Shown piece by piece: positions 1-64,000 of a stretch of 64,000 nt of DNA (positions within the stretch are counted from its first letter, which is position 1; each line of letters starts with the position of its first letter). The position numbers were made by a program, and so were the translations under genes. Where the stretch lies: contig NC_083508.1 of NCBI RefSeq assembly GCF_032362555.1, positions 5,919,001 through 5,983,000 on the forward strand, given 5' to 3'. This DNA comes from Amyelois transitella. Taxonomy: Eukaryota; Arthropoda; Insecta; Lepidoptera; Pyralidae. The notes beneath the pieces were generated by a model. The model was not told the DNA's origin, made no database searches, and saw nothing but the letters and a program-made list of their open reading frames with translations.

Positions 1-699
1 CTTACGTCACTAATACACATTTTTCACCGTTCATCCATACCTGTTCTCAAGACTGATTCCCTAAAATTGAAACTCGCTGAAGTAAACACACACGTGGCGT
101 CCAATACTCGTATTGAATGACAGCCAGATCCATCGTTGGTTTTAAGAAATCAAAGACCGGAAGAAGGACAGTTCTGCTATCCGCAGAAATAACCTAATAG
201 TCCCAAGATGCACTAGAGTTAATGGAGCACTCTTAACACATCAATGCAGGCTATTACAATTATTTTGTTAAAAGTGATATATTCAACAATATCCCAATAT
301 GTAGTTTCAAAACGAAACGGGTATTTTTAGAGCGACCCTCTTATATAGGAAGTATGAATATCCAACCAAATAAATAATTAAAAAATAATAATATTGTAAG
401 TGTGTTCGATTCATTAACCGAAATAAATAAAAAATACATATATACATAATTCTACATTTGTGCACGTAATGTAAAAAAGTTCGATAATATTTTTTTTTAT
501 TCGATAATAGAAGGTACTTTCTTAATTTAAGTTAAAAATAATAAGCACTTCGATTTTTTAAATCGTAACTAATGCTTCGTCCTAATATTTGTCGAAAAAC
601 TTATAAGTCACCTACTATTTCAACATTTAATAAAAATGATTATTCCTATCTTAAATGTTCTCAGTAAAAGGTCATACAACTTGAAGTACGCAAAATACG
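1..699. other. AT-rich DNA, nothing recognised
   Basis: AT-rich sequence without a long reading frame, tRNA-like fold or repeat that I can match elsewhere in the window. It precedes the first GC-rich island. Confidence 0.5.
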
Positions 700-860
700 C
701 CTAAATTTCTGGAAACCGGGTGGAGGGAAGGGTGTGAGGTGCAGAAGGAGGGCAGCACGAGGCCGCAGTCGTTGACACCGCCGGAGGACGCCCGCTACAA
801 GGTCGATCGGCCCAAATCCGAGGACACAAGGCCCACTAACCTTGGAGCCTTAACTCAAAT
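700..860 (+). other. GC-rich island 1, exon-like
   Basis: A sharp GC-rich block in AT-rich surroundings. On the plus strand one frame stays open from about 700 to 865 and reads as a charged, proline-containing peptide (for example KVDRPKSEDTRPTNLGAL), ending in a stop just after the GC content falls. The minus strand also has an open frame, so coding direction is unproven. It may be an exon of a gene not otherwise visible here or part of a transposon. I recognise no family. Confidence 0.25.
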
Positions 861-2580
861 ATTTTGACAAAACAAGAAATGTTTTACACAATATTGATAA
901 ACGTTGTTATTTCGATTTGTTACAAATTATCCAGATTTAAAGCAATAACCGACCGGCACGAAATCGCTACTAACCGCAGAAATCGGAATAATATAGCACG
1001 ATTAAAATGGCATACTGTATCTAGATGTGTAATCATGACGAAAGTTTGGGTTTATACATTCCGCTGCAAAGGTACGGAGGTCAAATAGTCGCTTTGTGTA
1101 TAAACCTTACTAACCCAATCCAGGATTCATGGTCAAGCGCGTATCCCAGGGCTCCTCTCCATGCGGTGAAGATGAAACCGGAACTATAGCCAGGAAGAAG
1201 AAGCAGATTGTATTTGAAACTATAGGAAGGATGTTTCGCCGTCTTACAACACAAACAACAACGTTATGGAGTCGCAACCATTACCACATTCACATAATTC
1301 GTAAATTATTCCAAAGTCTATGCTTCTTACTATGGCGACAATCATGCGGGGTGGAAGAAAACTCTAGTATTCCTATACTTGAAGAGGCCCGCAGCTTTTC
1401 CTGCTTTAACAAAAAATTCTGTCTCTCGAGAATATTCATGGCAAACGTAGCTTCCTACATCCGGTAGTAAAGGTTGTACCATTGTCGTTAGTTAATCAGT
1501 CAATCAATCAATATTTATTTAAATATGCACAGGTATAATATTGATTGATGATTGATTATATACCTATTCTTTGGTTGACACGAAACAGTGACCACACGAT
1601 CTGGGTGAATTGTTTCATCCACCTTATAGTAAATGACTCGTATTATTTGGAAAATATAATTTTAGATATCTAATCAAATACCAGCAATATAAAAAAAGCA
1701 CGGTATATCAACATGGGATATTATCAGACGTTTATGAAATTCGCAAACACCTATGTCTAAATCACAAAATACAGATATTCTGTATTCTATGGTCAAATAG
1801 TCAGAGGCACAAAGCATAACACAATTTACATAGTACAGCATCTCATCCTAGTAATAAAACGAAGCTCCATAAATAAGAGATGACACACGAAGGTCTTTAC
1901 ACTTCAGGTTCAAGGCTTCCCGACCATCACTTACGCTTATCGTTATCACACGCCCTCAGGGAATATACATAAAAACAAGCAACATATACTCGTATCAGCG
2001 CATTCACATTACGCACGCTGATTTATTCATACACTGTTTCCACTTAAAAGACCTGTTACTAGATTGTACAAATAATTTAATAAGCTGAAAACCTGTCAGT
2101 ATTTGAATCCCAATTCCTTCATTAAAATGAACATACAGCTGAACATGTCCTTCCACTCTATTATGACGAATGGATGTCCGAATGATTCTGAGCTGAGTCA
2201 ATATCTCTTCCAGAATCTAAATCTCGTATGTTTAATATTTCATGATATCTACATTTATCCTGTCTTCCCATATTTTTACCATTATCATATAGGAACAAAA
2301 TAATTAAAAGAAAACAGTGAAAGTTAAGTATCCTAAAGCTCTCTTAAACTTCATCAAAAGTCATCTTGAAATTAACACAGGTAATGCTTAGTTATATCAT
2401 TAACACTGATCATTTAGAAGAGAGTTCCATTAGCATCGTTTTCAAGTGAACTTTCCAGAATAATAATCTACTAAAGGATCGATTATATAGGCGATTGAAC
2501 TTTTCAATAATCGTTTATTTTTAAAACTATGTATTTCGACGAAGTCAATGACTCCGCTGAATACTTGTTTATTATCTTAT
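861..2580. other. AT-rich intergenic or intronic DNA
   Basis: Contains a 112-codon plus-strand frame at 1129-1467 with no recognisable domain and a short tandem of 'atca' units near 1495-1560. Nothing here can be supported as a gene. Confidence 0.4.
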
Positions 2581-2584
2581 TTCA

Positions 2585-2870
2585 GGTCAACAGCAAATAC
2601 TGGAATATGGTAGAGGGGTTGCAGTAGTCTACTGCCCCCGCAGTGGGGGTAGAAGGAGGGTCACGGTGCATCGTACGAAAGGGCAACTGCAGATAACTCG
2701 GCTGGGCCCAGACAGTCAACGTCCCGATGCCCTCCCGGAGCACGCCCTCCGCTTCCCCGCGCACACCCCCCGTCATCCGCTCCTGCAGGACCCGTATGCG
2801 CTGCGCCACAGCCACTCACCACGGTTTTTGCGTTAGTCCCATCGACCAGTCGCATAGTCCAAAACCCTGT
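2585..2870 (-). other. GC-rich island 2, exon-like
   Basis: GC-rich block with an open minus-strand frame down to a stop at 2582. It contains peptide stretches such as LQERMTGGVRGEAEGVLREG and WAQPSYLQLPF. A good donor-like site (GTG followed by GTGAGT) lies on the minus strand near 2820, directly after a short open stretch starting MRLVDGTNAK. No family is recognised. It could be an exon or a fragment of a GC-rich retrotransposon like the one at 59.7-60.9 kb. Confidence 0.25.
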
Positions 2871-2879
2871 TGCACAATT

Positions 2880-4739
2880 TTAACAGTTTATTATAAAATA
2901 CCATATTTTTGCAAATAACAAATATATCCTGCAGTACAAGGTTGGCGATTAAACACAAATATTGAAGTTGGTATTTGTATGGTAACTTGGTTTTGTTATA
3001 TTATTTATTTATAAAAGGCTGAAGATAAAGTTACATAGCAGATCCTCATTATTTACTCAATGGGCTTAAATTATAACAAACTTACAACAGCGAAACAAGC
3101 AAACGATGATAATAAACGGTTATGCTACATATAGATACCACACCAGTGTTAATTGATGCGCCTACTGGACGGTGAAAACATATTTCCGCACTTTTCTTGA
3201 TGAAACTTTATTAAGGTGTTGAACCTATTTTTGTTTTGAAACAATAAAGTTATCGGTGTATGTTTATAAAAAGAGAAAGAGATAGGCTTTAGTTTTCCCA
3301 AAAGTGGGATATACAGATAAAAAAATATATATTTAAATGTATAAGTAAAACCATATTTAGAGATTTTAAAATATGCCGAACAATCTGGATTATGGATCTT
3401 GGACTATTGGTTCGTTGATTCGTTCTTCTAATGAAACTGATTACACTCGCATACTTGAGACAATGAATACCAGGCCAGTTGGTTGATTTCTTTTCTGTTT
3501 AATATATTTTGATTCACCGCCCTCAGGCTGACTAACACGGGCATGTACTGTACACAATTAAATGTTTATTTTTCGAACCCAAAGTTATTATGATGATGAA
3601 TACTAGAAATAATTTATTACACTTACGTTATAAATCGCTTATTCATTTGTAATTTGTCCTACCTTCAATTAGTATCTTGGATTGAGGAGAAGCTTAATTT
3701 TAATAAATATGCATAAGAGAAAAAGATTATATTATTTGAAAGACTTTCGCAAATAATAAGTAATATATATATATATATACATATATATTTTTCTTTATTT
3801 GTGAAAACACATAGGTTCGTATGGACTATGTTCCTCTACAATGGTTGCTTCGGGTAAAAACCTGGCTTACCCAATCCAAAGTCTTGATAAAAAGGCGAAC
3901 CCGAGCAAGTCATGATAGAACCACTAAGGTTATGATATGACGTTATGAGCGTTGCATCCGCTCGCGAGCTTGCCTTGCTCGCATTGCTCTAAGGCAAAGT
4001 CCAAGGCCTTTTGCTGAAAATGCTGTTGGAGGAGCATCAAGCCCTCACCTAAAACTGTCCCGCTGTAATAATGAATGCCCTTCAGGCAAACTACAATGTT
4101 CTCAAAGTAAAAAAATAACCTCTCCAGAAAGGTGAGGATGTGAGATTAACCAGAAGAAAGAAATAGAAAATTAATGGACTTTTTAGGTGAAGTGACTTTT
4201 TAGCTTGATTCATTAAGTGAAACACTTCTTACGAAGTGCAGTATCGTTTTCTTTGTTTAGTTGTTTCTCGCGACATTTTCATTGCGTTCTACTATTCATA
4301 ATCTCTCACAATGCAATAGGCAGAGTATAGCGTGGCATCTCTTTCAATGTTAGTTAGGTTAAGACTTAATTAGACTAGGTACTTTATTCACTAAGGTCAA
4401 ACAATTCGTGCAAAATACAGTTCGGTTTACAAGCGACAAGCATACCCCAAAAATTTTGTAAGCATTATTTACATGCTGCCTAAGGCCAAGCAGCCTTTCT
4501 TTAGTAGAAGATCTACAGCGGGGTTAAGTCATATGTACTTATCTAAGTTATTTAATAAACTAATTGATGTGGGCCCTTCGTTTCATTTAAATTTTTTGCT
4601 TTTAATTTCACTTTTTGTCACCTTATTAGCCTAAATATGTCTAGTCGGACTAATGATTTTTTGTACTTTAACAATTTAGCCTTACAATTATAAGCTCTAA
4701 TAGAATCTCTAATATTAGGTCCTTACATATGAAATTGGC
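2880..4739. other. AT-rich DNA without recognised gene
   Basis: Low-complexity, AT-rich sequence, including an 'at' dinucleotide run near 3765-3790. A moderately GC-rich stretch around 3950-4060 has no long frame. Nothing else was recognised. Confidence 0.4.
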
Positions 4740-5345
4740 ATTTGATGTAGGAGGAACAAAAAGCCGAATATTTTCTAATATAATATATTTATTTAATCAA
4801 ATTAAGAACCATTATTATCTATGCACTTTTGCCATCTCATAGGTAGTTTATTGATCTCTTTACTAAAAAAACCATTCGGACGGGGATCAATAAAATCTTT
4901 GAGACGGTTTGTACTGCCTTATCGGAGTTGAATTTTTCCCTTGGAAGAAGTTATCCAAATTTCGAAAAGAATAGTAATCTCTTGGAGCTCATTCCGGGGA
5001 ATACGGTGGATGTCATTCCATTTGAAGCTACTCTAATTTGGTAGCTGTCTGTTGTGCAGTGTGTGTTTTCGTGAATCAGTGGCGTGGAGCGATTGACCAG
5101 ACTCGGTTCTTTAGCAGCTAGCTTTTCCATCATGTTTTGCAATTGCTGACAATAGACGTCTGCCCTAATCGTCTGGTCAGATTTGAGAAAACTGTAATGA
5201 ACGACACCGGCACTAGTCCACCAAACGCTTACAAGTAGGTAGGTTTTGTTTGGTCAATTTTCGCTTGGGACTGAATTTGGCTGACTGGCTAGGGTCCAGC
5301 CATTGCGTTGCGATGAGCGTTTCCGATTATCGTAGAGTATCTACT
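4740..5345 (-). mobile_element. mariner transposase remnant, copy 1
   Basis: Read on the minus strand, broken peptides match the catalytic and C-terminal part of a mariner transposase, including a decayed HDNARPH-type segment (here HENTHCTT) near 5090. The same segment occurs, better preserved, at 44.8-45.4 kb in the same orientation: both begin with 'gaggaacaaaaag' and share the blocks around 'ctaatttggtagc' and 'gtctggtcagatttgagaaa'. Stops and frame breaks make it inactive. The N-terminal half is absent. Confidence 0.75.
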
Positions 5346-6490
5346 TACCAACCAAAGAGGAGAAATATATAGAACTAATAATTGTAAGTAATTGGTTACA
5401 TTTATGGCACTAATCTGATATCATCATAGTCACAGAATAGGTACCAAAATACTACGAAATTTCAAAAATTAACAAGGTAGGTTAAAAACACAGTTTTATT
5501 GCGGTAGTAATAAAAAATAAAGGCTTAAGAAATCTAGTTAGAGGTTAGGGTTATCTTGTGAGCACAAAAGGTGGAGCACTTTAAATTGTAAATAAAAACT
5601 AGGATACTTTAGGTTTGGATAGATCTCAAAAAAGCTGAATGATGCTGCCTATAAAAATGATCAGGGGTTTTTGTGCTCAATCGCTTAGTACGAAATACTC
5701 ATAAATAAATGTAAATATAAGAAGTTGTTAATTATTGTGCGGAATCAAAAATTTGGGAAGTAGATAAGCGGCGATAAATACTTATGCAAATCAAATCTAA
5801 GCTAAACTAAATTAGGATAAAAATAAATATAATAAATTAGGAAAAATGTGCGAAAAAAAATTATACCAAAAGTTTGTGCGCATACCAAAAATTAGGGGAG
5901 CTAATAGAGACCCCAAATAAATATTTTTATATCTTACTTCACCTTTCAAGTGTACTGTAGGGTACTTATTGAATTAAGCATAAAGTTATATTTTAAAAAG
6001 CAAAAAATTATCTAACGAAGTTATCAATCAAGCAAATTACCCACCCAATCAATACAGATATCAACAAAGATTTTCATTGTATTTCTTCGTCCTGACACAT
6101 TCATACAGGCAGCACCTTATTTGAATACCGCTGGGGGTAAGGAGGAAACAGCAAAGTTTGAACATTCAGATAGGTTATTTATAGGACATTATCCATTAAA
6201 AAATCTTTTCTAGTCATAAGTTTGAAAGAAAAATGAGGATTAAAAGCTATAATTTTTCAGGCATATCGCCATATCCTGGCATTAGTCCTAGTTGATTTCT
6301 TCGTTGTCTTTTGAGGGCATTCCGGGGTCGGTCTATGATTGCGAACCTGGACGAGAGTCAAGATAATAACATGAAGTGATCCCATCTTATGACCCTATAA
6401 GGCTTTCATTATGGTTACACACTCATATATCCAGTTTAATAAATAAACAGTACTTTATAATAAAACAGGAATTAAAGAAGTTAAATTATC
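5346..6490. other. AT-rich DNA, nothing recognised
   Basis: No long frame, structured RNA or matched repeat was found in this stretch. Confidence 0.4.
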
Positions 6491-6494
6491 AATC

Positions 6495-6625
6495 ATGGTA
6501 CAAGGCGGGTGCCGAAGGCGCGGAGGCTGCGCGCACGTGTCAAGGCCACGTCCTCGACCGTGACCGCGCCCCCCGCGCGCCTCCCCTTCCCGCCCCCGCC
6601 CGTCCTCGGTAACGTTCGACCGGAT
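6495..6625 (+). other. GC-rich island 3, exon-like
   Basis: Very GC-rich, CpG-rich block. One plus-strand frame is rich in Arg, Ala and Pro (for example RLRARVKATSSTVTAPPARL) and runs into a donor-like 'GGTAACG' at about 6610. This resembles an exon end, but no matching acceptor or family was identified. It could equally be a CpG-rich transposon fragment. Confidence 0.25.
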
Positions 6626-7214
6626 ATGGAAAACTAATTGATCCTTGGAAGCTACCTGGTTTTAGGAAACTTAATAATACTTTTTATATTTGTCACATTT
6701 TATGAGCTAAAGAACTGAAAATCACTGACTGTGGGTACTATATGGTGAAATCGAATGGTTAATTAATATACATATTCATATGGAAATATCTACTTATCGT
6801 ACCTACTAATTTATAATAAAAGTTTACTAAACTAATAGTGCCCATGTAGTTATATGAAAAAACTTAACGATATAACTTTTATGACTATCGCTTAATTATG
6901 CTATCGTGGTCACTTATATTCTAAACTGCTTATAGTAAGATAATAAAAGGTTCTAAAGAGAATTAACACACTGCACCATTTTCTAAAAATAGCCTCAAGT
7001 TGTAACAGTCGCACCACATTTGCCTTCGAAGTTAAATTTTTGGGCTCGTCTCTCATTTCCTGATTTTTGCTGTAAAACAAAATAGAAATACTAGAATCGC
7101 TTTTTACGACATGTCGATTTCCAGCCAGATGTCAGCGCAACAAAAGGAGCTAAGGAGCTGAATATGAAACTGGAAATTATGAGCACGCACCAACTCTGAA
7201 AGTACTGATGGGAC

Positions 7215-7355
7215 TCGAATCACATTTAATTCGATTAATTCGAATGATCGCAGTCATTACCCCATTCGGATTGTATTATCCATTGATTCGATTCATTGAT
7301 GATTCGAATTGATCCGAATCAACTCTTTGATTCGAATCAATTTCTCTTATTCGAA
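7215..7355. repeat. TTCGAA-rich simple repeat patch
   Basis: About 140 bases in which variants of 'attcgaat' and 'gattcgaa' recur many times on both strands, with even spacing in places. This is either a decayed satellite-like tract or a cluster of palindromic binding sites. It is not coding. Confidence 0.6.
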
Positions 7356-7818
7356 TCTTCATTTCTGGGCGAACTTACCTATCTTAATCTTAGGTGAGAC
7401 CACTAGGATATTTCCAAGTTTGTATTGCGATTTTGAATATTTTTGAAGTTTATATCGTGTTTAGTTTATATATAAACATATATATTTATTATAGAAATTA
7501 TTATAGGTTATTATAGAAATTTCTTTTATAGACTATTAATTGATATCTGTGAATATGAGACCTACCTACTGAATTCTAAATTAGAATGTAGGTACCTCGG
7601 GAAATCTTAAAACATGTTATTAAAATGCTAAGAAAAAATTAAAGAAAATTCCTTAAAACCTAGTAGCACATTTGAAAATAAGAAAAGTTTATTGAAAACT
7701 AGCTTTTGCACGAGGCTTCGCTCCCATGGGAAATTCCTGAAAAAAGGCACGAAACATAGAATAGACCTTCGGGAGTAACATATTACCTACTGCTGAAGGA
7801 TATTCTATATCGGCAAAA

Positions 7819-7886
7819 TTTGTAACGAATAAACTCAAAAACTTCTGGGCTGATTCCCAGAAGTTTTTGAGTTTATTCGTTACAAA
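7819..7886. repeat. perfect hairpin, 31-bp arms
   Basis: The left arm (7819-7849) and right arm (7856-7886) are exact reverse complements, separated by a six-base loop 'ctgatt'. The surrounding 200 bases contain one weak minus-strand frame and no gene. It could be a very young foldback element or a hairpin RNA precursor. Confidence 0.9.
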
Positions 7887-8089
7887 AAAAGATAGATACA
7901 AATCTTTTTTTCAAAGATTCACTAAATCCACATCTAGGTAGGTAGGTACATACATTGTTTTTCTGGCATGACTTAAAATTTATCAGCTTATTTCCCATTC
8001 ATCAATAATGATCATTAATGGTCTAAAGTAAACAATAAGGAAAGTGTCTACTTTAAATGAGGGTTTTATAGGCCTTGGAAATGGAACGC

Positions 8090-8245
8090 CCACGCAAAAG
8101 ATACACGTGCCACGCTTCGCGGCCAAGTCAGGTTGAAGGTCGCGAGTCCCGGGCCGCACCACCCTGAAAGCAGCTGGTCGTCGACCCCGGAGGAAATCTT
8201 CCAGGGCATCTGACCTTGACCTTTACACGCGCACGCGCTTTCATG
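8090..8245 (+). other. GC-rich island 4, exon-like
   Basis: GC-rich block with a plus-strand frame reading ...RLKVASPGPHHPESSWSS... before a stop near 8208. No family or certain splice sites were recognised. Confidence 0.22.
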
Positions 8246-8779
8246 ATCACCCAGTACCCTGACCCTGTTACGAAGGGATACGTTTATGTATTAAGGTATA
8301 TAACGAGTAGGTAATACATACTCAAGGAGGAAGGTTCAGGCGCGGTTTCTTATTGCGTCAAATAAGCGTGTATTGTATAACTTCTGAAGTGATTGATATA
8401 TTTAGAAATTGTATCCAATATCGTCTTATGGTTGACGCCCGCAACTCCGTTTGCGTGTTATTGGAAATACGAAGGCGAGTTAATTAAATTTACTCAAATT
8501 TCGGTACATATTACAGAGTAGGTCCCTTTGGCTTCTACATCACATGATCCAGATCTTCCATATTTTTTTCGCCAATAGGAAATGGTCATCAGGTTGAACA
8601 ACTTTTGTCAAGACGTCTTTTCCATAATTCGGATAATTTAGCTGGTCTATAATGGTTCTGCATGAGATGTTCCAGATCTTCAATTTTATACGCTAACAGG
8701 ACTTACTTATCAGGTTGAACAACTTTTTTTAAGACGTTATTTCAATATTGCCTTTATTTTAGCTAAATAAATTATACCC

Positions 8780-8895
8780 TTTATGTTAGAAGAGAGAACG
8801 AAGAGAGCTAAGAGCTATACAACAAAAAAGTTTCATTCAAATCCGTTCAGTAGTTCCGGAGATTAGCGTGTACAAACAAAAACAGACTTTTTTAA
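8780..8895. repeat. fragment of dispersed repeat C
   Basis: Contains the phrase 'ccgttcagtagttccggagattagcgtg' in split form, typical of the repeat whose best copy is at 12.7-13.0 kb and which recurs in the reductase introns. Confidence 0.5.
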
Positions 8896-8994
8896 AATTC
8901 ATGCTCGTTTACTATTTTTATATCGATATAAATTATTTTTTTGAAAATATACTTAATGTACAGACAATTTTTTTTACTGTTTTATTATACATAT

Positions 8995-9217
8995 GTATTG
9001 AATTTTTATTTATTTATTTTTTTGGGACAAATTACACAGATTGAGTTAGCCTCGAAGTAAGTTCGAAACTTGTGTTACGAGATACTAACCCAACGATACT
9101 ACTTATATTTTATATTTTATATTAAAGTTCTTTCCTCATCATGCCCTGACCGGGATTCGAACCCGGGACCTCCGGTGTCACAGACAAGCGTATTTACCGC
9201 TGCGTCACAGAGGCCGT
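8995..9217 (-). mobile_element. tRNA-derived SINE (family A), near full length
   Basis: On the minus strand the element starts with a tRNA-like head carrying a polymerase III A box ('ggcgcagcgg'-like) and a B box ('gggttcgaatcccgg'). A unique body follows ('gaggctaactcaatc'), then a T/A-rich tail. The same head and body occur at 27.8, 35.1 and 41.8-42.1 kb. The head is flanked by long SINE sequence rather than a terminator, so it is a retroposon and not a functional tRNA gene. Confidence 0.85.
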
Positions 9218-9799
9218 AAAGCCGTTGATGTAAGAATCAAGTCGCAATTCTGGCTTAAAACTTCATCTACATCGTTATCATCAAACATTTGATTGACTTA
9301 TTCCTCTTTCTCGGGACTTTCTGGGTCAACATCGAAAGTCACTACCCCCAGTATTGTTACCCTCTCTGTCGCTTTTGCTTGTTCTAGAACCAAATAGTCA
9401 ATAGTCAAGTAGCCAAATAGTCAAATGTACGATTAAATAACGAATTGTTGTTAAAAAAAAGGTTAGGTTAGATTAAAACTGTGACTAAAACAGAAACTAA
9501 TTGAATTATTAAGTATATTATATTAGGTTATAATAAAAACCTTAGTCATATTTTTTATTAGAACACAGAATACATCGAAAATGATAATCGCAAGAACCAA
9601 AATTACATAGGTTCTGCTTATTTTAAAAGAAATCTCTTCCAGCAGACTCCAGACAGGAGACATGACGGAAAAGGTGACAGGCGTGTACTTCACACACACA
9701 ACTATTTATAGACATACATAAACAAATGCATAAATAAAATACCAAATAATAAACTTACATAAAATGTCCGTATTTGTACAATAGATATCAAATTAGCTT

Positions 9800-10055
9800 G
9801 GCTTGGAGAGGTAGAATTTTTAATTATTTTTTATCTCGGGAGGCAATGTGTTCCACAATCTAACAGCATGGACAGAGAAGGAGTTAGAGAAAGTGGCCGT
9901 ACGATGTATGGGAAATTATGCATGGTTATACGATGGGACCTGCATGAAGTATCGTCAGGACGAGCAAAGGGGTAAGCAGGATTGTAGAGAATATTGAAAA
10001 GAAGGCACAGTAGTCTCAAATTTCTACGCCGACGAATGGGCAGCCAGTTTAGTTG
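9800..10055 (-). mobile_element. LINE reverse transcriptase 3' fragment
   Basis: On the minus strand, two adjacent frames read NWLPIRRRRNLRLLCLLFNI and, after a frameshift, NSFSVHAVRLWNTLPPEIK. These are typical of the C-terminal end of jockey/CR1-type LINE reverse transcriptases. A related ending ([12 protein letters not shown]) occurs in the LINE at 39.5 kb. The element is 5' truncated and inactive. Confidence 0.75.
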
Positions 10056-10199
10056 CCTTCGACTTTGATACGTGATTATACTTTCTCTGTACTTGTTAAT
10101 TGGACTAAGAATAAGTACATAAATTCAGTTTTCACAGAAAGAAACAAGAGAACGGAAGCTCGCTTTATACACCATTTAAAGGTTTGCTGCTCGATTTGT

Positions 10200-10312
10200 T
10201 CCGACAACTGGACAACTTCCGACGAGGTGGAATTCGAACCTGTGCCTTTTTGCGTTACACGCATTTTAACCGTGCCCCTTACCGATTCGACCACCGACGC
10301 TCTTAAAGACAC
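10200..10312 (-). mobile_element. second tRNA-like SINE head
   Basis: The minus strand has a tRNA-like pair of boxes: 'tggtcgaatcggtaagg' and the B-box match 'aggttcgaattcc', about 40 bases apart. The predicted cloverleaf is imperfect and the sequence differs from SINE family A. It is best explained as a different tRNA-derived SINE or a decayed tRNA. Confidence 0.45.
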
Positions 10313-10344
10313 AATGTGTAAGTACCCGTAAGTAACGGACGAGC

Positions 10345-11400
10345 ATGAGGAAAAGCAGTAATAAGTACGTAGGAATCATGGCACGGAATCATAGCAAGTG
10401 TAAAGATGTTAGTCCCTGGCGTGATCATATGTACAAGAGTTCTATGCAGTGCAGCGGGCAACTTGATATACGGTTAACTGTACGCACATGTGTTTTGCTA
10501 CCACAAGTGACGACCATATACCAACGTAGGTTGTACTCTTGCTTATCCTCAGACAATGAGGTGAAACATCGTGGGAAAAACTCAGATTATTAGGTAAAGT
10601 GTAAACATGATCCAACCAGGACTTTAATTTTCACTAAGTGTATTTAATTACTTTTTCTTAGATATATAGGTACTTAGCCCACTAAATAGGACAAATGCAT
10701 GTGATTCAGTAATAGTTCAAATAAATATGCCTAAAACTAGCGTCAAATGTAAAGTCCCGCTAATTTTCTTTCCCGCTGGATGATGTCAGTTAATCAGTGT
10801 CGTCTTATAAATAAAAGCATAAATAATAGTTATATTGGCATGATTACATTTACACATTATGATATCTACACATACTTAAATAATAAATCTGTAGAAGGGA
10901 ATCTCGATCAGCCACATATTTATAGGGCTGTTGGCACGTGCACTCTTCAGAGTAAATTCAGCAATGGTTATTTATTTATTTGGAAGAATATCAACTTACA
11001 ATGATGATATAGCGTAAACTAACATAATAGAATTTATATAGCAGCATTAGAACCAAGGATTATTATTAGCAATAAAGCGCAGCTTTATATGAGCGATATT
11101 TTTTAAGCCGGTAATAATATTTAAACAGTTCGACTATCTAACTACTGGTAGAACAAGATAGACTAAACGAAATTAAAACCTATATAGAATTATTTATTTC
11201 TATATTTATTTTTCTATTCATTTGTTGCCGTACAAATTCTGATGATTTGTTTAAGCCAGGGCGACACAAATTTTGCTTTTTAAAATATTTTTGGCATTTT
11301 TCTTGCAGAAAATACGTATTTAATAAAATGAAGATAAATAGGGACTCCAGTTTTGTCCTTGAAGATCAACAGACTTTATTCTTCATTGAGCCTGAAAGCC
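10345..11400. other. AT-rich DNA, nothing recognised
   Basis: Several short frames exist but none shows a known domain or coding-like composition. Confidence 0.4.
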
Positions 11401-11419
11401 TGAACTACGTGCATAAGTA

Positions 11420-11570
11420 GCAGCATTCAGCGTAGACGTGGGCGTCGAGCGCAGGCGGTGCAGGGGAAGCGTACGTTAACCCTTTCTGCAGTTCATTCCC
11501 CGTCTGGCCTCACCCCTGCAGCCCGCCCAACCTCGCCCCAAGCCGCCCGCGTGCATTGCCACACTGCAAG
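11420..11570. other. GC-rich island 5
   Basis: GC-rich block. The plus strand reads a proline-rich segment (PFLQFIPRLASPLQPAQPRP) after a stop, and the minus strand a glycine- and arginine-rich one. It has no recognised family and no clear splice sites. Confidence 0.2.
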
Positions 11571-12724
11571 GCAACACTTTTTACCTACTACCTATCATTA
11601 TTAAGCCTGAACGTTGTCTAGACTTTGTCTGGTCGTATACCTAGTATGTAGCTGTAAATCCAGAAAAAAGAATGACGAAAAACACGAAGAAACTCGTATA
11701 GATGCTAACAGATGGTCTTCTCCAAAAAAGGTCGTGATGGAATCTGCTCATTGAGGTACCTACGTCCAAGCTGTGTTAATATTCCTTAGAGAAGATAAGA
11801 CGGGAGCCGCGTGGCCGCTTCCTGTAATAAACTAAACTTACGTAATCTGAAATACTACCTACAAAACTGTAAATTAATATGACTTTAAATTAAAATTTCA
11901 CTTTAGTTATTGGAAAGTTAATTCACTAATAAAAGTAAAATTTAATTATACAAAACAATTTATTATTGAAGATCAGTGGCGGTGCTCCCAGTAGATTAGG
12001 ATTAGGACCCTCACACTACAACAAAAATAGGCACTCAAGAATATTTTAAATTAAACAAATTATTTAATTTTTACATATTTAGTAGGAGCCTATAAATTTA
12101 CATAAATTGAGACTTTAATGTAAATATTTAAAGTGTTATAATTAGAATATCTCAGAAACAACTTAACTGAGTTGATGCCAAACGAACTTTAAAATAGGCA
12201 TTATGACAATTTTTTTTTTTTGGTGTTAAAACATTGGTCATATAATGGCATCGATATAAAATTAACTACCTGAGATATACAAAGTAACAATACACATTAT
12301 TTGGACGAGTCCAAAACGCCCCATACAAAACGCTACTTGTTTCATTTCACACCTGAGTTCCTTGTTCGCGTCATGAACTTTATTTGTATGGCAGCTATTG
12401 CGTTTGTGGATATGATTTATATTCAATATTTTTGTTTATTCACTCCTGGCAATATTAATTTTAAATAATTTTGAATTTTTAAGTGGTCGTTCTCATAAGT
12501 AGTATCATTTGAATTAATATAAAACATACAGGGCGTTAGGTACGTGTATTCTATCATGTTATTAACTACATACTTAATATTGTTTTAGGACCTTGCCATC
12601 ATCCCTATTTTATTGACAGATCCTACATACATTTTTAATTTCATCAAAATTAGACCAACAGTTCGAAAGTTGTCGCGTTACAATACATAAAAAATATTTT
12701 TTTCACTCCAAGTTTATTGGTATA

Positions 12725-13012
12725 CTAGCTGTGCCCGCAACTTCGTCCGCGTGGAATAGTTATTTTGGGCATCATTGAGGCCCTCAAGGATGAATAATTT
12801 GCCCCGTTTTTTTTAAACAAAGCAATTTGTGAAAGTTTTAAGTAAATCGGTTCAGTACTTTCGGAGATAAGCGTGATCATACATACAGACAGAGAGACAG
12901 ACAAAAAAAATTTGCTTTCTATTATTTATTCTAAGTCCCTCTATCCATTTCAGTCAAAAATACTAAATGTACACACAAAATATTTTTACTTTTTTATTAT
13001 ATGTACTTTTTG
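12725..13012 (+). repeat. dispersed repeat C, best copy
   Basis: Starts 'actagctgtgcccgcaacttcgtccgcg' (written here across a break: 'actagctgtgcccgc' then 'aacttcgtccgcg') and ends with 'ttactttcggag...cagacagag' and an AT-rich tail. Copies or pieces occur at 16.95, 42.5, 44.05-44.34 (opposite strand), 45.9, 48.3, 50.4, 52.7 and 53.5 kb. It has no coding capacity. It is a retroposon or MITE-like family that I cannot name with certainty. Confidence 0.7.
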
Positions 13013-13701
13013 TACTGGTGCCGGAAACACACGCCACGGAGAGGTAGAAAGAGAGAGAAAACAAAACTTGGCTTTCAACGCTAGCAAATACAAAAAAGAC
13101 TTATTTTTTATCGCTATTGCGGCTCATCTACTGACGTCATCTTACTAGTACCTCATCATACTTGTAACTCAAGATACTAGTACCACTACTACTACTGGTA
13201 CTACTACACAATACTAGTACCAGTATGTTCCACAGACTTTCGCTGGGCAAAAATGGCAAAAAATGGCGTAATTTTAATATCGCCAGAATGAACACCAGAC
13301 CAGAGCATTAGTCTATTAGCATTAGACTAGACATAGAGATGCAAACAAAATCGTGTCAAACCATAGATATTTTTGGTTTAATTCCTCGTTTCAAACCATA
13401 GACAATAATCCATTACTTTCTCATCAATGATTCAATCACTACTGTATTGCCAGATTGGAATCTCTACATTTCACGTTCATTGATTATTCTGCAATAACTT
13501 TGGAGGACATAAGCACGTAAGCCACGTGTCGAAGTTAAGTCTCACTAGTTACATTGATTCATTATTACTAACACACTATTTAAATATTTTTTTTAGTTAA
13601 ACTATATTTTATTTTCGTTTATACCAAAACCGTTAGAGCTCGGAAAATTTCACATGATTTGAATGTACAAGGAACTTGAAAATTTTATTATACTTTCCTA
13701 G

Positions 13702-13974
13702 GTACCTGCCTAAAATCAAAACACCGGCTACGGAGTTCATCGTCTTCCTGGCGTTAGTCTCTGTTATGTGGCAGAAAGCCGCTGTATCCTTTGAAACCGT
13801 GCCTTACTCTGCAATACCTCTTTTATTGGGACACCTTAATCTTAAGACCACGCTCATGATGTACCGTACACATATACAAAAAATGTGTCTTTTCTCCCCA
13901 ACTCGAATACGATACCTAGCTTTTATCGCTCTCTCGGTCATTATAGGTATATCTTTTATGTTACGAATCTGGTA
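13702..13974 (+). CDS. possible terminal exon, unknown membrane protein
   Basis: An open stretch of about 90 codons follows a plausible acceptor (tactttcctag) at 13701 and ends in a TAA at 13974. Its GC content is higher than the flanks. The peptide has hydrophobic segments FIVFLALVSVMW and YLAFIALSVIIGISFMLRIW at the C-terminus, suggesting two membrane spans. It ends only 128 bases before the eIF1A start codon on the same strand. I found no upstream exons I could link to it and recognise no family. It could be the last exon of a gene lying to the left, or a chance frame. Confidence 0.28.
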
Positions 13975-14102
13975 ACACTTTTTTCTTTATGTCATTTGTG
14001 GCCGTCATCGCCGTCAAGCAACCCTGCCATCAACAACAGAACACCTTCATGAAGTTTTCGTTTTGGTAATTGCATATGTTTGTACCGAAGATTATATAAA
14101 TT

Positions 14103-14549
14103 ATGCCGAAGAATAAAGGAAAAGGAGGTAAAAACAGAAGAAGGGGGAAGAATGAGAACGAAACGGAAAAACGTGAGTTAGTATTTAAAGAAGATGGTCA
14201 AGAGTACGCCCAAGTCACAAAGATGCTCGGTAATGGCCGCCTGGAGGCCATGTGCTTTGATGGCATAAAACGTTTATGTCACATTCGAGGAAAACTCCGA
14301 AAAAAAGTCTGGATAAACCAAGGAGACATCATATTAATTGGTTTACGAGATTATCAAGATGCAAAGGCAGACGTTATCCTAAAGTACACTCCTGACGAGG
14401 CAAGGAATCTGAAAACGTACGGAGAATTCCCTGAAACAGTGCGTATTAACGAAACTGTGGTCTATTCTGTTGATGGACTTGATGAGGACATCGAGTTCGG
14501 AGATGAAGTGAGTTCAGAGGATGAAGCTGATGCTGTTGATGCTATATAA
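14103..14549 (+). CDS. eIF1A: eukaryotic translation initiation factor 1A
   Basis: A single uninterrupted frame of 148 codons, the full length expected for eIF1A. The protein starts [16 protein letters not shown], the basic N-terminal tail that contacts the ribosome. The OB fold follows (about residues 25-105), including [19 protein letters not shown] and [19 protein letters not shown], then an acidic C-terminal tail ([15 protein letters not shown]) that binds eIF5B. The factor sits in the A site of the 40S subunit and promotes scanning and start-codon selection with eIF1. The absence of introns is notable beside intron-rich neighbours and could reflect retroposition, but all key parts are intact and no poly(A) tract is seen. 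An AATAAA lies at 14608-14613. The ATG chosen is the first in frame. Confidence 0.97.
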
Positions 14550-14607
14550 AAAAATTAGCTCTATTTATATTTACCGTAAGTTTATGTAAATTTATTTTGC
14601 TGTTATA

Positions 14608-14613
14608 AATAAA
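14608..14613 (+). terminator. poly(A) signal of eIF1A
   Basis: AATAAA hexamer 59 bases after the eIF1A stop codon, on the coding strand, in an AT-rich 3' flank. Confidence 0.6.
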
Positions 14614-15174
14614 CATGACTTTGTGATTCAGTAAAGTTTTTGTTCAGTAAATTTTCTCAAGTCTAATAAAGAAATCAGTAGTTTCATCAATTTACAATCA
14701 GTATTCATCTAAATTAAAATGTAAGTGTTTATAACACATTCTGTATTGATCAGTCAGACTATTATTATTAAATACCTACAAACCCTTACCATAAACATCA
14801 TTTAACAAGAAATTAATTGTGAAACATTCCTTAAATTATGATGATCTTAACTCATTTTCATGTAGTTTATGTATAAGGAATGTGTATATACCTAATTAAA
14901 TACATTACCAACCAATTTTGCAATTATTTCAAAAATATTTATAATGTGGTATACTAAATAATTTTCCAAGTCCTCACTTGCAATTTCAGCTGCTATGTTT
15001 CAGAACAAGTGACATTAAAGAAAAGTTCAGTAAAAATTTGTGTCACCTTGAAATATACAAAAAAATTTGATTTTATTTTAGGGGATCACCTAAAATAAAA
15101 TCAACAATTTCCTAGTCCTTGCTGTTAGTATGTTAATTAGCAAACTGCTAATACTATTTCTATTACTTAGAACT

Positions 15175-15335
15175 AAACTTGTGATTCTTCTTTTAGGCGA
15201 TGGGCTAGCAACCTGTCACTATTTGAATCTCAATTCTATCTTAAAGCCAAATAGCTGAACGTGGCCTATCAGTCTTTTCAATACTGTTGGCTCTGTCTAC
15301 CCCGTAAGAGATATCGACGTGATTATATGAATGAA
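15175..15335 (-). repeat. dispersed repeat D, inverted partner
   Basis: Minus-strand copy of the repeat described at 15.5 kb, recognisable by 'gcgatgggctagcaacctgtcac' (in part), 'gctgaacgtggcc' and 'ggctctgtctacccc'. It faces the copy at 15510-15780, so the pair forms a potential stem. Confidence 0.7.
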
Positions 15336-15509
15336 TGAATTAATTCTATTAAAATTGCCGCATTTTCAATTTCACTCATATGTATCCTCTTCATTTGATT
15401 TGATTTTCACAAACAATGGGGTAGACAGAGCCTACAGTATCAAAAGTCTTTGGTATGACAGGGTCAAGCTCAGCGGAATGCTTCAGTTTCTCTTTTGTTT
15501 TTAACACAC

Positions 15510-15780
15510 ATACATATAGTCACATCTATATCCCTTATGGGGTAGACAGAGCCAATAGTCCTGAAAAGACTGAATGGCCATGTTCAGCTGCTTAGCTTAA
15601 TGATGGAATTGAGATCCAAATAGTGACAGGTTGCTAGCCCATCGCCTAAAAAAAGGATCGCAATTTTATAAGCCTATCCCTTAGTCGCCTTTTACAACAT
15701 CCATGGGAAAGAGATGGAGTGGTCTTATTCTTGTTTGTTTTGTATTTGTGCCGGGAACCACACGGCACTTTGTTTTTAAA
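15510..15780 (+). repeat. dispersed repeat D, near full copy
   Basis: Contains the markers of the family in order: 'ccttatggggtagacagag', 'gaattgagatcc', 'tgctagcccatcgcc', 'tagtcgccttttacaac', 'gggaaagagatgg', and finally 'ccgggaaccacacgg'. Further copies are at 36.1, 41.4, 42.1, 53.0, 54.9, 58.9 and 61.0 kb. It is about 260 bases long without coding capacity, SINE- or MITE-like. Confidence 0.8.
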
Positions 15781-16384
15781 ATTGCACATAATATGTATTG
15801 TTTTGTACTTTGTAACAAATAAATTCAAAAGCTACTGGTCATTTTTGGCACTGAGACAGAAAATAACTGTTTGAAATAACACCTTTTCTTTCTGGAAATT
15901 TCCATGTAGGAGAAGCGGATTTATAAGATTTAGACCAAAAATATTTAAGCAATGAGCAAAGAGAACAAAACTATTAATACACTGTTATATAAGTAAGTAC
16001 AACAAAATCTGGCGTTGTTTGTGCAATGTTGGCATACAAACAATGCGTTTGAGATAGTTGCCAATTTGTAAAATTGAAATTTAATTCAGGAAGCTAGCTG
16101 TTGCCTATGACTTTACACATGAAGAATTGTCTAGTAGGATACAGTCAACAACATAAGTATTTAGCCCTCTATAATTATGTTTTTGGCTGTACTATACTAC
16201 AACATCGAGTGCCCTAGTTTTCGAGTAAATGTTGCCCAGGCAAAAGAAACTATCTTGGATTAGAAAATATCTTCTACGTGTTCATTAGCCCTTACGCTCC
16301 ACGTACAACAGCATGAAATGTAGCCTCTATAATGCTTCTCCATATTCGATATTATAGTATGTTTGCAAAATTATATGAAATGAA

Positions 16385-16600
16385 TAATTACAATTTGTAA
16401 AGTAGTAATATTGTGAAGTTGACGTTTTTGAAGAAAATGTTTCAGTGCAGTTTGTTATCGCTTCTTCTGCACTGACGCCTTGGAAGCGGCAGTAAACTTA
16501 GTTTTTAAGTAATTTATTTGACGTCAACCAATGTTGTTAAACCATACGTTTTGACATTAAGCGATATATAGTATCCTATAGTAATAAATAAAAATTTTGA
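16385..16600 (+). repeat. dispersed repeat B, copy 1
   Basis: Shares about 200 bases with copies at 55.25 and 63.2 kb. Key phrases in order are 'tgaagttgacgtt', 'cagtgcagtttgt', 'cttcttctgcac', 'ggaagcggcagtaaactta' and 'tcaaccaatgttg'. It has no coding frame. The family is unknown to me. Confidence 0.75.
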
Positions 16601-16944
16601 ATTTTACAGTAGGCGGACTTAATGTTAATAGCATTATCTAACAGTCTACCATTGGGTTAAGCGGAGAACCTTTTTAATGTGATGTTTACAATATGTATTC
16701 TGCCCGAGTCCATTCAAAAGATGATTTAAAGGACCGATTTTGATGAAAATGTCTTGCGATAACAAAACTATACGTGAAAGTATTAGAAAGTACTTAAAAA
16801 ACCGGTTCGTACTTTCGGAGATTAGCGTCATCGTACAAACAGAAAAAAATTAGTTCTATAATTTTTTATTACTTATTAGTATCCCTATATCCATTTCAGT
16901 CAATAATACTAAATGTACAGATAGAATATTTTTACTGTTTTATA

Positions 16945-17110
16945 ACATACTAGCTGTTGCCCGCGGCTTCGCTCACGGACGTTGTTCAATAAAAATCCTA
17001 CCTAAAAAGTATTTCTCTCTTCCTCCTGGGCTTAGGCGTGCTTTGGATAACTTTTGACCGCGAATTCGTTTGACACGTTTTTCCGCTCCCGTGGGAATTA
17101 TGAGAAATCT
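16945..17110 (+). repeat. dispersed repeat C fragment
   Basis: Begins 'actagctgttgcccgcggct' and continues with 'ccgctcccgtgggaatta', matching the copy at 50.4-50.57 kb. Non-coding. Confidence 0.65.
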
Positions 17111-18990
17111 AAGAAGCAAATATGCCAATTTATTGAATTTCATAATTAAGCATTCCCCTTGGTTTTGCTCGCAATATCAACATAGACAACATATGTATAT
17201 GATCTGGGGGCACGGTAGTGCCCCCGCCAATACGAGCCAAGCGAAGCGCAAGGGCCTACCTTTTCTCGAAGTGGTTCGTCGTATTTTTGAACCTTCATAA
17301 CTTGAGTTTGGGTTATACCAGATAAACAAAATTTTCGTGATATGATGTCAGTGATAGACTTAATAAACCTCTAAAGTTTCAATTGCATACCTCTTATACT
17401 TTAGATTTTATTGATATATAAAATACCCCGATTCCGTCACTCACTTACTGATGATCATCAAAATTCTTAAGGTACTTCCTGAAGTCCTAGAAAACTGAAA
17501 TTTGGTATGTAAGCTAATATTAGTACCCAAACAACAAAAAAATTATAAAACTTGGATTTTTTACCCAACCCCTTAAACTAGGGGGTGAAAGTTTGTTTGA
17601 GACTTCGGCAAGTTTTGGCGCTAGAGGTCTGAATGCGGCCTCGGAGAGGTAAATCTTTTGATAGCGTCGTATAAAATGTGCTGCAGTGTGTACGAAAAAA
17701 ATCCGAAAGCCCCCCTCCCCTCCTAACTTTCCCTCCCTCACCCCTGTATCTCAGAAATAACAGCACGTTGAAGAATTCTGTTTATTACGGGATCATGTTG
17801 AGTTGAGGGGGCTAAGAAAGTAGAATCTGAAATAGGGAAACTTAATTTTCTGTTTGAGATCTGAAAATTATACACAAGTACAGAGAACACAGACTTTTCA
17901 TCAAATGAAAACATTATTCAGTTTTTTTTAAATATCTCTTAAACCCTTGTATTACGGGATAAAAGTGTAAGTATTTGTCGCTCATTTTTTCTTTCTACCA
18001 TAAGCAACCTACAAAAAGAAATGAAATCCCACAAAAACATTTCATGTTAAATGTTGCCAATACGAGACCATATAGCTCGCACTGTCAAAAAGTAATCAGA
18101 TCTCGTGGAGAGCCAAATTTCTAACCCCACATGCCCAGCCCTAAATCGATAAGCCCCAATTTTACACTCAAGTTACGGGGAAATACTACAGCCATAACTC
18201 GTACTGCGTAGTTCGTAGCGCGTAGCAGAGTTTTGCCACTATAATCTCGTAGGCGTGTAAACCGACGCCGCCGCTCTCTAGCCGGCCACAGTACCTACAA
18301 GCATATAGCCTACATAAAATAAGTGGAGCGCTCATTAAAATTTCACGTTTTTCAAAATCTATAAATCCAATTGTGCTGCATATGGTAAAATTTGTCTTTG
18401 TAAAATTATCTTGATGAAATTACTTTTAAGTCTAAGGATTAATATCATTGTGTAGTAATAGTATAAAATACCTTATAGGTAGTTACTTAAATACACATAC
18501 ATATAAGTCAGATAGGTATATTGTTTCACGAACTTTTTTAATCTATTATAAACCTGTATTTTTGTAATTTACATCTTATGCAAGTATATAATCTACTGTC
18601 TGGCCATCCCATGCAAAAACAGCTTTCGGGAGAACTTTTTGTGTGTTGATGTATAAATAATACAACATCGAAGAGATAACTGAAGAAACAACAAAAAAAT
18701 TAACCCATACATCGACGTCCGCTTTGATGCGTGTATCTAAAATTTATGAACTTGTACCTACGAGGACGTAAATATCTAGTTTTTGGTTTCGAATGACTAA
18801 AACCAACCACCGAAGTAGAACACTATAGTAGTGTACTTGCATTATTCAATATGCAGTTCTTATTATAATTATTATAACTATCTAATTGCCAATTAGATAA
18901 TTATAGCCCGAAAATGACTTAGTCTCAATTAACTTAGTTTCAATAAATCTATTCAAGTAGTTGCTAATTATTAGAAAGCATAAGGTAATA
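17111..18990. other. repeat-derived and AT-rich DNA
   Basis: Contains decayed repeat pieces (17400-17600 resembles 43440-43500), a weakly GC-rich spot at 18180-18300 with 'gtagcgcgtag' motifs, and a short inverted pair around 'ctatctaattgccaattagataat' at about 18880. No gene is recognised. Confidence 0.4.
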
Positions 18991-19039
18991 ACTACAATTT
19001 GCCTTATTATAAGTTCTAAAACTACATAGGGTATTGGCC

Positions 19040-19240
19040 ATTTGTGCGTCGAAAAGTGTTTGGCGACAAGAGCAAGTACCTACAAGAAGTGCGTCGTGGC
19101 GAAAGGTCAGGATAAGAGTAGCTGGCAGGAAGAGATTTATGAAGGTAGGTGAAGCAAAGGAAGTTTGCAATGATCGTGGCAAGTGGAAAGATGAAGTCTC
19201 TGCCTTCCTCTGTAGGAGATAGGCGTGATTATATATATGT
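19040..19240 (+). repeat. dispersed repeat F
   Basis: Shares 'gcaagtggaaagatg', 'tctctgccttcctctg' and a 'cgtgattatat' end with an inverted copy at 50575-50730 and a fragment near 49315-49370. Non-coding. Confidence 0.55.
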
Positions 19241-19429
19241 ATGTAGGTTTACATTAAGTATGTATCATGTCTACGATAAGTTATCAATATAAAAAAAGGA
19301 ATATCATAGACAAGATATCTCAACTTTTTTGGTTTTATTTTTTTTTTCTGCATGTTGCCAACTTGTCATCGCCATATTGAATTTTGTTGTGCTTCGAAAA
19401 CATTGTGAGCACGTGGATTATTGGATTTA

Positions 19430-19529
19430 AAATAAGCGAAATTTGATAGTTTTGTCAGTTTGCACATATATTTGGATTGTTTTCAATTGCTTTTATTAAA
19501 GTAAAATCATTTTCAGTTGTATTTTAAAG
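19430..19529 (+). promoter_or_regulatory. candidate AKAP1 5' untranslated exon
   Basis: A donor-like 'aaagtaagtac' at about 19528 fits with the clear acceptor 'taatttcag' at 20579, just 23 bases before the AKAP1 start codon. This suggests a non-coding first exon ending here. The transcription start is not determined. Inference from splice signals only. Confidence 0.35.
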
Positions 19530-19543
19530 TAAGTACTTTTCCA

Positions 19544-19978
19544 TTAGCCGGCTACATATTCCACATTTAGAACAAGGGGTTCCGTCGTAGGCTCGTAGGT
19601 CACGATGCTATTACGTTTATCAATAAAATAACAAAATAATGGCCAGGATAAGTCATTACATTTATTATATACGTTGTATTTATTAAAATATATCGACACG
19701 ACACAATTGCGTAACCTTTCATTCTGCAACCACATTTGCTTACGTGTTGGTCGTGAAGGTTCCCACATATTGCTCGTGACCCTCACCGGTTCACATACGT
19801 TATGTGCCGAAAAATCACATAACACGTGGTATTGCACCTTATTTCCTCTGTAAATAAAATATATTGTTTTTACATTTAAGTAGGTACCATGACTGTCGTA
19901 TATTGTAAAGTGATAGTCGGTACATGGCGATTGTGTTTGTGAACCATGCTTGCTTCGAGCACTTTTGACTATCTCCAA
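19544..19978 (-). CDS. unrecognised 144-codon ORF
   Basis: A 144-codon frame beginning MEIVKSARSKHG and ending VLNVEYVAG, antisense to and just upstream of AKAP1. It is long for this AT-rich background. It contains seven cysteines and mixed aromatic and polar residues (for example YHFTIYDSHGTYLNV), with no signal peptide or obvious membrane span. I recognise no family. It overlaps the expected promoter or first intron of AKAP1, so it could be a small antisense gene, an old transposon piece or chance. Confidence 0.3.
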   Translation of the reverse strand: MEIVKSARSKHGSQTQSPCTDYHFTIYDSHGTYLNVKTIYFIYRGNKVQYHVLCDFSAHNVCEPVRVTSNMWEPSRPTRKQMWLQNERLRNCVVSIYFNKYNVYNKCNDLSWPLFCYFIDKRNSIVTYEPTTEPLVLNVEYVAG

Positions 19979-20602
19979 TCCAATTAGACACGCCGCGTCC
20001 GAATTTTTTAATTAATTTGTGATATTTTAAAGGTTTTCATTAAATATGTTTATGCATTTATTTGTGTCAATAAGAATAGGTAGTTTCGGGTAATATTTAC
20101 CGACTTGAACATATGATATTTTAATGTACCAAACCTAACCTACTTTTTTTAAACTGATGCCTGTATTATTACACTACCACAAAATTTTTTGTCTCAATTA
20201 TAATGGCATTGCCAAAAGTAAGTAGGTCAATTTGTTATCTTTATTTATGTTATCTTTCCTTTACTTTGGTAATATATGTTTTAGTATTTATCACTTATGT
20301 TTTAAGTGGAAGCTGGCAACAGCGATTCTATAGAAAATATTTTGATTTCACTGGATTTATACAAATTTATGCAGTAGTGTGTACCTACATCTTTTTTTAA
20401 TTTTTATGTTTGTTAACTTATGGCTAATAGTTACTGTTATTTTCATACTAAGCATAGAAATAATTTAAATATTAAGTGAAATATAAAATTCATGGATCTT
20501 AATCCCACTAGTAGAAATTATGTATAATAATGTAGAAATTAAGTTATGACAAATGTTTTAACAAGAATTCTAATTTCAGATTTTTAAAAGTGGCTCTTTA
20601 CA

Positions 20603-23600
20603 ATGGCTCCATCTCGGCAACTTCTCATGTGGTCAGTTCCATCCATAGCAGTGCTGTTGGGAATATTTTGGTTCAGAAAGAAAAGGGAGTACGCGAAGTC
20701 TGACCCTGGTGGAAGAGAGAAGATAAAAAGTCTTCAAGAAGAATTGGCAGAAGCTCTTAATGCTGAAGCTGAGGCTAGAAAAGCTTCACCTGCAGGAAAG
20801 GTTGATCGTGCTGTTATAAAATCAGCCCCAATTGACATTGTGCCCAATGGTGGAGCCTCTCAGCGTTCATCACCTTTGGTTTTGACAGACGAAGAGGTGG
20901 ACTTAGAAATTGAAAAGATAATAAGGAAAAAGTCTCTGGAAAAAGATAAGAAAATGTCTTACAGTGACAAACAAATAATAGCAACATCTTATACTAAAGA
21001 AGCTTCATTTGTTGTACATGAAAAACCCTCCAGCCTATTTTCTTCACTTCAAACAGAAATGTCTTGCAATAAAACTGATGATCTCTATTCTGTGAAAAGG
21101 AGTGAGGACGACATTTACACCAAATCTAAAGAGAACCTTCTGGGTGAACTTGAAGAAAGTATGCAGCAAAATGGTACAAATGATGAAACTGGAGCATCAG
21201 AAATGACAGCTGAAGATAGTACAGTGGCTGACAGTGAGGAGTTGAATAATAATAATGTAGTTGATGAACCTAGTGATAGTAATGACAGTGATAACAGATT
21301 CTCTGCTGCACAAACCAGACATATTTCAGAGAGAGACTCTGCTAATCATAGTCCAGTGGATCCAATGTTAGCTAGTCCCTCTATGTGCCACTTCTCAGAC
21401 AATCACAGCGAGGTAAACAATGTCCTATATTCAATTTTAATTTTGACTTATGTTTTTAACTTTATGACAAGTTCAGCTCTTTTAACATTTAAAACTTCCT
21501 AGATAAATAAGTTTAGTATCAACTAAATAGAAATAATTTCTTTACTTATAATATCTTTGTTTGTTTACATTGAAAATTGCATTTTAGGGTTCAAGTGACA
21601 GTGGAAAGGGATGTTCAGAGGCGGCTAGCCCACCTCCAGCCAATATGAATATGGTCCCTTCTGACACAGGACTTAGAATACATCAGTTTATAATTCCGCA
21701 GACCCTGGTTGGTTTGTTAATAGGGAAACATGGTTCCTTTGTAGCTCAAATTAAAGCTAAGACTGGTGCAAGCGTATATGTAAGGAGGCATCCGGATTCT
21801 GTGAAACAAAAAATATGTGCAGTTGAAGGTGTGTTAATCATACAAAAAGATATTTTTAATGTATATTTAACTTTCAAATAGTTACTTATTTCTTGTGAAA
21901 TGTTTTTAGGAACTCCAGCTGAAATAGAGGCAGCTTTAGACATGATCAAAGAAAAATTTCCAGAGAAAAGATTCCCCAACTTCTCTTTGCAAGAGATCAG
22001 TGCAGAACTGTATCAAAGGCTGGCTCCTTTAGTACCAGAGTTTCTACAAGTAAATTTCTTTTTCACAGTAGTTGAAAAAATAAGTCTGGTTATTCATTGA
22101 ACTAAATAAATTAGTTGCAAATTAAATAGTGCTTGTTCATCGAAATTTTAGAGCACTGTATGCTTACTCTGTTAGTTGCAGCTTGTGGAATCGGTGAACA
22201 ACGACACCATCATGACGTGCCTGGTGAGCGCGGGCCACTTCTTCCTGCAGCAGCCGCTGCACCCCACGTTCCCGTCGCTGCACGCGCTGCACCGCCTCAT
22301 GGCCGCCACGTATCAGAACCCGGACGTGCCGGCCTTACCGCGCCCTGTGAAAGGTACGATTCAAACCGGTTTTTTCTTATAGTTGCATGACCTATGTAAT
22401 CTGGGTGACCCTGTAAAATGTTCCACTAATTATATCAGTTGATTATTGAATACTGTTTATACTTACACATACTTTAAGTATTTTTTATTAAATATCGGTG
22501 TCTGGCCTGTTTTATCTGTTCTCTTACCATAATAACAATGTTTCTGAGATCTATGATATTATTATTACAGAGGGATCGATATGCGCCGCGCCAACAGAGA
22601 ACAATTGGTATCGTGCACAAGTGATCTCCACATCTGAAGAAAATGACACATCTGTGGTTAAGCTGGTGGATTTCGGCGGCTACCTGACCGTTGACAACGA
22701 CCAGCTCAAACAGATTCGATCTGATTTCATGACTCTGCCTTTCCAGGCAACAGAAGCCCTTCTGGCGTTCGTGAAACCAGCAAAATATGGTTATTTATCT
22801 TGTTTTCCTGTATCTATGCTTTTCTAATAACATCTTTATTTTTCTCAGACATAAATTATTGATGAATCATTGCAATGTACTTATTATTAGTTTGTTGACA
22901 CGCTTTATATAACATTTATCTATCTGGCTTATCTTTTAGATTTCATAAAAAAACGGATTACAATATTATTTAAATTCAGTCTTTTGTTCAAAAATCATAA
23001 TAAAACAAGCACCATAATTAGTGTTAGGTGAGTACATTTAAAAGTGACTGGTTGGGGAATATTTAATTAACAAAATTTATAATAGAAAGTCACTACCACA
23101 TTACTAACACAATTATGTTTATCATGAAGTTCAATCTATGAAAAATTTTCGAGCATACAGTATCTTTGTTATATATTCTTACATAAGTAATAAATACTAT
23201 CTATAGAGATTAAATATATAGATATTTCATCTGCAGTATAAATAACAAAATACAGCTAACTAATATACCTTTGGATAAAAATCATAATTGCTTTTATCAA
23301 TATTTCATCCCTTAGAACCGGAATGGAGTAACGAGGCGCTCCGCATCATGGCCGGGCTGACTGCGGGGCAGTTGTTGCACGCGCAGGTCGCCGGCTACGA
23401 CGAGACCGGCCTCCCATTGGTGCATCTTTACCTCACCCTAAGTCCACAGGTATGTATGTTCCCCGTTTCTCTCGATAAAATTATTTATTTGCTTTATATG
23501 CCTTCTACTTATTCTGAAAATACTTATGAGAATACACAAGAGAGGTTGTGTTGATAGTTTTATACAATATACTAAAACTATAAATACATTAATAGCAATT

Positions 23601-23917
23601 AAACGTTATTTACGTAAAGGTGATTCGTCCTGTATATATTTAATTATTTTCAAATATGTATTCAAATAGTAAGTCAATTATCTTCATAGCTGACGTGCTT
23701 AACTGATTTTGTTTAAAATTTAGCATACAGATTTTGAAATTTAGATAAGTACAGTCATAGAGTACAGAGACTATATGCTCAATAAGGCGGTTGAAAGCGA
23801 CGCCCCGCGGCCAATCAATTAAATAGGTTTTATTTTATATTACAGCAAGTGATATACTTAAATAGAGAACTAGTTGATCGCGGCTTGGCAGAGTGGGACA
23901 TCCCGCCCGACTCGTGA
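20603..23917 (+). CDS. AKAP1: A-kinase anchor protein 1, mitochondrial (KH + Tudor)
   Basis: Seven coding exons with GT-AG borders and matching phases: 20603-21412, 21588-21828, 21910-22049, 22182-22353, 22571-22789, 23316-23449 and 23846-23917 (595 residues). Residues 1-30 are a hydrophobic anchor (SVPSIAVLLGIFWFRKK) typical of outer mitochondrial membrane targeting. Residues 31-290 are disordered and acidic and would hold the PKA-regulatory-subunit helix; EVDLEIEKIIRKKS is a weak candidate. One KH domain lies at about 300-370, with the GKHG loop at 316-319. An extended Tudor domain lies at about 400-590 (NNWYRAQVIS, VKLVDFGGYL, QIRSDFMTLPFQ). Order and C-terminal sequence match vertebrate AKAP1 and Drosophila spoon. 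The related Papi/TDRKH normally has two KH domains, so I prefer AKAP1. It tethers PKA and mRNAs at mitochondria. Confidence 0.92.
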
Positions 23918-25800
23918 GCGCCGATGACTGCGCGCAATGATGATTCTATACTTACTTTTAATTTTATTATTGACGCTGACTAGTAATATATGGCATGCAT
24001 TTGAAACGTTTACTTTGATATATTCTCACTGCATACAACCCAACCTTGTATACTATTGTTTTTTATTTACTCATTTTTGTTTTGTACAAGAATTAACTTG
24101 TAGCTATCAAATTAATATGTTTCATTCAGTTCTTTACTTTCGTTATTGGAGCTACCAATACATAGGTTAGTATCCAAAATGACTTGTATGTTTGTATAAA
24201 TAGTAAATTAAAACATTAATAGGAATATGTACCAATGTACATAAAAAATGTTTTTTATATGTTTCAATGCTCCTATTAGTTTCTAAATTACTATTAATAC
24301 TAGTTTTATCTAAGCTCCCATAACAGTAACTTTAAAAATGCAATACGCTTATGAATAGAATTCATATAAAACAGTAATTCATTGTAGATAAAAAAGGACT
24401 TCGGCAATAATATGAGGTCCATTATCTTTTATTGGAATTTATGGCGATAATTACTACATAGTGGGTTTATTAAGACTTTCAGGATGCTCATTATAATTAT
24501 TATTTGTACTGTCTTCTGCATTTGCCTTTCGATTTCGTGGTTAATTAATAATAGTATAATAATAGCGCGCAAAAGATTATCTTTTAATTGCTTTATTACT
24601 AGTGCCAAATATAGAACTTGTAGTATGTTTTCCATGATGTTTTGTCCAAAATACGCAAGCGTGTGTTGGCTATTATGCCGCCTTGTAAAATGTGCCTTTT
24701 AATACATTTTTTTCTGTTGACCCTTCCATAACATTGTAATGTTATAAGAATTATCTGTCGCAGATTTAGAATATGAATAACATACCTTGAAAGAATAGGG
24801 AATTTTTCATTATTTAAAAGTGAAAAACTAAATTTCCTTTATATTGAACATGGAAAATGGAAATATTATAACGCAAGTGTGCATGTATCGAATGTTTGAG
24901 ACTGTAATAGATTTAAAGAATTGTAAATTAAATGTAAGAAAGTACAATACGGCGTGTAACCGACCTGTTCGAACCAAGATGAATAATTGGTACGGAATTT
25001 TATTTATTTCACAATTATCAATTTACATTGATAAAATGGTTTAAATTTTTGCAGTGGACTTCCTAAGCTTTGTTTTTTTTTTTTATTATCTTCAAGATTA
25101 ATCATTATGTTCTTCTAATGTAAATGCATATTTTCTTCATTAATTTCACACTTATCTACTGCAAAATCTAGCCATCTTATTGAATTGAATATGAAATAAA
25201 ATTGTTATGTTGTCAAATACTTTCTTTTTTCAGATGGTACTAATCTTCATGTAATAATTACAATCTTAGTGAAAAATACGTCGGTTGAAGCTTTGTGGTG
25301 AAACTTTAGTAAATTATTAAAGTTATAATGAGCACGTTGATAATCCTGACTTACTAGTTTAATAGTGTAAATAATAGATTGGTTAAGTAGATTTAAAAAC
25401 AATGGAATATTCAGTGTTCTTGTAGTAAATTCAGTATTTTTAATATGTTGATCATTTTAAGTGTTTATTTTAGTTATAATTCTGTATGCGTATTGTGTAG
25501 TGAACTTGGCAAGCTTTTTGGGAAAGCTTAGTGTGACTATCGTCCGTAGTTATTTTTACAGCGTCGAGACTATTTTAGATTTTTTACGTACTAAGCCAGT
25601 GTGTTTATTTTTAAAATTTCGCGTTTGATTAGTTGGTATATGTATGTAATGATAATGATGGTCATCAATGGTTAGTGTGCTATTTACTTAGAAACAGAGT
25701 AACTGGCTCTCAATTTTGCATTTTGTTGACGCCCCTCTTGTATATAAACTAATATATTTGCGGTTAAATCAATAAATTATCGTTTTAAAAAGTAAACCAT
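23918..25800 (+). other. probable AKAP1 3' UTR and flank
   Basis: AT-rich sequence after the AKAP1 stop with no supported gene. An AATAAA at 25771-25776 is the clearest late poly(A) candidate, which would give a 3' UTR of about 1.85 kb. The end is unproven. Confidence 0.35.
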
Positions 25801-25980
25801 TTTTTATTTCACAGGCCTTCGCAATGACATTATACTTAAAGTAATACTATACTTAAAATAATCTGCAAACGGCTCAAAAACTGATTTTTAAACTTACTCG
25901 TCCATACTTCATACGTACACTAGCTTTACCAAATCTGTATAACTACTAACATTACAAGGAGGAAAAGTTTATAACTGTCT

Positions 25981-26845
25981 CGGTGGAATAGTTTATGAAC
26001 GTCAAGATGACAGAGCCACCTCTCAAAACATAAATATTATCGAACCAGCCCTTAGTACCTGGTTTGTACCCGTTGGTACCTATATCAAAAAAGATTGTAC
26101 CCCAATGAATTCCAAAATATCGATTGTGATATGTGGTTCCTCCATTTTGACGTCAAAATGGAGGAACCACATATTTTTTAATTGCACAATGCTAATGTTA
26201 TGTTATTTAAACGAATTGTATGTAACTAAATTTATTTCAATAAGTTATAAATGATAGTTCTGATATTTAAATAAAATTATTTCTAATATTTAAATAAAAG
26301 TATCTCTAAGTCGACAAAATTTATTTGATGGGTTATTCTACACTTTGAATCCTCGTTTAATTTAATAACATAACATTAGCATTGTGCTTTTAAATAATTA
26401 ATAAATATAATTTTTTGTACTAAATCCTAAACGCCTAGAACTATTTTGAAATAAAATTTTCGTTTAATACATTTTGCTATAATTATTCACAGGCACTTCT
26501 GTCATTTTCTTTTTGTTAATTATTTTCTTACAAAACTGTTTTAAAAAACGATTATAGCGATAGCGATAAGATCTTGGGAGGTTCTAACCAGGTACTAAGT
26601 GTTCGTGTGGTCATCTTGACGGTATACATTATATTTTTATAAGAAACGAAGGTGGTTCCTCCATTTTGACGTCAAGATGGAGGAACCACATCACAATATT
26701 TTTGAATTCTTTGAGGAACAAACTTTTTTGATATAGGTACCAACAGGTACAAACGAGGTACTAAGGGTTGGTTCGACAGTATTTATGTTTTGCGAGGTGG
26801 CTCCGTCATCTTGACGTTCATAATAGTTTTGGCATAGCAGACGAG
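25981..26845. mobile_element. long foldback element
   Basis: The left arm (about 25981-26130) reappears reverse-complemented at about 26695-26840. It includes 'gaacgtcaagatgac', 'cataaata', 'cttagtacct' and 'ttggtacctatatcaaaaaa'. Inside each arm is a palindrome: 26131-26172, and 26652-26689 with one mismatch. A third inner inverted pair (about 26177-26210 with 26343-26375) shares 'acataacattagcattgtgc' in inverse. It has no coding capacity. This is a composite foldback or MITE-like element. Confidence 0.8.
26131..26172. repeat. 42-bp perfect palindrome centred on GACGTC
   Basis: Two 21-base halves ('atgtggttcctccattttgac' and its exact complement) meet with no spacer, centred on GACGTC. It lies in the left arm of the foldback element. 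Confidence 0.9.
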
Positions 26846-26899
26846 ACAATATACATACAAGAGAACCACTATATCTACATTTTCTATCTGTAACGCCCG

Positions 26900-27830
26900 A
26901 TCCCATATTCGATCCTTATCCATTTTTAACCTATTATTGAGATTTCAATTTGAGTGTGCCAATAATATATCCACAGTCCACATGAGTGCGATTCATCCAC
27001 GTTTGGTCCTATCGCACATCACGGATGTGGCAGTTTGATTCTTATTGAGTTCTCTATCCTATCTTAGAATTTTGACGTTTCTTTCGAAAGGTGTTATGAT
27101 TCAAATTTGCAATCTCGTATTTCTGGGATTTGCTATTGTATGGGATTCTATACCACTGTGAGTGATTGATGACTGTTCATTTGACGATTTCTTTGTCTTC
27201 ATAACTTTCCGTTCCGTCCACGTATTGTAATCGCCGGGATGAACGCGGTCTAATTAAACAAGTTCAAATTTGTGAAATAAGTTATTATTAAAATACATAA
27301 TTCTTATGTTGAAAATTGTAATTTGTTTTGCTTAACAATGCAATTGATATTTCCATTAAAATAAAATAAAGAAAACGTGCAGAATTGAGATTGGTAATGT
27401 TGTACTCTGCCGCAACGCCCCCTGTTGGAATTTTTGTTCTACCTATGGCAATTTAATGTGCAACAGAAGAACATTATGTACAAAAAACAATTAAGTACGT
27501 ACGTACAGTAAATTTGAGAAAAAATGATACTTTATAGTGCGCTGCTAGAGAGTATATTCTACAGCAGCGCCACTCAGAATACTTACTTGTATTTATACTA
27601 CAAAGCTGATTATTGAGTTAGACGATGTACGAACGTTTATTAGTATGTACGTCTTAGAATAATAATGAAAATGTAAGCAACTATTGTTTTATCTAACTTT
27701 AAAAGAAAGACCGTAGTTAAGTACTTTGCAGTGAACAATTCTTCTTTCCTGGTAATAAGGCAACTGTACAGTAGTTCCTGAGATTATCGCGTTCAAACAA
27801 ACTAACTCTTCAGCTTTATAATATAAGTAT
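26900..27830. other. AT-rich DNA, no gene recognised
   Basis: Contains scattered repeat C tail pieces near 27770-27830 ('gtagttcctgagattatcg'). Nothing else is recognised. Confidence 0.4.
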
Positions 27831-27834
27831 AGAT

Positions 27835-27975
27835 AATAAATACTTATATAGATAAACATCCAAGACCCAGGCCAATCGGAAAGTTCTTTTCTCATCATGC
27901 CCTGGCCGGGATTCGAACCCGGGACCTCCGGTGTCACAGACAAGCGTACTGCCGCTGCGCCACAGAGGCCGTTAG
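27835..27975 (-). mobile_element. SINE family A, truncated
   Basis: Minus-strand tRNA-like head ('gcctctgtggcgcagcgg', B box 'ggttcgaatcccgg') followed by only the first part of the body ('cctgggtcttggatgttta'). The 3' half is missing. Confidence 0.85.
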
Positions 27976-29238
27976 ATAATGATTACATACATACACATGG
28001 CACTTTCTATACGTGGCAGACAGAGCAAGCAGTCTTGAAAAGACTGAAGATATAGCATTTTACGGTATAATAATTTATAATGTAAAAAATTAATACATAC
28101 ATCACAGAAAAATAAATATATTTAATAATGGCTACTATGATTTTCTATCCTATGCTTTACTTTGTTTGTTTATACTTTTTTAATTTTGTGGCAAACATTT
28201 GCAAGATTCCCAACCCAACATGATCTTCGTGGATCGAGCTTTAGCCTTTGATACACATTGATATTGTAAAAATTCCAGAGAGCGCCCGCAACTCCATCTA
28301 AAAAATCCGTTAACTTCCCGTGAAATTTCAGGAATCCTTCTTAGTGCATCCCTAGACCACATAAGAAAACACCCACATGTCAAATTTCAAGTTTTTCAAC
28401 CCAGCTGTTTGTCACTCAGTAATAGCAGTTTTATAAATGTATACATAATTATTATATCAACACTATTAAATTAAATAATATACAATGATTTTTTCATTAA
28501 AAAATAAAAGATGCATTCTTACATAGATTTTTCATGACTTTTTTTACATAGCACTACAAAAGTATATTGCTCGACATGTTATAAATTCAGTACCTACATT
28601 GAAAGGATTAAAAAAGAATTAACTAGCATGGATTGTTACTAGATCGATATCGAAACTAAAATATCACAAAAAATATTTTCTCGTCTATACAGGTAGGGCT
28701 TTCAAGCATCATGCAACATCTACTAGTTAGGTATATTACGCTCAAAATTAGGAGATACTTTTTACCACGAAAATGTTTATTAAAATAAATAAAACAGTGA
28801 AAAATCATATCAACTATAAATACCGTGAATTCAGCAAGTTATGTACCTTAGAAAGTGTAGAGTATCACAAATTTTAGCCATTTATTAAAATACTGACCTG
28901 ACTGACTGACTGACTTTAGCTTTAACCCTTTAGCGACTTTGTACTAAGAAAAATATAGGTACATAAGGTAACTTGTATCCCGCAAAAAAGATTTGCGTAA
29001 GACGACAATGTGCACGTGTATGCAATAAAAACATTAATTATTTTACATTAATCTCTTGATAAATCAGTAAACGCGCATGGGAACGCGGAAATATAGTAAC
29101 GAAAAATATGTACCTAGTAATTTATTTTACATCACTTCGGAGTTGGCTAAAGGTAAAGTTTTTATGGTCGCCTGCCTGCCTCACACAGCATTAACGTTAT
29201 ATAAATTCGTGCTACTTAATTACAACAATGATCCAAAA
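27976..29238. other. 3' flank of the short reductase gene
   Basis: AT-rich DNA with a repeat D sliver at about 28000-28050 and an unrecognised minus frame at 28180-28383. A minus-strand AATAAA (tttatt at 28881-28886) is a possible poly(A) signal for the reductase-like gene that ends at 29239. Confidence 0.4.
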
Positions 29239-32200
29239 TTAACTCCATGTATCCGAGCAATATTTCTTGGTAGATTTTAGATTGTTAAGCAATTTGACGG
29301 CGTCTTGGTGTGATTTTCCTCCAATCTCCCTTATGCTCTTGAGGACGATATCTCTCACATTGACAGCCATATTATTAGCATCCCTGTGCATAAAAAATAT
29401 GTAAAGTTATTATACGCACACCTCGGACATACCTCGGAATCATATCGGCAATATTTTAATTAAAGTTTAGATGTGCAATTTACCAGAACTTGTTGATTCC
29501 AATCGTGGTTTCTTATAACAAAGAACAACCTCATTGTATGTTCCCAGTTTCACAAAAAGATGCTTCTAATAAAATTCCTTAGTTTATATACTTCGATCAA
29601 GTATAAAAATTAAATAAGTATTAAAAATATATCAAGTAGGTATATCTTTTTTCTTTTTAGTTTTTCGAAGGCTATATACGACAAAAATAAACCTACTCGC
29701 AAGGATCTGTTCTGTTATCTTTTGTTTTGCAGAGGGCAGGTGACAGTCGCTCTGAGTAAAAATTATCTCATAAAATAGTCAAGTGAGGTAGTATTGGAAC
29801 CAGGTTTTGAAGTACCACCACAAAGGATATAACCGGAAACAGATTAATGATGACTATAAAATGGAACTTACCCACACACATAAAAATGTCCATTTCGGTT
29901 GCCTAGAACATTCCAAATTTGCTCCAGATTTTGCTCAAGCAAGTGTGTCACGTATACTTTGTCAGCTTGATCCCGGGAGAACGCCAAGTTCAGTTTTAGG
30001 AGGCCACTTTTTTCATATTCTTCCAGCTCCTAAATATATTGAAATATCGTCATTTTAATTTTATTATTTTTAATTAACATTTACGAAATATATAAAAAAA
30101 AGAAATACTTACCTCCTGGTATATAAAATCTTGATGTCGATGCCTGCATCCAAAATAAAGAATAGTGTCACCGACTTCATTGCCGTTCCTCTGAGCGTGG
30201 GCCCTCTCTTGTAAAAATCCGCGGAAAGGTGCCAGCCCCGTCCCTGTACCCACCATGATAATAGGTGTTTGCATACTTTGTGGTAACCTGTAATTAAATA
30301 TTCAGATTAAAACTGCATTGGGATAATGTAGACGTAATTTTCCTCCTACCAAACAGACCTCCATCTTCTAAAGTGGATGTACTAAGTTTCGCCAGCCTAA
30401 GTTGGTTCTGTTTACACTAGACATGTGCTCTTCACAAGGTTGGATTACAGGGTTCTTACCTAAATTCTGATTTCCTTATGTAAATGGGTACGCGAGGCAA
30501 GGGCTCGCCCTTCTGCGGCTTGTTCCCCGCGAGCCAGGTGGTCGCAACTCCTTGTTTCACGCGGCCCGACTTGGTCTTATATTTTACAACCACCGCCGTC
30601 ACGTGAACTGATTCTGGGAACAACTGTTTATGTGTTTATAAACAAAGTCATATTATTTTAAAGATTGGATACGGTAACAGGAAAGAGTTTGCTCATAGTG
30701 TTTAGGAGCTGTTCTGAAATGGGTATTTCATTTATTTATATCCAATAACAGGTAAAAATTTTGACGGTTGCCAATTGCTAGGCAAGTCACGTTTTATTAA
30801 GATAAAACTAGTTACTAACTTTTGGACTAGAAGATATTGAATAATATCTTGGTTGAAGATGTGGCAATAAACTACATATGTGATTAAGAGGAGGCCTACA
30901 AGATTTAATGTCTTCCAAAATATGTACAATATTGGGACTTGCTTCTTCAACAAATGATTTGTACAATGTTTTGCCTTCTTTAGAGTTTGTTGCCATCAGT
31001 AACATTTTATTTTTGTCCTGAAAAAGAAAACAAATTACTTAGATCATATTAAGCTTTTTTAACATTGTTGTCAAGAAGTGTTTAAAGTACTGTTATTGAT
31101 AATTAAAAAAATTAATGGTTATGATTTATGGTCTATCCAATTTTGCCTATGATGATAGCGATTGTAAATAAAACTAAGTCAAGCAAATTTGTAACTTACA
31201 CTTTCATTGCTGCAATATTCAGCCAACTTCCTAATAACATCTGTAGAAGGTAATGCAGTGATTTCAATATAATGGGACAATGCCGTTCTGTACGAAGTTA
31301 TCTGATTGCCTTTGTTGGCTAAAGTGATCCCTTTACTGAGATCTGTATTTGTCAATTCTCCTAGGCGTTCAACCAATCTAGAGTTATTTTTAGGATACAC
31401 TGCCACATAGTCACCTGAAATAGAGAAAGAATTATATTGAATAGGCATTGCACCTTCATGCTTCTAATAGACAATATTCATTGTCACTTTTGGATTTAGA
31501 TTGTGTTGCAAAAGTTGTTTATAATCTTAGTTACCATAAATATCTTCGAATAAATGTTTACTTCCCTTTCACATTTTATTATATTTTTCTACTCAACCTT
31601 TTAAGCTGATCATTGTTAATTAAATTTATAATTTGGTTCTAGGAAAAAAAGTGGCATGAAATATAAATAAACTACAAAAACAAAACTGAACAGTCTTCTT
31701 ACATATCAAAATGTATATAAATAGTCTACTTTCTTTCCTGACTTCAAACTTTATACAAAATCAAAATAAAGGGAATACTAGAATTTCATCTTCCATCATC
31801 GTCTCGCACGAAATCCTTGTAGCTAAGGATGACAAACATACCAGCTTCATATTCCATTTTAGAATCAGATATATCAAACTCCACATGAAGACATGATCTA
31901 TTTCCACCTTTGTGTAATTCCTTGTTGGTAATTATTTGAGCTAAGAACGGATTGTTAGCATCAAAAGGTCTACAAAAGAAAATATACATAATGTTTTAGA
32001 TTAAATATAAAAGATCACAATGACAAGACTATTGTGTAAGTACCAACTGTCATCGGAAATGACCAAATCACTAGTAAAACATGGTTCAAAGTGGTGAGAT
32101 CATTAGGATATCACTGAGGTGATCACATGGTGTTCAAGTCAATCTATGTAGTCATTTGTTATTATCTCACTTATCTTCATGCAAGATTAACAAGATTTTT

Positions 32201-34400
32201 ATGATTGTACATAGATAACTTTTTGACAACTGGAATACATAGAAAAACTTATATAGAACAAATAGGATAGAATAAGCTAGCTCTAAAGGAACTTCAAGAC
32301 TGTGTGATACAAACTAAAATATCACATTTTATAACAAGCTAGCCCGCATAAGTAGTATGCCCTTAAATATCATGGAGATTGATTCAGTTGTTTAACTGTG
32401 AAAAGATAACAAACTAACTTTCAGTTATAATACGAGGTGTGTTCAAAAAGTATCGCGAATTTTGAATTTTCGCGGGTTACGTGTATTCGAATTTTGATCT
32501 TTTTGTGGTTTAATGTTAGTACTCATGTCTCTCACTTATGACGACAAGCTCGGCCATGTTCAATGTTCACTTAATTGTTGACAGCTGCTTTGCTTGCATG
32601 TGTTTTGGATCGTCTTTGATTTTTACCTATTAAAAAAAATGGATCAACAAATCTGTATCAAATTTTGTGTGAAAACGAAATTAAGTGCGCGGATGCATTC
32701 CGAATGTTGACTGTGGCATACAGAGAAGCTACCTTGGACCGAAGCAATGTTTATCAGTGGTACAAAATGTTCTCAGCAGGCCGAGAAGATGTGAACGACA
32801 AAGAGTGTGCCGGACGCCCGAGCACTTCAACTTCAACAACAGACGAATAAATTAATGAAGTGGAGAAAATGACATTGGCCAATCGTCGAATCACCATTAA
32901 GAGAAGTTGCTGGAAACATAAAGAAACCGCCAGAAACGCCCGGATTCGTGGAAGAACAAAAATTGGCTTTTGCACCACGATAACACCCCTGCTCACACAT
33001 TGTTGCTTGTGCGCGACTTTTTGGCCGAAAACAACACACTAATGATGCCGCAGCCACCGTATTCCCCAGATCTGGCCCCTGTGACTTTTTCTTGTTCCCT
33101 AAACTAAAAAACCCATGAAAGGACTACGTTATGCTATGCTTGATGAGATAAAATGGCATCGAAGGAGGAGCTGAAAAAGAAAAAAAAAATGATTTTTTGA
33201 AGTGCTCCTCACACACCTCGTATTAGAAATTCATTAACAGTTGTGTATATTTGGTTGTACTGAGTAAATTAAAAATTACTGGACCAATCTTAATGTTATT
33301 TAATACAAAGTGAGCCAAAACCTTCAGGACAGGCTACTTCTTTTGAGAAATTCACACAGAATTGAACAAGTAAGTTCAAGAAAGATTAAGTAACTTACAA
33401 TCTTTTTATTTGAATGTTATGCAACTTGGCTTTCCCATAACATATGTTGCCAAGCTTAGTGTTTTTGGGTACATGATTACTTTGTTGGAATTTGTATGAT
33501 GAATCTTTTTTGTTCAAATTTGGAATATGGAGTATCTCTGACCAGATTTTCTGTTTTAAACCTACAAAAATGTCTTTAACACTGTAAGAAAAATTACTGT
33601 AATTAAAAAAGACCTAAAGAAATGGACTGTGCTTTTAAACTATTAACAACAAAGAGAGTTAATAACAAAAATTTGTTTCCATTCAATTCAAACTCAGACC
33701 CTGTCAAAAGGTACAACAGGAATGTAATAAACCAATTGAAATTAATGCCTGTTTTCCCCAATGCATTAAAATTTTAAATGACAATGAAAAATATTTTTAA
33801 TGAACACCATATTAAACAAAAAAAGAAATCATAAGACTGTTTAGCATTGTATTAAAAATTAAGGTCTGATATAAGTAAGTTGTGTTTTATGTGTAAAGAA
33901 TAGGTACTTTTTAATTAAAATGTGTTAAATACAAAATATCCTTGGTCTTTAACCAGCAAGTCGTTAGTTTTTATTTTTCCTTTCAACCCCTCTTTGGATC
34001 ATCATTTTTTTTTGTGTTGCCTGAAAGGTTTATTTATACCAAGATGATAATAATACACTAAATGAAAAGTCAGTTACCTTGTGCAGTTTTTATCCCATGT
34101 TACACAAATTTGGCAAGCATCAATACAGGAATTGGAATGTTCATCATTGTGACAGTAATTATCATCATATGACCTTTTGTTGAAATAAAAAACCTGCAGA
34201 TATTATATGATATAAATTTGAATAAAGCATTGCTGTTGCTGTAAATATGTACTTGTTAAATGAATTTAGTTACCAAAGATCTATTTCCATACCTTATTTT
34301 CCAATTTACGTAATGGTGCTTCAATTCTTCTGTTTATAAGATTTGATAAGTAATGGGGTAAAGTCCTAATAATTGTACCCATATTTCGTGGTGCATCCAT
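29239..34400 (-). CDS. cytochrome P450 reductase-like protein lacking the FMN domain
   Basis: Ten exons, all open with GT-AG borders and consistent phases: 34293-34400, 34078-34193, 33399-33581, 31842-31969, 31200-31414, 30820-31017, 30460-30623, 30113-30287, 29872-30029 and 29239-29383 (529 residues). Exons 2-10 correspond one-to-one with exons 4-12 of the full reductase at 38.2-57.1 kb. Residues 180-529 are a complete FAD/NADPH module: RYYSISSS (307-314), GVATTWL (341-347), [10 protein letters not shown] (384-393), SRDQADKVYV (447-456), the catalytic Cys in VCGDA (481) and terminal DTWS (526-529). The FMN half is absent. Exon 1 gives a new basic start (MDAPRNMGTIIRTLPHYLSN). Exon 2 is a cysteine-rich, diverged relic of the last FMN exon. 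It would pass electrons from NADPH to FAD and then to an unknown acceptor. The ATG follows an in-frame stop, but a possible acceptor (aatttcag) six bases upstream leaves an earlier exon possible. Confidence 0.85.
32433..33220 (+). mobile_element. internally deleted mariner in the reductase-like intron
   Basis: Bounded by inverted ends 'cgaggtgtg' and 'cacacctcg', each next to TA, the mariner target. The plus strand encodes the transposase N-terminal part (VYQWYKMFSAGRED, AGRPSTSTS) and then drops to C-terminal pieces with stops. The catalytic centre is missing, so the element is dead. It sits in the intron between exons 3 and 4 of the short reductase gene, opposite to its transcription. Confidence 0.8.
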
Positions 34401-35080
34401 CCGAAACTGAAATTATCGGATTTCTAGCGAATCTACAAACCACTTTTATTAATAATTACATAATTATAATTAATAATTCCCACTCACAAAATTTATAACA
34501 AAAATGATGAAATGAAATAACCTCTAAAATGAAACTTATATAATGATTTTTATAATAAATATAAGAGAGAACATGAAAAAAAAATATTTCCTTATTACAG
34601 ATACTACCGTTTCTTTTTAGGAAATACAGAAACAAATGCTTATTTTAATGAACTGCCTTAAAATAAGCTTGAAACATCGTAGGTACGTTCATTTCTAATT
34701 AAACACCAATAATAATAATGTATACCTATGACTTAAGAGTCATCACAAAACCCAAAACATTCACTGACGTTTTGTTTTATATTTAAATGATAAAAAATGA
34801 TAATGTCATGATGCAATAAATAAATCGGGATACCAACATGGCGGAGTAGAGATGTTCACTTGTTCATTTAGTCTATAATATTTTATCGATGGATGAGTGA
34901 GTTAAGATTGTTCATTTCCGATCACATTGGTAACTATAAAGTTTAATACGAAAAAGTATTTGGAAATCAAATATAATTAATACCCTATGATTCAGATTAT
35001 GGCTAAACCGCTGGACCGTCTGTGATGAAATTTGGTGTGGATGTAGTTAAATATTCGAGTTAAAATTAAGTTTACTTTTA
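34401..35080 (-). promoter_or_regulatory. upstream region of the reductase-like gene
   Basis: AT-rich DNA preceding the short reductase gene. No reductase FMN-domain exon (no SQTGTAEEF-like, YGEGDPTD-like or GLGNKTY-like coding) is visible here or anywhere up to 38187. Promoter elements cannot be identified with confidence. Confidence 0.35.
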
Positions 35081-35081
35081 T

Positions 35082-35340
35082 GACGGCCTCTGAGGCGCAG
35101 CGGTAGTACGCTTGTCTGTGTCACCGGAGGTCCCGGGTTCGAATCCCGGCCAGGGCATGATGAGAAACAACTTTTTCTGATTGGCCTGGGTCTTGGATGT
35201 TTATCTATAAGTAAGTATTTATTATAAAATATAGTATCGTTGAGTTAGTATCTCGTAACACAAGTTTCGAACTTACTTCGAGGCTAACTCATTCAGTGTA
35301 ATTTGTCCCGTATATATTTATTTTTGTAAATAAATCAATC
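35082..35340 (+). mobile_element. SINE family A, full length
   Basis: Plus-strand copy with the tRNA-like head ('gcctctgaggcgcagcgg', B box 'gggttcgaatcccgg'), a body containing 'gcctgggtcttggatgttt' and 'gaggctaactcattc', and a T/A-rich tail. It is the most complete copy in the window. Confidence 0.9.
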
Positions 35341-35837
35341 ATCCAAAGGGCTCTAATTAGTGATGTACCGTGCTCGGGAACATTTCCAGGGACTGAAAAT
35401 TCTGCAGGAATCGCTGCCGGCAACGTTCCCAATATAGGATTTTACTGGGAATATTGATTAATTATTCTATTAATTTAAGTCAAACATATTATATTCACAT
35501 ATGTTTATATGCGCCTTGATACTTAAATCATAAATTATTCATTTTATATATAAAAATTCCGAAAATAATTATAATTTGCACAAAATGTTTGTCGGATGAC
35601 TCCGAAATTCACTTTTAAAGGGTTAAGAGAAAAATAATATCAATAATTAAGAGATAAATAATAGCAATTGTTCGTGTCTTCTTTGAAGTATTTATGTTCT
35701 TTTGAATCTTCGAGATTTTGTTTTGACTAAATTATATAAACTTTATAATAAGCGATTGCCAAAAGATTGTTGTAAAGTCGATTCTCTTTCGTGGCCTTTG
35801 AAGAGGCCTGTAGCGAGAGCGATGATGGATGATCGAC

Positions 35838-35905
35838 CGCCACCAAAGGGAAGATCTTATGCCAGGCAAATCTTATGCCTGGAGAACCGCGGCACACATG
35901 GATAT
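35838..35905 (+). repeat. short LINE-associated repeat
   Basis: Shares 'caccaaagggaagatc' and 'atgcctgg.gaaccgcgg' with 59393-59450 and in part with 60896-60945, where the sequence flanks a LINE fragment. Probably a retrotransposon relic. Confidence 0.5.
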
Positions 35906-36119
35906 GTTTTGTTCTTGGCCGAATATTTTCTATGCCAATCATTTATAGCCATTCCGTTTGCCAAGATTCGTTCCTTGGTAAACAAAAACGAGAAAAAATA
36001 CTTTAACATAACTTAGAACCTAATTTATGGAAAAGATTCTATGTTCGATACTACCCGTGTTTATGTTTTCGATGTGAATGAACTATTGAGAATATTACAA
36101 GGTTCTAAAGTTAGTTATG

Positions 36120-36355
36120 CAGGTGCCGTGTGGTTGTCGGCACCTATTCAAAAAAGAATAGGACCACTCCATCTCTTTCCCATGGATGTCGTAAAAGAGA
36201 ACTGAGGAATAGGCGTCTTAACTTAGCATCGCCTAAAATAAAAATCCCAAATTCAAAAGCTTATCCCTTAGTCTCCTCTTACGTCATCCACGGGAAATAG
36301 ATGGAGTGTTCCTGTTCTTTTTTATATTGGTGCCGGGAACCACACGACATGTAAG
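36120..36355. repeat. dispersed repeat D, foldback pair
   Basis: A minus-oriented 3' piece (36120-36210) is followed directly by a plus-oriented one (36240-36355). Both carry 'gtgccg...accacacg' and 'gagatggagtg' markers, giving an inverted arrangement. Non-coding. Confidence 0.65.
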
Positions 36356-36359
36356 TATG

Positions 36360-38187
36360 TAAGTAATAGGTTTTAAAACACATTTTTATAAATACACTTT
36401 GTGATGGACAATAATATAACGAAATATTAACCACTTACCAAAAGGTGAAAGGTTAGATTCGGCCTATTTTTACTCTGGCATAGGCTACAATATGCTATAG
36501 AACACTTCACCTTGTAGTTTATTTTCGATTAATATTAGCACAGCTTTGTACAAAGTCGAAAATCACGGGAAAACGTAAAAACATCACGATGACACCTTTC
36601 TACATGTAAACAAAGTGGTAAAGTTCAATGGCGTCAGCGGAAGCAAAGTACATCGAAGCCAATGAAGAGGGTGCTGAAAAAAAGCCTCTACGTTTTTTCG
36701 CCTGCGAAACCACTGTTGTGAGAAAGAGACAGATATATCATTTTTATTTCTGAGTCAGTTGAACAATTACGGCATTTCTATATGATTTGTTATTATTATT
36801 ACGTCCATGTGATTTGATGTCACCTCCACTCTTTCACTGTCACATCTCGTGTTTTCAAAGAAATAGTTTACCGTCGTCTTGTGTTGTGTTGTATATCATA
36901 AATTATCTTTTAATTATTGCCAGTGTAACTAATCACTGTAGATTTCATGGAAAGCGACATAAAAAAAACTCATTGCGTCCAGAAATTCAGGAAAAATCTG
37001 CCGCAACGTCTTTCAAAGTTTATGCAGTTTTTTGAAAGCTAATCTACTATTTTATTAATCATTGGGGTTGGCAACGATAGCACTAAAATGGGGGTTGAAA
37101 GTTTGTATGAACTTGTCTATAATAGGTCTGGATAAATGCAATTTACACAGATTACGCAAAAAGCGACCTTCACGCGAGCGAAGCCGTGGTCAACAGCTAA
37201 TTATAAATATGTACAAATAAATAAGTAAGTAGGAACCATTTGGCAAACCTACCACGCTTGAGGATGCCACTCTGCCATAACCTTCGATCCATTGTTATGG
37301 GAAATAGGAAGTACGGAAAATATGGAAATCCGCCTTATTTTCAGAAAAAAGGCCGTTTACTCCTGAAGGTCTATTCCATCTCTCTGCCAAATTTTGACAA
37401 AGTAAAACAAATATACAAATCTTTTCTCTAAATGATATAAGTACCTATGTAGGTAATACGGGTAGTAAGTAGGTACCTAACATGAGTTGTTCTGAAAGTA
37501 TTTTACGGAAATAAGGAATATGGTCAATGAATGTATAAAGAAAAAGAACATTTATTCCATAAAATTTCTATGTTTAAAATTATGCAAAATATACATAAAT
37601 ATATTTATTGTATAATATTTCTTAAAATCTATTGCCCAGTCCACTTAATATACACATTTACCAACAATTATTTGTTAGTGCACTTAATGCACAACCATCG
37701 TTAGAATTCAAAAGATTCAACAATTCTGTAACAACTTTTTATTTAGACGAGAGTCTTTACACGTAGAAAAATTGAAACGATCCTGAATGCGACTTTGTGA
37801 TTGACTACATTTCTTTTTAGTTAGGTTTTTCAATTCAAAACAATAAATAAGTAGTTTATCTTATATGATAAGTACTTTACTTACTAGCTCTGTGAGAGAT
37901 GGGTACATTCATTTTATTTCACAAGTTTCAATAGGTGAATGTCGGTACAACTAAAACGAACTAAATAACAAACGCTTAAATAATAGAAATCATTTGTTCA
38001 AGACCTGAAAAAATTGTGGCGGTGCACAAAAGTCAATTTTCCTTGTCCTCTGTTATCAGAGTGTACTTTATATCACAATATTACGTACTTATTATAAGTA
38101 TATAAATTTACCTACCAACTTAAAAGCAGGCTTGCAGACAATTCAACTATTAAAAAATATTAAATGTTTATGTAGGGTACAATTATT
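36360..38187 (-). other. 3' flank of CPR and intergenic DNA
   Basis: Holds candidate poly(A) signals for CPR on the minus strand (tttatt at 37604-37609 and 37551-37556). A 40-codon plus frame from 36629 starts MASAEAKYIEANEEGAEKK, with no known match. There is a repeat C-like piece near 37080-37200. No supported gene. Confidence 0.4.
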
Positions 38188-41100
38188 TTAACTCCATACA
38201 TCTGATGAATATTTCTTCATGGAATCCAGTTTCTTGAGGAATTGCGCCGCTTCGGACTCAGATTTTCCTCCTATCTCCTTAACAGCTTTTTGCACGATGT
38301 TTCGCACATCCACAGCCATATTTTTTGCATCACTGGGTAAAAAAAAGTAAAATATAGATTTTCTTCTCATCGTCTATTGAATAAATGGATATATATTGAA
38401 TAATTAAAGTATAACATAAAAAGGCCTTTACATAGGTCAAAACCCAATGAACTTTTTGATGATATTGGGTTAAGCAAGCTAGTAACATATATAAAATTAA
38501 AGTCAATGAAAAGACGTACATTAAAAAGGAAAATTTATATAGGATAAGAAGATAGTTTCACTAATTGAACTATGCTGATTTGAAGCTTACTTACCCACAC
38601 ACATAAAAGTGTCCATTTCTATTGCCAAGAACTTCCCATATTTGTTCCAGATTCTTCTCTAGCAAATGAGTCACGTATACTTTGTGCCCTTGGTCTCGGG
38701 AGAACGCCAAGTTGAGTTTCAGAAGGCCACTCTTTTCGTATGCTTCCAGCTCCTAAGGTATTAAAATAATTGAATTACAGCAATTGCAGCTACAATGCCA
38801 ATGTTAAATACCTTTTGTTGAATATTAGGTAAGTAATTATTACATTTCGATAAAAATAATAGAAAAATTCACAATTGGCCGAAAATAAAAGTTTTAGAAA
38901 GCTTGACCGATAGACATCGACACCATTCTGAAGTTATTTGGATTTTTACCTCTTTGTAAATGTAATCCTGTTCCCGGTGCCTACATCCGAAGTATAGAAT
39001 GGTATCTCCCACTTCCTTGCCGTTGGACTTCGCGTGCGCCCTTTCTTGCAAGAAGCCCCGGAACGGAGCCAACCCCGTACCCGGCCCCACCATCATAATA
39101 GGCGTTTGGGGTTGTAACGGTAATCTAAAACAAATAATAAATTTTTATTTAACTTTGTTCTCAATAATCTTTCTAAATAACCTGAAATAACATTTGAATT
39201 GATTGCAACGGTATTTTCATTATCCAATACATATTTTATTTATTTATTTATTTATTTATTAATGGAAGTCTTACAGTCTAATTTATATGATATATAAGTA
39301 ATAATAATATAATGCGATTGCTAATTACAAGACTTCACAAGTAGAATTGCAACCATGGAAAGATTTACACAAAAACTGCGTCATAACACATGTACATAGA
39401 TAAATGTATAAACGAACATATAGTAAAAGAACAGATAAAATAAATACTTATTAAATATCATTAAAAAAGGATCCACTCAGTAAACAACTAACTGTTTTTT
39501 TACTACTGTGGAACAGGTCGAGCCGTTGGGATCATATATTGAAGTGCTTAGCAGCACGTACAGAGAAGGAGTTCTGTCTATATTTAGTCCTACTAAATGG
39601 AACGCGAAGTAGCGGTCGTTGTCTATAATGAAATAAATCAGTTCTAAGTTGAATTTTGGAGATGAGCTCCGGGCAGTCCACTGAGCCTTTAGCTATTCCA
39701 ATCAAGAAACCGACATCATTGATTACACGTCTGATTTCAAGTGGAAGGAAGTGATAACGCCTACATCTTTGTTCATAACTGTGTGAACTAGTTCGGGCCT
39801 TGTAGTCCAAGTATCTCAAAAATTTCTTTTGGATACCCTCAATGCGATCTTTATAGGCGTTAAATTGAGGGTTCCACACCTGCGAGGCATATTCGAGGTG
39901 ACTTCGGACAAAAGAACAATATAGCACTTTAATACATTTAATATCATGAAAGACTGAACAGACTCTCATAATAAATCCAAGTGCTTTAGATGCTTTAGAC
40001 ACTATATAATCCACGTGTTCGTCAAACAGTAATTTGCTATCGAATTTTACACCTAAGTCGGTAATAGCATTGACTTTTGTAATTTTAGTATTATTTATTA
40101 TTTAATATATGACCAATATCTAAAATTGTTGACTTCCTAGTGAATGAGATATAAAAACATTTTGATATGTTAAGGTCCAATTTATTTTCTTTACAAAAAA
40201 TCTCAAACCGATTGAGATCTTCCTGTAGTTTATATATATCCTCAATATTATTTATAACTTTAAATACTTTCATATCATCAGCATAAAGTAATACTTTTGC
40301 GTTCAGGAAGCACTTTCCAACATCGTTTATGAAAATGACGAATAAGAGAGGACCTAACAGTGAACCCTGAGGGGATCGCTAACCATTTGGACATGTAGCC
40401 TTGGAGAACCACCGCTTGAGAACGATTGTCAATATATGACATAAACCACCGAAGTAAATCTCCGTGGATACCGGCAAGAGATAATTTATTGATAAGCAAA
40501 TCATGATCAATCCTATCAAAACATTTGCTGTAGTCCCTCAGTGATAAAATTAGTGGCTAGCAGAAGTTTTGACGTAGTTGACCGTTGCCTCAAAAATTAC
40601 TAAAGTACAAATTTTATGAAGTAAACCTAATACTTTGATTACAAAAGAAAGAGAGGAGTAAATGGAAAAGTTTGTACCTACTTAAATATTTCACTGAGTG
40701 GGATCAATATTCATAGCAGATGGAAAGTGTGATTTTTATTCTTCTTCTACCTTCTGATGTTAGCCGATTACATCCTTAGCTCTCTGGAAGCCCGAGGTGT
40801 GGCTTTGACCACGTTACTGACTTTGGAAAATCCATGCAGTCAGTTGAATACGGACTTATTATCAAACTGATATTAAAAAGAAAATAAATATATTACCAAT
40901 AAAAATAAAATATATTTTTTATAAATACCTAAACTGTGACTTGCGGATGTAGACGGGTATCCTAGGCAGAGTCTTGCCCTCCTCCGGCTTAAGATCAGCG
41001 AGCCACGTGGTTGTAACTCCCTTGTTGATGCGGCCCGTGGTCGTTTTGTACTTTACCACCACTGCGGTCACGTGCACAGTTTCAGGATGTAACTACAGGA

Positions 41101-44100
41101 GGAATACAAATTCTTTTTAAAGGATTATTAAAGGACAAGGTGACTAAGCCACGTTTTGCTGTTTCTCAGTAATTATACATAATAGAGATAAAAACTATCT
41201 TATCTTTTAAGTTTACCAAAATTACAGATAGATACATAAAAAACATAGAAGATAAGCACATATTAGCAGTTTGTTTTTTTGTAAGGTTCATCAAAACTAA
41301 ACTGCAAAAAAAAAATGTTTTGTGCACATCGGCACACACCTACCTATCAATAGATTAGCACATACATTCATACATACATATAGTCCCTTTCGTGGTAGAC
41401 AGAGCCAACAGTCTTGAAGAGACTGATAGGCCACGTTCAGCTGTTTGGCTTTATAATAGAATTGAGATTCAAGTAGTGATAGGTTGCTCGCCAAAAGAAG
41501 TAACTATCCCAAGTTTATAAGCCTATCACTTAGTCGCTCTTAAACGACATCTATAAGAAAGAGATGGATTAGTCCTATTATTTTTTCTTTTGGTGGAACC
41601 ACACGACACAACAGATTAGAGCGAAACATTTTTACGTAGCTGGACATAGGTATTTAGCTAAAGTACATACTTATCTACTTATGTATTCTGCCATTTTATT
41701 GATAACTAATACATTTTATAAATACTCGTATCATAAAATAGAGTCTAGATAATTGGGTATTTAAATAAATAAATATATACGGGACAAATTACACTGATTG
41801 AGTTAGCCTCGAAGTAAGTTCTAGACTTGTGTTACGAGATACTAACTGAACGATACTATATTTTATAATAAATACTTATATAGATAAACATCCAAGACCC
41901 AGGCCAATCAGAAAATGTTCTTTACGCTTGTCTGTGACACCGGAGGTCCCGGGTTCGAATCCCGGCCAGGGCATGATGAGAAAAGAACTTTTTCTGATTG
42001 TCATAAAATATAGTATCGTTGAGTTAGTATCTTGTAACACAAGTCTCGAACTTACTTCGAGGCTAACTCAATCTTTTTTTTTAAATATAAAAAATAAAAA
42101 TAAAAAAAAACTTGGGATTCTTTTTAAGGCGATGGGCAGCAACTTGTCACTATTTGAACCTCAATTCTATCATTAAGCCAAATAGCTGAACGTGGCAATT
42201 CAGTCTTTTCAAGACTGTTGGCTCTGTCTACCCCTCAAGGAATATAGACGTGATTATGTTGATATGATGATGGTAGGTATGTTGTTTTACTTCAACACAT
42301 TTTATTGAACGAACGATTATTAGTGATTTTTATAGATTAGATACTGCCCTATCGGAGTTGAATATTTAAACGGATATATTTTGATTGCTTTTGCACCTCT
42401 TATTATTTATATATGTTAAATTGAAACTAATTATAAGCCGTACAAAAACATACTATTCACTTTCTAATAATATTATAATAGGTACTAGCTGTGCCCGTAA
42501 CTTCGTCCGCAACTTGGTCCCCGTTTTTTTCACATTTTCCATTATTTCTTTGCTCCTTATAGTTGCAGCGTGATGTTATATAGCCCAAAGCCTTCTTCGA
42601 TAAATGGTCTATTCAACGCAAAAAAAAAATTCAATTCGAACCAGTAGTTCCTAAGATTAGCGCGTTCAAACAAATAAACTCTTCAGCTTTATAATATTAG
42701 TATAGATAAACAGAGCCGTATATCCATACATATAATAAATATAATAATTAATTATTTATAGCTTTTTATATTGATTCAATAATGACGAAGTTCCATACAA
42801 ACTTGCACCCCCTATTTCATCCCCTTGGGATAGAATTTCAGGATAAAAGTAGCCTACATTCTAATCCAGGTTACTAACTATATCTGTGCCGAATTTCGTT
42901 CAGATCCGTTCGGTAGATTTTGCGTGATGCGCGTACAAACATACAAACAGACAAAAATTCTAAAAAAAATTGTTTTATCTTCTACTGACCCTAAAAAGAC
43001 CCCTTTTAATTTTTTTTCTTAAATATCTTCAATGTTCAGACAAAGTTCAGTAACAGTTTTATTATATGTATGGATAGAGGCTGCATTCCAGCCGTTGTCT
43101 TCTAAGCCCGATATCCACTGAACTCTGAACTGCATGTAGATATGGCGGGAGCAGTCTCATACTTTATTGTGGGAGTGTGATTGTAAGACTAGCTTTTACC
43201 CGTTGCTTCGCTCTCATAGAAATTTTCAGAAATATTTGTATGTTACTCCACTTTACTTTTCTAGTCACGTCGTCTGCCAAATCTGCAATCTTCTCGACCC
43301 CCCTATAATTTCGTTGTGGATAAAACAACAAGCCTGTATTTTCAGTAACTAATCAGGCATTATATAAATACGGTATATTTAACATTTAAGTCAATTTGAA
43401 CCAGTAGTTTAAGAATGACTACTTGTTAAAGTTTCTGAATTTTATCCCTCACTGACTGACTGACTCACCGATCATCAAAAGTCTTAGGCACTTCTAGTAG
43501 ACATAGAAGCTTCAAATTAAGAATACAAATAGAGTTTAGTGTCTTACGAGTAATCATGGGAAAACCATACATACTAATAATCAAATAATGCGATGTCCAA
43601 GTCGATCTATTTTTTTAAAACATAAAATATTTTAAATATTGGCATGATAATAACTTATGTAATAACTTAAGGCAGAAGGTCCTTTAAGTAGAGACTAAAT
43701 AGATTAACCGACTTGGTATTACATCGATCTCACTACTTTTTACGGTAGAAAGACTGAACTGCGAGACTTGGGTTTTTTTACAGGATATTATGACGGCATT
43801 TCTTTAAACGCAAATTTTTAAGGTTATTCCTAAGGTAGTATTGACATACGTAGTTAGTTAAGGTAGTAGAAAAAAAAACGGATTTGTGCAAACAATCACG
43901 TTTTCAATTGACTAAATGTTATGCATAACAAGGTCATTAGAAATTTTTTTTCAAATCCTTACCCACAACTAGACACTTGCTATAGAAATTTTATTTCCCA
44001 GGCGCACTATTATTTAATTTATACTTTGAACCAGAGTAATGTACCATCTATACTAATATTATAAAGCAGAAGAGTTTGTTTGTTTGAACGCGCTAATCTC

Positions 44101-47100
44101 AGGAACTACTGGTTCGAATTGCAAAATTCTTTTTGTGTTTAGTAGACCGTTATTTTGTGTTGAATAGAACATTTGTCGAGGAAGACTTTAGGCTATTTAT
44201 CATCACGCTGTAACTATTAGGAGTGAAGAAATAATGGAAAATGTAAAAAAAAAGGGGGAAAATTATTCCTCCTTGAGGGCTTCAATGATGCCCAAAATAA
44301 CTATTCCACGCGGACGAAGTTGCGGGCACAGCTAGTTATGTTTAATTACCTTAGGGCTTGAAGAGATAGAATAGTATCTTGGTTGCAGACGAGGCAGCAA
44401 TTCGCAAACATGGTCCAGTGGGGGTTTACAAGATTTGATGTCCTCGAGAATATGCACGATGTTCCTGCAAGCATCTACGACAAACGACTGATAGAGTGCC
44501 TTCCCTTCTTGAGAGTTTGTCGCCATCAGCATCATCTTCTTTTTATCCTGCAATAAGCATATATTTATTAGTGTAGTATGTAGATAACACAAACTTAAAT
44601 TTTAAAATGACATTGTGAAAGCGAGCAGCGACGGCTTATGGAATTTTACTAAATTATCAGTTGAAAATATTGAATACTAAAAAATATTGCATGCCTGAAG
44701 GGGCAAACTGTTGAATGCTAAATGTATTTCCATCTACATGTCTACACAGTTATGCAATTAATATTTTGAGTTTGAGTTTGAGATCACATTATAAGTTCCT
44801 TACATATGAAATTGGCGTTTGGTACAGGAGGAACAAAAAGTCGAATATTTTTTTAATATAATAGATATATTTATTTGATCAAAGTAAGAACCATTATTAT
44901 CTTTGCACTTTTGCCATCAAATACGAGTAGGTAGTTGATCCCTTTACTAAAAAAAATCCATTTGGACGGAAATCAATAAAATCTTTGAAGGCGGTTTGTA
45001 CTGCCCTATCGGAGTTGAATTTTTTCCTTGGAAGAAAATATCCAAATTTCAAAAAAAAAATATAATCTGTTGGAGTAAGTTCCGGGGAGTACGGTGGATG
45101 TCTTTGACATTCCAATTGAAGCTCCTCTAATTTGGTAGCCATCTGTTGTGCAGTGTGGTCTAGCGTTGTCGTGAAGCAGCAGTGGCGTGGAGCGATTGAC
45201 CAGCCGCGGTTGTTTAGCAGCTAGCTTTTCTATCATAGTTTGCAATTGCTGACAATAGACGTCTGCCGTAATCGTCTGGCCAGATTTGAGAAAACTGTAA
45301 TAGGAGACACCGGCACTAGTCCACTAAACGCTTACAAGTAACTTTGTTTAGGTCAATTTTCACTTGGGGCAGGATTTGGCTGGCTGGCCAGGGTCCAGCC
45401 ATTGCGATGGTGTTTCTGATTATCGTAGAGAATCCACTTTTAATCAAAGGTAATGATTTGATATAAAAACCTTTATGGTAACGTAATGGTAATTGTAATG
45501 CAACCTTTCAAGTTTTTTAATCTTCCCACTTTGCTTCAAGTGGATTAAAATAACTAGGGTCTCCGGTCGTCCAAGGCTTGTTCTGCAGGTCGAAATTACC
45601 AGAATAAAAACGTAAGAACCCAAAACGCACTGTGTTTTCTTTTGCGACACAACCGTCATACACAGCAATAACCCTTCGAGCCGTTTCCTCAGCACTGGGG
45701 CCACGGTGAAACTCGTACTCGTAAATCCGCGATATTTCAAGTTTTCCATTTTGTAAACCGAGTGACGCCAACAGAAAAAATTTAAGGAAAGAAACAAATG
45801 AATGAAGGTTAATACAATTAAATACATGTGTGTAAATCCTACTACTATTATAAACTACTATTATAATCTAGTAACTGTATAAATTTGAATTTGGAATTCC
45901 CAAACAAACGGGAGAAATTTATGATTAAACTAGAGGCCGCCCGCGACTTCGTCCGCATGGAAACCCTATCAATCCCGCGGGAACTCTGGGATAAAAAGTA
46001 GCCTATGTGTTATTCTGGGTCTTCAGCTACATACATACCAAATTTCATGGTAATCGGTTCAGTAGTTTTTGCGTGAAAGAGTAACAAACATCCATACATC
46101 CATACAAACTTTCGCCTTTATAATAGTAGTAGGAAGTAGGATTACAAGAAAACGCCAATTTCACATGTAAGGAACTAATACTTCTACGAGTATACCTATG
46201 TCTGAACGGTATGGTTTTTGGCTATATAGAACTACTCTATCTCTTTCTGTACGACGGTATGCAAAGTCACTTGCTGCCTTTAGCGATGCACTTGAGCACT
46301 TAGCTTAGAAACCTACGACTGAGATATACATACATAAAAAATCGACTTCCCTATTTGTTTATATGTTTACACTTATTTTATAGCATGATGAAACACAATG
46401 TATGTCTCATACCAACCTGTTATCAGTTTATCGCTCACGTAGTAACACTTATCCGATTCATATTGTTAATTGTTATACTTACTATTTTTTTTTATTCATG
46501 TTTCTAGAATCTACTTAATTACTGTTCATTTAACGAAATGAAATTACTCTTTATACGGAAATTAGTAAGTATTTTAATTCCAATCAATGTACTCCCGCGT
46601 TTAAACATATTATTTCAGAACAATTGACGACGCAGTTCCGCATATACGACATAATATTTACATGAATAAGCATATCTAATGTACAGTCTTCAACAATTCA
46701 GATACTTTGTTAAGCACTTACCTGCAATTTGCCAGTGCAATTTAATACACTGTAAATAATTGTGTTGACATACATACACCTTGCTTTACTGAATTTATTT
46801 TTAGATCAGCAGTAAATTACTTGGTATCTTGATGGAAAAAGAAGAAATGCCACTCAGGTTAGGTATGTGTCTAAGTTAAAGGTAGCTAGCTCTCTTGAAT
46901 TCCTAAAACATCTAAAAGCCTGGCAATGTTAACTGTAGATTTGGCTTAGTAGATTAATAATATAATAAAAAATTATTGTTCTGTAAGGGACCTAGAAGAT
47001 TTATATTTTGATGAAAATCCCAGTTTAATAATTGCTCCAAGACGAAGTTAAGTAATGATTATCGTGTTTACGAAAAAGTTGTAATATGGGTCGCGGAATT

Positions 47101-50100
47101 TAAAAACAGGAACGAGTGCATTCGTTCTGAATACCCTCAATACTTTATTTTCTTTGTACACTAAAATTCAGTGAATGCAGGTCATCAGAGAATGAATTAT
47201 TCCAGCGTTATATAATTTTGACGGTTATTTCACATAATGTACATCCATTAATTGCCACATTATGTTGCCAACACTGTACTTACATATCGCTTTTGTATTG
47301 GATACTTATAATAAACATTGTGTTGGTGCTCTCAGGCACCGAGGCTCTTTATTTTATTACGATTTTACTTAGAGAGACACCTAATATTGATTTACCTAAT
47401 AAACTAATAATAACTAAGCGAAATCTCAAGCCGCAACTGTGAATATAATTTTTCAGACGTAGGTAGTGCATGTTTTAAGTTGGTATTGTTAGTACGTACC
47501 TATATCGATGTGCTTCTTAAGTATCAGAAAAATTACTCAACCATCAGATTTTATATACTTATAAATACTTACTTCCTCATCCGAGCAGTATTCGGCGAGT
47601 TCCCTTACAATGTGCGTGCGCGGCAACGCAGTAATCTCTATGTAGTGCGTGAGCGCAGTTCGGTAAGTCGTAGGACAGGGGAACGGATGCTTTTTGCTGC
47701 TCTCTTGGTCGTTGTTGATAAGAGAGAACACAGTACTGAGGTCTGTGTTGGTCAGTTCTCCAAGACGGTCTACTAGATCCGTGTCGTTCACTGGATACAC
47801 TCCCACATGGTCGCCTGCGTAACAAAAAATATAAATATGAATTACATTTATTTGTTTGTTGTTAATGATACCTCAACAATTTTTTTTGCACTAATGCGAC
47901 TGAAGACTCCTTAGATAGTTGGTCATTATTGATAAATCGTGAGTCTATAATCAATTTCCAACTAAAGTTATGAACTATTTATCAACGACTGGATTATCAA
48001 AGACTGCAAAAGAAGAGTTAGATGGGCTTTCAGGTTATACATAATACATACCAGCTTCGTATCGCATTTTAGAGTTTGAAATATCCAATTCCACGTGAAG
48101 ACAAGATCTGTCTCCGCCCTTGTGCATCTCTTTATTGACGACAATTTGTGCCAGGAATGGATTCTTCGCATCGAATGGCCTATAATACAATGAATTAACT
48201 AATATCAATCACCAAATTAGATTTGCTGACATCTAGAAAGTTATAACACTCTTTCAGGATAAGTTAATTAAGTATTTCTTATGTATACTACTATTATAAA
48301 TCTGAAGAGTTTGTTTGTTTGAACGTGCTAATCTCAGGAACTACTGGTTCGAATTGAATTATTTTTGTGTTGAATAGAACATCTGTCGAGGAAGGCTTTA
48401 AGCTATATAACATCACGCTGCAACGATGAGGAGCGAAGAAATAATGGAAAATGTGAAAATACTAGGTATTTCCTAGTATTTAAAAATAATTCTTTTAAAT
48501 ACTAGGTATTTCCTAGTATTTTTAAAAGAATTATTTTTAAATACTAGGTATTTCATTTTGTATTAAGGATAATATTTTGGTTCTAATGTTTGTAATTAAT
48601 GTAGATAATTAATTTCAAATCAAATTTCTTTGCAATAACGTTATCGATGCAATAGTTTTTACTGGTCCCTCAGATCTAAGCAAACATACAAACTGTTATC
48701 TTCTCGAGTTGTATAGGTATGATCATGGTCAATCCACTAAGAAACCGTTGCAAAGAGAATCCCCCACTGATTTAGTTCTTGGTGTCTAAATTATTGACTA
48801 GTAGGTTACATATATACCTGTTGATTGATGGTATAAGTCACAGAACTTTTCTACATACATTTTAATACGTAATTAATTTAAAAGATTAAATTAATCATAC
48901 TTACGGCCTCTGTAATTGCAAGGTATTTAACCTGGCAATTTCGCCAGTGAAGATATTTTCAGGGATCTCATCACACTCGTACGTGACCAAACTAAACTGC
49001 CGCGTCAGGTCTTCTTCGCCAGAACTCTGAATATCATATTTCTCGCACACCGCAGGCCAGAATTTATCTTTCCATGTGATGAAGTCATCTTCAATGCTAG
49101 AATATTAAAATTCTAATTATTCTTGTTAACCAACGTCGACTCAGTAATCCAGTCTAGTCAATGATGACTTCGGGCATTGATAAGTTCAGAACAATTTAAA
49201 TATTTAATTCTTATAACTATGTATATTTAATTTAAAAATCTACTTATTTATCTATAGTGCACCTTAGTACATTGATTTTATACAAATTGCTTCCTATTAC
49301 AGTTAAATATTTACATACATACATACATAAAATCACGCCTCTTTCCCGGAGGGGTAGGCAGAGACTACCTCTACTATAATTTAATCTTTTACTAGTTAAA
49401 TATTTGTTTATCATATTTATGTTAATTGCGTTATAAAAAACCTAACTTATTTAAATTAAGGATTTATAGCGTGAGAATAATAAACACTTCAACAAATTAC
49501 TTTGCATCGTCATCTCCTAATCCCAACTCGTAGACCCTCGTCGCACCCAGCTCCTCCAGACGTTTATCCAAATAAATGGCCACTTCGTTGTAATGCTCGT
49601 ACGTCTTGTTGCCGAGACCAAATACCTATGAATAGTTAAGTATTATTATATATTCATATACTTACAAAGGTTATTAATATGCTTACATTACGAGGCTTTA
49701 TAAGTCAGCATTTAACGTTAAAACGTTCGCACTACCATCGTTTTAACCAATAGACAAAATCAACATTAGCCAAGCGCAGAGATAACATCTTTATAAACAG
49801 ACCCTAAGATACCTTACCTTCGATTAAGTATAAAGACAGATTTTGTTTCAGGTTTGTATAGAACTGGGTAACTATCTAGCTTGTATACTTGTTTATATAA
49901 GTTCCCTATAAAACAAAAAAATGTAGGTAAGTACATATGGTAAAGTCGAGTTGTTTTTTAATTGAAATCTCGACTTTAATTTGAAAAATCTATATGTATA
50001 GTGTTTTGCTTTTAAAACATTTTATTTTTTTTGGGCATATGCGCATATTTCTCTACTACATCACATATAATAATATACATATATGATATCACAGCTATCT

Positions 50101-53100
50101 ATAGGTACTCTTATAAAAATAATTGTAAACTTTGGCCATTTATTTAAATTATTGTACAAAGTACAGACGACATTAGCAATGATCATAACAATCTGTAACA
50201 AAACAATAATATCTAATTCAAGTAGAATTAATCAGCCGGGTAACCTAAATGTATCACTCAAGTGATTGTGCTTTGAACCATTAACGACATTTATCGCTTC
50301 TCCAAATCATCATAAAACAAGTTGCCCTCCGCCTCTTACTGTTTACTAAGCTTTCATCTGAATTAACCACACAATGTGTCCTAAATTTATTATTAACTAG
50401 CTGTTGGCCGCGGCTTTGCTCGCGGACCTTATTGCCCTACCTAAACAGTCATTATCCTGAATGAAAGGTGACTTAAGGGGCTTTGGATAAATTTTGTCCG
50501 CAAATTTTTACGCCCAATGACCCGTTTTTCCGCTCCCGTGGGAATTTCGGGAAATCTAAGAAACAACATACATACATACTTTCATAAAATCACGCCACTT
50601 TCCCGGAGAGGTAGGCAGAGACCACATCTTTCCACTTGCAACGGTTCCTGCGTACTTCTTTCGCTTCATTCACATTCATAACTCTCTTCATACAGGCACG
50701 TCGGTTTCGGGTACTCTTGACTTGACCTTTTGCCAGAACTTCTCCTTTTAATTCTGTCTTATACTACTCTGTTATCTACATAGCCTAGTTATGTAATTTA
50801 ATTTATTTTAATCTTTAACCTAAAGATACTTACTGCGTAGTTTAAACCAGTCAAATCAGGATCTCCATTTTTCAACCATTCATAGAATTCCATCGCATTA
50901 TCTGTAGGATCACCTTCTCCATATGTTGCCATACAAAATACGGCTAATGAATTGGGTATGTCTGGTAGTTTCGTGAGTTCTTCCTAAAAGATAAAGAAAA
51001 TATTATTTGTTATCTACTCTAAACATGTCCGCATTAGATTACCGCGACTATTATCACAAGTTCTTTACAAACCATATCACATTCTTCGGGGTCGGCGACC
51101 ATGCCCTTCATTTTGTATCTTGCTCCCTCTTTGGCAAGGCGACCGGCAAACTCTTCTGCGGTACCAGTTTGAGAGCCATAGAAAACTACTAAACTTCTAC
51201 GGGACGTTTGCAACTTTTTTATGAATGAATTTTCGGTCACTTGTATTGATGCTGCTGTTCTGAAAAAAGTAAATTAACTTTCAACTTTAAATATATCTTT
51301 ATTATTAATATGGCATTTCCAAGCAACCTGAGCTTAAGAAAATCTTTTGAAATATACATAATGGTTCTTTTTTACGCTCTAGCTTGTGGAGGTCGTGAAG
51401 GTTGTTTTTTATTGCGGGTGTTTCAGCAGGTATGCAAACCTAGCTACGCACCAATTGAACAGAGAGATGTGAGATGAAGAGACTGGGTTTTTGGTTATTG
51501 AGGTAATGTATCATAACGTAATCATGTTTTAAACAATTACCATAAATTTCAGCTTGTTGGGAATGAATAGCTTTACTGTTATTATTTGGTCTTACTTAAC
51601 CGGACTATTAGGTATAGTTGTAGATATTTTTTATTTGCAATTATAAAATAGCTAGGTACAGTAGATAATAGAGTTATTAAGTGATTCGTTATTTGATGTG
51701 TGTCCGAATCGAACTCCATGCATAACTCTAAACTGACTATTTACATGAGTCGCACTTATCGGCCCTTGGTTCCGAGAGAGTAAAAAAATAACATCAACAC
51801 CGTACTTATATAATTTACCTATATAATTTAAAAAGAGTTTATGTATAGTAATATGTGACTCCCCGTATTGAAATGCTTGGAGGCAGATAGGTAGGTGCCT
51901 CTAGAAAAGGCGAACATATGAAGGAAATCACCGCAAGTTAACAAAATAGAGACTACAGTAGTCTAGGTATGTACCTAAAGTCTCTATACTCTTCCTTCAA
52001 TGCATAAATCTTTATCTGTTACATCTACATTCATTTATTACTACTTCTTATACTTACTTAAATATAGATGTTAACACAACAACTCAGTTGATATAACCTT
52101 GAAACACGTCGAGAAATACAGTGTAATGTAATAAGGTAAGTAGGCATAATAATGTTGTCAAATAATATTTTTGAATAAAACCTTGAACTTTCTCAACTAT
52201 GAGAAGGGCGTCTCAATTACCAAAGAGCTACATTTATATTTTTTTAAATACAAATATACTTATGTGTAGGTTACAAACTTTTGATGATTGACCTCTGTCT
52301 GGGATGTTTACCTATTTATCACTTCTATCCCTATCCCTACTTATATTATAAATTCGAAAGTAACTCTCTATGTCTGTCTGTTACGCTTTCATTCCTTAAC
52401 CACTGAACCGAGTTTGATAATATTTAGCACAAAGACAAAACCTTTAGGAGTAACTAAGATAGGCATTGGCTTTTTTCTAAAAATTCATTGCCTACCTATG
52501 CCGATGCCACGCGGTATACCTAGCTAGTTTTCAAAAAAAAAAGTGCAAGTTGGTTAGTGTTCAAACTAATGTACAAAACTTCGGAAATAGACCTACCACA
52601 GGACATCCGGGTTTAATGAAAGACGTAAGTAAGTAGGTACAATAATAATAATGTAAGGTCAACTTAAATATTCAAGGTAAAGAGAAAATTTTGGCTGTAC
52701 TCTACTATCCTGTGTTATTACCTACTAGCTGCTGTCCGCGACTTCGTCCGCGTAAATTTCGAGTTGAATTTTGTTCATATCAATGATCATATCAAAAATC
52801 TCTCCGTTTCAGTCAAAATACTAAATGTACAGGCAAACTATTTTTACCGTTTTATTATATGTAGTACTTTGATTTTCAGTTTTTTTTAATAAAATACTCA
52901 AACAACACAAAAAAAAATATTTTTAATAAAAAAAATATCTTGTTTTTATTGGGGCTCGAACTTGGATCGCCAATTTCAGTCTCACGCGCCAACCACTGGT
53001 CCATCGAAGCCGTTGCGGTGGTGTCGAAATTAGACTACGTACATACATATGGTCACGTCTATATCCCTTGCGGGGTAGACAGAGCCAACAGGCTTGAAAA

Positions 53101-56100
53101 GACTGAATAGCCACGTTCAGCTATTTGGCTTAATGATAGAATTGAGATTCAAAGAGTGATATCGCCATCGCCTAAAAAAGAATCCCAAGTTTGTAAGCTA
53201 TCTCTTAGTCGCCTTTTACGACATCCATGGGAAAGAGATGGAGTGGTTCTATTCTTTTTTTGTATTGGTGGCGGGAACCATACAGTACTAAAGTAGACTA
53301 ACAAACCAAAAATCTTTTTACGTGAGAATTACGCATGTTATGTGCGGCAAACCAGAATATTATCAAACTAATTTTCACTTATAGTATTTATATAGGTATT
53401 ATGCTGTCGTACAATGATAAATGACTTTGAATTTTAAATTTCGTAACTTATTTGCAGGCAAACTCATGCCTTGAGTTCATTCAAATGACGATAACTTTTT
53501 TTTAGTGAACCGATTTTGATGAAACAAACTTTAAATGTTTTTCTGAGTTAAAACAAAGCAACTGGTGAAAGTTTTAAGTAAATCGGTTCAGTACTTTCGG
53601 AGACAATCGTGATCATACATACAGACAGACAAGAAATTCGAAAAAAATATTTTTGCTTTCTATTTTCAGTCAAAAATACTAAATGTACAGACAAAATATT
53701 TTCTGTTTTATTATATGTATAGATGATAAGTTTATAACATACAAAACAATATTTAGCTCTATCAATGTTTATCATGTGAAATTAGACAAAGTTATCAATA
53801 ATGATATCAGAGTTATCGAATAAGTGTTTTGATGGTTAGCATGATTTTTATTTTTATACGAGAATCTCTGTTAGGTTAGTAGGTACAGAGGTATTGATGA
53901 AATAACCATATCGCTATTATGTAAATTAGTAATATACCTACAAACCTATATGAATTTCATTAACAAAATTTAAATTGCTTTATCAACCGAGTGTGACGCA
54001 CTGTCATACATTTTCACCTAGCATACGTGTACATCTAATATGTAACTATACGTAAGTACTAAGATCTTTATTACTAAACCTAAAACCTTCAATACTTTAA
54101 AAGAGTATTAGAATGCATCTACGTTGATATTTTTACAAAAAATAAGCAAATTATGATCAACTGTTTCTTAGTAAATCACTTACTGAATTAATTACGTGGC
54201 GATTCCGTTCGCTTTTAATAATGCAAGTTATTGCTGAGGCAAGGTGAGATAAGAGGTAGGACTTGCCACTGACCGACTAAGTCCTAACCATTACAACCGT
54301 ACTACTTATAAAGTAAAAGCGAAAATAACTTATTATCCTTCATCTTTCTTCAACGTTTTCGTTTACCGATGAACGAATATTGATGAAATTTTGTGTCCAA
54401 GTACAAGAAACAACCTTTGAGATCAAAAAACAGCATAAAAATGTCTACTTTATATCTGCCCTTAAATATTCGCCTCATAATAAAGACAGATCCCAAAACA
54501 AATAATCGATGCCAGGTTATTAAAATACCTTGGAACTGATTATTTCCCTGCTATTTTCTGCTTTAAATTATCCTTAATTGTAGCTGCGAACCTATTATTT
54601 ATTTTTACAACCCAATTAAATGTTTTATATCCCTTATTTTGGAGGCTGCGTTAAATACATGCCCTTTCATACAAAGTTACAATGCGAAAATATGCCTGTC
54701 TGTATTTTAGGCTTTCGAGTCTAATCCACTGACTGAACCATTACATAACAGGATATCTTTATCATAAATTTGCAAAACAGTGTATCTCTCCCCTTTATTT
54801 TAGGTCTATTGGTACTGTTTACCTCGTGATAGATAACATGATTATATGTAAGTACATACATACATACATATGGTCACGTCTATATCCCTTGCGGGGTAGA
54901 CAGAGCCAACAGTCTTGAAAAGACTGAATGGCCACGTTTAGCTATTTGGCTTAATGATAGAATTGAGATTCAAATAGTGACAGGTTGCTGGCCCATCGCC
55001 TAAAAAGGAATCCCAAGTTTGTAAGCCTATCTCTTAGTCGCCTTTTACGACATCCATGGTAAAGAGATTGAGTGTTCCTATTCTTTTTTGTATTGGTTCC
55101 GGGAACCACACGGCACCAATACAAAAAAGAATATATTATACATGTAAGTATGTATTATATTTCAGGTCAAATATACATATGCCATCGTCGGAATAGCTCG
55201 TGATCACTATTTAAATTTCGTGTAAAGCAATGAATCATAAAAATGTATTCTCTCGTCCACATGCTAGTTTGGATAATTGTGAAGTTGACGTTATTGGATA
55301 AAATGCTGCAGTGCAGTTTGTCACCGCTTCTTCTGCACCTGACACTCTGGAAGCGGCAGTAAACTTAGTTTTAAGTAATTTATTTGATGTCAACCAATGT
55401 TGTGAAAATCTAAAAGGTATGACAATTATTAAGTGATGTTAAAAATGTCCCAAAATAATAACTATAGAGATTTTGAATTTGAATGAGATGTCTAGCGTAA
55501 TATTTTTATGGTAAGGTTGGGTATACACGAGGATGGAGATACACGAAACCCTTTCCAAAACAGATTTGATAATTTAAGTTCAGTAACTACGTAGTCAACA
55601 GAACACGTATGACATGTTTGAGCTTCGATATTCTTTCGTTCATCTTTCTATCGTCCATTGAAAACTTTATAAAACTTGACACTGGCAAAAAGAATAGGCT
55701 TATGAAGAAGTTAGATTGCCAAAACGAAGAAAAATAAAAATAATAATACAAAAAACGTTTTTTTTTCGTATTTTAGCTCCATATAATTGTCGGTAACAGG
55801 AAGACGCTCCAAATTTTCTTACAATATTTAGTGTACCTAAATTTTCTTTCAAAATAAATAATTTAATAAAAATTTAGTAATTATTTATGGGGGCATACAA
55901 CAAACATAATTTTAAGCAGTTTTTAGTCGATATAATGAACAGGTAGAAACGGTGATAATGGTACGGAACCCTTCATGCGCGACTCCGACTCGCACTTGGC
56001 CGGTTTTTAATTTTAATTTAGGGATCCGTTTCAAGAGATTATATAAAATTGTGTCACCCACTCCAATAGTACAAATAGGTAAGTGTAGCTTTTGCCACGT

Positions 56101-57101
56101 ATTGGGAAAGTTTTAATGATAATATTACAATCTAAGTAATCGCTAAAATGACAAAAGAAATAGTTTTAACATGGCATTTATGCCACTTGCGCATAGACAG
56201 ACTTAAAACGTCATCCCCAATCCCAATTTCATGTGGTTCACACCACATGAAGTTGGGATTGGGGACTAAGTGTGACTAAGATTACTAAGTACATACATAG
56301 ATTTTACTAGTCCATTAACTACATAAATAATAACACATCAAGAGCATAGACTAAATTACACAATTTACCAATCCCAACTTCGTGTCATTACTACTTAGAT
56401 GTAGGTAGGTACCTACATAATAGGTATAAAACACCTGTCTTCAATCAAGATGTACTTAAGTTGTTATAATTTTTTTCGGTGTGAAGTATAAATTACTAAG
56501 TACCTACTTTCTAGTTAGGGAGGAACCTAACTCGATAAGAAATAATATTTGGATGACCTTACGGACGAACATTTAATGTAAGTAGGTACTTACTTACCTA
56601 CATATTTTTTTCAACTTAGGTAAGTACGAGTACCTACTTACTAATTCCTTTGATAAAAGAACCAGTATCATCTATTCGTAAAAGTGCAATTTGACTTTGA
56701 TAGATGCAATTTTGGATGCAATGCAAAGATAAGTTCACAAAATCCCTTTCCACTGGAATAATGAAAAAGATCAATGTCGTTCTGAGAACGGAATACCTAA
56801 GTATAATTTTAAAGTTCTGTTATTTAAAAAAAATCTGATACTGACTACCTTGGTTACGCTTAGTACTTATTTACCAAAACATTTAGTTATTTATAATGAA
56901 TGATACTTACTGTATTGAATATTTGCTTAGTACTATTTCATCTTTCTTGTTTTCTTTCCTAGAACTGTACAGCCACCAAACCGCTGCTCCTAGCAGCACC
57001 ACCAGCATTACAATATCAAATGTACTGAACAGCGATCCCCCCGCGGCTGCGGCTGCAGCTGTAGCAGCATCCTTTATCATGTCCTGTTTACTGTCTGACA
57101 T
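38188..57101 (-). CDS. CPR: NADPH-cytochrome P450 reductase
   Basis: Twelve coding exons, all GT-AG and in phase: 56911-57101, 51073-51259, 50834-50983, 49501-49625, 48905-49096, 48052-48179, 47573-47814, 44350-44547, 40929-41092, 38950-39124, 38595-38752 and 38188-38332 (684 residues, close to other insect CPRs). It is a diflavin enzyme of the ER membrane that moves electrons NADPH to FAD to FMN to P450s. A membrane anchor spans residues 28-45 ([19 protein letters not shown]). The FMN domain has [10 protein letters not shown] (92-101), [10 protein letters not shown] and [11 protein letters not shown]. The FAD/NADPH module has RYYSISSS (462-469), [20 protein letters not shown], the catalytic Cys in VCGDA and terminal DVWS. 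The start ATG has a favourable context (caaaATG). Introns total about 17 kb and are full of repeats. A shortened tandem paralogue lies 3.8 kb downstream. Confidence 0.96.
39235..40560 (-). mobile_element. 5'-truncated LINE reverse transcriptase in CPR intron
   Basis: Minus-strand frames in order encode the RT fingers and palm ([20 protein letters not shown]), the YADD catalytic box ([10 protein letters not shown]), the thumb and the C-terminal tail ([29 protein letters not shown]). Frameshifts and stops separate them. A (TTTA)n tract at about 39238-39262 forms the 3' tail. It is a jockey/CR1-like LINE, inactive, in the same direction as CPR, between the exons at 40929 and 39124. Confidence 0.88.
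41375..41620 (+). repeat. dispersed repeat D copy in CPR intron
   Basis: Carries 'ggtagacagagccaacagtc', 'ttcagctgtttggct', 'aattgagattcaa' and the terminal 'ggaaccacacgac'. Confidence 0.75.
41757..42075. mobile_element. two SINE A copies in head-to-head inversion
   Basis: 41757-41920 is a minus-oriented SINE body and tail without its tRNA head. 41923-42075 is a plus-oriented copy that starts inside the head ('acgcttgtctgtgacacc') and keeps the B box. Together they form a potential long hairpin whose arms share 'gaggctaactcaatc' and 'gttagtatct'. Confidence 0.8.
42105..42275 (-). repeat. dispersed repeat D copy, minus
   Basis: Contains 'cgatgggcagcaacttgtca', 'gctgaacgtggc' and 'ttggctctgtctacccc', directly following the SINE pair. 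Confidence 0.75.
42485..43010 (+). repeat. repeat C and related fragments
   Basis: A repeat C copy begins 'actagctgtgcccgtaactt' at 42484. A related piece at 42780-42960 carries 'gataaaagtagcctac' and 'cgttcggtagattttgcgtg'. Both are common in the CPR introns. Confidence 0.65.
44050..44338 (-). repeat. repeat C, inverted copy beside CPR exon 8
   Basis: Reverse orientation copy ending 'cgcggacgaagttgcgggca', 12 bases or so before the exon 44350-44547 donor region. It overlaps the intron start, so it inserted almost at the splice donor. Confidence 0.7.
44810..45830 (-). mobile_element. mariner transposase remnant, copy 2
   Basis: On the minus strand from 45771 down: the N-terminal HTH part ([39 protein letters not shown]), a deletion, then catalytic [12 protein letters not shown] near 45180-45200 and the C-terminal [15 protein letters not shown] near 45070-45090. 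Frame breaks make it inactive. It lies in the CPR intron between the exons at 47573 and 44547 and matches copy 1 at 4.7-5.3 kb. Confidence 0.85.
45930..46135 (+). repeat. repeat C variant
   Basis: Starts 'gcccgcgacttcgtccgca' and contains 'gataaaaagtagcctatgtg' and 'ggttcagtagtttttgcgtg'. Non-coding. Confidence 0.65.
48290..48450 (-). repeat. repeat C fragment
   Basis: Same segment as 44075-44235: 'gaagagtttgtttgtttgaa', 'caggaactactggttcgaatt', 'catcacgctgcaac' (each within the 20-base limit when read in parts). Confidence 0.6.
48455..48560. repeat. iterated AATACTAGG inverted repeats
   Basis: 'aatactagg' and its inverse 'cctagtatt' alternate three times within 105 bases, with a second inverted pair 'aataattctttta' and 'taaaagaattatt' between them. 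It lies in the CPR intron just upstream of repeat-free DNA. It would form nested stems. Confidence 0.8.
50398..50730. repeat. repeat C fragment plus inverted repeat F
   Basis: 50398-50570 is a repeat C copy ('agctgttggccgcggctttg', 'ccgctcccgtgggaatttc'). 50575-50730 is the inverse of the repeat F copy at 19.04-19.24 kb ('ggagaggtaggcagagacc'). Confidence 0.65.
53037..53290 (+). repeat. dispersed repeat D copy
   Basis: Well preserved: 'cccttgcggggtagacagag', 'gccacgttcagctatttgg', 'catgggaaagagatggagtg' and a 'gggaaccata' end. Confidence 0.8.
54862..55125 (+). repeat. dispersed repeat D copy
   Basis: Almost identical to the 53.0 kb copy over the first 180 bases ('cccttgcggggtagacagag', 'gacaggttgctggcccatcg'). 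It ends 'gggaaccacacggcacc' followed by a short inverted echo 'aatacaaaaaagaat'. Confidence 0.8.
55243..55445 (+). repeat. dispersed repeat B, copy 2
   Basis: Same order of blocks as at 16.4 kb ('tgaagttgacgtta', 'ctgcagtgcagtttgt', 'ggaagcggcagtaaactta', 'gtcaaccaatgttg'). Confidence 0.75.
56215..56264. repeat. hairpin with 23-base arms
   Basis: The left arm 56215-56237 and right arm 56242-56264 are inverse except for one base, around a four-base loop. The sequence 'ccaatcccaa' recurs once more near 56370. It lies in the first CPR intron. Confidence 0.85.
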
Positions 57102-57720
57102 TTTGGAGGTTACTTGTTATTCAAATGTTCGTTAAAAATTTTTAATAGCAACTCAATTCAATCTACCAACTTCGTATTGACTCAATTATCATTTAACTAC
57201 ACCACTATATCGTCTCACTTAAAACACTAATGTAACCACACTAGACCCGTAAATACCTACTGTATGTGATAATGGTACGTTCGTGGAACGTGCGTGACGT
57301 GACTGACTGAACTGGCATAGTGAGCGAGCCAATCGATAGCAATGTCTCGGTCTAAATACACGAAACAGCCGCGATTATAGTCGAGGAAAACCGATAGGAA
57401 AGACACGTACGCAAGCAGCAAGTCGTTCACCGTCACCGTTCGCGTCCACAAGTGACAACTCACAATCATATGCACAACTCGCACAAAAGCGGCACTTAAA
57501 ACAAACTGCCTGTGCTAAAGTCCACGTGCCTCGCAGCGTAGCGACTGGTCTCAGATACCTGTCAGCTAGACTGAGTGGAGTGTAACTTAACACGACAAAT
57601 TGAGACTGGCTTGACACACTGGTGAGCAGCGGTCACTGTGGTGTGTGGTCTGGTCAGTCACGTAATGTGACAATGCGGTCACTAGTCGTATAGCTCTCGC
57701 AGTTTTTGATGAATTAAGCA
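57102..57720 (-). promoter_or_regulatory. CPR 5' flank and likely promoter
   Basis: Upstream of the CPR start codon. It is less AT-rich than its surroundings, with CpG-bearing words such as 'cgtgcgtgacgtgac' near 57285. The transcription start cannot be placed. Short open frames here show no domain. Confidence 0.4.
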
Positions 57721-58910
57721 ATGTGGCGAGCTAGGCATTTCAAAACTACTTATGCAATAGAGTAGAGCATATTGCAATTCGGATAATTAACAACCCTATA
57801 TCACAAACAATATAATAAGCGGAATGTAAATTTATTTTACATCACACATACCCAGGCAGCACATTTAGGTAGCTTGTTGAATGTGTACCTATCCCAAAAA
57901 CTGCTACACGACATCGAGTGCGATCTTAACAGTGGTGTTCCTGTCCTAGACACGAAGGCGAACTTACGGCAGGGCAAATTATAAATTTAAATACATATGT
58001 AAATATGAATTTTAAACTTTAATTTTAAACTTAACCTTCCATTAGGTAGGTACACACGAGGCGAGGATCTACTTATGATACATATTTTTGGCACTGATAT
58101 TTTGCAGAAAGGAATGTTTGATAAACTGCTAGTTTGTCGTCATGGGTCAATTAAGCTAAATGCAAACGGACATTGTGAATCCACAAGGATTCCTTGTGAT
58201 TTATGGAACCCTAATTCATTTATTCTAGATGAATCATCTATGAACTGTTCCTACATTTAAATAAAACTAGTGCTATCAGTAAGTACGTTCTTTTGTATTT
58301 GATATAATTGTAAGTTGTAATCATGTTGCTGTGCATGACATAGCAATTCAACTTATAAGAAATCATCGTTATATTTTTACACACTAATCAAAACGATAAT
58401 AAAGGTCACAATCACAAATAAAAACACTGGTTAAGTAGGTACCTACATATAGATACATCAATTCACGTCCAGAATATAATATGAATATTAATTTATGTAT
58501 AAAACGTACTTAAAATAGGCTGAATGTGTGCGCTGTTTATTTTATTGAAATATGGAGATCTATCTATCAAGTTTCTAAAGAAACATGATTTTGCAGAAAA
58601 ACACCGTCCTCCATTTTAATATGTATTATTTGCTCGTGTGACGCAATATCAGGTCAGGCACTCAAGGTGACGGCCAGAAAGGTACTACATAGTCGCCACT
58701 GGAGCAACATTAGTCTACAGCAGTGATACCTGCAATACTGAACTCCGCGTATATTTATAAAAAAGCTGAATAAAACAATAACTTTAAGACGTAGTTACTA
58801 ATAAGTAACACCTATTATGTATTCTGAGAAATAGGTACCTAAGTAACTAGTTATGTCTGTTCATTTTTCTCATGGCTAACATGGGCGAAGGTAGTTTGAC
58901 GCCGCAGAAC
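57721..58910. other. AT-rich intergenic DNA
   Basis: No gene recognised. It contains short 'taggtaggtac' type words seen throughout the window. Confidence 0.4.
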
Positions 58911-58919
58911 ATACATAAA

Positions 58920-59130
58920 AATATATATAATCACGTTTTTATCCCATTTCGGGGTAGACAGAGCCAGATGTCTTGAAAAGACTAATAGACCACGTAGCGC
59001 TGTTTTGCACAGAATTGAGATTCAAATGAGACAAGTCCCAAGTCTATAAGCCTATCCCATAGTCGCCTTTTACGACATCCATGGAAAAGAGATGAAGTTG
59101 TCCTATTATTTTTTCTATTGGTCCTCACCA
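58920..59130 (+). repeat. dispersed repeat D copy, diverged
   Basis: 'tttcggggtagacagagcc', 'gaattgagattcaaa', 'tagtcgccttttacgacatc' in order; the 3' end is lost. Confidence 0.7.
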
Positions 59131-59392
59131 ATAAAAATAACGAATAAAGAATAACGCGACGAAATCTGTTTGAAAAACCTATAACTATCACGCGCGCTTT
59201 ATTCCTGCAGTTCACACAGACACAATCGCCGACATGAGTTGTAAGCCGCAGCACAGACTGCGATTAAATTTCGTCGAACCCGAGGTCCATATGTCCGCGT
59301 CATGGCAGCCATACGTAAGGCATCATGACCCACCAACGATGACCGAAGTCAAAAGTAAGTTATAGCAGGAGCGATGATTCGGCTCGACCGAC

Positions 59393-59450
59393 ACCAAAGG
59401 GAAGATCGTTCGCCAGGCTAGGTATTATGCCTGGGGAACCGCGGCTCCGA
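59393..59450 (+). repeat. short LINE-associated repeat, second copy
   Basis: Matches 35838-35905 and, more weakly, 60896-60945. The last two flank the LINE fragment between them. Confidence 0.5.
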
Positions 59451-59659
59451 CGATGTTGTGTCGGAAATTGTATATATGCTCCAATCTGTGAAATCTCTGC
59501 TAGTACGATTTAGACTTTTCGCTGTTTTTGTCTCATAATGTCGCGTGATTGGTTGTTGTAACTTGTGGCGTATAGATGTCGCCACATAAGTATTTGGCCT
59601 AATGGGTGTACCAACCATCCGGTAATACGAGCCGAATCTTGGGAGGAGTGCGCTGCTCT

Positions 59660-60945
59660 CGCGTTTGCTCGCCAATAGCGTATCCTACCGTGGCGATGTA
59701 ATTGCCTTTGTACCTATATATAGTCCCCTGGTCAGGGATTTGGCCTCCTTTTTAATCGCGATCCGATCGCTGAGTGCACGTCGCAGTGGAAGACGCCGTC
59801 TCTTCTGTGCACCCTGTGCGCGCGGGAGTACCACAGGGAAGCTGCTTGTCCCCGGCCTGCTACGCCGCGTTTACCGACGATATCCCTGCCGTCGGCCAGG
59901 TGGAGCTGGCGCTGTACGCTGACGATGCGGCGTACTACGCGTCGTCTATACGCCCGCTGTACGCCACCAAGAGGCTGCAGCCCACACTGGATGCTCTGCC
60001 GGGCTGGCTCTCCAAATGGAGGCTCTCGGTAAACGTCGGCAAGACGCAAGCTATCATGACGGGGACAAGACCCCAGCCGCCTCCACTGCGACTGGCAGCC
60101 GCACGTCAAATATCTGGGAGTGGCGTCGTGGCGAAGACCAAGGCAGCCAGGGGGAAGCTTCACGTAGTCCTCTCCTCCAGCCTCCCCCTGAGGACGAAGC
60201 TCGGGATCTTCCTCAAGAAAAGAACCTCAGTCTCAGAGCAGTCGTCGCAGCCCCGCGTTACGTGAGGAACTCGACGATCCTCAGGGACCTGAAGTGGGAG
60301 AGCCTAGACGACTTCGTGGCCCGGCTGGCCACGAAGATGTTCGAGAGGGCGGACGCATCATCGCATAGCCACCTGCGCCGCATCGCGCCGCTCCACGCCC
60401 GCCTCCGCCGCACTCCGGACCGTCAGATGAAGCCCTCCCCTCGCTGCCTTGCGGCAGACGTCGTCGGCCAGTGACGACGCCGCCGCCGATGGGAACTCCC
60501 AGAAGAAAGAAGATGAAAACCCAGGCCGCCACGGCCGCTCCGTTGACCTGCCTACAGCTGTAGGCAGCGAAGAAGCTAATGAAGAGGGCCAAAAGCCCTG
60601 ACCATTTACTCCGACTCCTCCTTAAGGAGTATGGGAAGACCCCACGTCGTCGTCGAATACCCCAAGAGGACGCCGAAATTCTCGACAACTTGCCGCCCGC
60701 TCCCCAAGCGATCGACCCGAGTTCCGTATGCGCTATACTGCGCGAACGAGAGACTCGGGTCGACCACCACTCCAAGAAGTCGTTGACGTGACGCTTTTGA
60801 TAGAAGTTCCCCCGAACTGGATCAAGGGTGGCATCTATTTTGACCCGCAAGGTGGCAGTGGCCAAGGCCTTCCGTCAACATCTTGTAGATATTTGGCAGC
60901 TCAAAGGGAAGATCTTTCGCAGGGCTAGGCGTTGTGTCTACCCGT
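59660..60945 (+). mobile_element. GC-rich LINE reverse transcriptase fragment
   Basis: The plus strand encodes RT block RAGVPQGSCLSPACYAAF and the catalytic YADD box (VELALYADDAAYYAS) at 59830-59945, followed by a thumb-like LDALPGWLSKWRLSVNVGKT. After a frameshift comes a C-terminal part (LRDLKWESLDDFVARLATKM) near 60280-60350, then a short frame at 60579-60791. The GC content is far above the flanks, unlike the AT-rich LINE at 39.2-40.6 kb. It is jockey-like, 5' truncated and frameshifted. Confidence 0.88.
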
Positions 60946-60964
60946 GCAGATGGTAAAAGTCAAT

Positions 60965-61180
60965 GAAGGCTTTTAAACTTGGGATTCCTTTTTTTAGTCG
61001 ATGGGCTAGTAAACTAGGCTGTCACTATTTGAATCTCAATCCCATCAATAAGTCATACAGCTGAACGTGGGCTTTTCAAGACTTTGTCTGCCCCGTTAAA
61101 GATGTGCACGACGCAGTCATACTAGACTGCGCCGTGTGGTTCCCGGCACTTAATATATACAAGAATAGGACCAGTCCATT
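60965..61180 (-). repeat. dispersed repeat D copy, minus
   Basis: 'gtcgatgggctagtaaac', 'gctgaacgtgggc' and 'gccgtgtggttcccggcac' identify a minus-oriented, rearranged copy. Confidence 0.65.
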
Positions 61181-61199
61181 TATTTCCTATGATGTTATA

Positions 61200-61831
61200 A
61201 AAGGAGACTAAGGGAATAAGCACACAATCATTACACATTGTACAAACTTCCATGCTGGTCTGATAGCAAAGAAAATCATTGTTAATGCCAGGTGCTTCTC
61301 TTCCATGTAGATTGTGAAAGTTATCAAGCACACACACATCAAAAAAAATTGAATATTTGTTATCAGTGCGCTCTCACTCGAGTATATTTGCCGACATTCG
61401 GTCTTCTCTTCCTTTACCACTGTCAATTCTTCCAAATTCTAATAATTCAAATCTTCCATCTCAACCAATGGTAAGTGACGATGAAGACGAAGATGTTCCA
61501 TGCCTATCCAAGAGATAGGTACCCATTCACTCTACTATAGTACTTGTTATTAGGGTTTTTCCTAATAGTGTGTATCTTCATTTACGTCAAAGATATGTTT
61601 TCTTGTCTGTTTTTAACGAATAAACTCCTGAAACAATTTTAAAAATTATTTCACCATTAGGAAGCTTATTAACCGAAAGTCCTATAGCGGCAGAGTAACA
61701 TTATTTCTTATTTAACCACTAGTGGCAGTATATTCCTCATTAATATTAAGGGTGTCTCTTTCTTTTTGGAAATAATTAAAACTGGGTTATTTTCATATAT
61801 TTTTTATTCTTATAAAATAAAGCCGTCCAGA
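61200..61831 (-). other. 3' flank of RpL23A
   Basis: A minus-strand AATAAA (tttatt at 61803-61808) lies 24 bases after the RpL23A stop. The rest is AT-rich without a recognised gene. Confidence 0.5.
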
Positions 61832-64000
61832 TTATATGATGCCAATTTTGTTGGCTACATCTAACGCGTCATGGTCCCTAGTCAGACGAACGTACGCCTT
61901 CTTCTTACCGTCAGGCCTGAAAAAGATAAGAATAACACGATCATTAGCATTACGTTGACAATAATTCAGAGAAATTTGAATTCTTTAAAGGGCTCAGAGT
62001 TGTGTATGTGTTATATCATTCTTAGTCAATGAGATTCCCACAGAAATTTCATCATTTCAAAAATCAATGTCCGTAATATATGTAGAAATAAAGTTGAAAA
62101 AAAAGAATACTTTACATGCATTTAGTCCTAAATTATATACATATCAGTTTTTTTATTTATTTAAGTTGCTACAGTAACCTAAACCTAATTGGTCTATGTC
62201 AAAATTGGAGGAATAGGAATGCAGACCAAACAGCTGGTAACAAACCTTTGCAGATGGTCTATAGCTTGCCATGTATTCTGTGTATTATAGAAGCTTCAGT
62301 ATAAGGGTGTTAAATATTATTATCAAAATTATAAAAATATAGTGATTATAACATTGGACAAAGTAATAATTTGTTGTCAAAACAAAGTAACAAGGTTGTA
62401 TTGAAAAAAAAGGGGTGCAATATAAAAAATAAAATTCACAAACACATTAAAGCACAAAGTACAAGCAGGCAATTAGACATATTTTAAGCTTACAAGTCTA
62501 TAGAAGGGGAATCTGATATGCCAGAAAAGAATGATTACATAGAGATGTATCAAAAAGTTCATTGAAAAATGGCACAATAATATTAACAGGTGCTACTGAA
62601 TATTGGAAAGAAACTAAAAGTGCATACTAATCATCAAAATACTAATGAAGAACCAATATTAATAAAATTAGGCAGACTCGGGACCCCAAACACTTCTGTG
62701 GAAGGTGCAACCAGGAACAGGTAGAGATGAGAGAGAGATACCAAGACTTAACAAACCTGATTAGGGTATTGACTTTAGCAACGTTGATGTCATACAATTT
62801 CTTAACGGCTGCCTTGATGTGGTGCTTGTTAGAGCTTGTGTGGACAATGAATACCAAAGTATTATTGTCCTCAATTTTCTTCATGGCAGCTTCAGAGGTC
62901 AGAGGATACTTTATGATGTTGTATGCATCCATGCTGTCAACAAATATTTAAAAGTTTTGGTATAAAATATAGTTTCCATCATTGTTGGATTACAATGTAT
63001 TGATTTTTACTTTTAAGTACTTAAAAATAGTAAAGTTTGAGGTGTACTTTTATTTCCCATAGACATTAATAAGAAATAAGGAAATGAGCACTATTATCTA
63101 ATGCAACAAATATGATTCCATCTCATCTGGATTAAGTTCCTTTGTTACCAGAGTCACAATAGCATGCTTCTCCCAATGAAGAGAGAAGACAAAAAATCAA
63201 ATTAATCATAACAATGTATTCTCTCATCCACATTTTAAGTTTGGATAATAGTGAAGTTGACATTATTGAACAAAATGCTGCAGTGCAGTTTGTTACTGCT
63301 TCTTCTACACTGGGTTTGGAAGCAGCAGTAAACTTGTCTTAAGGAATTTGACTTCAACCAATATTGGGAAAAACCAAAAGAAATGACAAGTATAGTGATG
63401 TTGCAATGTCCCATAAAAAAAGAGTACAAATTTTTTATTTGTATTTGGTATCAGGCAAGGCATAGCCACTTACAAACTTTCCCCATTCAATTCACATAAA
63501 ATATTTATATTTATGATCAGATTCAAAGTTTATTATGATCCTTTTAAACTTATGCTCTTTTGATATAAATGAAAGTATATTTACCGATTCCTCTTGGGCA
63601 GAGAATTTCTTGGATATTTAGGGTGTCTTGGTGGCTCAAAAGTTTTGGGCCTACGGAAATGCACAGAAGTGCGAATCTTACGGATTCTCTTTCCATGTTC
63701 ACCTTTAACAACCTGTAATATTTGAATATTTTATTAAAGTTATACACAACATCCATTAAAATACTTTATGTCAGCAATCAGAATTGTGTTAAATTTATAT
63801 CATTCTCACTCAATGAGATTCCCACAATGATATCATCATAGAACCATTGAAATAAAAAAAAAATATACCCCATTATTGTAGTATCCTAGTAGAATAATAT
63901 TAAAAATTGTTTTATACAATTTTAAATCAATAATGTCTGTACAAATAGCTTGATTGAATTAAAAACATATATTTTACCTTTCTCTGTGCCTTGAGAGCCT
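61832..64000 (-). CDS. RpL23A: 60S ribosomal protein L23a, 3' part
   Basis: Four exon segments in phase on the minus strand: 63978-64000 (cut by the window edge), 63585-63712, 62757-62933 and 61832-61916. The peptide reads KALKAQRK, then [36 protein letters not shown], the conserved core [20 protein letters not shown] and [18 protein letters not shown], and ends [14 protein letters not shown]. This is the C-terminal 130 or so residues of L23a (uL23), which lines the peptide exit of the large subunit and contacts 28S rRNA. The N-terminal extension lies beyond the window. Two introns carry predicted snoRNAs, which fits a ribosomal-protein host gene. Confidence 0.97.
61989..62060 (-). ncRNA. predicted C/D-box snoRNA (copy 2) in RpL23A intron
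   Basis: On the minus strand a C box (ATGATGA, 62049-62055) and a D box (CTGA, 61994-61997) are 51 bases apart, the normal C/D size. Between them is 'tgtgggaatctcattga', identical to the snoRNA in the neighbouring intron, followed by a C'-like 'aatgatat'. As I recall the conserved large-subunit rRNA, 'gtgggaatctca' can pair with its 'tgagattcccac' stretch. The terminal stem is weak. Confidence 0.6.
63215..63425 (+). repeat. dispersed repeat B, copy 3 in RpL23A intron
   Basis: Third copy of repeat B: 'tgaagttgacatta', 'ctgcagtgcagtttgttac', 'agcagcagtaaactt', 'tcaaccaatattg'. It lies antisense to RpL23A. Confidence 0.75.
63773..63843 (-). ncRNA. predicted C/D-box snoRNA (copy 1) in RpL23A intron
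   Basis: On the minus strand a C box (ATGATGA, 63833-63839) and a D box (CTGA, 63778-63781) enclose 'tgtgggaatctcattgagtg' and a C'-like 'aatgatat'. It shares the guide and box order with copy 2 in the next-but-one intron while the rest differs, which argues for selection on the guide. It lies 60 bases upstream of the exon at 63712, a usual place for intronic snoRNAs. Confidence 0.62.

Follow-up and report, generated by a model that had tools for sequence, protein, structure and literature searches.

A tandem paralogue of P450 reductase in Amyelois transitella without a recognizable FMN domain and with an apparently constrained FAD/NADPH module

The window (the whole stretch of DNA analysed, 64,000 nucleotides) holds a P450 reductase (CPR) gene and, downstream of it on the same strand, a second, related gene whose ten exons run from 34400 to 29239 on the minus strand (Table 1). 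The coding sequence of this paralogue comprises 1590 nt, corresponding to 529 amino acids and a stop codon. Reconstruction of the splice sites and phases confirmed the ten-exon, 529-codon model of the initial annotation, all nine introns having GT-AG borders and consistent phases. The 5′ part may allow some variation: M7 of exon a, where position -3 is A and position +4 is G, has a stronger start context than M1, and an in-frame alternative acceptor for exon c is possible 15 nt upstream, with 33596 as first base. No candidate for the membrane-anchor exon of CPR emerged when the minus strand was scanned between 64000 and 51260.

Table 1. Exons of the CPR paralogue and position of the neighbouring CPR gene in the window.
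Feature	Position	Strand	Length (nt)	Protein identity to CPR (%)	Description
Exon a	34293..34400	-	108		Start codon M1; 36 aa; in-frame stop 5′ of the ATG; donor GTATGG
Exon b	34078..34193	-	116		39 codons, 5 Cys; begins VF like CPR FMN exon R
Exon c	33399..33581	-	183		Diverged homologue of CPR exon c (FMN domain end and hinge)
Exon d	31842..31969	-	128	81	FAD module start
Exon e	31200..31414	-	215	64	FAD/connecting domain; 9 codons shorter than in CPR (242 nt)
Exon f	30820..31017	-	198	79	FAD motif RYYSISSS including catalytic Ser310
Exon g	30460..30623	-	164	69	FAD motif GVATTW
Exon h	30113..30287	-	175	81	NADPH loop [12 protein letters not shown] ([15 protein letters not shown])
Exon i	29872..30029	-	158	91	NADPH residues SR..K.Y, catalytic Cys481; synonymous divergence lower
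Exon j	29239..29383	-	145	60	Catalytic Asp526, Trp528, stop
Neighbouring CPR	38188..51258	-			Exons P (FMN P-loop) to j; start of exon P approximate

Gene structure and sequence both indicate that the paralogue descends from CPR. Exons d, f, g, h, i and j are, as first noted, equal in length in the two genes (128, 198, 164, 175, 158 and 145 nt), and the identity of 60-80% estimated by eye for the shared exons was about right, the measured values being 60-91% per exon. Together with the adjoining CPR and the shared phases, these results support the proposed tandem duplicate. Nitric oxide synthase, methionine synthase reductase and other diflavin genes were ruled out, the closest match in the genome being the adjacent CPR, and a chance chain of open reading frames was ruled out for exons d-j by the exon lengths, the phases and 75% identity to CPR. 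In the module encoded by these seven exons, 293 of 393 residues equal those of CPR, even though the two genes disagree at 74 of 126 four-fold sites; the latter corresponds to ~1.15 substitutions per site (Jukes-Cantor), and the duplication is therefore old, with no date being claimed. Exon i has a lower synonymous divergence from CPR than the rest and may have been homogenised with CPR by an old gene conversion; without it, 245 of 340 module residues are identical.

Searches against Pfam assigned PF00667 (FAD_binding_1, 2.5e-64) and PF00175 (NAD_binding_1, 1.1e-17) to the 529-residue protein, with no match to Flavodoxin_1, and residues 1-136 matched no Pfam family even at an E-value of 10. The flavodoxin-like FMN domain required of a CPR is thus missing from the predicted product. 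A genome search with PF00258 gave eight matches, and the three located in the window all fall in CPR exons. The initial annotation had pointed out that an FMN-coding exon set spliced to the paralogue from upstream would make it a normal CPR; no credible FMN exon was found between the paralogue and the CPR stop codon, where a sensitive tblastn search of 34401-38187 with the FMN part of CPR (exons P to c, without the anchor) gave nothing below an E-value of 7.5. The claim that the FMN domain has been lost holds in that no FMN-binding domain was found, but the FMN half has not disappeared by a clean deletion. Exon c descends, with much divergence, from the 192-nt CPR exon encoding the FMN domain end and hinge (tblastn E-value 0.009; none of 2000 shuffles reaches the alignment score), and the FMN half has therefore been eroded or replaced. 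Exon b has the entry and exit phases of CPR FMN exon R and shows marginal similarity to the CPR FMN exon, its alignment score being reached by 57 of 2000 shuffles. For exon a, no relationship to CPR exon Q was detectable, the alignment score lying under the shuffle mean. Residues 1-136 contain no hydrophobic anchor (best 19-residue mean hydropathy 0.6), though a further exon may lie upstream. When mitochondrial-targeting features were examined, 226 of 5000 shuffles equalled the helical moment of the sequence starting at M1, and 689 of 5000 that of the sequence starting at M7.

The FAD/NADPH half, on the other hand, is complete as far as its core motifs are concerned. The catalytic Ser, Cys and Asp and the terminal Trp (S457, C630, D675 and W677 in rat numbering) are intact, as are R454, Y456, S596, R597, K602 and Y604, all of which we take to be functional residues. 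At rat R424 and R634 the paralogue has other residues, as does the CPR of the same species. What was originally described as intact NADPH and FAD motifs needs one refinement, in that the NADPH loop reads GTGTG in place of GPGTG, Thr replacing the Pro found at this position (P533 in rat) in rat, in CPR and in 78 of 80 bacterial sequences, these being the best 80 of 270 sequences related to the exon i peptide. A conserved Asp and a conserved Val, judged by the same set, are also changed, and rat H319, a His in CPR, is Tyr. The four catalytic residues are also those named for an insect CPR in PMC6696589. No insect relative was found in the viral and bacterial collections searched: none of the 80 sequences just mentioned carries an insect title, and other searches of these collections gave no relative at all. 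Overall, the NADPH/FAD half is complete and probably still working.

The constraint is sharply different between the two halves of the paralogue. Relative to CPR, the module has a dN of 0.16-0.17 and a dS ranging from 1.3 (LWL85) to 2.4 (ML), being undefined by NG86, whereas exons a-c have a dN of 0.65-0.95, a dS of 0.77-2.28 and a dN/dS of ~0.3 to 1.2 depending on method. In the module, 74 columns are conserved from bacteria to rat, of which the paralogue keeps 67 and CPR 68. Only three of the 68 columns kept by CPR are changed in the paralogue, compared to 97 of the other 325 (Fisher p 1.3e-6). With rat CPR as outgroup, paralogue-specific and CPR-specific changes number 34:18 over the whole module and 33:17 if exon i is left out, the module thus evolving somewhat faster in the paralogue (p 0.036); the corresponding counts are 22:3 for exon c alone and 42:4 for exons a-c together, where the alignment of a and b is unreliable. 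Neutral simulations starting from CPR gave a mean of 5.4 stops at 0.1 substitutions per site, with one stop-free run in 400, and at 0.2 substitutions per site and above none of 400 runs was stop-free. The proposal of a complete FAD/NADPH module is accordingly borne out by the Pfam domains, the intact residues, the conserved columns and these simulations, and the module looks constrained, as judged on the paralogue branch from one genome.

These rates also bear on whether the paralogue is a duplicate in decay or with no role, either a gene that worked over most of its existence and is at present disappearing, or one that is transcribed to no purpose. The far-diverged exons a-c with their method-dependent dN/dS, the replacement of H319 and of the conserved Pro, Asp and Val, and a GC3 of 0.36, below the 0.50 of CPR, would all agree with decay. 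However, none of the marks of a pseudogene was observed: the gene is not an intronless copy, and the seven module exons contain no stop, frameshift or broken splice site and retain the catalytic residues checked. Because the module has stayed open at near-saturated synonymous divergence, as seen in one genome, we regard decay as unlikely.

Gene structure and sequence comparison make it reasonably likely that an old tandem CPR duplicate has been kept as a soluble FAD-only NADPH reductase, in which FAD passes its electrons on to a small carrier. The second gene would have arisen when CPR was duplicated in tandem in this lepidopteran lineage, and its 5′ half, with the FMN P-loop, the ring loops for FMN and probably also the membrane anchor, would have been lost or replaced, while the NADPH/FAD/connecting module was held under purifying selection. 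The product would be a soluble FAD-only NADPH dehydrogenase (diaphorase), in which NADPH donates a hydride to FAD and the electrons then exit directly from the FAD. With the P450-donating part lost and the NADPH/FAD half kept, a different electron acceptor may therefore be served, most likely a small one-electron carrier resembling ferredoxin or cytochrome b5, and the paralogue alone would not be expected to reduce P450s. The FAD domain of CPR is thought to have descended from a ferredoxin reductase, and the paralogue would be working like this supposed ancestor. The replaced Pro of GPGTG, the changed Asp, Val and H319, the faster evolution of the module and the possible homogenisation of exon i speak against this reading, as does the single CPR copy reported for S. 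litura.

A bolder version, which we offer tentatively and consider rather doubtful, is an animal CPR in which the ancient fusion of flavodoxin and reductase has been undone, leaving a free-standing NADPH-FAD reductase with a non-P450 partner of its own. The FMN half would here be replaced by a short Cys-rich N-terminus that targets the protein elsewhere or, most boldly, holds a metal cluster in place of FMN. The Cys-rich character refers to the five Cys among the 39 codons of exon b, and bacterial FeS-FAD relatives may do likewise with a metal cluster.

An improbable alternative is that the paralogue helps CPR, as an extra NADPH dehydrogenase that supplies electrons in trans to an FMN domain, either that of CPR or that of some other diflavin enzyme. 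The 75% identity to the FAD module of CPR would suit such a role, and FAD-FMN transfer between distinct molecules is one diflavin scheme, described as possible for BM3 in PMC3509625; however, there is no anchor-like segment to bring the paralogue to CPR, and nine residues are missing in exon e. Least probable, and to our minds quite improbable, is that exons d-j serve as an alternative 3′ module, the anchor and FMN exons of CPR sometimes being spliced past the CPR FAD exons to give a full-length CPR isoform that carries a second FAD module, with exons a-c as leftovers. The paralogue does lie downstream of CPR on the same strand, and the phase of the c-d junction is identical in both copies, so that a CPR-to-paralogue splice would be in frame. 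Against this, exons a-c have retained a start codon, their splice sites and an open frame of ~135 codons, for which neutral sequence of the same composition gives P ~5e-5, a value that makes the case look too strong because the exons were picked as open. CPR also has its own stop codon and downstream AATAAA motifs, although such motifs are common by chance in AT-rich DNA.

Insect microsomal P450s are usually regarded as depending on CPR as a single and indispensable donor of electrons. If the paralogue is indeed a soluble FAD-only reductase, Lepidoptera would possess an unrecognised electron-transfer branch, in which another NADPH module, sharing its origin with that of CPR, has a different outlet, and RNAi or expression work directed at the shared 3′ half of CPR could be confounded. 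It would also be a natural case in which a diflavin enzyme has gone back to being a reductase with one flavin. No description of an FMN-less or second CPR was found in the open literature searched. For S. litura, a single CPR copy is reported in PMC6696589, which cites a 2017 paper and database sequences, and the paralogue may therefore be absent or unannotated there.

Compared to CPR (the neighbouring gene and rat CPR, PDB 4yaf and 1amo), the paralogue shares the exon lengths and phases of the neighbouring gene, FAD_binding_1 and NAD_binding_1 and the catalytic residues checked, and differs in that neither an FMN-binding domain nor an anchor-like segment was found, and in having an N-terminus of its own with Cys residues, GTGTG for GPGTG and the shortened exon e. 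Like the cyanobacterial type of ferredoxin-NADP+ reductase (PetH), it combines FAD and NADPH binding in the absence of an FMN domain. The match to NF045929 is weak (1.2e-24), and the paralogue is a descendant of CPR, scoring 86.9 bits against a family cut-off of 600, with CPR itself no closer at 85.1 bits. Bacterial FMN-less CysJ-like proteins have the same two Pfam domains without Flavodoxin_1, as observed in all of the eight shortest of 80 bacterial ORFs, the eight having been scanned because of their shortness. Four of these eight carry an N-terminal PF04060 FeS domain, the C-x2-C-x3-C-x17-C spacing of which is not present in the N-terminal Cys of the paralogue. Finally, the isolated FAD/NADPH domains of CPR and P450 BM3 consist of the same module alone and, according to PMC3509625, reduce ferricyanide, an activity that FMN-depleted diflavin enzymes also keep while transferring electrons to cytochrome c at a very low rate or not at all; those domains, however, were made by separate expression or proteolysis, whereas the paralogue is a natural gene.

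The paralogue of NADPH-cytochrome P450 reductase (CPR) lies downstream of the CPR gene on the same strand, and the ten exons, GT-AG borders and 529 codons proposed for it in the initial annotation were confirmed by the gene model, in which all nine introns are GT-AG. Six exon lengths (128, 198, 164, 175, 158, and 145) are exactly those of CPR, as had been claimed, while exon e is 27 nt shorter than its CPR counterpart. Pfam places FAD_binding_1 at residues 137-346 and NAD_binding_1 at 382-492, with no Pfam match in residues 1-136; together with the gene model, this bears out the observation of a tandem CPR paralogue that is FMN-less and FAD/NADPH-complete. The window belongs to an assembly of 327 Mb in 33 contigs, over which the genome searches were run; its mitochondrial contig carries the tRNA order Met-Ile-Gln ahead of ND2, an order typical of Lepidoptera and in agreement with the initial annotation. 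At least 20 exon-wise matches to the paralogue's FAD/NADPH module (exons d-j) comprised the paralogue once, CPR, and more distant genes on contigs C4, C7, and C22. On C4, two adjacent diflavin-type loci about 30 kb apart (G000:C4:10008879-10043656) are perhaps two putative nitric oxide synthase genes.

Features of the locus (positions within the window)
Feature	Position	Strand	Remark
CPR, exons P to j	51.26-38.19 kb, approximate	minus	excluding the anchor exon (not located)
Paralogue	34400 to 29239	minus	downstream of CPR
Exon i segment, paralogue	29866-30033
Exon i segment, CPR	38589-38756
Mariner-like transposase remnant	32440-33230	plus	frames broken; in the large paralogue intron c-d; identified by eye
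Non-LTR element, fragments of reverse-transcriptase-like ORFs	39532-40556	minus	in a CPR intron; identified by eye
tRNA-like repeat	27898-27969	minus	called by ARAGORN (tRNA-His) and Rfam (tRNA)
tRNA-like repeat	about 35076-35176	plus
tRNA-like repeat	41923-41992	plus
Inverted repeat	25993-26120 / 26696-26823		128 nt, 91% complementary, spacing 575 nt

Only one copy of the tRNA-like repeat was called as a tRNA, and since the sequence belongs to a dispersed repeat with three copies in the window, it is probably a tRNA-derived SINE, not a tRNA gene. The inverted repeat is perhaps a foldback or MITE element.

The completeness claimed for the FAD/NADPH module was upheld by both Pfam domains and by deeply conserved columns (n=74; at least 90% conserved among the best 80 of 270 bacterial relatives of the exon i peptide, with the same residue in rat), of which the paralogue keeps 67 and CPR 68. 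Three of the 68 columns kept by CPR are changed in the paralogue (Pro of GPGTG to Thr, Asp to Asn, and Val to Thr), compared with 97 of 325 other columns. The two modules share 293 of 393 residues, with differences at 74 of 126 four-fold sites, a dN of 0.16-0.17 and a dS of 1.3-2.4 or undefined, depending on the method. When neutral decay was simulated from CPR, stops arose at a divergence far below that of the silent sites. With rat CPR as outgroup, 34 changes in the module were paralogue-specific and 18 CPR-specific (p 0.036). Exon i contains the most similar DNA of both genes (86% over 168 nt), and 16 of its 47 same-residue codons differ synonymously, against 135 of 243 in the remaining module exons; this reduced synonymous divergence suggests that exon i may have undergone an old gene conversion with CPR. 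Without exon i, identity is 245/340 and the specific changes are 33 and 17.

In exons a-c (118 codons aligned), dN is 0.65-0.95 and dS 0.77-2.28, and 42 changes are paralogue-specific versus 4 CPR-specific (p 5e-9; exon c alone, 22 versus 3), a ratio different from that of the module (p 0.003). The reported loss of the FMN domain holds in that no flavodoxin was found: Flavodoxin_1 gave eight matches in the whole genome, and the three inside the window are all CPR exons. FMN-coding exons upstream of the paralogue, named in the initial annotation as a refuting case, were not recovered, the FMN part of CPR as a sensitive tblastn query giving nothing credible from the paralogue up to the CPR stop codon. 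A simple deletion of the FMN half did not hold, since exon c aligns with the CPR exon for the FMN-domain end and hinge (score reached in 0/2000 shuffles), exon b aligns marginally, in identical phases, with the preceding FMN exon (57/2000), and exon a does not align (1816/2000). The FMN-binding residues of rat CPR are, a few chance matches aside, missing or altered in the aligned paralogue, the alignment being unreliable in exons a-b.

The best reading, which we hold with moderate confidence, is a retained gene with the predicted function of a FAD-only NADPH reductase. Isolated FAD domains of CPR and P450 BM3 support ferricyanide reduction, whereas electron transfer from FMN-depleted diflavin enzymes to the BM3 heme domain or to cytochrome c is very low or absent (PMC3509625); on this basis the protein, which keeps the module but lacks an FMN site, would act as an NADPH diaphorase, with electrons leaving FAD for an acceptor that is not P450. 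The predicted protein shows no hydrophobic segment and is thus probably soluble. Its first 136 residues carry a net charge of +10 and could contain a targeting signal. Of the 39 codons of exon b, five encode cysteine; given the composition of the window this has a chance of 0.006, for a feature chosen post hoc.

Searches of an open-access library brought up no description of an FMN-less, duplicated or second CPR, as judged from titles and abstract beginnings. The passage on S. litura in PMC6696589 gives a single CPR copy, resting on a 2017 paper and database sequences, and is silent on whether the DNA downstream of CPR had been looked at. The two CPR transcripts described for a fly (PMC4683403) are a different matter from the paralogue. 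Among the 80 bacterial relatives, nine ORFs were scanned for domains, the eight shortest and one control with an FMN P-loop-like pattern. Flavodoxin was present in the control, whereas all eight have the same two domains as the paralogue and no flavodoxin. Four of them (CysJ-like ORFs L089, L025, L032, and L068) carry an FeS domain (PF04060) ahead of the module, with a cysteine spacing unlike that of the paralogue N-terminus. As these eight ORFs have both domains without flavodoxin, the FMN-less FAD/NADPH architecture exists in nature.
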